Notes under the pieces: generated by a model
Seen by the model: only the letters and a program-made list of their open reading frames with translations
The model's database searches: none
What the model was told of the DNA's origin: nothing
Program-made: the position numbers and the translations under genes
Shown here: positions 1 through 64,000 of the stretch, piece after piece
Numbering within the stretch: the first letter of the stretch is position 1
How the letters are laid out: each line of letters begins with the position of its first letter
Assembly (NCBI RefSeq): GCF_024868665.1
Contig: NC_079890.1
Location: 37,496,504 to 37,560,503, forward strand
Direction of reading: 5' to 3'
Source: Triplophysa rosa
Taxonomy: Eukaryota > Chordata > Actinopteri > Cypriniformes > Nemacheilidae
Length of the DNA: 64,000 nt

Positions 1-950
1 CACTTATGTCACGGCTGTATCTCCCAATATTTGCTTATAGGAGAAGTAAAAACCAAAAATGAGACGATTGATGAACCCATGAAGAGTATGGAGGTGTATA
101 ATGAATGTAGATTGTAGAGTAAATTTGATGAGAAATGCTTGAGTTCATATTGAGATCTTCAATACTATTATTATTATTTAGGGTTATTTAGGAGTCATTT
201 CTCGCCGAGGGTTTGAATCGTATACGTTTGTCTGATCACTTCTCAGACGAGAGAGAAATCAGAGACGTAGACCCCTGCTGATGGAGATCTGGCCCGGCAC
301 CACCGTGGCATGCAGCTGGTCTCCATCCACCTGCCAATAAACAGATATTTATACAAACATTTTTTCCATGCATGATTGCAAATGGGAAACACGTTGGTTT
401 TATTTAGCCTCAACGAATTTTCCTTTCCTCAGCTGCCCTCAATATAGACATACTAATACTGTCTAAGCTGTGGCATGTGAATCCGTCACATACTTTCTGG
501 GGTTCAAGTCAAAATCCTTCAAGTCCAAACAAGAAGTAAAAATCACATCCAAAAGAGTTTGCGATGTCTCTCGTTACAAGCAGATCCACAAGCCACAAGC
601 ACTACACTGCCAGAGGGATTCTGGGATTTTTTACATTTTTTTAGGATTGAGATTTTCCTTCACTCTTCAATCTCAACTTTGAAATCAAAACAAATTTGAG
701 ATAAATGTTTGACTTGTAATGTAGATGGTAATTTTAAACAATTTCACAATTTAACGTAATACCAAACAGGACAGACACAATATATTATTAAAAATATATA
801 TTTTATTGTTTGCGTTATCCATTACAAAATCTCAACATGAAAATCCATCACATCTATCATAAAACGGTTTCATTGAAAAATATTTAAGGTTGCATACAGC
901 ATATGATTTTTCAGTATATGTGGGTCTGTATATCAGATTATTTCGTTCTG
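1..950. other. 3' flank of the snail gene; no gene seen
   Basis: I see no coding region here. On the minus strand an AATAAA polyadenylation signal (TTTATT on plus, 802-807) lies about 145 bases past the snail stop codon and probably ends that transcript. The remainder is AT-rich and shows no recognisable repeat. Confidence 0.5.
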
Positions 951-3900
951 TCAGTCTTGACTTTGGCAGTATAAACTTCGGGACATCGGGCAGCAGCCTG
1001 CTTCCTCGTGTTTTGACAGGAGTGATATTCTGGAGAAGGTCTTTAAACAGCTTCGACACTGATATTTCTTGATCTCAGAGTGGGTTTGTAGATGCGCTCG
1101 AAGGTTTGACCGGTCAGCAAATGCGCGAGTGCAGTGCGGACAGGAGAACGGCTTTTCACCTGAAAAGAATACAAACAAATGCACATTAGGACTGTTTTGA
1201 TCATTTTCATTTTATGTACAGTGCATGTTACAATGCAAAGGTTCAGTTCAAATTATGTTGTAAGAACCAAAGCTATTATAGTTTTTTGTAGCTTTTTTTG
1301 TGGTTTTATGTTTTGTATTGTTTTTATTTAAATTTTAAGTTTACATTTTTAGTTTTCATGTTTATTTCAGATTTTTTTTAGCAATTTGTCACATGCTTTT
1401 GTCATTTGATTATTTTTGTTTACTTTATTTTATTTCTATTAAAGTTTTAGGTTAGTTTTATTTCCATTTCATCAATGTGAGTGCCTCAACTTAAACTTAT
1501 TTAACTTTATTGCTATGGCAACCAATCTTATTTCTTGTATAGTTTTACGTAAATACTATTTGATATCAATTTTTAAAACTGGTTGGCCCGGTTTCACAGA
1601 CTTAAAGTCCCTGTGATCCCTGTGAAAGTTGCGATCGTTTTTACTTCTGTATTTTGACGCATTTCCGAATGAAAGAGTGGGCGTGGCTTTCGTCTTTCTC
1701 TGCGAATTGATTGGATGTATAAAAACAGCCATTGCATTTTGAAATGGAACTGGCAGCAGACTGACAGCTGAAGGGGAGGAGTTAACGGATGCTCCGCCCA
1801 AGCCGCCTAACATACGTCATTTAATATGGATAGTCATTAGAGGACGGAAGTGCATTTTCAGATTTTAACTGAAGATTATGAGGGCACATGAATTTTAAAA
1901 AGAGAATAACCCACATTGATCAACTATTTACTATAAATGCTACAATATTTCATGAAAAAATAGGCACTGTCATTTTTAATTTCACTGGGAGTTTAAGCCA
2001 CGACTATGCCTTATTTAATTAAGATATTTGTGTCGCTTCTATAAAAATGCCTTAGAAGATACATTACTGGTGTCCATCTTGAAACAAAACAATGGCACTG
2101 ATATATTTTAAGATAATTCTAGGCAAGTTATAGTCAGTTACACATTAACGCTACTCTAGGACTAGCCTTAAACCTTGTCTGTGAAACCGGCCTGTAATTA
2201 CCCTAAAGACTCCCCTTGTAAGTCATATTAAATTGTGCTGTTGTTTTGATAAACGGTGAACTTTGGGCACGAAAGCACATTTAGGTATGATGTCCGAGCT
2301 GGCGCATCATCTCTGGCATGCCCTTACGAAAATGAACCTTGGCTTTACTACAAATAAAACCAAAACACAGATACTAGTTAAACCATGGTAACCACAAATT
2401 GACCCAGATTTTTCTACAGCAACCATTGTTTAACCGTGATATTTGTAGTCAAACTGTGGTCACAGTCCGCCCAAATAAACATGGTTGGTAAACGTTTACT
2501 GTAATAAAACCATGGGTAATTTTCTTAATAGTGTGACACAGTGAAGCAGAAGATTTTCAGTAAATTGCGTCCTCAAGTTTGGTTGGTCTGACTGGTGTGT
2601 TTGTAGCTTCTGGGTAATTAACCTTGTGTGAAAATGAGCCATTTATGCCAAACATCCCATTTTATGACATAAAAGCGAATGACAAAATATTTCACTTTAG
2701 GTTGAATTATTCCTTCCCATTTCAAAGCAGGAGATATAAAACCGACTACATTCTATATAAATCCCTGGGCATACCCGTGTGTGTGCGAATGTGTCCCTGA
2801 AGCAGCCATGGCCTGGAGAAGGCCTTTCCGCAGAGCTTACACACACAAGGCAGCGTGTGCGTTCGGATGTGCATCTTCAGCGCTCCGAGACTCACATACT
2901 CTTTATCGCAGTATTTACAGCTGAAGTACTTCTGGCACTGCCACTCACAGGGTAGATTCCTCTGCTTGCTCAGGCTAGAGAAGGTAAAGTAAGATTTCTG
3001 GCAGTCCAAACATCCGTCTCGGCGCTCCTGACCGCTGGTGCCCGGTTGTAATTGGGACACGGTGAGTTTTTCGTCTGGGTCACTGTGGGAATGCTGGAAG
3101 GGTTCTAGCGTTGAGAGCACAGGCTGCACGTCTCGCAGGGCGATGGGCGTCACGGGGTAAGTGAAAGCCAGAACCGGGCCGTCCATGGGCACACTCGGGT
3201 GCTGTGGAGGCAGGTACATCCCTGAATCGAGAGAGCCGATCGGTGCTGAGATCACATGATGTGGGGCGGGAAACACGGTTTGATGGGGATGCAGGGTTCG
3301 GAGTTTGGAGCTTGGAGATTCTGTCATCACCTCTGTGTGGAGACGTGTACGAAATATTATCAGTATAAACTGTGACATTCACTACATTAAAGGGTTTGCC
3401 GTTCAAATCTATCCTCTGATGAATTTATGCAACAATTCCCTAAGATTATTTCATACTGACACTTACGCATAATCCAATAATGCAATTTTGATCATTTATT
3501 CATGAAGTCTTACGTTGTTCCACAGCGCTTTTCAACACAAAAAGAGAAGTTTAGCAGAATCTTGTATGTTATCTGAGAAATTGAAATATAGTGCATGAGT
3601 CATCTTGGACGATCAAGATATAAAGCTTTTCGGCATTTGAAGCTTTGAAGCATTTGTCTTATCAAATTTGTCTTATTATTATTATTATTACTTTAAACAC
3701 ATTTATCTATTTAATATTTAAATCGTTTCAATAATTTTAATAAAGCAATTAAAAGAATAATCTGAAACCCTTGAAAAAGGCCATCAGGAAAGGCCACATG
3801 AGGACTGATAAAAAGAGCATGAGATTAAACGGATTATATTATGTCATACTATGTATGAAATAGTGGTGAACAAACTTGTAGATTTCAGGGCACTGCAGGA

Positions 3901-5009
3901 TAAAAAGATCTCATGTCTTCATCTCTTCTAATAGGACTCTTCACATCCCAAAGCACAGGGCAACAATGAGCCCCTCTTTTGTGACAGATTTTGCACCTGT
4001 TACGTTTAGAGGATCTATTCTCGTTTTTCAAACTTTCCTCATTATGTAGTATGTGTATTAAACATCTGTGAGTAGTCATAAAAAGTTTAACACACGATCA
4101 CAAGATATTAAGTGCTCAGTTGTGGCACCTACACTGTATATACATTTTCCCTTATAAATATACAGCGCTTGAAATAAGTTTATAACTGTAATAAAGTTGA
4201 ACTAATGTTAGTATTATTTTTATACACTCCTAGTCAAAGCTTGGGACACTAACACGTACATATTTCACATATAATTGTTTATATATAATATACCTATATA
4301 ATTATACGATATATTGTTGTTTATATATAATTTACATATTTTTACAAAGATAGGTATCACATATAATTATTATATAGTTTAGTTAATATCACTAATAAGT
4401 ACTATTAATACTAATAGTCTAATACTAGTCAAATCAATGGACACCTGACTAAATGTGTTTTTCACATACAGATTTAACATCTAACTTATATATACCAAAT
4501 TATATTATTTATTTATATTTTGTTATAATAATATTTATTTATATTGATCTCATATTTATTTACATTTCATATCTTTATCATTTATATATGTTTTACAAAT
4601 ATTTTATATGTACTTACGTATAATTGTTATATACTTATATATGATACATAATTTAAATCATATTTTATTTGTTTAACATTCCAATATTTGATATTTTAAT
4701 TTTGATGACTAAGTAGTAAGATAGTAATCTGGAAAACATTTATATATTTAACATAGCCAGGCCTATTTAATAAAAAACAATGCAAACAAAGAAAAAGGTT
4801 TTCATAGAAGACATAACGAAGTATATTTTAAACAGAACAAACAGTTTAGCCAACTTGACTAACTACTAACTTCTACTAACTTCTGAATTAATGTTTAATT
4901 CAGAATTAAGTCTGAAAAATAACTTACCGTATTTTTTTGAGTCCTGCAGCACAGCATAGTCAGGCTTCTTGTTGCTAAGGTGCTTTTTCACCAGGAAAGA
5001 TCTTGGCAT
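951..5009 (-). CDS. snai3: Snail-family zinc-finger transcriptional repressor, SNAI3-like
   Basis: Coding exons are 5009-4928, 3332-2775 and 1159-951. All junctions are GT-AG with matching phases and give 282 aa. The start is set by the SNAG repressor motif MPRSFLVKK at residues 1-9, which in this family recruits co-repressors. A Pro/Ser-rich middle follows, then five zinc-finger positions: ZF1 at about 135-156, ZF2 at 166-186, ZF3 at 192-212, ZF4 at 220-240 and ZF5 (C2HC) at 248-269. ZF2 to ZF5 match Snail DNA-binding fingers closely ([38 protein letters not shown]). ZF1 keeps Cys135 and Cys138, but its two His positions are Gln151 and Pro155, so it probably cannot hold zinc. The C-terminal GCCP resembles SNAI3 rather than SNAI1 or SNAI2, but runs on for 11 residues. 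Snail proteins bind CAGGTG E-boxes and repress E-cadherin; here the gene lies just downstream of cdh1 on the same strand. Membership of the family is certain; the SNAI3 assignment is likely. Confidence 0.88.
1585..2192. repeat. MITE-like repeat in snail intron 2 (GGCCCGGTTTCACAGAC family)
   Basis: The element starts GGCCCGGTTTCACAGAC and ends with the imperfect inverse GTCTGTGAAACCGGCC. The subterminal bases (CTTAAA against TTTAAGG) are also inverted. The same termini occur at 61891-62114 and 63705-63948, so this is a dispersed non-autonomous family. It lies in the intron between snail coding exons 2 and 3. Confidence 0.7.
4256..4690. repeat. AT-rich low-complexity tract in snail intron 1
   Basis: This stretch is dominated by TATATAATT-type words and carries no open frame. 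It fills much of the first snail intron. Confidence 0.6.
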
Positions 5010-5109
5010 CGTCAGTGGTTTTCTCTTCTTCTGAGCAGTCCTGCTATCTTTTAACACAGAGATTGGAAGTTGAATAAATAGCTGATGCTTGGAGGTCGTC
5101 TTTGAGTGA

Positions 5110-5210
5110 AGAAAGAGTCAGGTGCAAGGCTAGACGGAAATTACCATAGAGATCCCGCTGAGCCAATCAGAAGTGAGGGACAAGTGCAAGGGGCGGAGCC
5201 ACGTGTGTCC
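5110..5210 (-). promoter_or_regulatory. Probable proximal promoter of the snail gene
   Basis: Within 200 bases upstream of the snail start there is a CCAAT box (5163-5167), a GC box GGGCGG (5191-5196) and a CACGTG E-box (5200-5205). No clear TATA box is seen. The assignment rests on motif clustering and position only. Confidence 0.4.
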
Positions 5211-6379
5211 CGACATACCGCAGCATAACAGGTGCATGCGCGAGATGAAAATAGAATAACTTTGTTTTTATAAACATGTGGCATGTCTTCAAGTCGCCAA
5301 TAAGTAGCCTATGTTGCTAGAAACTATCAATCTCACGTGTTGGTTTAAGAATAAAAATAGCCACACAAGTTTATAAACGCAAGTAATGATAAAAAAATGC
5401 GGAGAATGATTAACAATAATAAAACAAATTTATTAAATAAATAAGTGAAGAGTTCATTTCCAAAAACAGATTTTCAAAAAGTACGTTTTATTGAGCTGTT
5501 ACTTCTTAAAACAACCCAACTGTAGTTTGATTTATATTACTTGGAATGCACAATAAAAACCATGATTTTTGCTAATTAACTCTTCAAGTAGACATAAGTG
5601 ATCTGCGTTTTAAAGATACATTTCAAAAAGGCTGAAAATATTTTGTAATGGTTTGTTGTTCATTTTAATAAGCTACTTTTATTAAAATGCTTACAAACCT
5701 GCTCCTGTATACTCGAAACAAAGATAGATTAAACTAACAGATTTAAAGTAAGAACCTATGTTTAAGTCATACTGCATAAGTCTTTGTTTTTGATACATTT
5801 TTGTCAAGATTCACGAATAAACTTGCTTTACTTGGCTGCACATGCAGTCAGATAAGGCAGGTAAAGGTTTAGATCTGGGAAGGTAAAGCACTTTGTTACA
5901 GATTATGGTTAGATTTAGTCGATATAGCAATTCATGTCGAAAAGGAAAAATAGTGTTTCAATTCTGTTACATACACGTATTCCACATATTAAGTATTTAG
6001 CATTAAATGAGTTTGTGTGCGCTAACTAACTGAATATCAATCCTAACGGTATTGGGCTTAAAAATTGTCCTTTCAACTGTTTACTGTTCCACATTTCTAG
6101 TTAAGTACATTTTTTATTATTAAAATACAGCCAGCAAGCCAAACCAAGTAACACAAATGTGGGGACAGTGCTTTTTTAGAAACTTTTATCAGCCGATATC
6201 AAAGAAATGCCAAGTTAGAGGATGAATGTCGCCACCTAGCGTCTCTTTAATGCGTTTACATATTCTGCGTACATCTTGTTTATAGCATAAGGCATTTTAA
6301 ATGCACACTTTAAATTGAATTAATAAAAAATGAACACAGTATACGTATAATTGTTTCAAAATGATGCTCATTTGCATAT
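5211..6379. other. Intergenic DNA between the snail 5' end and the cdh1 3' UTR
   Basis: No gene or recognised repeat is visible. The snail start and the cdh1 stop are only about 2.0 kb apart, so this tract holds the snail upstream region and the end of the cdh1 transcript. Confidence 0.5.
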
Positions 6380-6385
6380 TTTATT
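6380..6385 (-). other. Candidate cdh1 polyadenylation signal
   Basis: AATAAA on the minus strand lies about 600 bases past the cdh1 stop codon. This would give a short but plausible 3' UTR. Other weak signals exist nearby, so the exact site is uncertain. Confidence 0.35.
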
Positions 6386-6989
6386 AAACATTACCAAAAT
6401 AAAACTGTATAAAGAAAAACAGCTGATTAACATCCTCGGTTTAGGAAAATAGGACAGAAGTGGATGCCAGTTTTAAAAAAACCTTGCAAAACAATCACAT
6501 CAGTGTTCTTAAAAAACAGAAAATGTACAGTACAGTTCATGCTTTGGATTAGCCTTTAATGCCAAAGAAATGGTAAAAAGATAAATTCATTTAGCAAACT
6601 TTAAATCCATAACAAAATATACAAGGCATCGACAGCTTAAAATGTAGGACCAACATCCTGCGCTGTACTCTCAGTTCATTATCCATAGATCAAATATCTG
6701 CAAGCAAATATAGAATATATCTTTAAGTTGGAGCTTTGTTTTAAAAAAAATTCAGCCATGTTCCTGCCCAGACTACGGAGGACAAGTAAACACTTGTGAA
6801 AGTCAATAAATCTTTCTTAAAGTTGGCGACGCATCAGCAGTGCTATTACCTTCGAGCAAAACATACAATCACCAGACAAAGTGAAAACCGTATAAAAATT
6901 GTCCCTTATTTCACACCTTTTAAACATCCACGTGCCTCTCTCGCTTGAAGAAAACAAGCAGAGCAAAAACAGCTCTCAAAGATGTTGTT

Positions 6990-9900
6990 TTAATCCTCTC
7001 CACCTCCATACATGTCCGCCAGCTTCTTGAAGCGCGGGCCCCACTCATTGAGGAAATCATAGTCCTGGTCGTTCCCTGAGCTGGACGAGTGGAGAGAGCT
7101 AAGTGAACCGGCATCGGAGCCTCCACCTTCATAGTCAAACACCAGCAGGGAGTCGTAGGGAGGTGCGGTGGGGTCATTATCTGCGGCCTTCAGATTCTAC
7201 GGTGCAAAAAAGAATTGTATTTTAACTCTTCAGAACAAGACCTTTGAACTAAACCTGCATACACCTAACAATCACTTACGTCATCGATGAATGTGCCGAT
7301 CTCATCGGGGTTAGCAGGTCGAGGTCTGTACTGAGGTGCAGGCATAAAAGTTGGCATCTCATCATTTCTCATGATTCCTGGTCTGTTGTCCAGGCCTCTG
7401 TGCAGCACGCCTAAATCATAATCCTGTGAAAAATGAGTCATTTGATATGAATAAGGAACGACACCAGGAAAAAACACTACACAGTATAAACTGTTGTTCT
7501 AATACACCAATTTGTATAAACATTAAAAAAAGCACTTTGCAAAATACTCGCTCCTCAAGTGTCGTCACAAATTGAATCTCCATTTGACCGAGAACCACAA
7601 CCCTACAAAAATTAAACCAACCTGATCATCTTCCCCACCACCTTCCTCATCATAATAATAGATGTTGTCCCTGATGTCATCTTCAGGAAGAAGAGGCTCT
7701 TTTTTAACTCCACTCTTCCTCCGCAGGAACAAGAGGAGCAGAAGGAGCAGCACTGCAAAAGGAACAGTAATCACTTGAGATTCAGAAGCGTTACGCGAGC
7801 GCTGCATAACCTTTCCAACATTAGATGACACATGCTTTGCCCTTACAACCCCGAATTGGTTTTAACACAAGTTTGTGTACAGGTCAATGTAGGTCCCGAG
7901 ACAATCACTAAAATGGACTTAGGCATGTGCCGGTGTTCGGTAATACGGTACACCACGGTAGTGAAAATGCACAGTAGTGTTATTAATCATCACCATTACA
8001 TGGGTTCACTTACTAAAATCTAATATGGAGTAAAATATGTTTGTTTTATCATATTTAATTAAACGCCTGACAAATTATCAATAAGCTGTACTTTCTATTT
8101 ATTTCTTATTACTGGTTGATATTAGAAAAGGTTATTAAACTTTTTTTGATACCATTAAGGTCTTTGCACATACAGTCGGAAATTTTCGTATGCGTTTTTT
8201 CCCCCCATTTTTGGCGCTCGTTTGTACGGTGTCTTTGAATTGTCAAAACGCCTCGCAAAATGCTTGCTACGGATGCGAAAGATGCAGAAAATTGAACCGT
8301 CAGAATTTTATGACAAACGAAAATATCGGAGGCAGTGTGTACATGTGAGTCACACAACATGAGGTCGTATTTATTTTTTAATGTGCAGAAATTTCGGACG
8401 CAAATTTCAGACTCGATGTGCAATGGCCTTAACATTGATATTGGCTTATGTTTTTGTAATGCATTTCATCACCGTGATACTACCGTCTACCATAATAAAA
8501 GCTTCATCAATTACCAGAACTTAAAAATGCACTACCGGCACAAAGCCTGTTAGGAGTGGGAATCTTTTGATCCTCACAATTCGATTCGAACGTTTTAAAA
8601 ATAGATTTTTTAACATTTGTGAATAGATTCAGATACGCCCACATTGCATCCAAGAATGCATCCCTTGCTGCTGTTACTCATTTCTCATGCACGCTATGAT
8701 CCCTTCATATCAGTGGTGAACGGAAATACATACACAGCAGAGCCAAGATTGCACCGAGGATTCCGAGAACTCCAGACAGCGGTAACCCTGCTGCCAGCCT
8801 CTCAGTGCATCGAAAATCTTCTCCCTTGCAGTCACACACTGTGGCCTTAATCGTGTTGTCCTGATACAGGTCGCCCTGATCGAAAACTCTCAGGATGACA
8901 TTGTAGATGCCGGGCTCCAGTGTAGTCCTGAGCATCAGCTCTATTTTGGTTGCTGAAACAAGCAGATTGAAACCGTCAGGTCAGACACACCAGTTAAAGC
9001 AGCATGACTTTCCAGCTCATTTCTCTAGACATGTTAGTCAACTCTTACATTCTTCATTCATCCTGGCAGTCCAGTTTTTCTGGGTTTCTCCATGAGTGTC
9101 GACACGAAATGGACCGGCATGAGGCGGTCCGTCTTTATCCGTGATGGAGAGGATAGCAGGAAGCGCTTCACTATTACACATCTTTATTTCTCTTTCAGTA
9201 ATCGAGGGAGGGTTGTCATTCACATCCTCCAGATGGATGATCAGAGTTCCTGTGCCAGTCGCTGGTGCTTTTTCTGCACACAAGTACAAACTTATTAGAA
9301 AAGAAACAATAGTGTCCATATCAAGCCCCCAAACCAAAGAAACCCAACTTACCATCATCATCAACAGCCAGAAAGAGAGCTTTGTATTTGCCATCTATGA
9401 CCATGCCGGATTCTCTGTCCATTTGCTTCTTGACTTTGATCACTCCGGTTTCTTTGACAATATTAAACCAGCCGGCGGGATCATAGCCGATTCTATACCT
9501 GGAGGGTGGCGAAAGAAGCAGATTAAGACCAGCAAAGGAAATGAGTCATAACAAACGTTCAATGTCCGCTGTACAAGACTACAAATAAAAATGAAACCGA
9601 CTTCTTACGTTAACTTCTGTGATCTGGCAGTGTCTGGATCGACGGCTGTATAAGTAATCAATTCAGAATCAACAGCCAGATCTTCAGGTTTGTAAATGAC
9701 GTTCTCTTTTGGTTTGAATTCTGGAGGTTCATTCACATCCTCCACATTGACGGTGACTGTGGCAGTGGATGTGGGCAAAGAGCCGACAAACGGATCCTCG
9801 TTCTCAACAATCACAGACAGAATGTACTGCTTGGTCTTTTCATAATCCAGTGGCTGTACGGACAAGAACAGACAGCAAGTTACGGCATGTCACCACAAAC

Positions 9901-12900
9901 GATTCTATCCTCAACATTATGATCATTCTGTACCTTCACAGTGGTGATGATTCCCTCGAGCTGACTGGGTCCAGTACTGACATTGAAAAATCCTCCTTTA
10001 TCACCATTTATAATCTTATATTTTGTTGACCAGGCGGGTGATCCGGGTTCATCTCCATCAGTAACTGTGAGCTTGGCCACTACGGCACCAATTTGATTCT
10101 CTGGGACAGATGCTTCGTGCTGAAAACATAAAAGACTTATTGTAGAGGCATAGAATTATTCCTAGCTTTCTCTATGAAAGGTATACTAGTAGGGGTGGGG
10201 GTAAAATTTTATTCTGAGATGCATCGCAATTCTGAATCGATTCACAAATGTTAAAAAATATATTTTTAAATTGTTAATGTAATAAATGTGATGTTATCGG
10301 AACAAAAAAGCCAGGCCAAAGTCATTAGTAGAGTTTAGAGAGCACACATAGCTACAGCGGAGCATACACAAACAGTAGAGAAAGAAAAAACATCCAACAA
10401 AATAGACAAGAGACAGAGAAAGACCATCCAAAATCTGTGGAGTGAACAGCAGGGAGAAGCAGCGCATTTAATTCACTGTACCACAGCTGACCTCTCAATA
10501 AATTAGTGCAAATAGAGTTTCCTAAAACCTGTCACTGACTGTTTAGACACGCACGCACGCCATCACAAATAAGCTAATTACGTCAAGCATTGATTCTGAA
10601 TCGAATCATGACCCTTAGAATAGATTCTGAATCGAGTCGTGAGGGACTAAAGTATGGCTGGGCAAAAAAAAGATTTTTCAATTAATAGTTTTTTTTAAAT
10701 GCGGTCGATTCAATATTGATTCTCAAAAGCCATGAAGCGATTTTTTTTCATATTTCCGCAAACAATGAACACACTGCAAGAGATCATTACCGTGAATCTT
10801 ACTGCTACTACTTGTCTTCTCCACTAGATGTCACAACAGGGAGCCTATCCTTCATGCATTATAATCACCCAATTCTAAATGGCAATTTTGGAAATATCAG
10901 TTCAAATGTTCATTAAACAGCACCTATTTATATAAATATTGTTTAGGTGACTTTGTACAAATATATTATGCTAATATGAAATATAATGGAATTAACAAAT
11001 GGCACCCCTTGAGTAGTTTATATTAGGCCTACATTTAATTTTACTGTAATCAGCAATAATTCATTAATTATTCAACAATAATTGAACAAAAAGTAAAGAA
11101 TCCGTGGCCTCAAGAGACTTCCATACACAGCCACTAGATAGCGCATCCACATCATTCATCCAGCATTTGTACGCATTAATCCACATGTAATAAAGGTATT
11201 TGCAAACACTGCATGTTGCGGTTTTAGTTCATTTAAATGTATGCATTCAGTATTCGTATAGTTTCAAGCCATTAAATCGCAGAATGGCCTATTTTAGTCT
11301 CTGTATATAGATAATGTTAAGCATATCATACAGACGTCTCAACTTCCAGACTCAGGATTTTCTATGTACCTTACAAAACGCTGTTCAGTTCCCCACTTAA
11401 TTAAAAATGGGTACCAAAACAGCTGTGTTTGGCGTTTATTTTCACAGACTCTCTGAATACATAAAGAGAACTCGCAAAATTATGTTCTGAATGAAGCAGT
11501 CGCCCTACATTTATAAAAAGCATGTGCATGACGTAGAGAGCGTAGAAAGGATCCTGTTGGCCGGCTGTATGATGACTACGTGCACAAGCCCAATCCCCAC
11601 CTCCCAATCCAGTCACTTGCTAAAACTCTTGAACGTGTGGTATGTAACCAGCTCTCATCCTTTCTCACCCAGAACAACCTCCTGGACAGCAACCAGTCTG
11701 GTTTCAAGAGCGGTCATTCCACTCCGTCACTGAAGCCCTGAGACTGGCATGAGCCGCCTTTAACTCATCTGTACTTATCCTACTGGATCTGTCTGCCGCC
11801 TTTGACACCGTTAACCACCACATCCTCCTGTCGACCCTCAAGGCTGTGGGTGTCTCTGGAGTGGTGCTACAATGGTTCAGGTCTTACCTCACAGGTAGGT
11901 CATTTAGAGTATCCTGGAGAGTGTATTGAACCGTTCGGTACGACCTCCACGGTTCAATACACGCAAGTGAATTGCGGTTGTCCCGTTTTGCGTTTAAATT
12001 ATTTTTGTGCGCTTAATTACTTTCTGAACTGGTTCCGTCCGTGTTTGACTGCATGTCTGTGCACTAAGATAGATAAACTCATCCCCACGAGTAAATATCT
12101 AATGGCGAGTGGTGGTCGGGGGGTGAAGCGAGGCTGCCTGCAACACGAGAAGCAGCGTGCTGTTGAGTATAATGCTGACTAACAGATGCAGGCTGGCCAT
12201 CAGAAGCACCAGAACCTAGCGGCTTTATTGTATGCCCGTTGTACCAAAGTGATAATGTCCGAATTTGGCACATCAAGAATGTATTTCATCATGTGTTCCA
12301 CACTGCATACAAAAGCATCACGTTTGCGTTACTCCCAGCACACACACTCCCAGCACACGCAGAGAGGGCGTCTACAGCACCATGCCAAAGTCCGTTTAAC
12401 GAAAGTCATGCCACTCAGAGGCCTTTTGGACAGCTGTTAACGTCATAGCAAGAGCGCCTCCGGGCAGCTATTTAGCGTTGCATTTCTTCCAATTTATTGT
12501 AATGGCAGTGGCGCTCCTTGTTAATATATATTATCTTCGTCCTTTCCCATTGAGCGCTAATGTTTGCAGTGTAAAACGCATCGCATGTTTGTCTGTTTAC
12601 TTCCATTAAAATAACGTAATGCAAACTTGCGATTGCTGTAAATACTCTGATGCGCAAAATCTCCTCCAGAAGCTTATTTTATTGGCATGTTGATGAACAG
12701 TAAACTAAGTACTGCTGTGAGCTGCCAGTGTAAATCTGTACAATTATTTGATTTTTGCTTAAAGATAAGTAAAAGAAAGAGAATTGCAATAAAATAGTTT
12801 TTTTCTTAACTTCATACTGTTCCTGTCACACATGCATAAAATAATGAAAAACACTTTAATGTGCCAAGCCATCAGAACCAAACCGAAAACCGTGGGTAAA

Positions 12901-15900
12901 TAACCGAGGTACGCATTGAACTGTGGGTGAGCTGTATTGTTGCATCCCTAGTATGCATGCATTGAACCGAATCGAGAGCTTAAGAATCGAAAATCGAATC
13001 AGAACCTCTGAATCAATACCCAGCCCTAGACCAAAGGATTCCCACCCCTATGTACTAGAACACAATGGTGTATAAATCAGATTGAGATGAATGCACGTTA
13101 CCGTGGTTTGCTCAAACTGAGGTGCGTTATCATTGCTGTCAGTGACAGTAATAACAGCCGTGCCCGTCGTTGTCCAACCCTCTCCTCTCATATATGCAGC
13201 CTGAATTAGTAAAGTATATGTGCGGTGTTTCTGAAAGAGAAGATGTTCACATGTGAGTTTCTCTTTCATGAACTCATTCAACAGCACTTTAAGATACGGT
13301 CATCAAATGAATTCATTTCTCACCTCTCTATCCAGTCCTGTACCAATGACACGAATCCCTCCAGTTATGGTGTTGATATCAAACATATCTGGACTTGGTA
13401 ACGGAGGATCTTGGCTGATAATTTTGTATCTGACATCACCGTTATCAGTATTTGGATCATCTGCATCAGTGGCTGTGACCGTCATAAACTCATAATCTTC
13501 AGAGAGAAGATGGATATGTTCATACAAGCTGAAGCTTTACACACAAGAGCTCTAGATCCCATAATTCATGAAGTAAAATGAACACCAAAAGCTACCTTTT
13601 AGAGAAGCTTCAGGAACCTGTCCATTGAAAGGATTTTCAGTAAACACAGGTTTATTGTCATTCTGGTCAATCACATAGATGATGATATCAATTGGCTTCT
13701 CTTTTATGCCTCCTTCTCCAATAGCATAAGCTGTGAGCTGAAGACACGAGCATGTTAAGTGTCACAAATCTGTAAAGACTGCCGGTAAACATTCACAAGA
13801 TGACAGCTTTAAAATAACGTTTAAAGTATTTTTAATGTGGTATACTTGATTTGTAAACGTTTGAAATTAACACTAACTTTTTATGCATTTTGGCTGTTTG
13901 TTTACATGACAACGACATCTAATAGTTTTCCCAGATCCGTTTAAATGCAGATCGTTTTGTTGTGTGTATGTGAAACTTAAAATCTCTAAGGAAAAACATC
14001 CGTTTTACATCATGTACACATGGTCTAAATAGATCTATTCACAAAGCTGCTGAGAGCAACTTTTACTTTAGGATTGTTGTGATTTGGTCTTGGTGACTTC
14101 AGTCCTACTTTTCACAAATTTAGAAGCTGATTTTAGTACCAAAATGCTTTGTAAAAACACTCTTAGAACAAAAATGTCCTAAGTCCTAAATTTGGATCAT
14201 TAAGAGTTTCTCTGAATTTGCCAAGCTAGGAGCTACTATATACGATTTCATCTTAACAACAAACGTTACTGCGCATGCACACTTTTGTGACCCCAACTTA
14301 ACATCTGGTACACATTCAAACAATAGAGCGCCTGTAGATTATTTCTGATAACAATAAAACAAAACCGAGAACAACCGCTACTTGGCTAAACTTCTCTCCA
14401 ATATTTTGAATGTAGACTGCGATACCAAGCTCAACCACTAGACATCAGTGTATCATACGGTCTCTTTAAATGCAACCAAACTACAGGACCCATTCAACAA
14501 ATTGTTTATTTAATAAAATGATCATACAAAATTCAATAAATCAATTTAATAATTATAATATTTTATTATTATTATTATACAAATTAATTAAAATAAAATA
14601 AAATATAAAATAAATGGTTATATTAAACACTAGCCAAACCAAACCGGAAGTTAACTGGGAGTCAGACACGTGTGCGTCCTATGAAACGGTCTATAGTCTC
14701 AAGATGTTTTGCAAATACAGACCTGATCATGAATAAAGTTAAAAAATAACTTACATTATAGGAGGCTTTAGTCTCTCTGTCGAGCGGCTGTGTCACTGAA
14801 ATAGTCCCTGAAAATTTGTCACATATGAAAAAGCCCTTTGGTGGCAGATCTGCTCCTTCACCTGTGATACTGTACGTCATCGTAGTTTCTGAGGCAAAAT
14901 CTGACTTGATCTAATGACAGAGAGACACAAACTCAGTAACACAAACCCTGTTTTAATGACAAAAGTCATTTTGATGATGTTCACTTACCTTAGAAAGCGT
15001 TCTTGGGAAAGGACCTCTGCTGTTCTCCGGTTCATTGAAAGGTGGAATAACCCAACCTCTCTTTGCTCTCTTTAGTCCTGCTGAAGACCTTGGAAACTTC
15101 ACAATCACCAGATCGTCAGAGGAAGATTCCATCTGGGAAGAAAATGTTTTTAATGGTATGTACTGCTCTGCTTTAAATGCTGTAGAGAGCTACTTCAAAA
15201 GCATTAACAACTCCATTTATAGTATGACTTCTGAAACAATACCATCCCCCATTATTTGGTCCTTTTTTACCAAACACCTCTTTGATATTTCTAGTTTAGT
15301 AGTACCATTGAAACGTAAAGCATCAAAAACATTGCATTTTATATTAAAAGCAGCAATTTTTTTCAAGGCCTTGCAAGTTTTGTACAGAAAACTATGAGTT
15401 CAAAATAGTGTTTCAAGTCTTTCAGATTAATTTGAAAAGGTTAACAGAAAACAATTATTTAGTTGGACTGCACCTGTTACATTGTTGTGTTCGTTGCTGC
15501 ATGCAACCAGAGGGACAATACAATAAAAAGCGCTGGTTTAATGCCCAATTTGTTTAGGTGTCAACTAGGGCTGTGACGGTGGCCGTGACAACCGCACCAC
15601 CGCGGTGGTAAAGTGCCACGACAGTGGCAAACTGCCACCGGCGGTAGTGCACGTCACTCTCACAAATATAGGTATAATAAATATGAGAGTTGCGATAACG
15701 ATTGCCAATTGTAGCCTTTCAGTTGTGGATGGTTTTATTTAAAAGATTTTACATTAACTGAAATAACTGGGTTACGCGACTGACTGAAGTTGTCACTGCA
15801 ACAAGAGCTTTTTTAATTAAATATTTCACTTATATCATTTGAGTTTTCATTATTTACCAATGTTTATTTAAATGTTTCATATGCTGTAGTGTGCCGTTTC

Positions 15901-18372
15901 ACTGATGGATTCGCGCATTAAACATTGACGGATGTTTCATTCTCATTTATTTCAGATATCATATTTCAATTTCAAGTATCTAACTATTTAACAATTTCAA
16001 GTATTTAAATAAGTTATATATTTCTCTTCCGCTCGTCATGTGGTTGCTACACGCAAATATAATATAATAAATATTATTTAGATAAATAATACACATTTCT
16101 CAACCACCGCAGATGATTTGTCCATTACCACGGTGGTGGTAAAAAACTGCCACCGTCACAGCCCTAGTGTCAACTCTTACATGACATGCAATTCAGACCG
16201 CTCATACCTTAAACGAGAAAGAAAACGCACCCAGTATGTGTTTTTAAAAGGAGTCGGTTCAGATAAAGAGCTCGCTCTTGATTCCCAATACTAACCACCA
16301 CACACAAACTAAATAGCTCAAAATGTCCAGAAGAGGTCAGGCTTGGATGCCTGTACCCTACAGAAACTTGCATGTACCTGTGGAGTTGTGTTCACCACAG
16401 TATCCATATGATGACCCTCATGATGGTGAGCACGCTCAACTCTGACAAACACTGTGTGCTTTTTGCCAATGGAGTCCCAAGCATGTACAGAAAACACCTT
16501 ATGACCCTCATGAAGAGTGACCCGTCTCTTCAGTGTTAAAGTTCCTTCTGTGTTCACATCAAACCGCTTGTCGGCGGACTGAAAGAGTGTTCTCGATCTT
16601 CCATCGCACGTATTGAACGTTACTGCCAGAGAAAGACACAAAGCACAAAATTAGGACGGGTTTCTATACTGTCGCTTTCTTGTCTCTACTGCATGTACAT
16701 GTACATCTCAATTTCAAATTTTTGCTTCATTGTTAAATAAATGCCTTAAAAACCTTTTTTGCAATTAACATCTTAGTCGTTTAAAACATGTTGTACTGTA
16801 GTATTAAACATCCAATCAGAGAAAACCAAATGCAATGTTCTACATTCTTCAGACTACTTTAGTTTGACTGAAGTTACTAGATCCTGTGTTTGACTCCAGA
16901 TTCAATTTGCAATGTTCAGGTTTGTTTTGCTTGCGGTGTTGCTCACAAGCATGTTATACAACCTACAACGGTCCTCTGCTATAGAAAGATGATAATGACT
17001 ATGATGATAATGACGACTAAACATGTATAGACACTTAAACACTCGCTTCACACATGTATTGCATCGACCACCATTAGCGGTCTGTGCAGAGGAAGTGGTT
17101 AACCCATCAACCCATTCAAAAAAGACCACGAGTAGGACAAGCAGGGCACACGCTGTGCTGGGAAAAACTATAGATCAAGTGGAATCCAAAATAAAAAATA
17201 AAAAAAACTTTAAAATGGGTCAGGTAAATGTATTAATAATTTTGTTTTTTGACGCCATTTTAAATTTTAAATTATTTTTTTTTTAAATAAAAATGTGGGT
17301 CAATTAAACTCCCATCTATTATTAAATATTCTGAGTTATGACCATGAAAGCGAAACTGTGCACTTCGGATGGCATAACTATTCTTGGGAAGCACCTGCAT
17401 TATTGCACAGTTAGTTGTTCATCATGACACAACATGTCCAAGATGAGTCAATGCACCAAAACCCTTTTGCACACAATATGGACTCTGTGCCCACGGATAA
17501 TGGTTAAAGAGAGTTAACCACGTACACCACCCAAGTTAGGTATGAAAAAGTTACATTTTAAACGTCTCAAACGTAAGCGAAAAATCCTCAAACTCTCAGC
17601 CCAGTTCCCTATTGAGGTGTTACAGACGGTTTTCATCCACACCCACAGAAACCGTGAGCGATATGGGTGAAATGCATCCGAATTAACCAACCATTAACAT
17701 TTCAAAACCGCTGCAAAGTCTCTGAAGATTTCGATCCAGACACACACCAAAACGAGAGTTACAAAAGCTGTGCATTTTCTACATCTATTTTAGGATTATT
17801 AATGGGGTTAAATCTTCCATCCATGACAGGCACCAAAGCTCTTCACAGAGGCCGCGAATTAAAAATAAAACACCTGAATGAGTTACGACGGTTACGGGTT
17901 TGAACTTCGGAGCTAGCGCGAGGATCAAAAATGGCTGAGGAGAGCACAAACTTAACCGAGATCGACAGAAAACTTTTCAAATATGCTAAATTTCTACAAG
18001 TAATACACAAATTGTTTAACAAATTTAATGAACTAACAAATCTTCAAGTAATTTGAAGGCTTTTAAAAAGGATTGTGGGCGTCTCACCTTTTCCTAGTCT
18101 TTTCCCCTTATGAAGGTGCTCTCTGTGCACTTGAAACACAAATAATTCCGACTCAAAGCCAGGTGTGCATGGCGACTCCTCGGCAAATCCACACGAAAGT
18201 ACCTTATTGAGTAAGAAAATAAAAACATACATATGAACTTAACGGACAAAGCAAATACTTTCGTTCTGCGGAACCGCTCGAGCGCTTTCGCGACTCGACT
18301 TCGCCCGGTGGGAAATCTTACCTGACAAAGAAAAACAATAACTCCTAATCGTACGATCCTCACAGGCTCCAT
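6990..18372 (-). CDS. cdh1: E-cadherin (classical type I cadherin-1), complete 16-exon gene, copy A
   Basis: This is a calcium-dependent homophilic adhesion protein of adherens junctions. Coding exons run 18372-18322, 18202-18088, 16622-16378, 15132-14989, 14910-14755, 13737-13596, 13496-13324, 13230-13102, 10119-9934, 9853-9609, 9498-9353, 9273-9049, 8952-8734, 7752-7622, 7423-7280 and 7196-6990. They total 2658 nt with every phase closing, giving 885 aa (human CDH1 has 882). Residues 1 to about 22 are a signal peptide, followed by a prodomain ending at the furin site RAKR162. The mature protein starts GWVIPP with the strand-swap Trp164. EC1-EC5 carry the calcium motifs PEN, LDRE, DQNDN and DSNDN; the mammalian HAV tripeptide position reads YAI. 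The membrane-proximal CDCK cysteines, a Leu-rich membrane helix at about 713-735, the p120-binding region ([13 protein letters not shown]) and the beta-catenin-binding tail ending [10 protein letters not shown] are all present. One intron holds a 2.9-kb transposon nest. Partial copies B, C and D lie upstream. Confidence 0.95.
7919..8640. repeat. Transposon-derived repeat in cdh1 intron 14 (between exons 13 and 14)
   Basis: A segment of about 620 bases begins AGGCATGTGCCGGT (7919 on) and ends near 8550 with a near-inverse, ACCGGCACAAAGCCT, which suggests degraded terminal repeats. It is directly followed by a fragment (about 8551-8640) starting with the AGGAGTGGGAATC and ATTCGATTCGAA words that also occur in the hAT-like element at 10190-13050. 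No coding capacity is seen. Confidence 0.45.
11585..11905 (+). pseudogene. Fragment of a LINE reverse transcriptase (L2-like)
   Basis: Frame-broken translation gives the reverse transcriptase landmarks [47 protein letters not shown] and [19 protein letters not shown] contains the first catalytic Asp region of non-LTR retrotransposons of the L2/Rex kind. The piece is truncated at both ends and frameshifted near 11735, so it is dead. It sits inside the hAT-like element. Confidence 0.8.
11921..11962. repeat. Perfect 13-bp inverted repeat (hairpin)
   Basis: GTGTATTGAACCG (11921-11933) is mirrored exactly by CGGTTCAATACAC (11950-11962) across a 16-base loop. A related GCATTGAAC word recurs near 12913, so this is probably the end of a further nested repeat. 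Confidence 0.6.
15566..16166. mobile_element. hAT-like MITE with a perfect 8-bp target duplication in a cdh1 intron
   Basis: The ends TAGGGCTGTGACGGTGGC and GCCACCGTCACAGCCCTA are inverted repeats. They are flanked on both sides by GTGTCAAC (15558-15565 and 16167-16174). The GC-rich ends contain stacked ACCGC/GCGGT words, while the centre is AT-rich with no coding frame. Its length of 601 bp and the 8-bp duplication support a non-autonomous hAT element. Confidence 0.85.
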
Positions 18373-18640
18373 TCGATAAAACCAAAAGCCTGGAAATGAA
18401 AATCCTAAAGTGTTTTATCCGTGGTGTATAAGGTTTGTCGCAGCTGTTCTCTTCACACGCCTCGCCACGAACAGCAGATTGAGGAAATGATCTGCAGCAG
18501 GTAGTTTCGGATCTGACGCAGACAGGTGACCTCGCCCATCCGGTAATTGCCAGCTCCAAATATGGTCATGCGTGGCCTTCGCGACGCGCCTGTGCAGCAG
18601 GTACAGAAACGAGTGTAGTTTTGTGAACAGCGTGTAAAAT
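18373..18640 (-). promoter_or_regulatory. Probable cdh1 promoter and 5' UTR with Snail/ZEB-type E-boxes
   Basis: The region directly upstream of the cdh1 start is relatively CpG-rich. It contains CAGGTG at 18523-18528, the core Snail site, and CAGGTA at 18498-18503 and 18598-18603, the form favoured by ZEB factors. E-boxes near the start site are how mammalian CDH1 is repressed during epithelial-mesenchymal transition. The transcription start is not resolved, and function here is inferred. Confidence 0.45.
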
Positions 18641-20831
18641 GTGTTTTCTGCAACACAGTCGAGACAATGAATGACCTCTATGAGCCCACTCGACTCTTTA
18701 ACAGACAGTTTGTGCAACTGCTGTACGCTCATATTGCCGTACTGAATACCGCCTTTCATTCCTCCCTCCCTCCCACCATACACACGCACGAGCGCACACA
18801 CACTGCCTGACTGTCTCTGCTGCTCTAATGGATTTTGATGTACTGATGGATTAAAAAATACTAACAAACTTCATGGTTAACTCTAAACGCTATAAATGTT
18901 TAGAATAACAATTTTAATTTGATTCACATTGTAATAATCACACTACAGTTATATTCCAGTGAATTGTTTAGTCAGCAGTCAACAAAGATATTTTAGGTTA
19001 GTTTTCAGTAAATTGCATTTCACATCTTCCACAGCAGCTGAGTCATATCATCAGTATGCAGTATTTCTTAATGTGACCCTGGTTGGTTACTTAAGAATAC
19101 AACACTTATGATTTTTAGCCATCAGGCCACTTCCCCCACATTACTACTGAAACAACCCACCTACACAATGCCTGAAATGCTTCTTTGTATTAGTGACCTT
19201 AATACAGCTCATTTTGGTCAATAAATGAATTTAGGTTAATATTCATCCAACAGAACACACACAAGTAATTGTGGGCAAGAAAATACCAAAAACACCCCTT
19301 TCTGTTTAACTGTTCCGCATGGGATGCCTCAGGCTGCAGAGGACAGCGCGCAGCTTTACTGTTCACACGCCGAGTCCGATCATGAGTTCTCAACGTGATC
19401 GCAACACCATTGACAAAATGCCACTGGTATTTTGTTTCGGCTCTAATTTCTATGGGAAAAGGTTTCGAGCATGTTATTTTTTTGTGACGACATACATGGA
19501 TTTCTTCGTTATCATTGTTTGTCTGGAAAAAGTCTCGGTATCAGCTGTTATTGTCGGAACAAGATAATTAACGTATTAAGATGTAAAAAACGATTTACGG
19601 TAATTTATTACATTTTGAAAACCGCTAGCAGAATGAACGTTCTTGATCCGTTCCTCTTTTGACATACACTGTTAGGTCACCAAACTGTAAGCGTTTGATT
19701 CTTCTCTCAGAGCTCCAAAATATGAATGTTATTATGCTGACCTTTAGTATACCACAACCCGTACAAAAGAACACATTGTGTTCCTCGCCCATGGAGAAGT
19801 TGAGAACTGTTATCTGCTATTATCTGGCCTTTGCTTCCGTTTAGTTGGCTTTAATGTTTCTTCCCAGTTTTTGTCTTTGTAGTTCCAGAACCATTATTCT
19901 CATGACACAGCTTTGCATGACTAGAATGACGACAGTGTAGAGACTAAGATGTGACACGTAACATTTTCCCTATTGCAGCAATGATCCTGGTTTCATTACG
20001 AAACATGGCATTTAAGCATCATGCAATGCAACCTCGAGGCAAAGGACATATATTTCCACCCAGCCACTAGTACATTCTGAGGTAGAATTAAACACGTAAA
20101 TAATGCATATGGCTGTTAGGGAAAATCTACATGACCCAAACCTGCTTCAGATATGTCTCTGAATGTCTTGATAACTTCAAAAACATTGTATAAAATTGGT
20201 TGGGCTCAGTGTTAATGCATTAGCCACATAGTTATTCTCCAAGATAGAATCTGACCAAACTAGGCCAGATTTCACAGGCTAAAATAAAAACCCGCGGTGC
20301 ACGATTGTGAAAATAAAAGGGAAAGGTTCAAGTTGATCCAGTCACCCGGGAAAGAAGACAGAAAACATTTAGTTAATCATTTGTTTAGTGTCTGCTTATC
20401 TGAGCCTGTAGATAAGTCCCAGAGGACAAATATTGCTGGAGAGAATTCTCTGAGCAGAATGTGACCAAGGCCTGCATACCGTTCCCAGACTGAGCTAGAT
20501 GCATTTCTGTGTGTGTATCTTCAGATGAGCCTTGGTTTTAACTTGTGTTTCTCTTATCATTGCATTGAGCTCTGTATGTGTCTGGCTGTGACATTGAGTC
20601 TGTATATATAGACGTGTAGATGCCTGTTTTGACTGTGTTCAGTCTTAATATACAAACATTGGTTGCTACTAATCTTGTAAGCGAAATAGTACAGTAAGGA
20701 AATGAATAGTTGTCAAATACACTGTACAGAGTCATATGGTGTGACATAGTAAAAATTTAGAAAACAAACTGTTAATAATATAAAATAGTTTTTACTATTT
20801 ATAATATAAAATGGCATAATAGAGATTTAGC
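18641..20831. other. Intergenic DNA, no gene seen
   Basis: I find no coding exon, RNA gene or recognised repeat in this 2.2-kb stretch upstream of cdh1 copy A. Short open frames here have no family signature. Confidence 0.4.
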
Positions 20832-21627
20832 TTAAAGGGATACTTCACCCAAAAATGAAAATTCTGTCATTTCTTTGTTCTGATGAACACAGAGAAAGAT
20901 ATTTGGAAGAATGCTTATAACCAAAGAGATCTTGCCCCCCCCTTGACTTCCATAGGAGGAAAAATAATTGTATCATTTTTTTGTTCTGTTGAACACAAAA
21001 GAAGATATTTTGAAGAATGTAGGACAGCAAACAGTTCTGGGGCACTTTTGACAGTGTATTTTTTCCTACTATGGGAGTCAATGGGGGGCAACATCTGTCT
21101 GGTTATAAGCATTCTTCCAAATATCTTATTTGTTCATCAGAACAAAGAACTTTATACAGATTTGGAAAAACTCCATATTATTTATAAAATATAATATAAT
21201 AATAATATGAAATGGCAGAGAGATTTAGCTTAAAGGGATACTTCACCCAAAAATGAAAATTCTGTCATTTCTTTGTTCTGATGAACACAGAGAAAGATAT
21301 TTGGAAGAATGCTTATAACCAAAGAGATCTTGCCCCCCCCTTGACTTCCATAGGAGGAAAAATAATTGTATCATTTTTTTGTTCTGTTGAACACAAAAGA
21401 AGATATTTTGAAGAATGTAGGACAGCAAACAGTTTTGGGGCACTTTTGACTAAGTGTATTTTTTCCTACTATGGGAGTCAATGGGGGGCAACATCTGTCT
21501 GGTTATAAGCATTCTTCCAAATATCTTATTTGTTCATTAGAACAAAGAAATGTGTACATATTTGGAACAACTCGAAGGCGAGTAAATGATGACAGAATTT
21601 TCATTTCTGGGTGAAGTATCCCTTTAA
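20832..21627. mobile_element. TTAA-flanked MITE, internally duplicated
   Basis: It begins TTAAAGGGATACTTCACCC and ends GGTGAAGTATCCCTTTAA, so TTAA flanks inverted AGGGATA ends, as in piggyBac-type insertions. A second left end starts at 21230. The unit is therefore repeated head-to-tail with a period of about 398 bases, and the first copy lacks its right end. The two units are nearly identical. Confidence 0.75.
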
Positions 21628-23713
21628 TTGTTAGTTTTTCCCCTCAATTTTATGTCACACCATAGGACACATTTACGGTATTTGTCAACTACCCAAATGA
21701 AAATAAATCTGTCATCATTTACTCACCATCATATGGTTCAAAACCTGTATTTGATTCTTTCTTTTGTGGATAATTTTGCGAAACGTCTCAGTTGTGTCAA
21801 TAAAATTATCAATGTTCTTCAAAGTATCTTTTGTGTTCTCCAGAAGAAAGAAACATGAGGGTGAGGAAATGATGAAAGAAATTCTTAGGAACAATATACA
21901 GTCGACTGGTGTGAAACCACATTCAATGTGACACGTTTGAATGAACACAATTGAACGTTTTAGGATTTTAAGCGATTTTTAAAGATTTAAGACTGTTGTA
22001 TTTCTAGGTCACCAATTAAATGTGAGAAAGTTTGTGAGCTTGACATAGAAACTCCTTCATTCTTTGCTTCCATTAAAGTGCTCTAAAATCCCACTGGATA
22101 ACATCAGGTTTTGAAGTCCACGCCAGCTGGAATGTGTGCGGTCATTATATCAAAATGAGGGGCAAAGCACCACGGAAATTCAGATTCATTTGGATTCAGA
22201 CCAACCTCTACTGAACAATTTGTTTTTACAACAATTTAATTTAGTTTAAAGCTAAATCAATGCGTTTGCTGATGTACTTGTTGAATTTGGCTGCTATAAT
22301 ATAGGTTATATAGGTGTGAAATCATTGCACTGGTAAATGCATCACACACCCGGTGCACAAGGTCAGTAATGGAGGTCCGAGTTAATGATTAATCAGAAAG
22401 AAATGCTGTTGTTTAAAAAGACACCAGATCCTCCGCCTGCCGGATAAATCTGTTCAAACGCTGTTCACCTTACTCTAGTACTCTGTCAGAAAGATCAAAC
22501 ATATCACTTCTCAATCTTCTAAATAGGATTCATTATTTCAAACCTCAAAAGCAGAATTTGCAAGTGTAATCAGTTTAACCGTGGCCAGCGTGGATGCCAT
22601 TTTCCAGAAAACTAGTAGAACCTACAGTACATGTTTCATGATGGATGATGGCGTTTCTCTTATGTGGTTTTACCAATCAGGTTTGGAGATGTTTGTCGAG
22701 TGCCTAAAGCTGGGCGAGGCGCCGTAGAAAGACATGGGGGATGGTGGCTTATCTCGGCTTGGAGAAACCAGTTCCGCATTACGCTGTAGCAAAGTCACTC
22801 ATCCACTTCAAAGTGCACTGCTTCAATACTCAGACTGCTTCACACCAATCGATATTTCCGGGACAAATAATTACGAATGCGACTGCGTGCTATTACAAGA
22901 GCTTTTACCCAGTGTAATGCACAACATGTTGCTTACATGGTAATGGGGTATGAGCGTTAATAAACATTGTCAATATGGACTCGAGCTACAATCTTCCTTC
23001 AGTTGGCTATGATTGACCAGACACAGCCAGCGGCCTTAAAAGCCCACCATTATCTCAGAAGGGCTTTTAGCCTCCATGAAATGTTTATGCTTGCAGAACT
23101 TTCGGTATCATATTTGCTGGCGGTGTCGTGTTCGTGGACTCGGATTTGGGAAGCGGCCGCAACGCTGAATTGTGTGATAGCACTTTGGTTTCGCAGCCAC
23201 GGGACAAGACCGGTCTTGTGTTGCGCCGGGGCTTTTGTTAGTTAGAAAGGCATCTCCTGCCGAGCCACCACAAGCCCGATAGCTGGAGGCTTGTTGTTGA
23301 TTCCTTAATACCTCTTTAAAGGAAAATCCCTCCCCCTCGGTCAACTCTTCCAGACCGTTTGAGTGACAGAGCTGTTTGCAAATAAGGAAGTAGTTGAGAA
23401 GTTCAGATGAAGTATTACCGCATCAGGTTTTACTGGAAATGGATGTGATGTCACACGACAAGCCGGCAGACATGAACTGTACACATTATAGACGGTGGCT
23501 CTACAGTATATCTATGACGTAAACTTATCAGACAGCTCACCAGTTTTTGTTTCAAAGAGTTTTGGTGTTCTTGAGGTATGCGCTGTCAAGCCTGTGAAAA
23601 CCCAGCTGATCGTTTTGTTGCGGTTTACTGTTTTCTATAAAATCATACAAGATAAAACCTTTAACATTGACTTAGTATAAGTCCAAAGATTGAAATCCTA
23701 GTCAAATGAATGA
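21628..23713. other. Intergenic DNA, no gene seen
   Basis: No family-level coding signal or clear repeat was found in this stretch. Confidence 0.4.
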
Positions 23714-24100
23714 TTAAGGGGATAGTTCATCCAAAATCTGTCATCATTTACTTACCCTCAGGTTGTTTCAAACCTGTATAAATGTCTTTGTTCAAATGAA
23801 CACAGAGAAAGATATTTGGAAGAATGTTAGCAATTTTCAGTTCCGGGACATCATCCACTACCATAGTAGGAAAAAAATATTGTATTTTTTTGTTCTGTTG
23901 AACAAAGAAAACAAAGAGTTCTCGGGCACCCCTGACTACCATTTAATTCTTCCTACTATGGTAGTCAATGATGTCCCGGAACTTAAAACTACTAACATTC
24001 TTCCAAATATCTTTAATATATTAATTTATACAGCTATAAAATTACACGAGCGTGAGTAAATGATGACAGAATTTTCATTTTTGGATGAACCATCCCTTAA
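23714..24100. mobile_element. TTAA-flanked MITE
   Basis: This is the same family as 20832-21627. It starts TTAAGGGGATAGTTCATCC and ends GATGAACCATCCCTTAA, with the internal family word AAAGATATTTGGAAGAATG. It is diverged at both ends. Confidence 0.7.
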
Positions 24101-24391
24101 AAATCAAACTTTGATGCTCATAATCTCATAGTTAGATTTCACAGACAGCGTCACATTTGTCATGTGCATATTGTGTACACACAAACAGGTTTGTTTTGGG
24201 ATCTGCTTGCTATAACCAAACACAACATTATAAAAAAAGCTCAATTATAAATGATGTGAAACATTCATAAATACATATCATATATATCATAACAAAAATA
24301 TGAAAATGCCCCTGCATTACACTAAGATAACTTTGATCACACCTTAATGAAATTAAAACACTTTAAATAGAAAGGTGAAACATAAGAGACA

Positions 24392-24689
24392 TTAAAGTGA
24401 TAGTTCACCCCAAAAATAAAAATTCTGTCATCATGTACTCACCCTCTTGTCATTTCAAACCTGTATGCCTTTCACAAAAGAAGATATTTTGAAGAATGTC
24501 GTTAACTGGACCCCATTCACTTGCATTGGTTTGTATCCATACAATCAAAGTGAATGGGGTCCAGTGCTGTTCGGTTGCCAACTTTCTTCAAAATATCTTC
24601 TTTTGTGTTCTGCGGAAGAAAGAAAATCATAAAGGTTTGAAACGACAAGAGGGTAAGTACATGATGAATTGGGTGAACTTTCACTTTAA
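24392..24689. mobile_element. TTAA-flanked MITE
   Basis: It starts TTAAAGTGATAGTTCACCC and ends GGTGAACTTTCACTTTAA. Its centre is an inverted pair built around ACCCCATTCACTT and AAGTGAATGGGGT, so much of the element is palindromic. Confidence 0.7.
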
Positions 24690-26842
24690 GCGTTACAATT
24701 ATACAGGTGTGCGATGCGATGTGATGATTTTTATTATCATTCCAGTGATACTGAGCATTTATTCTAAGTATGGGCTGACAGTAAACAGTCTCTGTGATAA
24801 ACCCTTTGTTGTTACACATAACTTCAGCACTACTCAGACAATAGCAGGTTTATGGGGGAGGTCCATTTATCTGAACATTCTCACCACACCCTAAACCCTC
24901 CCATTTAACTCCTCACTACAGTAAACTGAAATTGCTAATACACACTGTGTGGTGCTTTGTCAACTTCAGGCGCTGACCTAATCCACATGCAAATGAGTAA
25001 CCTACCTGAGTCATCACAAAGTACATTTAACAGAAATGAATTTGCCTCTGTTCTAATGTACGGAGGTTTTACCATATCAAAATAGTGCCAGAAATATGCT
25101 TTGATCAAGCTCACATATTACTGTATTAAGTTGAACTTTTGTTGTTTACACAATGGCAAGAAAACCAGAATGGCTACATGGCTAAAGTTAGGTGAGCGGT
25201 CTTAAACTTGTAGTGTTATTAATTTAAACATTGTTATTGTGCATTTTTTGTAATTTTATCAAACAAGCAAACAAATGCCACAAAATTTCACATCATGTAT
25301 TAATAAATAAATATGATAAACAAATATTATACTAATAGGTAGTTATGTCAAAAATGATGTCACGTCCTGGAGGATGTCTTTAAGAAACCGGCTTTTCTGT
25401 GAATAAAAATGGTTACCATTAACAAATAATATCTATATTTATAACAAATTATTTATAAAATAATAAAAGATTTTATAACAAAAGATAAAAAAACGAAGAA
25501 ACAGATAATTTTTTATTTTGTTTATATAGTGTGCATAGTATGGTATAAAGTGTATAACACCCTTACATATGGCAAAAACACAACTTCTGTCACTTAACGT
25601 GCATGGGTAAACAAATTTTTCACTTCAAGGTGTACTTTCATACATACAAATGTGCCACTAAACCAACTAACTATTAATATATCGATTAGTTCACTTGTAG
25701 TTGCAGTACAAACACAAAATCGGGTAACTAGTAGTGTGCTCAAAAGTTTACTACAGTGTTACACTTAAAAGTATGCTTTCATAAACTTAAAAATGGGCCA
25801 AAATAGGTCCAGGTAGTACTGAAATAGAACACTTACAAGTATACTACTAGTACATTGATATTTGTATACTTAAATTGACAATATGCTTGATTTTACTATA
25901 CTTCAAATAAACGTATTTTTGTTAGGGTTGTTTTAAGGCATATATGGCAGGGGCATGTATTTTATGGTGGGACTTTAATTATTAATGAGCTCTATTAATG
26001 GCTTAAGGACGGTTTACACAGTAGCAGCTCGTAGTAAATGACGGTGTTGACGGAAACTGAGAGCAGATACTGTGTGAGGTGGCGTGTGGAAGGTGTGTTA
26101 TCAGTCTTTATCTATAAACAGGTTTTTCAAGCTCAGGCAGGTTGACGGAAACAATGGAGTGTCATTGTGCTGGAGGAGGGTCCCCGAGCCCTGCCGACGG
26201 ACTGATCTCATGACAGCATTCCACTGCAGCGGAGAGACCTCCGCTTGAAAAATACTCTCTGCTATGTAACAAAATAGAGAAAAAACGACATGTCATCAAA
26301 CAATCAAACACAGGAGTGGCACAACGCAAGAAAGTGCAAACGGTGGCAAAAAGTAGCACTGCCCATGCGTGTTTGAACAGACGTTTCCAGAGTCGAATGA
26401 GTCTGAAACTACTGTGTCGCTTTATTTCTGAACCACTGACCCTGAATGCGAAATTAAATCTACGAAGACAAATATTTGTTGTTTTGGGGTGTGGGTTTTT
26501 TCACTAATAAAAACTCATAATGATATGTTATGCTTAACGGTTATTGGAGACATTTTAAAGATATCCATGCAAAATCCAACTTGTGCTCAGTGTGAACTAA
26601 ATATATAGTCACACAATAGGGACATTCATTGTGAGTAATTTATCATTCTTTTTTAGTTATAGTTAACCAGTCTGTCATTTGTTGAGACAGAAAAATACTG
26701 CCATCTAGTGGTCAAATATAATATAGCTTTACACGTATGTGCATGTATACAACAGGCATTAAACAGGGAGATTCATTTACATTTCCAACATTCAAATAAA
26801 ATTAGAAATCTGTATATGTGCTCGGACGCAAAATATGTACTC
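24690..26842. other. Intergenic DNA with one probable AT-rich repeat
   Basis: No gene is seen. At about 25610-25925 there are repeated AGTATACTT-, ACACTTA- and TACTTAAA-type words. These resemble 38540-38815 and probably mark a palindromic MITE family. Confidence 0.4.
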
Positions 26843-27353
26843 ACTATGGCAAGCCGAATTAGCTTTTAATCATTCTCAGGATGACTTTTTGATATCAACA
26901 ATTCAATTTTTACTAGTAAAAATTATAATTCTTGATATCAAGAATAGAATTTCTACTAGTAACTATTTCTATTTTTGATATCAGTAATTACATTTTCATT
27001 AGTAAAAATGTGAATTACAATGACGTCATCACTCGCAGAAATGTGTCTATTGTGATATTTAACTAGTAAAAATGCAATTACAGATATCAAGAATGACGTT
27101 TTTTACTAGTTGAAATTCAATTTTTGATATCATGAATGTACATTTCTGCGAGTGATGACGTCATTGTTGATATCAAGAGTTCACATTTTCACTAGTGAAA
27201 ATGTAATTACTGATATCAAAAACAGCAATTGTTACTAGTAAAAATTGAATTGTTGATATCAAGAATTATAATTTTTACTAGTAAAAATTGAATTGTTGAT
27301 ATCAAAAATTCATATTCTGAGAATGACTAAAAGCTAATTCGGCTTGCCATAGT
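26843..27353. repeat. 511-bp palindromic element with alternating GATATC and ACTAGT sites
   Basis: The ends ACTATGGCAAGCCGAATTAG and CTAATTCGGCTTGCCATAGT are exact inverses. The inner halves stay inverted, including ATGACGTCATCACTCGCAG against CTGCGAGTGATGACGTCAT. TA flanks the TGGCAAGCC ends, as expected for a mariner-type target. Inside, the palindromic hexamers GATATC and ACTAGT alternate every 21-22 bases (for example starts 27212, 27234, 27255, 27277 and 27298), giving a 43-base period. There is no coding frame. Confidence 0.85.
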
Positions 27354-27779
27354 AGTCACGAGAATCTGATTAACAGAAGTGGTTATAGATGCTGATGATG
27401 TTGATTCTTACCATCACAGTTTTCACAGGATGCGGTTATGTCTTTACACTTTTTGTATTTCTTTTTATTAGCAATGTTCTAGAAGTGTTACAAGTGTAAT
27501 GCAAAACCAGTTTCAAGTTCTTTTCAAAAATACAGCAAACAATAATGTGTGAAGAGGTCAAAACTTCCTTACAGAGAATAGAGAGTTATGGAATACATAG
27601 GCCTACATCTTCAATGCTACAAACTCTGAAAATGAAATATGTGCCTCTACAGTTTTTAATTAAGAACCTAACAAACCACCATCAAATAACAACAAAGTTT
27701 CAATAGTGATCGTGATTATGAGCATGTTTGGTGCCGGGCTTAAATCAAATCCATTTTCGTTTACAGATTTTCCACATCT

Positions 27780-27960
27780 ATTGTAAAAACTGTAATCAGT
27801 CATTTTACTGTTTTCACACACACACCACACACAAGTAATTACAGAAAAACACTGCAAATTTACAACAAAAATGGGGAAAACAGTAATTTTACAGGAAAAA
27901 ATATTTTACGGTTTATTTCTGGCGCCCCAGCTGCCAGAAAAGAGATTTTTTTACAGTGTG
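27780..27960. repeat. Short dispersed repeat
   Basis: The stretch combines runs of TTTACAG/CTGTAA-type words with the inner CTGGCGCCCCAGCTGCCAG near-palindrome. This resembles a common fish MITE built on ACAGTAATTTTACAG. It shows no coding potential. Confidence 0.4.
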
Positions 27961-28048
27961 CAACATCTAATTGAATGATTATCATCAGAAGCATGATTAA
28001 TGATCAGAAAATGCTAAATTCAAAAGACAATGATAAAATAAACAGAAT

Positions 28049-28102
28049 TTGCTGCATACGACGTTGTTTGCCTTGCAGTCACACACAGTCGCTTCAATAG
28101 AG
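28049..28102 (-). pseudogene. Relic of a diverged cadherin membrane-proximal exon
   Basis: The minus strand reads SIEATVCDCKANN directly after the candidate stop of copy B. It matches [14 protein letters not shown] of cadherin exon 13. The order is reversed from normal, since CDCK should precede the membrane helix, so this is a rearranged fragment of an older cadherin copy. Confidence 0.55.
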
Positions 28103-31100
28103 TTAGCGGCTTTTCCTATTCACGAACACGATGAGCAGGATGAGCGCTGCGATAGAAACATAATGATTATTCAGTGGAATCAATTCATCTATGATTACAT
28201 AATTGTAACAATGTTCAAAGTAAAGGAGGAAGGAGGCGGGAACCGGTGAACATTAAATCAACTTTTAATAAAATAAACAAAGCATAAACCAAAGTAAAGG
28301 GCCGGCAGCCACCTCACGGACGACTGCCGGCTACACAAACATAACTAAAACACATACAATGTCCAAGCAATATGGGTCCTGCAATGAGAATTTCACTGAA
28401 GGATGGGCTGCTGTTACTCAGTAAAATAAAAATGCAAATCAGTGTAAAAGCATGAATGGAAATACATACAAAGCAGAACCAAGATGCCACCGAGGATTCT
28501 GAGAACTCCAGACAGCGGTAACCCTGCTGCCAGCCTCTCAGTGCATCGAAAATCTTCTCCCTTGCAGTCACACACTGTGGCCTTAATCGTGTTGTCTTGA
28601 TACCTGTCGCCCTGATCGAAAACTCTCAGGATGACATTGTAGATGCCGGGCTCCAGTGTGTTCCTGAGCATCAGCTCTATTTTGGTTGCTGAAACAAGCA
28701 GATTGAAACCGTCAGGTCAGACACACCAGTTAAAGAAGCATGACTTTCCAGCTCATTTCTCTAGACATGTTAGTCAACTCTTACATTCTTCATTCATCCT
28801 GGCAGTCCAGTTTTTCTGGGTTTCTCCATGAGTGTCGACACGAAATGGACCGGCGTGAGGCGGTCCGTCTTTATCCGTGATGGAGAGGATAGCAGGAAGC
28901 GCTTCACTATTACACATCTTTATTTCTCTTTCAGTAATCGAGGGAGGGTTGTCATTCACATCCTCCAGATGGATGATCAGAGTTCCTGTGCCAGTCGCTG
29001 GTGCTTTTTCTGCACACAAGTACAAACTTATTAGAAAAGAAACAATAGTGTCCATATCAAGCCCCCAAACCAAAGAAACCCAACTTACCATCATCATCAA
29101 CAGCCAGAAAGAGAGCTTTGTATTTGCCATCTATGACCATGCCGGATTCTCTGTCCATTTGCTTCTTGACTTTGATCACTCCGGTTTCTTTGACAATATT
29201 AAACCAGCCGGCGGGATCATAGCCGATTCTATACCTGGAGGGTGGCGAAAGAAGCAGATTAAGACCAGCAAAGGAAATGAGTCATAACAAACGTTCAATG
29301 TCCGCTGTACAAGACTACAAATAAAAATGAAACCGACTTCTTACGTTAACTTCTGTGATCTGGCAGTGTCTGGATCGACGGCTGTATAAGTAATCAATTC
29401 AGAATCAACAGCCAGATCTTCAGGTTTGTAAATGACGTTCTCTTTTGGTTTGAATTCTGGAGGTTCATTCACATCCTCCACATTGACGGTGACTGTGGCA
29501 GTGGATGTGGGCAAAGAGCCGACAAACGGATCCTCGTTCTCAACAATCACAGACAGAATGTACTGCTTGGTCTTTTCATAATCCAGTGGCTGTACGGACA
29601 AGAACAGACAGCAAGTTACGGCATGTCACCACAAACGATTCTATCCTCAACATTATGATCATTCTGTACCTTCACAGTGGTGATGATTCCCTCGAGCTGA
29701 CTGGGTCCAGTACTGACATTGAAAAATCCTCCTTTATCACCATTTATAATCTTATATTTTGTTGACCAGGCGGGTGATCCGGGTTCATCTCCATCAGTAA
29801 CTGTGAGCTTGGCCACTACGGCACCAATTTGATTCTCTGGGACAGATGCTTCGTGCTGAAAACATACCGACTTGTGTGTAACAATTGTTGTAATAATTAT
29901 GTATAAATACTATATATAAATATTCTAAAAAGCTACCTGTTTGCTCAAACTGAGGTGCCGTTATCATTGCTGTCGGTGACAGTAATAACAGCCGTGCCCG
30001 TCGTTGTCCACCCTCTCCTCTCATATTTGCAGCCTGAGATTAGTAAAGTATATGCTGTTCTTGAAAGAGAAGATGTTCACATGTGAGTTTCTCTTTCATG
30101 AACTCATTCAAACAGCACTTTAAGATACGTCATCAAATGAATTCATTTTCCACCTCTCCTACCAGTCCTGTACAATGACACGAATCCCTCCATTATGGTG
30201 TTGATATCAAACATATCTGGACTTGTAAACGGAGGATCTTGGCTGATAATTTGTATCTGACATCAGCGTTATCAGTATTTGGATCATCTGCATCAGTGGC
30301 TAGTGACCGTCATAAACTCATAATCTTCAGAGAGAAGATGGATATTTCATACAAGCTGAAGCTTTACACACAAGAGCTCTAGATCCCATAATCATGAAGT
30401 AACATGAACACCAAAAGCTACCTTTTAGAAAGCTTCAGCGAAACCTGTCCATTGAAAGGATTTTCAGTAAACACAGGTTTATTGTCATTCTGGTCAATCA
30501 CATAGATGATGATTTCCATTGGCTTCTCTTTTATGCCTCCTTCTCCAATAGCATAAGCTGTGAGCTGAAGACACGAGCATGTTAAGTGTCACAAATCTGT
30601 AAAGACTGCCGGCAAACATTCACAAGATGATAGCTTTAATTAAAAAAACTCAAGCATTTTGATACATTTGAGGTGTTTTAACTTCTGGTGCATTAGATTT
30701 TTGATCTGATTATGAGTAAGGTTTAAAGTTAAAAATAACTCACAGTATAGAAGGCTTTAGTCTCTCTGTCGAGCGGCTGTGTCACTGAAATAGTCCCTGA
30801 AAATTTGTCACATATGAAAAGGCCCTTCGGTGGCAGATCTGCTCCTTCACCTGTGATACTGTACATCATCGTAGTTTCTGAGGCAAAATCTGACTTGATC
30901 TAATGACAGAGAGACAAACTCAGTAACACAAACCCTGTATTAAATTGAAAAAATCATTTTGATGATGTTCACTTACCTTAGAAAGCGTTCTTGGGAAAGG
31001 ACCTCTGCTGTTCTCCGGTTCATTGAAAGGTGGAATAACCCAACCTCTCTTTATTCTCTTTAGTCCTGCAGAGAACTTCATAACCAGATCAGAAGATTTC

Positions 31101-31439
31101 ACATGGGAAGCCAAAATATTTGAATTATAGAGATATTAAATCTGCTTTTACAAAACATCAACAAACTATTTACTTAAAAATATAAAGCAGCATTTAAACT
31201 TAGTTTTGTTACTGTAAACACATTTGCAGCAATCTATGGTGTCACGAATACAGACATTCAAACACTGTCGTCCTCTCCCAACATTTAAAATAATTATAAC
31301 ATACGTGCAAATAGTGTAAAAACATTTGTTTTTAACTTTGCTAATACATCATTATGAGGTTTTGGAACATTCCCTGTTATAAAATATAAAATGCTACCTG
31401 TAAAAGGAAAATAATAATTCCCAGTCGCACAATGATCAT
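28103..31439 (-). pseudogene. Damaged partial E-cadherin copy B
   Basis: Exon 1 (31439-31398) encodes the signal start MIIVRLGIIIFLLQ. Exons equivalent to 2 and 3 are missing. Exon 4 (about 31108-30977) keeps the furin site RIKR and GWVIPP, but the acceptor CCCAG seen in the other copies is lost. Exon 5 (30899-30744) is intact. Exons 6 (30564-30422), 7 (30324-30154) and 8 (about 30061-29938) carry several one-base indels and altered splice sites. Exons 9-13 (29855-29670, 29589-29345, 29234-29089, 29009-28785, 28688-28470) match copy A at a constant offset of 19736. No exon for the p120 or beta-catenin tail follows. A candidate last exon at 28146-28103 would add LILLIVFVNRKSR and then a stop. 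As written the gene cannot give a full product. Some damage may be assembly error. Confidence 0.7.
28205..28370. repeat. Possible LTR or SINE fragment inside copy B
   Basis: This GC-rich block has GCCGGCAGCC and GACTGCCGGC words and an A-rich AATAAAATAAACAAAG tract. It differs from its surroundings and lies between exon 13 of copy B and the candidate terminal exon. The class is not certain. Confidence 0.35.
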
Positions 31440-32679
31440 TGTCTTGAGAAGCAGTAAAATATGTCTGGTTTTTCTGTGAATGTTAAGCGCGTACAGCTGC
31501 TGATCTGAAGGGAACTAAAAGAGTTTCTGTGGGCTGCTGGGGGGCGTGGCTTATTCAGGCTAAAAAAAATAATTAGTAATGAAATCATATTTAAATAAAT
31601 TAGGAACTAAACTAAGTTTATGAATTTTTCATAATTTACAAAAGTACTATGAGAATGGTTCTTTAAATATCTTCAGGAGAAACTGAGTATACTAAGACAA
31701 TGTTTGAGTTCATATCTTGAGTTTTGGGGACATTTTAATGCTGATTTTACAGTAATATATTATAAGAGTAAAGATTTACCATTTGTTCTGGGCTTTTTGG
31801 CCCAGAACTAATGATCAGTTGATGTCTGAATGAGTTTTATGAGGAATAAAGTTTTGAAAAACTAAAAATAATCTGACTAAATTTAAATTAATATGACTGA
31901 CCACAAAGGTTAATGTAAAATTGAGCAGCGACAGTAACTGAACCTTTGATTAGTTTTTAGGAATCGAGTTGTCATTAGTTGAGAAAGATAAATACTGATA
32001 TCTTGTGGTTCAATAATGCACAGCAATATACTGCATATATCCAATGAACCTTTTGTCCTCACATCATTGGCACAGAAGTGAAAACGGGTGCAATTTTAAA
32101 AGTGTGACGTACAAAACAATAAATACATGACACAATAACCCTATATTGTGAGGATTAGATGGGCAATTCCAGCGTTATGGACGTGACCAACAACAAATGA
32201 AGAAGGGGTGGCTCTTTAAAGAACATAAAATAGTTAATATATTAAAATTTTCATGTGCCCATTTATGATGTGACAATTCAGAAAATGGCACTTAGTTGAT
32301 TATGAAAAAATCATGAACTAAAAATAAAGCAAATGCTTTAAAAACTTGAAGAGTGCCATCACATGGGTACTTGAACCTGCAAATGTTGATATCTGTGCTT
32401 TTAGCATCGTAAAAACCATTGGCGAAACTTTATTTTTTCATGGTAAGGTTGACATTTTCAAGGAATTAGACAGATGTCAAATCAAACTAAATGATTTTTT
32501 TCGCAGATGCCTACATTAAGGGGTTAAAATATAGAGTAACATATAAAAGTTATGCATTATTTCTAAGTCCCCATGAAAATGTGGTAAAGTCATGAGAATC
32601 CGATTGATAGAAGCTGGTTATAGACGCTGATGATGCTGATTCTTATCACACTTGTCTGTTACAGTTTTCACCCATACAG
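31440..32679. other. Intergenic DNA upstream of copy B, no gene seen
   Basis: No coding family signal or clear repeat was recognised. Confidence 0.4.
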
Positions 32680-33120
32680 GATGCGGTTATGTCTTCCTTC
32701 CTTTAGGTCAAAACTTCCTGTCTGGTTTACTATCTCTGTGGGGACAGTCCATAGGCGTAATGTTTTATATACTGTACAAACTGTATATTTTATCCCCTAT
32801 CCCTAACCCTACCCCTAAACCTAAAGATCATATGTAACCGGACCGCGATTCGCGGGCCTCGAACCGACGTCGGTTCGGATGGGAGACGGGCGCTCTAACG
32901 AGGAGGCTAAAGACCACAGTCGCTAGAGCGTCTCTGTTGGTCGGGGAGTGAGGTTTACACACTGCACAGCTCTTCACTAGCTGGTCTCCGTTACACATAG
33001 AAAACTTTTTGCATTTTTAGATTTTTAAAAAATATTGTTCTGTACAATTTATTAGCTTTTTTGCCCATGGGGACCTCAATTTTGGTCCCCACAGTGACAC
33101 GAGTCCCCACGAGCTGGTGT
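32680..33120. repeat. Old dispersed repeat split by a SINE-like insertion
   Basis: The outer parts (GTGGGGACAGTCCATAGGCG... and ...CATGGGGACCTCAATTTTGG) belong to a family also seen at 54780-54990 and, as a fragment, at about 46670-46740. The central block 32836-32998 interrupts it. Confidence 0.55.
32836..32998 (-). mobile_element. tRNA-derived SINE-like element
   Basis: The minus strand contains GGTTCGAGGCC, a close match to the RNA polymerase III B box, about 40 bases after TAGCCTCCTCGTTAGAGCGC, which resembles an A box. It is GC-rich in an AT-rich setting and interrupts an older repeat. It does not fold as an intact tRNA gene by inspection. Confidence 0.45.
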
Positions 33121-34001
33121 GCATTCAGGTGTAGGTACCCACCAGGATTTCACTTTTCATTTTCCGCCGGTCTTAGCACACGATATACTGTAAGTACAGA
33201 AGAGTCAAGTTTTAAATAGCAAAAATATCTAAACTCTTTGGTCATTTTCGAACGCGATGCTACTGGTCTAATTGGATTCAATGATCTATGCTAAGCTATG
33301 CTAAAAGTGCTATCGCCAGACCCAGAGATCGGCTGAATAGATTCCAAAACGGTAAAACTTAACTTATTAACTCTGGGGGAGTTGGAGAATGAGCCTATTT
33401 CCAAAAAAAGTGGAGTGTTCCTTTAGGAACCTACTTTATATATCCAAATAAATTGATATTGAATCAAACTGAATTTTGGAAAAAAATTGCAAGCTTAGAA
33501 ATCAAACTGTGAAATGTGTCAATGCCCTGCCTTATTTAAAGGGGTCATATGGCGCGAAAACGTGTTTTTCTGTGTCTCTGGTGTGTTATAAGTTGCCCAT
33601 GCATGTGTTAGACACGTAAAATTGCAAAAATGAAAGTGTGGGAACAAAAGATGCATTCAATCTAAAAGCGAATGCTCACCCAGACCTGCCTGAAACACAT
33701 CGTGTAACCACACCCCCACAAATCTACGTCACTTCGTAACATGACTTGACTAAGACCGCCCAAATGTAAACGCAAGTGAGGTGGGCGTACTGGTACATCT
33801 CATTGTATCGTCACCGCCGCAGCCATATCGTGGAGACGCTGTGTGTTTCATTGAGAAAAGAAAGCCTCTTTGTCTGCCCTGCCAAAAGATAAGACAACTA
33901 AAAACGAATGGCTACATTTTATTTACAATACTGTTCCAGAACAGTACAATCCGAAGTGTGTGCAGCGCATTTCACAGATGATTGCTTCATGAAGCAACCC
34001 G

Positions 34002-34988
34002 TTCTCACTCCCGACACATCACATATTTACGCTCGGTCAGCGCCCCTCGGCGTCACTTTTGAACGTGCAGGGTACTCCTTTGGCATCGTTTTTCGAGGAA
34101 CAGGGAACTGCGTTGCTGTTTGCTCAATGCTCCAGACCGAGATGCGTGCAATTCTTAGCATTTCATAATTATTTATGGTTTTAATATTTTGTAGCACCTA
34201 ACCCCAACCTCACCCTAACCCTAACCACTTCCCAGCCATTTAAAACACAACACGCGAATACAAGTACAGTCACGGGTATTTATTGCACAAACTGACCAAA
34301 AGCATTACAAAACATAACAAACAACTCGTTTCGAAGACCTTTTTGCACCAAAGCCGTACGATAACTTTACACGAAGATGCCCTGCTTGTCCGTGAATACA
34401 TGAAGTCGCTCCCATTCAAAAGATAAACTGGAACAGCTAGATGAAGTCGGTCGCGGGAGCCAATACCGTTTCACGTTCAAAGCCAACGAAATGACGCGAT
34501 CGGTCATGAGACATGGGAGAGCCAATGGCATCGAAGCTGACGTAACTTCCTCTGGCGGCAATATTTGAACGTCGTTCCTTCACTGGATTTGAGATTTACG
34601 GCGGACGGTGATCGTTTTCGGATCTGTTCCTCTTACAAATCGATCGTTTCGCGTTGGTACCCTTGGGATATCTGTATTTTTGAACGACATTGTGACCGCT
34701 TGTATTATGTGTTTTATATTACGATAAATAAACTGTTACATTACTTGCTCAAACTGTGAAACTGTCTGAATAGCGTCATGTAAACGCAATTATCCTGGCC
34801 ATTAAACTTAAATTAAACCCCGAAACATCATCATTGCAAATTATATCTAATATACATTTTCATAATGACGGTGAAATTCGCGTGCCCTTCACCTTGAAAA
34901 ACGACGCCAAAGGGGTACCCTGCGCGTTCAAAAGTGACGCCGAAGGGCGCTGACCGAGCGTAAATATGCGACGAGTCGGGAGTGAGAA
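34002..34988. mobile_element. 987-bp element with long inverted repeats inside the THAP element
   Basis: It starts TTCTCACTCCCGAC and ends GTCGGGAGTGAGAA. The inverted repeats extend more than 100 bases with few mismatches, for example TTTACGCTCGGTCAGCGCCC against GGGCGCTGACCGAGCGTAAA. The interior has no recognised frame. A short CCCTAACCCTAACC run near 34210 is not a telomere. Confidence 0.75.
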
Positions 34989-34997
34989 TGTGTTGAC

Positions 34998-36461
34998 CTT
35001 CATTTTATTCCCATTTTGTTATGCTGCTGCCTTATCTTAAACTACTTTAAATGATTATTTTTTTACATTAATCTACACTCCATGCACAATAATGACAAAA
35101 CAAAAAACTGATTTTTGACAGCTTTGCAAATTTATTAAAAATAAAAAACAAAAATAATTACATTGCATAAGTATTCAAACCCTTTTCTGAGACACTTGAA
35201 ATTTAGCTCAGAAGCATTAGTTTTGCTTGTTAATGTTTATACACTTCGAGTGGAGTTAACCTGTGCCAAATTCAATTGAATAAGTATGATTTGGAGCGGC
35301 ACATACCTCTCTATAAAGGGTGCAACAGCTGAAAATGCATATCAAAGTAAAAACCAAGACATGAGGTCAAAAGAACTGCCAGTAGAGCTCTGAGACAGGA
35401 TTGTATCAAGGCACAGATCTGAGGAAGACTTCTGAAAAAAATCTGCTGAATTGAAGGTTCACAGAAGCATGAAGCCTCCATTTATCCTCAATGAAAGAGG
35501 TTTGGAACCACCAGATCTCTTACTTGAGCTGACCTCCTGTCCAAACTGAGCCATCGATGGAGAAGGGTCTTGGTTAGAGCGGTGACCAAGAAGCTGATGA
35601 TAACTCTGGTTGAGCTCCATGATCATATATGGAGATGGGAGAAACTTACAGAAGGACAAACATAACTGCAACACTCCACCAATCTGGGCTTTATGGCTTA
35701 GTGGCCAGACTCAAGCCTTTGCTCAGTGAAGACACATGGAAACTTGAAATATGCAAAAACGTACTTCAACGAATCTTTCAAACTGTCAGAAGCAAGATAT
35801 TCTGGTCTGATGAATCTCAGATAAATGCATCATGTCTGGAGAAAAACAAGCACTGATCAACACCTGTACAATACCGTCTTAACAGTAAAGTGTAGTGGAA
35901 ACAGCATCATGATGTGGGGGTGTTTTTCAGCTTCAGGGACTGTACACAAAATACGGAGATAATGATCATGAAAACCTAGCCCAGAACATTCAGAACCTCG
36001 GACAGGAAAGAAGGTTCATTCTCCAACATGACAATGATCCTAAGCACACAACTAAAACAATGCAAGAGTGGCTTATGGACAACTCTGTCTATGTCCTTGA
36101 GTGGCCCAGCTAGTGCTTGAACCCAACTGAACATCTCTGTAGAAACCTGAACATGTCTGTCTACTGATGATCCTCCATCCAACCTGACAGAGTTTGAGAG
36201 GATCTGAGGAGAAGAATGACAGAAAATTGCCAAATGCAGATGTGTAAAGCGTTTCACATCATGCAATGTATTTATTTTTGTTTTTTATTTTTAATAAATT
36301 TGCAAAGCTGTCAAAAATCAGTTTTTTGTTTTGTCATTATTGTGCATGGAGTGTAGATTAATGTAAAAAAAATAATCATTTAAAGTAGTTTAAGATAAGG
36401 CAGCAGCATAACAAAATGTGAATAAAATGAAGGGCGATGAATACTTTTGCAAGCCACTGTA
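34998..36461 (+). mobile_element. Degenerate Tc1-like transposon with about 210-bp inverted repeats
   Basis: Long inverted ends match across CCCATTTTGTTATGCTGCTG and its near-complement on the right. The right end, TTGCAAGCCACTGTA, is intact. The left end lacks the outermost 25 or so bases. Between them are transposase remnants in broken frames: FWSDESQI, then FILQHDNDPKHTTK and VLEWPS. These match the catalytic part of Tc1 transposases. Several stops and frameshifts make it inactive. Confidence 0.85.
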
Positions 36462-38069
36462 TGTCCTAATAATCAGTAATTATGTTCCAACTAGAGGCAA
36501 CAAATGTCGTGTTTATAATGGGGTTTATTGTCTTTGTTGAGTCGCGACGAGACATGGCGTAACACTGGTGGATCACTAACGGCAAATCTTTATAACGTCT
36601 GTAGGGTATGGTCGGATCAAAGTTTACCATCTGTGATCGTAAAACACAGTAACCTCTCAGCAGGACTACGACCAGCAACCAACAAGTCTGGCCAAATGTC
36701 CTATTCTCAACACCTTCATCTAAACCAGGACAGATTCGGATACTCTCCCCTTGACTTCAAAGGAGGTTCTTGGGGGAGGACAGGACTGGTCACCAAAGTG
36801 ACAAAAACCATGTCGCCCACAAGCTGAGAGCCTCGGTTTATTCCAAAAGAATCTCTCTTTCTCTCTATTTAGCAACAAAAGACTGGTTTAAAGTGCATAT
36901 CCGTATACCCCCACGTTGTATGTTTGTCTCCCCGTTATTCACCTTCAATATATAACCTCCAATGCATGTGTGCGTCATGGTATTTCTGTTTATATTTACA
37001 TTCTTGTTCAAACTACAGGTCAATGTAATTGTAACCCCTTCATGTTTCATATCTACGTGTTTCCCTTTTCATGTCGTAGAATATGGTGTATAGCACAGTA
37101 ATGTATTTCATACCATACTCATTTTATTCTATTCGAAGTCTATTCCTGCTCCAAACTCCCAGGCGACCATGAATGCAAATGAGTTAGTGTGCCGGACAAA
37201 GAAACATGTTTTTGCACCCAAAACTATCTCATCACATTGGATGCCCTCTGTGTTAAAACATCTGAACACGCAGGAAAGCTTGCTCTTTTGTGTATGTTCG
37301 TTCGCTCGTGCGCGTTCTTTCAACCTCTCGAGACCTGTCTCTCCTCAGAGATAGCCTCTTCCAGCAGTTTAGTTCAGCTAAATCCAACGGACTCCCGGCT
37401 CGCTCTGAACGCATCAGGACCCTTTGATACGCGTGCCAGCACGTGTCCCGAGAAACAAAGAAGCCAATGCAAGTATCTGAACTATTGCTAACCGGTTGCG
37501 TATAAGCTTTGCCCCTTTTAAATAAGGAGATTTGTGCTTGATGGTTCGTGCAGATGTGAATAGCTGATTTAATACTGCCATTTTCTTTGCTTTATCTATT
37601 TTGTTTTACGTTTTTATGTTTGTTTGTTAATGTTTGGTCCTTGTTAGTAGTTGGTTTTAGTTCCCCGTAGTAGATAAATAAACCGCATGTGTATCCACGC
37701 TCAAATTGTTTCTGTGTTTATTTATCACATATCAAGGTCACTTAAACTGCTTGATTTCGTTAAGATTTCTGAAGTGGTACTGTACTACAGTAAGAATATT
37801 GTTTTTCCAGGCCAGGGGAGTAATATTTCTTAGAGTTAATATACGACCTGCTGATCACTCGCTGGACGAGTACATTTTAGTTTGTCGCTGTTATTAGCTC
37901 TGCTGCATCAGGTTAAAGTGTATAAAATAATTAATGGTTAATCACAATTAATTATACGTATGTTACTGTGGTTAAACTCATAGTTTCCCCGAAATACACT
38001 ACACGTCGTATATAAAAGGTAAAACAGTTAGCTATAGGTTTTAACTATTTAACATATATATTTTTTAAA

Positions 38070-38190
38070 AACCTTACCAATCCTATCCTGCTCAAGTCGA
38101 GCTGGCAAAGTTGATGTATCAGCTTGATCATCTTCATTTTCAGGATCAGATTCGGGCTCGAATTGATTTAAGGAAGTACCGATGACATTT
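38070..38190 (-). pseudogene. Start of a transposon-encoded protein (EPESDPE type)
   Basis: The minus strand reads QFEPESDPENEDDQADTSTL after an ATG-containing stretch that has a one-base shift. A donor-like GGTAAGG follows at about 38077. The plus-strand relic at 61504 reads YQIEPESDPEEQ after MASVLP, so both come from the same transposon family. Confidence 0.5.
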
Positions 38191-38539
38191 TATCACCTGT
38201 CAGTACAATTGCTTGGGAACATTTTGTTCGGAATATGGTAAGAGGCGTTACATTTCCGTCACACGCTTGCAGTATTCCACCAATCACTACGCACTGGTTA
38301 ACTGGCCAATCACAGCACACCTCGCTTTTCAGAGCCATGAGCTTTGTTAAAAATCTGAGCGTTTCAGAGAGGCGGCGCAAAGAGGAGACACAAACATGCA
38401 CGGTGTGTGGAAAATACAATGTTTTTGAACCTTAAATCGTGTGTAAACATTGCATTACCTCTAAAACAAATCATAATATTCGTTTCAGCCATGTCATATG
38501 ACCCCTTTAAAATTTTAAATATGTTGTTCTTATGCTTTA

Positions 38540-38815
38540 TAACGATAGTGCACTAAAAATACACTTTATTTAATTACACCTAGTACACTTCCATAAGTTT
38601 ATTTTTAACACATTAAGTTTGTACCTAATACTGTACTAAAAGTATAGCCTTTAGCACTTCTATTTAACTTTTGAGTGCACTTAGTTCTTAAATTAATCCT
38701 AAAAAGTAGGCCACTACAGACCTTTTTTGTATATTAAGTAAAAAAATAGTGTAGAGCACTTGAAATGCATTTAAGTGTATTTTAGTATATTATTTTTGGG
38801 TAAAGGGTTTAAGGC
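38540..38815. repeat. AT-rich MITE-like repeat
   Basis: This stretch holds TGCACT, TACACTT and AAGTGTATTTTAGTATA words in both orientations. It resembles about 25610-25925 and has no coding frame. Confidence 0.4.
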
Positions 38816-39319
38816 ATCTTACTCATGACAGCATGTCCTTTATGCTGATTTTATCTTTTTGTATAATCTACTTTCACACAGTGTTTAACGGCGGGCCAGA
38901 GAGTTTAAGCCAACGTTACCCGGAATGGAACAGATGGCCATAGCCGAGGAAGAAAGACACGAGTTCATTGGTTAAACATCCCGCACACTTTTATAGTGGT
39001 GTAGAAACGGGGAAGGAAACCCTCCGGTTCCGTCACAAAGAAAAAGGTACACACATTGTCAGCGGTAGAGCGACCATCACACCTGTTCACCTCTCAAGCC
39101 AAACTCTCCGCGCGCTAACGCAGGAGCCGCGTGCATCCACAACAGACGTCATCTTAAAGGTACATACACATTAGACATAGGTGGCCGTTACAAGTGATAG
39201 TTAACCCTGGACCACAAAACCCATCATAAGTAGCAAGGGGAATATTTATGACAGTAGCTGACAAAACATTGTATGGGTCAAAATGATAATTTTTTCTTTT
39301 ATACCAAAAATCATTAGGA

Positions 39320-39870
39320 TATTAAAGGGCCCATTGCATGAAAGTCAAAATTTTTCTGTGTTTAAGTGCTATAATCGGGTCCCCGGTGCATCTAGCAACC
39401 CAGAAAACGTGAAAAACAAGATCCCAGTAACTTTGTTTTGGTGTGCCTTTCTATGCCAGCATGTGAGAAATCGAGCCATTCAGATTTCGCTCCGAATGTG
39501 ACGTCCAAAGCGGATTTTATTATAATGTTACCGCCCCTTAATCTACACAGTTCCACCCACCGCACTCCACCATTGTTGTTTTCACAAGCGACAGCGGTGT
39601 ACGTGACGCCATGGCTAAAGTTCGTGGACAACATGCAATGTAGTCGCTGCACAGAGTCCAAATCTAGAAAGAGACAGGAGTGGATTTATTTTATTTTTAG
39701 TGGAAATCCATCAGAAACCATAAGTAAAAACCTGCTTGTTTGCACGAATCCCTTCAAACCGGAGTGCTTTATCAACCTGGGACAGAACAAGCAGGATTAG
39801 CCTCAAAGTTGTTCCTCAAGAAGGACCGAGACCAACTGAACGAGACAAAACTGCCGATGTAAGTAATATT
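39320..39870 (+). pseudogene. THAP-domain transposon fragment
   Basis: The left part starts TTAAAGGGCCCATTGCATG, similar in style to other THAP-element ends. The frame at 39630-39800 reads MQCSRCTESKSRKRQEWIYF and then VCTNPFKPECFINLGQNK, which resembles the C-terminal half of a THAP domain (VC..HF...CF) with one His replaced by Pro. A donor-like GTAAGT follows at 39858. The frame is interrupted, so this looks like a relic. Confidence 0.5.
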
Positions 39871-40118
39871 TATCAACAGTCTGAATTGACGTACATGTGC
39901 CGTATATATAGGAGGATAACGTTAGCATATGATAGCGAACGGAGCTAAGTCAGTCACGGGCTATGTTCTGATAGAACATTCAAAGCCAGTGTTAAACTTA
40001 CTGTATATAAGTGCAGATGGACACTTGGAGTTTAGCTGTATGAATGTTAATACATTATGTGCGTTAATATGTTCAGCTGCAGCAAACTGTTTGTTTTGCT
40101 AATGAACAGGGGCGAACA

Positions 40119-40385
40119 CTGCGGTTAGTTTTGTTTTAAACGTCTCAAATCATTCGTCCTTGGGCTGAAAAATCTGCCACAGCATACTAGTTATGCTCTC
40201 ACGTTGTGTGTGTAACGTTATAACTTGTCAATGACAAGCTGAGATCTGCAGGTCTGAGATCTGCAGTGGATTTTAGGTAAGCATACACGCACAACGTGAG
40301 CGCATTAGGATGCGCTGTTTGCTGTGACGGATTTTTTAGTCTCCGGACGAATGATTTGAGACGTTTAAAACGAAACTAACCGCAG
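40119..40385. repeat. 267-bp inverted-repeat element
   Basis: CTGCGGTTAGTTTTG and the following AAACGTCTCAAATCATTCGTCC are mirrored by GGACGAATGATTTGAGACGTTT and CGAAACTAACCGCAG. Inner words such as CTCACGTTGTG and ACAACGTGAG are also inverted. It is a MITE-like palindrome with no frame. Confidence 0.75.
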
Positions 40386-41608
40386 AAGAGTTCAGGAAAC
40401 ATAATTTAGCGAAACCATTGCCATGGCAGTACTACACGTGTGTTGTGTTGACACGCCGGACAGAACGAGGTGGGGTTCGCTGTTACTCATTATCAGTTAA
40501 AGAGACATGCACCAAAACGGGTTGCTGTGAGCAAAGCTGTTTTTGACGAGGCAAGAAGGGTTTTGTTTACACAGCCATTGAGTGTTTTTAAGCAAAATAT
40601 GTTCCAGACATTTCATGAAGACCCTAATAAATCATACCAACTTGTTGAAAGTGCTCATGAAATGAGTCCTTTAAGTTAAGATCATGTTCCATGAAGATAT
40701 TTTGATATTATATTTCCTACTGTAAATATATTAAAACTTTATTTTTGGGAGTGGATGCAGCAAAATTGCTAACAAAATGGCCAGAAACACGCATTAAAAC
40801 ATCCCTCGCTGATGCCCGCTCTTCGGGAATTACCCACTCAAGTGTGGTATCTATGTAAATTTCTGCTTTCAGGTTCATCTATTCTCCACAACGTCATTAC
40901 AGCGGTAAAACAAACCCGTTTCTTTGTAGCAACGGCCTGCTACAGCGCCCTTGATAAACAACTTCAAAGGTGATTTTCTCAATATTTTTATTTTTTGCAC
41001 CCTCAGATTCCAGAGTTTTAAACAGTTGTATCTCAGCCAAATATTGTCCTGTCCTAACAAACCGCACATCAATGGACAACTTATTTATTCAGCTTTCAGA
41101 TTATGTATAAAGCTCAATTTAGAAAAATTGACCTATAAGACCCATAAGTTTTAGAATACCTGTGTGATCAAGCTACCATCACCTCGGCCATGACATTTCA
41201 CTATGCTTCTTGGACATTTTAAGGTTTAAACAAAGCTGAGAATTCCCCCAAAATGAAATCTGTCAGGTGTGACCACTAAATTATTTGGGCTGTATTGGCT
41301 AGCCCTTCAATATGCCCTGTCCAAATTGTTCCAGTACTGTGCTAAAGGTCCAGTGTATGAAATTTAACAGCATCTAGTGGTCGGGTTTGCAAACTGCAAC
41401 CAACAGCCTCGTGTAGAGACGTAGAGTTGGCACGCAAAAATGAGCAATTTCTGTTCATTTCAAGCTCAGAGAGTAAAATATTGTCTGGAATATAGGTTGC
41501 TGAGGGACTATGTGGTATCCTGCATGTTCCTTTTCTTTCCAGTGCACGTTAGTTCATAAAAAAACTCTCTCAAATAAATCAGTCATGTACAGATACAGTC
41601 ATCAAATG

Positions 41609-42997
41609 AATTCTTTTCTCACCTCTCTATCCAGATTTGAAGCATTTTTAATGTGGTGTTTACATACAGTGTAATAGGCTTTTCTCTCTCTGTCCAGTGG
41701 CTGTGTCACTGAAATAGTCCCCGTGAATCTGTCACATCTGAAAAGGAGATCTGCTCCTTCACCTGTGATACTGTACGTCATCGCAGTTTCTGCAGCATAA
41801 TCGGACTTGATCTAATGACAGAGAGACACAAACTCAGTAACACAAACCCTGTTTTAATGACAAAAACCATTTTGATGAGAAAGCGTTCTTGGGAAAGGAC
41901 CTCTGCTGCTCTCCGGTTCATTGAAAGGTGGAATAACCCAACCTCTCTTTGCTCTCTTTAGTCCTGCTGAAGACCTTGGAAACTTCACAATCACCAGATC
42001 ATCAGAGGAAGATTCCATCTGGGAAACCAAAATGTTTGATTTATATGGACATAACAGATTTGCTTTAAATAATATTAGAGGCACCTCAAGACATTTTCCA
42101 GTTTGCTCGCTGGTTTTAATGAACAGCTTGGCCACCTTTAGTATGATGAGAAGAATGAACTTTTCAAATGAACCATTAAAAGATTTTGTTTTTAGGAAAG
42201 AGCTGCAAAAGGCTTCTACCCTTACAGAAACTTGCACATTCCTGTGGAGCTGAACTCTGACAAACACTATGTGCTTTTTATGCAACTGTCTCTTCAAATT
42301 TTTACATTTTTTAATTTGAATTGTATTATTATTATCATTATATGGCTTGCTTGTGTATTTGGATGTGAAGCTTCAGTTTCTCAGAAAAAAATCCATGTGT
42401 GTGCAAGCACTCTTGGCAATAAATATTTCTTTCCTGATTCCAACACATTAGTACAATCATTAATACTTCTAATAAACCAATAAAACATTTTTAAAGAATC
42501 CCAAAGACTATACAGACTAGATCCAAACTGTTAACAAGCACTTGACCATTTTACAATGAAATAATGGTCAGAACAATTCTGAGAATCGTTGTTTACATGG
42601 TGCTTTAGGTGTCAATCATTTAAGTCATTAAAATAATTTAATTGTCAGATAAATATAATTTAAATTCAATTGCGTTAAATGATGTTTATTAGGCCTATAC
42701 TTATAAATTTAGGCAAGCAACTGGCCTTAAGTTTTTACACTGAACACATTTGCAACACTCAGTAGTGTCATGTTGTAAAACGAGACACGTCTTTTAGGCG
42801 TCAAAACAATATTTACATGACATTCAAACAATGCATTATGTGAACTGATTTAAAATATGAACATCATTTCAAATGATGTAAAAAACATTTGTTACTAAAA
42901 CAAAAACATCTGTTTCTTGGAGCACTGCCTGTTACGAGGGTTAAAATCCTACCTGAAAAAAAAAGAGAATAATAACTAATAATTGCACAATGATCAT
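41609..42997 (-). pseudogene. E-cadherin partial copy D
   Basis: Exon 1 (42997-42953) encodes MIIVQLLVIILFFFQ with a good donor. A fragment of prodomain exon 3 remains around 42218-42290. Exon 4 (start 42018) keeps the furin site RAKR and [10 protein letters not shown], but a deletion removes its donor; the frame runs on into HQNGFCH and stops at 41854. Exon 5 (41811-41668) keeps phase but lacks four residues. A short piece of exon 7 abuts near 41609-41636. Exons 2, 6 and 8-16 are absent. The parts remain collinear with copy A, so this is a decayed tandem duplicate. Confidence 0.75.
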
Positions 42998-43797
42998 GGT
43001 CTCGGTGAACGTTCAGCTCGTGCAGCTGCTGATCTGAAGGGAACTGAAAGAGATTTACAACATGTGATGTTGATCCTCCTTCTGCTCGTTTTTTGAGGCT
43101 GGGCCACATCCATTGTATAAAAGACGAATAAAACCAACTAAAAATGAAAAATTCAATAATTTGCTTACATTTTTAGTTAATTATGAAATGCAGCAAAATG
43201 GTCCAGTAAATAAAACATATTTTGCTGAACCACAGCCACCTCAAAAACCATCGAAGGATCTTAGTTTTTAAATGTTGTGTTGAGTAAGAAATAAAAAAAG
43301 AATGTGTGAAAAACTACAAGAAGAAGGACACAACTTTAAGAATCCCCAACTCCGATCCACCCAGATATGGGCGTGGCTTCTGACATCACACTTGGATGTA
43401 GGCGCGTTGGATGTCACGTGGGCCGTGCAAGACGTCCACCGCGGGATGCAGCGAGCCCTACTTGTGTAATTATTTGGAACAGAGTTAGCATTGTACTTTA
43501 TTTTCCAAACCGTCTGCAACAAGCGCAAGCCCCGCCCCTTAGCTGATTTCAAAGATTTTATTGGTCACCTTGGATTTGTTTCAAAGCATTTTATTCCTTA
43601 ACAGGACAGAGCAACAGAGAAGTGTTGAAAGTGCTGTCCATCTGTTAAATAGAGTAAACAATACTTGAGTATGAAAAGTAAAAAAGATGAGGAATGCTTG
43701 CAATAGTGATATAGAATAATGGATATAACACAGATTATGAGGATGTTTGCAAGCAAATTTGCTAAAACAATGAAATCTGTGATTCAATCCGCTTTTC

Positions 43798-46272
43798 TTA
43801 TTCTTGTTCATCATCCTCCACATTGACGGTGACTGTGGCAGTGGATGTGGGCAAAGAGCCGACAAACGGATCCTCGTTCTCAACAGTCACAGACAGAATG
43901 TACTGCTTGTTCTCCTCGAAGTCCAGAGGCTAAATGCAAAAGACATATCATTTCTATATTATTTTCATTTGTGTCTTCTTAACTGTCGTGTCAACATTAT
44001 GATCATTCTGTACCTTCACAGTGGTGATGATTCCCTCGAGCTGACTGGGTCCAGTACTGACATTGAAAAATCCTCCTTTATCACCACTTATAATCTTATA
44101 TTTTGTTGACCAGGCGGGTGATCCGGGTTCATCTCCATCAGTAACTGTGAGCTTGGCCACTACGGCACCAACTTGATTCTCTGGGACAGATGCTTCGTGC
44201 TAAAAACATACACGACTTGGGTTGTAACAATTGTTGTAATAATTATGTATTTAAATACGTATTATAAATATTCTAAAAAGCTACCGTGGTTTGCTCAAAC
44301 TGAGGTGCGTTATCATTGCTGTCGGTGACAGTAATAACAGCCGTGCCCGTCGATGTCAAACCCTCTCCTCTCATATATGCAGCCTGAATTAGTAAAGAAT
44401 AAATGAAGAATTTCTGAAAGAGAAGATGTTCACATGTGAGTTTCTCTTTCATGAACTCATTCAACAGCACTTTAAGATACGGTCATCAAATGAATTCATT
44501 TCTCACCTCTCTATCCAGTCCTGTACCAATGACACGAATCCCTCCAGTTATGGTGTTGATATCAAACATATCTGGACTTGGTAACGGAGGATCTTGGCTG
44601 ATAATTTTGTATCTGACATCACCGTTATCAGTATTTGGATCATCTGCATCAGTGGCTGTGACCGTCATAAACTCATAATCTTCAGAGATTGGGAAATACA
44701 AGTGGCGTAATTTAAAAAAGCCTTCGCAACCGACTATTGTCTGTACTTAATGCAACGATTTAATATAAAACAGAATCTTAAAAGTATAAATATTAATAAT
44801 CAGAATTATCAGGAGGTCACACATTATGTTTTTGGCACGTGTCAAGAGGACCTTAGTAAAAAATGTCATTCAAAATTTGTCCTGTGGGGATGAAGAACGC
44901 ACGAGTCCTGTGTGACGGCTCAGTGTCTACAGTTGAAAAAACCCTAGTTCGCCCCAAAATTTTGTCATCATTTGCTCGCCACCCAGTTGTTACAAACCTG
45001 TATACATTTCTTTGTTGTGCGGAACACAAATGAAGCCGTTTTGGGTCACCAAACATTGGATGAAAGATTAGGATGCTTTTTATGAAAGAAACTTCATAAA
45101 TCACCCACCCTTTGAAGCGGCGTCAGGAACCTGTCCATTGAAAGGATTTTCAGTAAACACAGGTTTATTGTCATTCTGGTCAATCACATAGATGATGATT
45201 TCCATTGGCTTCTCTTTTATGCCTCCTTCTCCAATAGCATAAGCTGTGAGCTGAAGACACGAGCATGTTAAGTGTCACAAATCTGTAAAGACTGCCAGCA
45301 AACAAGACAACAACTTTCAAAGAACTCAATCGTTTTAAATCTAAAATCATCTGATCATGAATAAAGTTAAAAATAACTTACATTATAGGAGGCTTTAGTC
45401 TCTCTGTCGAGCGGCTGCGTCACTGAAATAGTCCCTGTGAATTTGTCACATATGAAAAGGCCCTTTGGTGGCAGATCTGCTCCTTCACCTGTGATACTGT
45501 ACGTCATCGTAGTTTCTGAGGCAAAATCTGACTTGATCTAATGACAGAGAGACACAAACTCAGTAACACAAACCCTGTTTTAATGACAAAAGTCATTTTG
45601 ATGATGTTCACTTACCTTAGAAAGCGTTCTTGGGAAAGGACCTCTGCTGTTCTCCGGTTCATTGAAAGGTGGAATAACCCAACCTCTCTTTGCTCTCTTT
45701 AGTCCTGCAGACTCTTCCGCAAACCCACACGAGAGTGCCTGATCAATAACAAGTGAAGTCTTTAATGTGACATATTTACCTTTTGTTATTTACCTTATTC
45801 TGAATAATAAAACATCCATCAATGAATGTGAGCTGCTTAGAGTCAGTCATTTCACATTTGAAAAGGCGGAATGTATGAAGAAGGGGCGTGACTAATTCTG
45901 TTTTTAAGTCTGGTGAAATTCCAGAAGGGTTAAAATCTCTGCTTTCGGGAAACATCAGAGCTGTTTGCTCATGAGAAACCCGGGTTTCTAGTCTGCACCC
46001 CTGCTTTAATGTCACTATCCTATAAAAAAGACAAAAATCTGTGCAAGTTAACGTTTCTGCTATTTCAACATATTTGCAATAACTCAGTGCTTAAATGTGA
46101 TTAAGATAGTTCCTTTTCAAACAACGTTACAATGTTGCAATCTTCTAGCGGCAATGTTACATTACAATACAATGTTTCGATACATGATTTAAAGGAACAT
46201 TCTCTGTTATGATGGATAAAATCCTACCTGAAAAAGGAAAAGTCCCAGTCGTACAGTTAGCATTGCCTCCAT
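43798..46272 (-). CDS. Prodomain-less, membrane-less E-cadherin-like protein (copy C), predicted secreted EC1-EC3
   Basis: Coding exons are 46272-46228, 45738-45616, 45537-45382, 45250-45109, 44679-44507, 44413-44285, 44199-44014 and 43929-43798. They total 1086 nt with all phases closing, giving 361 aa. Residues 1-15 ([15 protein letters not shown]) plus ALSCGF form a signal sequence. Exon 2 reads AEES and then joins exon 4 at AGLKRAKR, so nearly all the prodomain is gone while the furin site stays in frame. The mature part starts GWVIPPF (Trp35), with the PEN, LDRE, DQNDN and DSNDN calcium motifs intact. EC3 ends VNVEDDEQE and stops; copy A continues [14 protein letters not shown]4, EC5, the membrane helix and the tail are missing. 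AATAAA signals follow on the minus strand near 43590 and 43560. An open frame through eight exons argues for selection or very recent origin. Expression is unknown. Confidence 0.65.
44925..45062. mobile_element. Truncated TTAA-type MITE in a copy C intron
   Basis: The words AGTTCGCCCCAAAATTTTGTC, ATCATTTGCTCGCCACC and AACCTGTATACATTTCTTTG match the left half of the MITE family seen at 47177-47504. The right half is missing. Confidence 0.55.
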
Positions 46273-47176
46273 GAGAAGTCTCTGTGTTTTCTCTGTGAGC
46301 GTTAAGCGTGTGCTGCTGAAAGATGTTTGTGCAGGGAACTTACATTCCAAGAGATTTTTGCAACATGCACATCTGGTTTTGATCATTTTTGGGTGGGTGG
46401 GGCATATGAATAACGGGCCATAAAAACAAATAAATGTACTGAATAGTAAATAACGGCATTTATTAAGAAATGTAACAGACGTACAATGGAATATGAGAAT
46501 AGATGAACAAAACAAATCCAAAATGAAAGAATATATTGAACACCAGCAATTCCCATCCACTCTGTGCATGAGGTTATATGAGCCCCCCGGACCACCCACC
46601 CCCATCCCATCTAACCATGCCAAACTCAGAAACACACGTTAGCTTTTTTTTGGTGTCGTGGCTTTTACAGGTTCAAACTGTATATTCTACCCCCTAACCC
46701 TCAGACAAACCTTTTTGCATGTTCACATTTTAAATAAGATGATGATAAGTATGATAATCATGAATCAGACTTTGAACATGGTGTCTTTATGTGAACATGG
46801 CAACGTGATACTTTGTTCTACAATATTTATATGACACACCCTGTGTTCCATTCCGAAGGGCACATCCCTTATGCCCTAAGCCCTTCAAAGCGTTTACCCT
46901 CTGGAGTGAGAGCTTCAAAGGGTTGAAGGGGGTAGGGGACCAAACAACTGTTTCTCGAAGTGCCCTTCTGTGTCATCATCCCGTGCACATAAGGAGGCGC
47001 CGTCGCCACGCAAAGAATCACGGGGGCGCGAAGTGTCCATCAGTTTTACCCCTCGAAATCTTTCATTCCGAAGGGCTCTGAGACGCATCCCCGCCAGCCA
47101 ATCAGTGTGGGCATAGTATCTAAACTTGCTGACATCATCCATAACAATAAGGTCAACCTCGACTTTCTCTATAAGC
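46273..47176. other. Upstream region of copy C; repeat-like, no gene seen
   Basis: This is the presumed 5' flank of copy C. About 46845-47105 has TTCCATTCCGAAGGGC and CATTCCGAAGGGC words and looks like a dispersed DNA-transposon repeat. No coding exon is visible. Confidence 0.4.
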
Positions 47177-47504
47177 TTAAAGGGACAGTTCACCCAAAAA
47201 TAAAAATTCTGTCATCATTTAGGCTGACCCTCAAGGTGTTCCAAACCTGTATGTTTGTTTTTGTTCTGTTGAAAACAAAAGGCTTCTGTGTTTTGAAGAA
47301 TTTAGTAAAGCAAACCGTTCTGGGGCACCTTTGGCTACCATTTTAATTTTTTCTACTATGGTAGTCAATGATGTCCCAGAACTGTCAGTTGCTAACATTC
47401 TTCCAAATATCTTTAGAAATCTAGAAATTTATACAGGTTTGGAACAACCTGAGGGTGAGTAATTCATGACAGAATTTTCATTTTTGGGCGAATTATCTCT
47501 TTAA
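47177..47504. mobile_element. TTAA-flanked MITE
   Basis: It starts TTAAAGGGACAGTTCACCC and ends GGGCGAATTATCTCTTTAA, with the family words CTACTATGGTAGTCAATGA and CATTCTTCCAAATATCTTT. Confidence 0.75.
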
Positions 47505-50344
47505 AGTTTCTTTCTGCTCCCTAGTAAAAGTTGTTTTCAGCAGCGTTGTAAATAGGTTTAAAGAGGAAACTCTTAACTAAAAACTTTTACTGCCATTTAG
47601 GAGAACTTTAGTGGTACGACAAAATGTTTTGTGAATACGGTGTCACGTCCTGTTGCTGGCGCCTCTGTTCGCCACCTGAGGGCGCCATAGTGCTCCGTTT
47701 CTGCTTGTGTTTTATAGGACTCCATTTCCCATTATGCCTTGTGTCTCGTTATCGTAACTGGTTTCATCTGTGTCTTATTTCATGTTTGTCTCTTCTGCTT
47801 TAAAATACTGTATATTGCCCCTTTGTTCAGTTGTGCTTTAGCGATCGTTGTTGTTGTTACGCCGTTTGTCTCCTCTTGTTACCTTGCCATGATCCTTATT
47901 TAAATTGTGGATTTTACTCAGTTTGGGGATGTATTATAAGAACTTACTGCACATGGATCCGCTCTCCTGTTTTCCCTGCTGATAAAGCGTGACCGGGTAC
48001 TGAGACACGGATGAGAAAGTGGCTCTTCATTTAATCTCATGGATGTCCAGCAGAAATAACTGAGATCTTGTCTGTGATTTCTCTTTTTTAAGGAAGAACC
48101 CTATACAGCATGATACGAGAAGAGTTCTTTATAGAATATGTTGCTGCAAAGAACAACTGAAGAAACTTTATTCTTCCATTTTTTTCTCCATTGAGAAAGA
48201 AATTATGAGAACGTGTGAGAAAATAAAAGAATGAAGAGGTCATTTTAATGTCATAATGTAAGAAATCTTCTCAATTAAAACAAGTATATTGCTTCACTCT
48301 TTGCACCATATTGTTTTCAAATGTTTACATTACAGCACCACACTCTCCACGAATTAAATTAACGTCATATTTGCCTCAAAGAACACTGGCGCGCGCACGC
48401 ACGCACGCACACACACTTTACAAATTAAGACATTGCAAACAGAAGCATATGTTGAAATGAGCCATTGTTGAAAATGTAAACACAGGTTATTGCACCGGAC
48501 AGAAGTGGTCAGTCAGTTTATGATGCAATCAGCTCTTAATTATGGGCAATATGTGTGTGTTTGTTTGGAGCTGACCACAAAGCTCTGTGGAACATAAGCA
48601 GTATTTTGACATGATTAAATTAAGCGTCTTTGTTTTAGTATCTCTCTTGGGGGATTTCTCAGCAGTTTGCAGAATCTAATTATAAACCAGAATTGTTTCT
48701 TTCTTTCCGTGTGCATGTTACATCCCGGCCCAGCTGTTATAAAAATGTGTGCAAATAAAACATCATTGGATGTAGTAATAGCTGCATGCAGTTTTAAAGT
48801 GGCTTTAAATACGTTTCTGTAAATGCACATAAATAATATGTTCTAATATATACAACCACGGATAAAATCAAGAGACCATTCCACATTTTCATTTCAAATC
48901 AGAATTTCTAGATGTATTGTGGTCATTCCAGTCCAGTGTCCGTTAAACTTTAACAAAATCTAAACTTAAGGAGTGACATGAAGTGTTGAATCCAACAGCA
49001 ATGTGAAAGACTGACAGCATGACATGAAAACTGTGATAAAAATCCAGGTGATCACAATTTTTTCTTTTGAACTTTTCCTAAATACATGTAGACATGTGAC
49101 TGTTGTATTTCTTAACAGTGAATATGAACTTGTTTTCTTTGCAGTGTTTGAGATCTGAAAAACATACAGAGCATCTTTTCTGTTATTTTCAAATGTTTCT
49201 CCAGTTTTTATTTTCTGTTTTTGTTTGAAATTTGGAAGAAAGGTTGTTAGTAGTTTACAGAATCAAACAAAAATGATCATTTTACTTAAACACATACCTG
49301 TAAATAGTACATTTCAAAATCAGAAAAACTGCCTCTGAAAGGGACACGGCCGTATATACTAAACTCGTTTTAGAGTAAAATAAAACTGTGCGAATAGAGT
49401 ATTTCTTTCATTACAGAGATAAAATGTATTAAATAAAAATATATTTGAAATGCATGAATATAGATGTGACCAGATCATTTTTGTAAATTCTAGTGTGACT
49501 ATGAAGGCGAGAAAATATGACACGTTTTGATTTAGCTATTTGTTTAGTCACAACATAAATCATAAAGTTAGATTTGTAAGTAAGTAAGTGCGTTTTCCAG
49601 TTTTAAACACTTGGTGGCACACGCCACCTCGGTTTAATAAATGAGGTAGTGCGTCACATTCCGACTCATCAATGGGCTTTTGGAGCCGTCATTTCGTCAC
49701 ATGACGTCAAAGCACATGTCTCTGATACGCAGGGTGATTCATCCAATAAAGTTTTCATGCACGCACTGAACATAAACAATTAATCAAAACTTTCTGCTTT
49801 GTATTGATAAGGGCCTAATGTCACATATTTCACTGACGCACATGAGAGTGTGAACATTTCTCAAGTTTTTATATACTGCGTATACATGTATATTCATCGC
49901 TTAACATTCATGCAAATTATTTTTTTCACACACATTTGGATAATATTAAGATCTTGCTCTGGTTTATTAAATTCATTTTAAGTGTCAATTTATAAAAAAA
50001 TAGTAGGCCTACCATTTAAAGATGAATTATGAAGAACAACAAAGGGCCAAATGAGACGTCCACAACTCACATCCTGACAAATATTTATATTCACCTGAGA
50101 TTTCCTTCTTTTTTCCTAGAGGCCAAAAATAAACTTTATGACACGAGGAAGGGAAAAGTACAGTGATTTCTCCATAGTAAGGGACGATGACGTCGACGTG
50201 ATGCCCGACGTGGGGAATGAAAAGGGCTGAAGAATGAAACACAAATGAGAGATGGAGACAAGTAAGCGCTCGTTTTCTATCCGATCTACTCTCATTACGC
50301 AGATCTGAGGAAAGACCCTTTTTGCGTTTTGTGCTGCACACGGA
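47505..50344. other. Upstream intergenic region of adcyap1
   Basis: No gene is seen. About 47640-47830 (GTGTCACGTCCTG, CTCCATTTCCCATTATGCC) resembles a dispersed repeat that recurs in part at 63550-63640. A short CA/CG-rich microsatellite lies near 48392-48417. A full CRE palindrome TGACGTCA sits at 49702-49709. Confidence 0.4.
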
Positions 50345-50345
50345 T

Positions 50346-50493
50346 TATAAAGGGCGCATAGAAAAGTTGAAAGATCAGTCTGAGAGAGAGAAAGAGAGAT
50401 TGTGAGTAAGAGAGCGAGAGAGACCGATCTTGAGATTTGATCTCGTTCCTCCGGTTGCAGTCTCCACTGGACAGCATCCGTGCGCTGCTGTGG
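50346..50493 (+). promoter_or_regulatory. adcyap1 core promoter and 5' UTR exon
   Basis: A TATAAA box (50346-50351) is followed by a purine-rich leader, and then by a good donor with GTATGT starting at 50494. This would splice to the acceptor just before 50805. TATA-driven transcription with a non-coding first exon fits this neuropeptide family. The transcription start itself is not visible. Confidence 0.5.
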
Positions 50494-50805
50494 GTATGTG
50501 ACGTACTTTTTACTGAAAGGGCATTTTCATCTGAACCGTTTTCTTTTGAGATGGGACCATTTACAGTGTGATAAAGAATTAGGAGTAGTTGTGCCTTTTT
50601 CAAGACGAACAATAACTTGGCAAACTCGTAGTTGTGCCATGATCTAAGAGACACCTGCTGCTCCAGTTAAGAGATTACAGAAGGTCATTGCAACAGTGGG
50701 AGTAATGCAGTTTTGCAAGATCGAATAGTTATGGTGATCTCTTAGGTTAATTGATGGTTTCCAATCAATTATATAGTTTACTAATGTGTGCATTTCTCTT
50801 GCAGA

Positions 50806-52460
50806 ATGATGACAAGCAGCAAAACGACTTTAGCTTTCTTCATTTACGGACTCCTCGTGCACTGCAGCGTATGTTCCCCTCTCAGCTATCCAAACGTCAG
50901 GTAAGATCTGTCTCACCTACAGCACCAGACCCGTACCGTGCGCCCTTGGCGCTATTTGGGTTGTTCGGTTTAATTGGGTTTTATTGCCAGAATTAATAAT
51001 ACATTGCAAGAGTATTATTGGATTTTCGCTTAGTCTTGTGTTTAATCCGTGCCACGAATAAAAAAATTATCACTGATCAATTAAAGAATTGCTTTGCAAT
51101 ATGCGTTAAACATTTGCAGTAACACCTGTACCGCTATGGCTGTTATATACTTCTGTATGAAATGACTCAGTGTCTCGTTGCAGAATGGAGACGGAGGGGT
51201 TCGAGGACGGCAACTCATTACCGGATCTAACCTTTGACAGTGACCAGATTTCTTTTGCAAGCTCTCCTTCAGTTACTGACGACACGTACACGTTATATTA
51301 TCCTCCCTCGAAAAGGTGAATAGCAGAACTCTCGTTGCCGAAACGGGACCCTCTCTGCGTCATAAGCGACGATTGCGTTTTTAAGATGTTTGATCAGCGT
51401 TTTGAAAGATATAATGTGCGTCTTTTTATGTTTCCAAATTACTGGACATTCTCTGTTTGTCATTTGGTCGCGCAGAATGGAAAGGCACGCTGACGGGATG
51501 TTTAATAAAGCATACAGAAAAGCGCTCGGCCAGATGTCGGCGAGGAAATACCTGCATGCACTGATGGCAAAACGCGTGGGGTAAGAACATCATTATCTCA
51601 TAGCATCACTTCCAGCTCCTTGTCTGACATCATGATTGTGCTGGGAGTTTTAGCAAAATCTTACAATCTGAAAAATTAAGGCAGTAAAAGGTTATTTGTA
51701 TGGTTCCATAAAGAACATTTACATTCATTAATCCTTTTTATTGCGCAAAAATGTTCTTAGTAGTGGGAAAAAAGTTTCACAGACTATAAAAAGCACCTTT
51801 ATTTTTCCAGGTGCCCCACTTCAGATCAAGTTCCATATTATTATTGTTGTTAATATAGCCTAACAATGTATGCTCGTTATGTGCTTTAGAAGTGTGCATG
51901 CGTCAAATACATCCTGAAAGAATTCTCTATCTTATCTATATTCTTTAAAAATAAGTATCTTATTACGGAACAAATGGAGGTTACGCGCAGAGCGCGCGGG
52001 CTTACAAACAGTTAAGGCTGAACGCAACATAGCGCAAGACGCCTTTTAAGCTCTCTACGTTAAAATATCAAACTGATGTAAACTATTTAACTTCACCCAC
52101 GTTCTGAAACGCGACCCCAGACGTCCTTCTGACGCGTCTGCACAAAGACGCAAAAACGGTGCGTAATTGTTACTTTGCTTCCCGTGGCGCATTTCCAGCA
52201 CAAACGCGACTTTTTATGAAGTACTGTATATAAAAATGCTGGAGTGTGACGCGTTGGCGTTTGTCTTTTCTTTGCGCAGAGGAGGCAACACGATAGAGGA
52301 GGACGAGCCGCTGTCCAAGCGCCACTCGGACGGGGTTTTCACGGACAGCTACAGTCGCTATCGGAAGCAAATGGCTGTCAAGAAGTATCTGGCCGCAGTC
52401 CTGGGCAAAAGGTATAGACAGAGATATAGAAGCAAAGGACGGCGGCTCGCCTATTTGTAG
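50806..52460 (+). CDS. adcyap1: PACAP precursor (PRP/GHRH-like peptide and PACAP-38)
   Basis: Coding exons are 50806-50900, 51184-51315, 51476-51580 and 52280-52460, with closing phases and a 170-aa prepropeptide. Residues 1-24 or so ([17 protein letters not shown]...) are a signal peptide. The PACAP-related peptide begins [12 protein letters not shown] at residue 80. PACAP-38 spans 126-163, beginning [16 protein letters not shown] and ending RYRQRYRSK. It is preceded by the KR cleavage site and followed by GRR, the amidation and cleavage signal. The C-terminal LAYL matches the IAYL ending of mammalian precursors. PACAP acts on PAC1/VPAC class B receptors and raises cAMP. Position 5 is Val where mammalian PACAP has Ile, and the last residues differ conservatively. 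The gene lies on the opposite strand from the cadherins. Paralogue a or b is not resolved. Confidence 0.95.
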
Positions 52461-52941
52461 CGCTTTTCACATATATCCACAAAACTATCCTGTATGTACA
52501 GCTCCTGCTGCAAGTCACTCACACCATGTGTCCTCTAAAACTAATCTGTATTAGGAACACTTTACATAAGGTTGCATTTGTTAACTAGATAACATGGACT
52601 AACAATGAAAAACACATCTACAGCATTTATTGATCTTGGCACATATAGCTGGTAACACGAATGAACAAATATGAACATGAATAAGATGAATAAATGCTGT
52701 AAGAAGTATATTTCTCATTGTTTGTTCATGCATTAACTAATATTACCAAATGAGATCTTATTATAAAGTGTTAGCCGTGTATTTATGTATGAAGACATTA
52801 AAATGAATATTTTGATAATAATATTGTTTTTCTTTTGTACTGAAGCACCTGAACAATACAACAAATCTGCCTTGTGGACCAGTCGATTAGTCTGACCAAA
52901 CTATAGCATTTACCTGTTTGCTTGTTTGTTTTATTGATTTA

Positions 52942-52947
52942 AATAAA
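52942..52947 (+). other. Candidate adcyap1 polyadenylation signal
   Basis: AATAAA lies about 480 bases past the adcyap1 stop codon and is followed by TG-rich sequence. A weaker ATTAAA lies near 52797. Confidence 0.4.
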
Positions 52948-53074
52948 GGAAGTGATTGTACCTGGTATGCTTGCGCCTGTGTAAATAAATAGTCGCAAAG
53001 ACAATCGCTGCATTGAATGTTACCTTCATTTCTCACGCCTGACATTAAGAGTGTAGTGTTTTTATTTGCAACAG

Positions 53075-53195
53075 CCACGAAGACTTAGATTTGCACCAAA
53101 TTCTACAAGACATAGACTTTGATGTGCTCCCGGATGGGGATGAGATTGAGGCTTTTTTGTTGGATTGGCTGAAGCAGTTCCCGCCTGAATTCTCG
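53075..53195 (+). CDS. Probable internal exon of an unrecognised gene
   Basis: A pyrimidine-rich acceptor (TTTTTATTTGCAACAG) and a strong donor (TCG|GTGAGT) bound 121 bases. The frame reads HEDLDLHQILQDIDFDVLP and continues DGDEIEAFLLDWLKQFPPEF. The acidic, helix-prone sequence and good splice sites look like a real exon. I do not recognise the family; FLLDWLKQFPPEF has a faint likeness to N-terminal RasGEF regions, which is not enough to name it. It lies about 600 bases downstream of adcyap1 on the same strand and could belong to a new gene or to a late alternative exon. Confidence 0.4.
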
Positions 53196-54779
53196 GTGAG
53201 TTTGCACACGGTTCGGTACCCGGCGTCGCTTGCCTCTTCCATGCTCTTTTACTCCCGTCAAGTCCTCCCCACTATCACCTGTGGCTTACGTCTTACAAGC
53301 CTCTTCATACTTCCTTCTTTCTTGCACAAAGCTGATTTACTATTTTCACTGTTAATGTAAACTTCTATTAACGCTGCAACCCAAAACTGCTGATGGTGAA
53401 GAACACATCATCTCAGATTGAAACGCTGCTTGTGTTTGGTACAACTTCTCAAAAAAATGTGAAGTCTCCGTTTATGAATGCGTGTGTTTGTCAGAACTGA
53501 TTAAAGTCCATATGGTATTTCAATCTATTTCTATGAAGGTGCGGAAAGTGTAGGTTTATTTTCAAAAGTGTTGGGGAGACGGCGAGAGCTGATGTCATAA
53601 TTGAATGACTTTGAGGCAAAGGCCTATATGAAAGGAAAATAAACCAACAAACAGGTCTTTTGACGTGTACGTGTTTGTAGTGTGTACGAGTGTGTGTGTG
53701 TGTCAAAGGGTGGTGAAATCAATGTGTTTAATTCTGCATTCTCCTGCAGGCTTTGTGACACAGGAGGGCGTCTTGGGTGCCTTTTCCTCGTCTTTAAAAT
53801 GGCCACCAATTTCAGATGGCATGCTAGTGGCCCTTCAATGCTGCAATCACCTGCTCACATGCCTCCTATTTCATTGGATCGTTAGTATCGCGTAACGTTT
53901 GCTTACACCATGTTTTCATTCCACTCCCTGAACCGTTCTCTGTTATCTGGTTTAGCTTCAATATACACGCTGTGTCCTGTATAGCATTCACTGAGATTCA
54001 TTGTGTGTGTAGAGACTGACAGTGCCCGAAGCCTAACTTCAACGTTAAGATAAATCTCCAGATGAATAAATCTGTGTCTTGTGTTGATCATTAGTGTAAT
54101 ATCGTATGGGAACTGCACGAGGTGTCCATTATAAATGTCAAAAAAAAAAACGCAGTGTTGTAAAATTTGTATGAATAAATTTTTGTAAACAACACATTTT
54201 CGTCTTATCTTTGAAACTATACTGAGTTATGAGGAAAACGATGCGCCATATGATACCCTAACACCCTAAATAAGCATCATTTCAAAATGATCTTTTTTGA
54301 TGATCATTCTAGGGTTACCTCAAATAAACATGAAAATGAAAAATAAATGAAAAACAAACAAACAAGAAAGACAACGAACTATAATAAAATGAAAAATATT
54401 ACAAATAAAAGAAACAAGAAAGCAACTCATTCTAAATACACACATAAATTAAGCCCGAATCTGTCTGTCAAGATTCACGATTCAAGACTACATTGAGCAG
54501 TCCGGTACAACATACAATGAAAGTCCGTCTGTCTGTCTATTCATAAATCAGAGTTTCATGCTAATGCTCTGTGATGAAGTACAGTCTGGAGAAAAGTGTG
54601 TGTGTGTAGATGTCGACAGGGGTGTTCGTGTGTGCTCTCCGATCAGACTGTGACTGGTGTTATACAGAACAGAGACACCAGGAGAAGAGGAACCTTTTAG
54701 TGTCCGTCAGAAGAGATCAGAGCTAATAACCTCACACCGGACCCCTGCATCACTGTAGCACGGCGGGAGCAAACACTGA
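53196..54779. other. No further gene recognised
   Basis: An acceptor-like TTCTCCTGCAG at about 53748 opens a frame, but no family match or donor supports an exon. The rest is plain AT-rich DNA. Confidence 0.35.
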
Positions 54780-54990
54780 CCTTTATACACGCACACACAC
54801 GTTGGGTTTGTATGTTTTGTGGAGACTTTCCATTGACATAATGAGTTATATTCTCTTCCCAAAACCCAAACACAGGACCCTTACAGAAACCTTTTTGCAT
54901 TTTCAAACAAGCATCATTTAGTTTGTTTAATAATCAGTTTCTCTATGGGTTATGCTGGCCGGTCCTCACAATGACAGACAAACACATAAA
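54780..54990. repeat. Dispersed repeat, same family as 32680-33120
   Basis: It shares the order GTTTTGTGGAGACTTTCCATTG, ACCTTTTTGCATTTTCA and TATGGGTTATGCTGGCCGG with the split repeat at 32.7 kb. The GGTCCTCACAATGA end corresponds to its GGTCCCCACAGTGA. Confidence 0.5.
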
Positions 54991-55800
54991 CACGCGCATA
55001 TCATAAAGTTGACTGATCTTATGCAAACACATGGCCGTATATAAGAAACAAGCTTTTGCAAACATTGGAATTAAATATGTGTTGGACAGTATAACTTTTT
55101 TCCTTTTTATAAGGTGATGTTATACAATGTCTGTCTATACTTTCCCTAAGGTCTACTTATAAAGTCAGTTTTGTTTGTCACGATTTTGAAACTTTATTAT
55201 TTATTTCTGTGCCTTTAACACATTCAAGAAATGTGCAATCAGAATTATGACTCGTGAGACAATCCACACTGAAATGTTCCAGATTCAGTAAATGTGCAAA
55301 GATTTGATTTTACGAAACGCAATTTCTCATAAATCCAGACGTATGCAGGGCAGAAACGCTTTGAAGCTAAAAAAATCGTATGTACATCTCAACCATACAC
55401 ACACGAATCTTTCATTTAGACCCCATCAGAATTTGCTGCCTGGCAACCCGTCCCATGAAAACAATGCCATGGACACTCAAGGAGTGATTTGATGAAATTA
55501 AGGCCATTTACCTGTAAACACATAGAATATGACAGGAATCACATGGTTTATCTCACACACAGATAGAGACACTCCTGACCTACAGTGTCTCACTGTTGAA
55601 TTAGTTTAATGAGACCGTGTTTGTGCATGTGTGCGCGTGAATGCTAGAATTAAAATGGAAATTCCCTGAAAGGTGGTTATGAAATGACTCGGTGGACTTT
55701 ACCACACAGCTACAGCACATCACAGCATCACTTTAAAATCTTAAATAATAAATAAAGCTGGCACCACAAAAGCCCTTTGACTTCCTGAGATAAAATGTCT

Positions 55801-55820
55801 GTGTGTGTGTGTGTGTGTGT
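55801..55820. repeat. (GT)10 microsatellite
   Basis: Ten uninterrupted GT units. Confidence 0.9.
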
Positions 55821-56369
55821 CATAAGGCAGCATGTTCACTGTTCCTTATGACCTGATGGTTTGTGTGTATGTGCCAATATACATGCACATGCACACAAAC
55901 ATTGACCGGTCAGGTCAATGAACAAGCTTGAACACAAATAATAGTTCAATTTAAACATGATAAATAGCCCTGGTGTCTGAGAGCAAAATCAAAGAAATCG
56001 CTCTTTAATGCCTTTATGTTATTTTTTTGCAGTAAAAAAACACACAAATAAGATCTACAAATGACTATATGTAGCTAATGACTGTACACAAATGCTATTT
56101 ATTATGTGTATATCATATACAAATCAATTATATAATACAAATATACAATACAAATAAAACATTCCTCTGTCTGATTGGTGCATAATTTTAATCTTGAATT
56201 GCTCTAATAGAAAGACTAAAAATGTTAAATTACAACACAGAGTCAATGATGTCCCCTTGATTTTGTCCAACCCATAATCATACCACTACAATCATGTCTA
56301 ATGGTCATCTTATAAATTGTCAATATTTCCACGTCCCAATGATCATGCAAACTTTGCCACAGTAAAACA

Positions 56370-56372
56370 GAG

Positions 56373-56415
<43 letters not shown>
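56370..56415. repeat. (GA)n microsatellite
   Basis: About 22 GA units, with a single interruption (GCGA) near the left end. Confidence 0.9.
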
Positions 56416-56419
<4 letters not shown>

Positions 56420-57323
56420 CTAAGAACTGGGAGACCATGAGGATTTTTTCTGGTCTCTAAAAATATTTCAATACATAATAAAGCAATATAAATGAAACAA
56501 ACTGGGGTTCTGGGGCACATTAATTAGAGATTTCAGTTGATAACATTTTTTTATATCGTTCTTTGTGTTTAACAGAACAAAGACATTTATGGTTTGCAAC
56601 AACTTGAGGTTGAGTTGAGTATTTTTGGGTGAACTATCCTTTCAAATAAATTTCAAGATTTACATTTTGTAAAAAAAAAGAAACGTAATAAGATATTCAT
56701 CTGAATAGAAACTACATTGATGTTTTAATACTTCAATATGTTTCATCCCCTCTAATAGGACTTCTTCATTTCCAAAGGTTTGTCTCTAAAGTGACACTTT
56801 TCTCCACTTTATTCCTTCCTCTCTCTCACTCTCACTCTCTCTCTCGTCCTCTTACTCTTCCTCTCTCATGCCATTATCTCATCTCTTCTAATCACCAGCC
56901 TAATGAGAATTTTAATATTTAATCTCCACAGCTACTGTGTGTTTGTGGGCGTGTGGGTGCTGTCGGGTCTGTGTGTAGAGCACTATATAATATTGGGTAA
57001 AAGAGTAAATGTATGAGTTGTCACGAGCGGTCAAACTCTTCACTTTGTATTTAAAACCAAATGTCTGTGGTTATATTATACATGAGAGCAGCTCATTCAG
57101 ACCTGCGCTATCCACATTCTCTTAATTCTTCCTATAATTAAGAATATAAATAACATGTGTTGTTATATTTGAGAATGTGATGCTATTAAAACAAAACCAC
57201 AAAGTAAAAACAGGCTCTGTGGGATCTTTAGAGTGATTTATTCATATTGGCTAATGCACTTTATTTAATCACATCACAGAGAATGCTGGATGGGTATCCA
57301 TTTATAAAAGCCAATCTGAACAT

Positions 57324-57619
57324 TTAAAGGGACAGTTCACCAAAAAAAATAATCTGTCATCATTTACTCACCTTCAAGTGCTCCAAATCTGTATAAATGT
57401 ATTTGTTCTGATGAACACAGCGAAAGATATTTGGAAGAATGCTTGTAACAAAACAGTTCTTGGACCCCATTGACTACCATAGTAGGAAAAATTGCTTTAG
57501 AATTAGAAGAAGATATTTTGAAGAATGTAGGACAGCAAATTTATACAGGTTTGGAACAACTAAAGAGTGAGTAATTCATGACAGAATTTTAATTTTTGGG
57601 TCCCAAAATGTCCCTTTAA
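57324..57619. mobile_element. TTAA-flanked MITE
   Basis: It starts TTAAAGGGACAGTTCACC and ends AAAATGTCCCTTTAA, with internal AAAGATATTTGGAAGAATG. The right end has lost the GGTGAA words. Confidence 0.7.
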
Positions 57620-59099
57620 AGCCACAATATGGAATATTTGGACCGCTAGATGGCGCACTTTCGAAACAACAACAAAAGGCGAAGCTAAATGACGATGTAG
57701 GAGAGAGGAAATTATGGGACATGTCGTTTTCACCATCCAGAGGCGTATGGAGATCGCCCATCATGTTCACGGACGAGGTAATGAATGAATTTTATTTTAT
57801 GTCATCGTAATGAATTAGCTTGCAAGAAACGTGGACTGTAATGCTACGCTAGCCCGCGACTGATATTGGACTTTGTCAATTGATTTGGTAGCATAATGCT
57901 ACACAGTTTTACATGTTTCAAACAGTCATACAGTCGTGGTTTAAAAAGTAAATTGGAACGAACCCACAGCATTTACAAGTAACGTTACTGGCTACATATT
58001 TTTGTGCGACATATACTGTATTTCATAGGGTAACTGCATTCATAACTATTCAAATAATCTGTGCATGAGTATTTCGTGTACAATAACATTTTCTTTGCTT
58101 ACCTGTCTATTAAAACACATGCGAGAGCGGAGTCTCTGTCGAGTCCAAGTTGGTTGGATATTAAGTCACTGATATTCGACAAATTCAAGGGAGACAAGGG
58201 ACAGGCCATTATTTTAAATATGAATTTCTCTGGATTTGCACATTCTTGGGAACATTTGGGATAATGCAAGTACACAACTGCATGAAATATATCGCACTGT
58301 GCAAGTGATTTTTGGATATTTCATAACAAACGTATTCCATATTGTGGCTTTAATAGACTTAAATGAGAAATGTCTACGCTAAGTGAAAAAACAGCCAACA
58401 GAACTTTCTTTAGTGTGTTTATATTATAAATATATTTGAATAGCTACATTTTACTATTAGATTATATATTGTAAATAGAATAAATTCATATAATTCTACA
58501 AATTAAACTAGTCATTTGATTATGTTAAATAAGGCATAAGAGACTTACAGTACATCTACGGTATGTCCTCGGCGTGTCTGATCTCTAGGAATTTAATGTA
58601 TGACCTCCACAAAGGTACAGTCATAATCTGCCTGTTGAAAGAATTGTTGACATAAGGGTATTGATAAAGACATCATCATAATACAGATATGACCCTTTTA
58701 TGCATTTATGTGAATAAACAGAGTTCCCCCCACAAGTGGTGTAAAATAATTACAGCCCCCAAATGACAAAATCACATTAAAACAGAGTGAAGTGTGTATG
58801 TGTGTGTGTGTGTATCATTTGTCGGCAGGTATGTGGATGCTGTGATATCACAGCTGTCAAGTCTCCTGGAGGATTGGATTGATTCTGACCAGGCGGTCAG
58901 ACACAACACCTGTTATAGTGTCATTCACGTCACCATACTCCTTTATTTCTTTTCTCATTTCCAACATCACTTTGACTTCACTGGACTCATCTTCTCTTGC
59001 AAATACGATGTGCCTTTTTTAATTGATGTTTCAAATCTAATATACTACTAGCAAAAAGTTGGATGCAAACAGTTGTTTTTCCAAAGCTTTGAAAACACT
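57620..59099. other. Mostly unassigned DNA with one weak exon candidate
   Basis: A repeat-like piece (about 57620-58360) begins and ends with GCCACAATATGGAATATTTG-type and ATTCCATATTGTGGC words that are inverted, so it is probably another DNA element. Apart from the candidate at 58829, nothing else is recognised. Confidence 0.4.
58829..58915 (+). CDS. Weak candidate exon
   Basis: After TTTGTCGGCAG the frame reads YVDAVISQLSSLLEDWIDSD and then QAVRHN, an amphipathic, protein-like stretch. The acceptor is plausible. The right boundary is unclear, because no good GT donor follows closely, and CAG|GTATGT at the left could instead be a donor. Its phase does not join directly to the exon at 53075-53195, so a missing exon would be needed if both belong to one gene. 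Confidence 0.25.
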
Positions 59100-59536
59100 T
59101 TAAAGGGATACTCCACCCAAAAATGAACATTCTGTCATCATTTACTCACGCTCATGTAATTTCATAGCTGTATAAATTGCTTGTTCTGATGAACACAGAG
59201 AAAGATATTTGGAAGAATGTTAGCAATTTTCAGTTCTGGAACATCACTGACTACCATAGTAGGAAAAATTAAATGGTAGTCAAAGGTGCCCCAATACTGT
59301 TTGTTTTCCTAAATTCTTCAAAATATCTCATTTTGTGTTTAACACAACAAAAAATATACAATCTTTTTTTTTCTACTATGGTAGTGGATGATGTCACGGA
59401 ACTGAAAATTGCTAACATTCTTCCAAATATCTTTCTTTGTGTTCAACAGAACAAAGAAATGTATACAGATTTGTGACAACCTGAGGGCGAGTAAATGAGG
59501 ACAGAATTTTCATTTCTGGGTGAACTGTCCCTTTAA
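59100..59536. mobile_element. TTAA-flanked MITE, long form
   Basis: It starts TTAAAGGGATACTCCACCC and ends GGGTGAACTGTCCCTTTAA. The interior is largely inverted around CTACCATAGTAGG and CTACTATGGTAGT. Confidence 0.8.
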
Positions 59537-59594
59537 AGGTGTGTTTTCATTAACAGTAAGGATTTATGGACGAATATAGAGAGGAAACATTGAA

Positions 59595-59790
59595 AATAAT
59601 GAAAGTGAAAAGTGACCTCTGCATTTAACCCATCCAGAGAGTAGTGAACACACGCACAGCAAGTGGTGACCACACGTACACGCGGAGCAGTGGGCAGCTA
59701 TCATTGCAGCGCCTGGGGAGCAAGTAAGGGTAAGGTGCCTTGCTCAAGCACCTCAGTCGTTACCCGCCGGCCCTGGGAATAGTAGTCGTG
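59595..59790. repeat. Dispersed fish repeat
   Basis: The words CTGCATTTAACCCATCC, GTGAACACACGC, GCAGTGGGCAGCTATC and GGTGCCTTGCTCAAGCACC are typical of a widespread teleost repeat. There is no frame. Confidence 0.5.
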
Positions 59791-60312
59791 GCCTAATGGT
59801 TGGCCCCATGATGGTTCAATGATGAGAAATTCACTGGCCCTTGTGTGAGAGGTGAAATTGCTCCGGGTTATATGAATTTACTGCTAATTGCTTTATTCAC
59901 TTACGTTAGATGTTTGACACATTTTAAGGTTCCCCTGTGTGGCATTACGGGTACTGAAGTCCACCAATTCATCAGACATCAACACGTCCATTTCCTTTGG
60001 TTTCTGAGGCCTTTAATGAGCTCCCTAAAAACAACAACAACACACAGACGACAGTTGATCTCAGTCTGCACAATAATATTTGTGTGTATGTTATAGTAAT
60101 GGCTTTGGTAGACCAGACGAGTCTCACAGGAACGCTGGTATTGATTCATTAAGAGTTTCTAATTGCACCTTCACAGATCATATCATCATCCAAAAAACCA
60201 AGAATGATATTGTGTTCCTAATGTTAACCCGTTCATTGTATTGGCAATGCCGCTAACCTAATAACACGTGTTGGTGTCTGTGTCTCAGTCTCTTATGAGA
60301 AGTACTCATGGC

Positions 60313-60480
60313 CAGTGTTGGGTGTAACTAGTTACAAAGTAAGTAGTTAATGTAATTTAATTACTTTCCCCTTGAAAAAGTAAAGTAAGGGATTACTCTC
60401 TTTCTGTAATTTAATTACAGTTCCTTCTGATGTAATTGAACTAAATACTGTGTAATATACTGTATTTAATAGTGGAAATT
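60313..60480. repeat. hAT-type repeat end
   Basis: It starts CAGTGTTGGGTGTAACTAG and contains GTAATTTAATTAC words, as in a common fish hAT family. The other end was not found with confidence. Confidence 0.4.
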
Positions 60481-60501
60481 ACATAAAAATGATAAGTCTA
60501 A

Positions 60502-61215
60502 TTTTAAAGGTGGAGTGGTTGATTTGGAAAGATGCTAACTTTAGCCTGCTAGCACTGAAATTATAATCCAACCGTCTGTGCTATTCGCCGTCCAAAGCCA
60601 CGCCTCCTCCAAACACATGAATGTATTTCGTAAATCCACGTAACGAATTACAAACTAAATCCATTCAATTCTTCTCGAAGCATGTATATACCTGTCCAAA
60701 AGAAAGAGAACAACCATGGTATCGTCTTTCAGACCCTTTGCCTGCTGGAGCGGTCTCCATCGTGTAAAAGATGAACCGATGTTAATTCGAGTTTTTCCTC
60801 TTTCATGATCCAGACTTTTTTGTCACTGCTTTTACCAAAACTGACTTTCGTTTTGTAGATTTACTTGTTGTTGGTTCCGCAGGAAAGTTTGATTGTTGCT
60901 GGTTGTCCGCCATTCTCCCTACATTGACACAGCAGACGTGAGCGCGCTGATGACGTATGATGTCTACGTGAACAGGGTGCGCAGTGGTATGCAAAATACG
61001 TTGTCTGAAAATGTACACATGACCAGTCACAGCGCTCGGCCAGAACGTTTTGATTGGGCGAACGTTTTTTGGTCCTACGCCTTTCACAGACGAAATACTG
61101 TATAATTATAAAAATATTTTTTGACCGCTATACTTTTCTATCAGGATGTAAAGACATTTCCAACCAACATGACAAAAAATGTTTCTGGCCAGGATCACCC
61201 ATCCTGCCTTTAAAA
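60502..61215. repeat. Probable non-autonomous DNA transposon
   Basis: It begins TTTTAAAGGTGGAGTGG and ends CATCCTGCCTTTAAAA, which are partial inverted repeats about 0.7 kb apart. No conserved protein motif is seen. Confidence 0.4.
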
Positions 61216-61503
61216 TGTATGCTTTAAAGAGCCCTTATTTTAGTGATAAAAACATCCGTAATTCTATTATTTGGGTCTCCAACAATATACATAAATGCGA
61301 TAAAACTTCAAAGAACGCATTATTTGCCTTATTATTTACCTTCTAGCTTCGCCTCATTTTTCCTGTCTGCGAAACACTCGGTTTTAGCTACTGTCTCTTT
61401 AACGCCCGCCTCATCACAAGCCCAGTGTACTCTGATTGGTCACATGGCCTAATCTACTGTTATTGGTCAACTGTGTTGAGAGTGTGTCGGAAATGTAACG
61501 CCC

Positions 61504-61686
61504 ATGACCATACCCGGGTTACAGCTACTGCATCTGTTGCTGAATGTAAATAGACAGATATCTATGGAAATGATGGCTTCTGTACTGCCTTATCAGATCG
61601 AGCCTGAGTCCGATCCAGAAGAGCAAACCAACGTACATGAAACACCTCCTCAAGGAAGGCTTTTGCAGGTCGTTTCGCAATGGTAA
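61504..61686 (+). pseudogene. Start of a transposon-encoded protein (EPESDPE type)
   Basis: The frame reads MASVLPYQIEPESDPEEQ and ends soon after with a stop. The motif and the preceding ATG match the minus-strand relic at 38070-38190, so this is a second copy of the same element, of which only the first exon is visible. Confidence 0.45.
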
Positions 61687-61890
61687 CTTATTTTATTTCC
61701 GCCTAACAATATAAATATTTCCGCCAATCTTGGCCGGTCGTGTCTGATTTGAGACTTGTCTGTTTGCGTTGCGGGGTAGTTCCCCGTCTGTTTGCTCGCT
61801 CCCCGTTCGCATTCTTCATCTCCCTCCATTAATGACTGCTTACCATTCGCTTGTTATTTGGCGTTATTTGCTCTTAAATGAGCATATCTT

Positions 61891-62114
61891 GGTCCGGTTT
61901 CACAGACAAGGCTTAAGACTAGTCCCAGACTAATGGAACGTTTGAGCTGTCTTAACAGAAATAACTTCTTAAAATATCTCAATGCCATTGTTTTGTCTCA
62001 ATATTCACACCAGTAATGTTTTTTTCCCAAAGCATTTTAAAAAAAGTGACTTAAATATCCCAATTTACAGTAGCTAAGGCATAGTCCTGTCTTCCCTGTC
62101 GGTGAAACCGGGCC
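61891..62114. repeat. MITE-like repeat (GGCCCGGTTTCACAGAC family)
   Basis: It starts GGTCCGGTTTCACAGACAAG and ends GTCGGTGAAACCGGGCCC. It is shorter than the copy at 1585. Confidence 0.7.
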
Positions 62115-63704
62115 CTTAAGTTTTCAATGCGTTTTTTGGCAGAAACATAATACATGCAAAGAGTCAATATTTAAGTTAAGCCTTGTTTTTCATAACCTCT
62201 GCAATTCGCTCTGGCACGCTGGATATTAGCTCCTGTGCCAAATCCTGACTGATGGGCGAACCTTTCTTGCCTTATTAGTGCTCTGATATCACAATTTTAA
62301 GGCTTCTGCCTTAAATTTTGAGGATTGACCACAGGTTCTCTATGGGATTGACATCTGGGGAGTTGTTTTTTTTTGCAATTATTTAAAATGCATCGGTTCA
62401 CTCTGCATAATAACCTTTAAACAATGTGAATGAACACCACAACAGCTTAGAAACTTAGCAAAACACAGCATTTATGTCACTGCCAATACTTTTGGCCACG
62501 ATAGTTTAGGCCAACTTAGTAAAACTATAGTTATAGAAATGATAGTCAATACACCAAAAAAGCATGGTTACTAGTACACTTTTACTATAAAAATAGGTTA
62601 ATTTTGGTAAATAGCTTTGCTTTCCAACGTGTCGAGGTGCAGCTTGACAAAAACAAAAAAAGTTTTCGGCGAAAGTTGTATCATTAAATCAGTTTGTCTC
62701 AGAGATATTTGCGAGTGAGATACGGACACACTGACACTCTTCATTTGTGATTCTTCATGTACCAAAGAGTCAACAGATGGTAGTGTACACTATTGCCTAG
62801 CAACCACTTCTCAAATTTCACTGTTTAACAGTATCACAGGCTCTGTACAGAAAAGACTGAAGTGAAGCTCATTTTTAGAGAGAGAGAAACATTCTTTTTT
62901 CTTCATGGGTAACTTTTAACAGTGGGTTACGTTTTACCTTTCGCCTGTCCTATACATCAAATACGGTGTCCTTTTTTCTTACATTACGTACATTGTTTTG
63001 CACAACTGTCGCTATTGATTTGCACTGTTTGTATGCGGGGCTGTAAATGCTTTGGCAATACATGTGTACGTATTTGTCATGCCAATAAAGCAGAGAGAGA
63101 GACAGACATGGAAAATGAGAGTGGAGACTGAATGAAAAATGGAAGTCTGGAAGTGTCAAGAGTAAACAACGTGACGTCCGTGCAGACAGGAAAACAGAGT
63201 TAATTAGCACTCCAAATATAGACCAGAGCGTTCACACTCTGTGAACTCTGTTGTCTGTCTAATACACACAACATCAAGCATAATAAAGTTTGAAAGGAAT
63301 GGCAAGGCAAGAACTCTCCTCATTTATCCTGAGCCCACTCTGTCATTTCATTGCGAATATACGAAGTGATAAATGAGCTTTTATGAGACAATATTTACAT
63401 TTACAAAGTCTTATGTACACTGGCAGAATCAACGGTAACACATATATAAATTATGTAAGGGGGGCGCATGCTCTCTCTCTTCACCAAGGGTTTATGGTCT
63501 GTAAAAGGTCAGAAAGACCCCTGGGTAACAGTGATGTCTGTGGTGATGCGGATAGGGCTCCATTTCCCAGCATGCACTGCATCATTAATAAATCATGGGA
63601 ACTTCTGTTGTCCTGTTCACTGTTGTGTTTATGTACTAGTGTTGTTGTGTTTGTCGCTCCTTTAAATGATGTGCTGAGTTTTGAAAGTCAAGAAAAAAGT
63701 TATT
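62115..63704. other. Intergenic DNA, no gene seen
   Basis: No coding family was recognised. GGGCTCCATTTCCCAGCATGC at about 63555 repeats a word found near 47725. Confidence 0.4.
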
Positions 63705-63948
63705 GGCCCGGTTTCACATACACGGCTTAGCTTAAACCATGCCTTAGTTGAATTAAGGTATTTATATCGCTTTTATAAAAATAAAATACCTTAGAAGAAT
63801 ACATTACTGGTGTGCATCTCGAGACAAAATAATAGCTCTGATATACTGTATTTTAAGATATTTCTGGGCAAGTTATATTCAGTTAAGACAGGTCACACAT
63901 TCATTTTAGTCTGGGACTAACTTTAAGCCTTGTCTGTGAAACCGGGCC
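63705..63948. repeat. MITE-like repeat (GGCCCGGTTTCACAGAC family)
   Basis: It starts GGCCCGGTTTCACATACAC and ends TTGTCTGTGAAACCGGGCC, with subterminal CTTAGCTTAAACC inverted against GACTAACTTTAAGCC. Confidence 0.75.
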
Positions 63949-64000
63949 ATTTTGTGTATAAATTACTTTTTATTATTTAAAACAAAATTTTTTTTTAATT

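Follow-up and report, generated by a model that had tools for sequence, protein, structure and literature searches.

The E-cadherin-like gene on the minus strand at 46272-43798, here called copy C, is probably a converted and rearranged partial tandem duplicate of a neighbouring complete E-cadherin gene, copy A, without a settled function. Positions refer to the window, the whole stretch of 64,000 nucleotides that was analysed (C1:37496504-37560503). Copies B and D belong to the same cluster. The other members are placed as follows.

6990..18372, minus strand: copy A, complete E-cadherin gene in 16 exons, its 885 aa including prodomain, membrane helix and cytoplasmic tail
28453..31439, minus strand: copy B, partial duplicate that has its own exon 1, is frame-broken by indels and matches A at 99.1% along 1414 bases
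41591..42997, minus strand: copy D, relic that has an exon 1 of its own and whose EC1 exons are damaged

Pfam finds the prodomain, cadherin domains and cytoplasmic domain in copy A; among the matches listed, the only match in the window to the cytoplasmic domain (PF01049) belongs to this copy. Among solved chains, copy A scores best with one of Xenopus EP-cadherin in which the tail is included (787 bits). Against ectodomain chains it scores 498 bits with cadherin-1, 479 with EP-cadherin and 458 with cadherin-2. Since copy A is a complete E-cadherin, copy C is a truncated tandem duplicate.

The genome search ran over 685 Mb in 1038 contigs and scored 113 of its 736 candidates. Among the genome matches listed, all those of at least 73% identity fall in the window, and none outside it exceeds 40%. 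The contig sizes (C1 40 Mb, C24 16 Mb, C25 18 Mb, C26 1.4 kb) suit 25 chromosomes.

The first-pass annotation had joined eight exons of copy C in frame, and this model is confirmed. All seven introns are GT-AG, and 1086 nt encode 361 aa and a stop. The parts of the gene, with the hexamers that follow it, are these.

46228..46272, minus strand: exon 1, with the start codon and the core of the signal peptide, donor GTAGGATT; homologous exon 1 in A, B and D
45616..45738, minus strand: exon 2, the start of ancestral exon 2 (45738-45709) fused to exon 4, prodomain deleted
45382..45537, minus strand: exon 3, EC1
45109..45250, minus strand: exon 4, end of EC1 to start of EC2, its 3' end a diverged patch
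44507..44679, minus strand: exon 5, EC2, identical to A
44285..44413, minus strand: exon 6, end of EC2, diverged from A near its start
44014..44199, minus strand: exon 7, EC3, donor phase 0
43798..43929, minus strand: exon 8, end of EC3, stop after VNVEDDEQE
43497..43595, minus strand: three AATAAA hexamers beginning at 43595, 43562 and 43502, 3' of the stop

In the fused exon 2, the run identical to copy A begins at 45708. Exon 8 diverges from A in its first 25 nt and its last 15 nt or so. The gene is A-like through GTGGAGGATG; beyond that it leaves A, and the stop comes after the four codons DEQE. The 3' flank beyond has no other match in the window or in the further genome loci searched. 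The three AATAAA hexamers lie within 598 nt of the stop, and since about 1.6 AATAAA or ATTAAA hexamers per 600 nt are expected from the window, they are weak evidence for a 3' end. Intron 4 contains a dispersed repeat (45100-44690), which recurs near 59.4, 21.5 and 23.8 kb and at other genome loci. The seven GT-AG introns rule out a processed pseudogene.

The product had been described earlier as a secreted EC1-EC3 protein with no prodomain, membrane helix or tail, and this description matches the encoded sequence. The predicted protein consists, in order, of a signal peptide, the site RAKR, the mature start GWVIPP, three cadherin domains and a stop in the EC3-EC4 linker. The mature protein would have 328 aa and a mass of 35.6 kDa. 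Pfam (E up to 0.01) recognizes three Cadherin domains (PF00028), the other listed family falling below its cut-off. At the same threshold it finds neither a cytoplasmic domain nor the prodomain Cadherin_pro (PF08758), which it finds in copy A at 3.1e-22. The mature sequence has no strongly hydrophobic stretch, its best 19-residue hydropathy being 0.79, compared with 3.39 for the membrane helix of A.

Both processing sites needed for the correct mature N-terminus are retained. The furin-type site RAKR sits behind a short leader, with an estimated 11 residues or so between the likely signal cleavage and RAKR, and cutting there would give a GW N-terminus, as in copy A. In cadherins, according to excerpts of PMC5097364 and PMC9491697, removal of the prodomain gives the adhesive form, in which Trp2 enters a pocket of the partner.

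The earlier claim that this Trp and the calcium motifs are kept is only partly right. Trp2 is present, as are most of the motifs (PEN, LDRE, DQNDN, DAD, DSNDN and DGD), which presumably have their usual calcium-binding roles. There are two exceptions. Where EC2 begins, a conserved Glu has become Asp in copy C (VPDAAS; VPEASL in copy A), and the EC3-EC4 linker motif is gone (VEDDEQE compared with VEDVNE).

Compared with a type I classical cadherin, copy C thus has the tandem EC repeats, Trp2 and, with these exceptions, the calcium motifs. However, it lacks the set of five EC domains, ending at the EC3-EC4 linker, and with EC4 and EC5 it also lacks the prodomain, the membrane helix and the catenin-binding tail. 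Its residues 21-358 align to EP-cadherin (357 bits) and residues 33-357 to cadherin-1 (350 bits). Because it is homologous to solved E-cadherins, copy C likely has an E-cadherin-like fold, and its predicted anatomy would suit a soluble binder.

One feature of EC1 is common to parent and duplicate. E-cadherin has HAV in EC1 in the excerpted text of PMC5097364, whereas A and C both read AYAI. In the EC1 of copy A (14755-13596) and in copy C, YAI stands in place of HAV. If copy A is the sole E-cadherin of the species, its EC1 departs from the textbook HAV motif.

The similarity between copies C and A is uneven. Near-identical tracts alternate with patches that are diverged or cannot be aligned. 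In four alignable blocks there are 75 mismatches in 1373 positions, 33 of them in 1004 coding and 42 in 369 non-coding positions. Identity is uninterrupted for 249 bases (45708-45460) and again for 278 bases (44688-44411). Introns 2 and 5 fall inside these two runs and have 0/78 and 0/93 mismatches; intron 7 has 37/80. In a permutation runs test (10000 permutations), the longest run was 214 bases, and none of the 10000 reached the run observed in copy C. The two longest runs account for 347 of the 1086 coding bases, and all runs of at least 60 bases identical to A together account for 743.

Clustering of the differences between paralogues, introns included, is a mark of gene conversion and is found in copy C. 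The mosaic probably reflects recent conversion, and the donor would most likely be copy A because A is the intact gene. Copies A (8717-10130, which takes in the end of exon 13 at 8734) and B (28453-29866) share a gap-free tract of 1414 bases at 99.1% identity, through exons and introns, and the 5' half of B is broken. Homogenisation or recent duplication therefore happens in this cluster. Copies A, B, C and D hardly differ in exon 2, so that the whole cluster has been homogenised there.

In intron 8 and around exon 1, copy C is closer to copy B than to copy A. Intron 8 is identical in B and C at 75 of 81 aligned sites, plus a few gaps, whereas that of copy A is 2982 bases long and starts differently. 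In all four copies exon 1 encodes a hydrophobic leader, the exon 1 starts of B and D having been worked out by hand. Around this exon, comparisons among B, C and D give 58/197, 88/220 and 100/263 mismatches; those of B, C and D with A give 109/221, 148/264 and 163/302. The common intron 8 therefore groups C with B by descent, with part of C overwritten by A-like sequence.

Two other origins can be rejected. A recent whole copy of A would not have unmatched introns 1 and 4, unmatched flanks, a diverged exon 1 and a B-like intron 8. A haplotype duplicate is excluded because, outside the tracts, the two sequences are too different.

These features suggest the following history. Copy C would be older than its A-identical tracts imply. 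One deletion joined ancestral exon 2 to exon 4, bringing the end of the signal peptide up to the furin-type site and taking out the prodomain. The exon encoding the EC3-EC4 linker was broken, which cost the gene everything past EC3 and supplied the stop codon. Stretches of EC1-EC3 may then have been refreshed recently by repeated gene conversion, with A as the most likely donor, in which case the frame would be open mainly through overwriting by functional sequence. If transcribed, copy C would yield a secreted EC1-EC3 fragment of 328 aa, most likely an incidental one, and the copy itself would be without function.

Another model for copy C, considered unlikely, is a working germline gene for soluble E-cadherin. 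Its product would be secreted and cut at RAKR, and its EC1 would strand-swap with cellular E-cadherin as a decoy or signal. On this model, both the missing prodomain and a stop so close to a domain boundary would be kept features. In its favour, copy C has an intact frame of 361 aa with all splice sites and three cadherin domains, behind a retained signal peptide and furin-type site, with Trp2 in place. In mammals, shed ectodomain is proposed to act as a decoy for immune cells (PMC6857109, in the excerpt available). However, EC3 of copy C lacks its distal calcium linker, and the open frame is largely accounted for by the runs identical to A.

The first-pass annotation had proposed the decoy or signal role. 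The encoded product is the one it predicted, but the intact frame does not establish a maintained role, given A-identical runs that extend through introns and a ratio of substitution rates without significance. Across 332 codons, the comparison of C with A gives 10.5 synonymous changes (dS 0.0473) and 21.5 non-synonymous ones (dN 0.0286). The resulting dN/dS is about 0.6 and is not significantly below 1; the excess of synonymous changes has a binomial P of 0.18 (10/32) or 0.10 (11/32). Because recent conversion from A explains the frame without selection on C, an intact frame is weak evidence of function.

Three further observations hint at constraint on copy C. The first is the absence of indels. 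A contrast between the open frame of C and the broken frames of B and D had been noted, and it stands: copy B has frame-breaking indels, and copy D lacks one splice donor as well as 12 nt of EC1. Relative to A, exons 2-6 of copy C have 16 substitutions and 0 indels, and those of copy B have 20 substitutions alongside 11 indel events, of which 8 break the frame. A Fisher test of these 8 against none in C gives P 0.018, in a count where 2 of the 11 events in B, neither frame-breaking, arise from piece edges set by the analyst and some others may be sequencing errors.

The second is found in the unconverted tail of the signal peptide, where 10 codons hold 5 synonymous and 1 non-synonymous changes (P 0.004, for a segment picked post hoc and near saturation). 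The third comes from the 19 residues that differ between C and A, compared by eye with two outgroups, Xenopus EP-cadherin and human E-cadherin. C has kept the residue common to both in 6 cases and A in 2; only one outgroup is matched by C in 2 cases and by A in 5; and 4 are uninformative. With agreement at 8/19 for C and 7/19 for A, copy C is therefore not faster-changing than A.

A variant of the working gene is slightly less probable. Here a soluble, prodomain-free EC1-EC3 gene would be held in step with A by ongoing conversion, with a matching binding face, and would act as a dedicated competitor of adhesion.

The mosaic could also, though improbably, be an artefact of assembly or polishing. 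Near-identical paralogues are difficult to polish. Consensus errors and misplaced polishing reads would then account for both the tracts in which C equals A and the indels of B, and the true copy C may be more decayed. The form of the damage in B is consistent with this, since 7 of the 8 frame-breaking indels in its exons 2-6 are one base long and several lie in short single-base runs. One-base indels are numerous in copy B at 30333-29939, and they may reflect either true decay or errors in the long-read consensus. However, introns 1 and 4 of copy C and its 5' and 3' flanks are unlike A, its intron 8 is that of B and its exon 1 is diverged; the locus is therefore not a doubled A. Finally, it is highly improbable that copy C serves as an alternative 5' module of the E-cadherin gene. 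Transcripts would then begin at exon 1 of C, with its exon 7 (phase 0) spliced to exon 10 of A (phase 0) to give a full-length prodomain-less E-cadherin with EC1 to mid-EC3 from C. C lies upstream of A on the same strand and the phase 0 junctions are compatible, but splicing would have to jump about 34 kb past exon 8 of C and the AATAAA hexamers, and past both D and B.

Other genes are found around the cluster and in related places of the genome. A second type I cadherin lies at C1:37.10 Mb and presumably resembles cdh15. A divergent type I cadherin paralogue at C12:22450279-22455698 has a cytoplasmic tail that is off the usual consensus. In the window, an open frame on the plus strand (52167-52460) has a Pfam peptide-hormone match at 1.4e-11 and is taken here to read like PACAP; an adcyap1-like gene is therefore probably present upstream of copy C, on the opposite strand. 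Downstream of copy A, a C2H2 zinc-finger frame on the minus strand (2746-3378; Pfam zf-C2H2, 1.9e-11) is presumably Snail-like. Snail proteins repress E-cadherin in other animals. Searches of the window gave no Rfam match and no tRNA.

Partial tandem duplicates homogenised by gene conversion are a known kind. Copy C, under the preferred reading of a converted partial duplicate, is like them in its mosaic of near-identical and diverged sequence within a same-strand cluster. It differs in that a truncated copy has kept an open frame, a signal peptide and correct processing sites. A functional parallel would be soluble E-cadherin, an 80-kDa form which, as excerpted from PMC6857109, is shed by proteolysis of the full protein. 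The likeness lies in a predicted extracellular fragment without a membrane anchor, known in copy C from sequence alone. The shed form is proteolytic, whereas copy C, a separate locus, would encode a shorter EC1-EC3 piece. Among the open-access papers listed, none describes a truncated E-cadherin gene encoded in the germline; the phrase "tandem duplicate" in the excerpt of PMC8288041 refers to another gene.

An expressed copy C would amount to a natural gene for what mammals obtain by shedding, and conversion by the parent gene would account for the way such a decoy keeps up with its target. An unexpressed one would show that gene conversion can hold the frame of a truncated copy open, so that in tandem clusters an intact frame says little about function.
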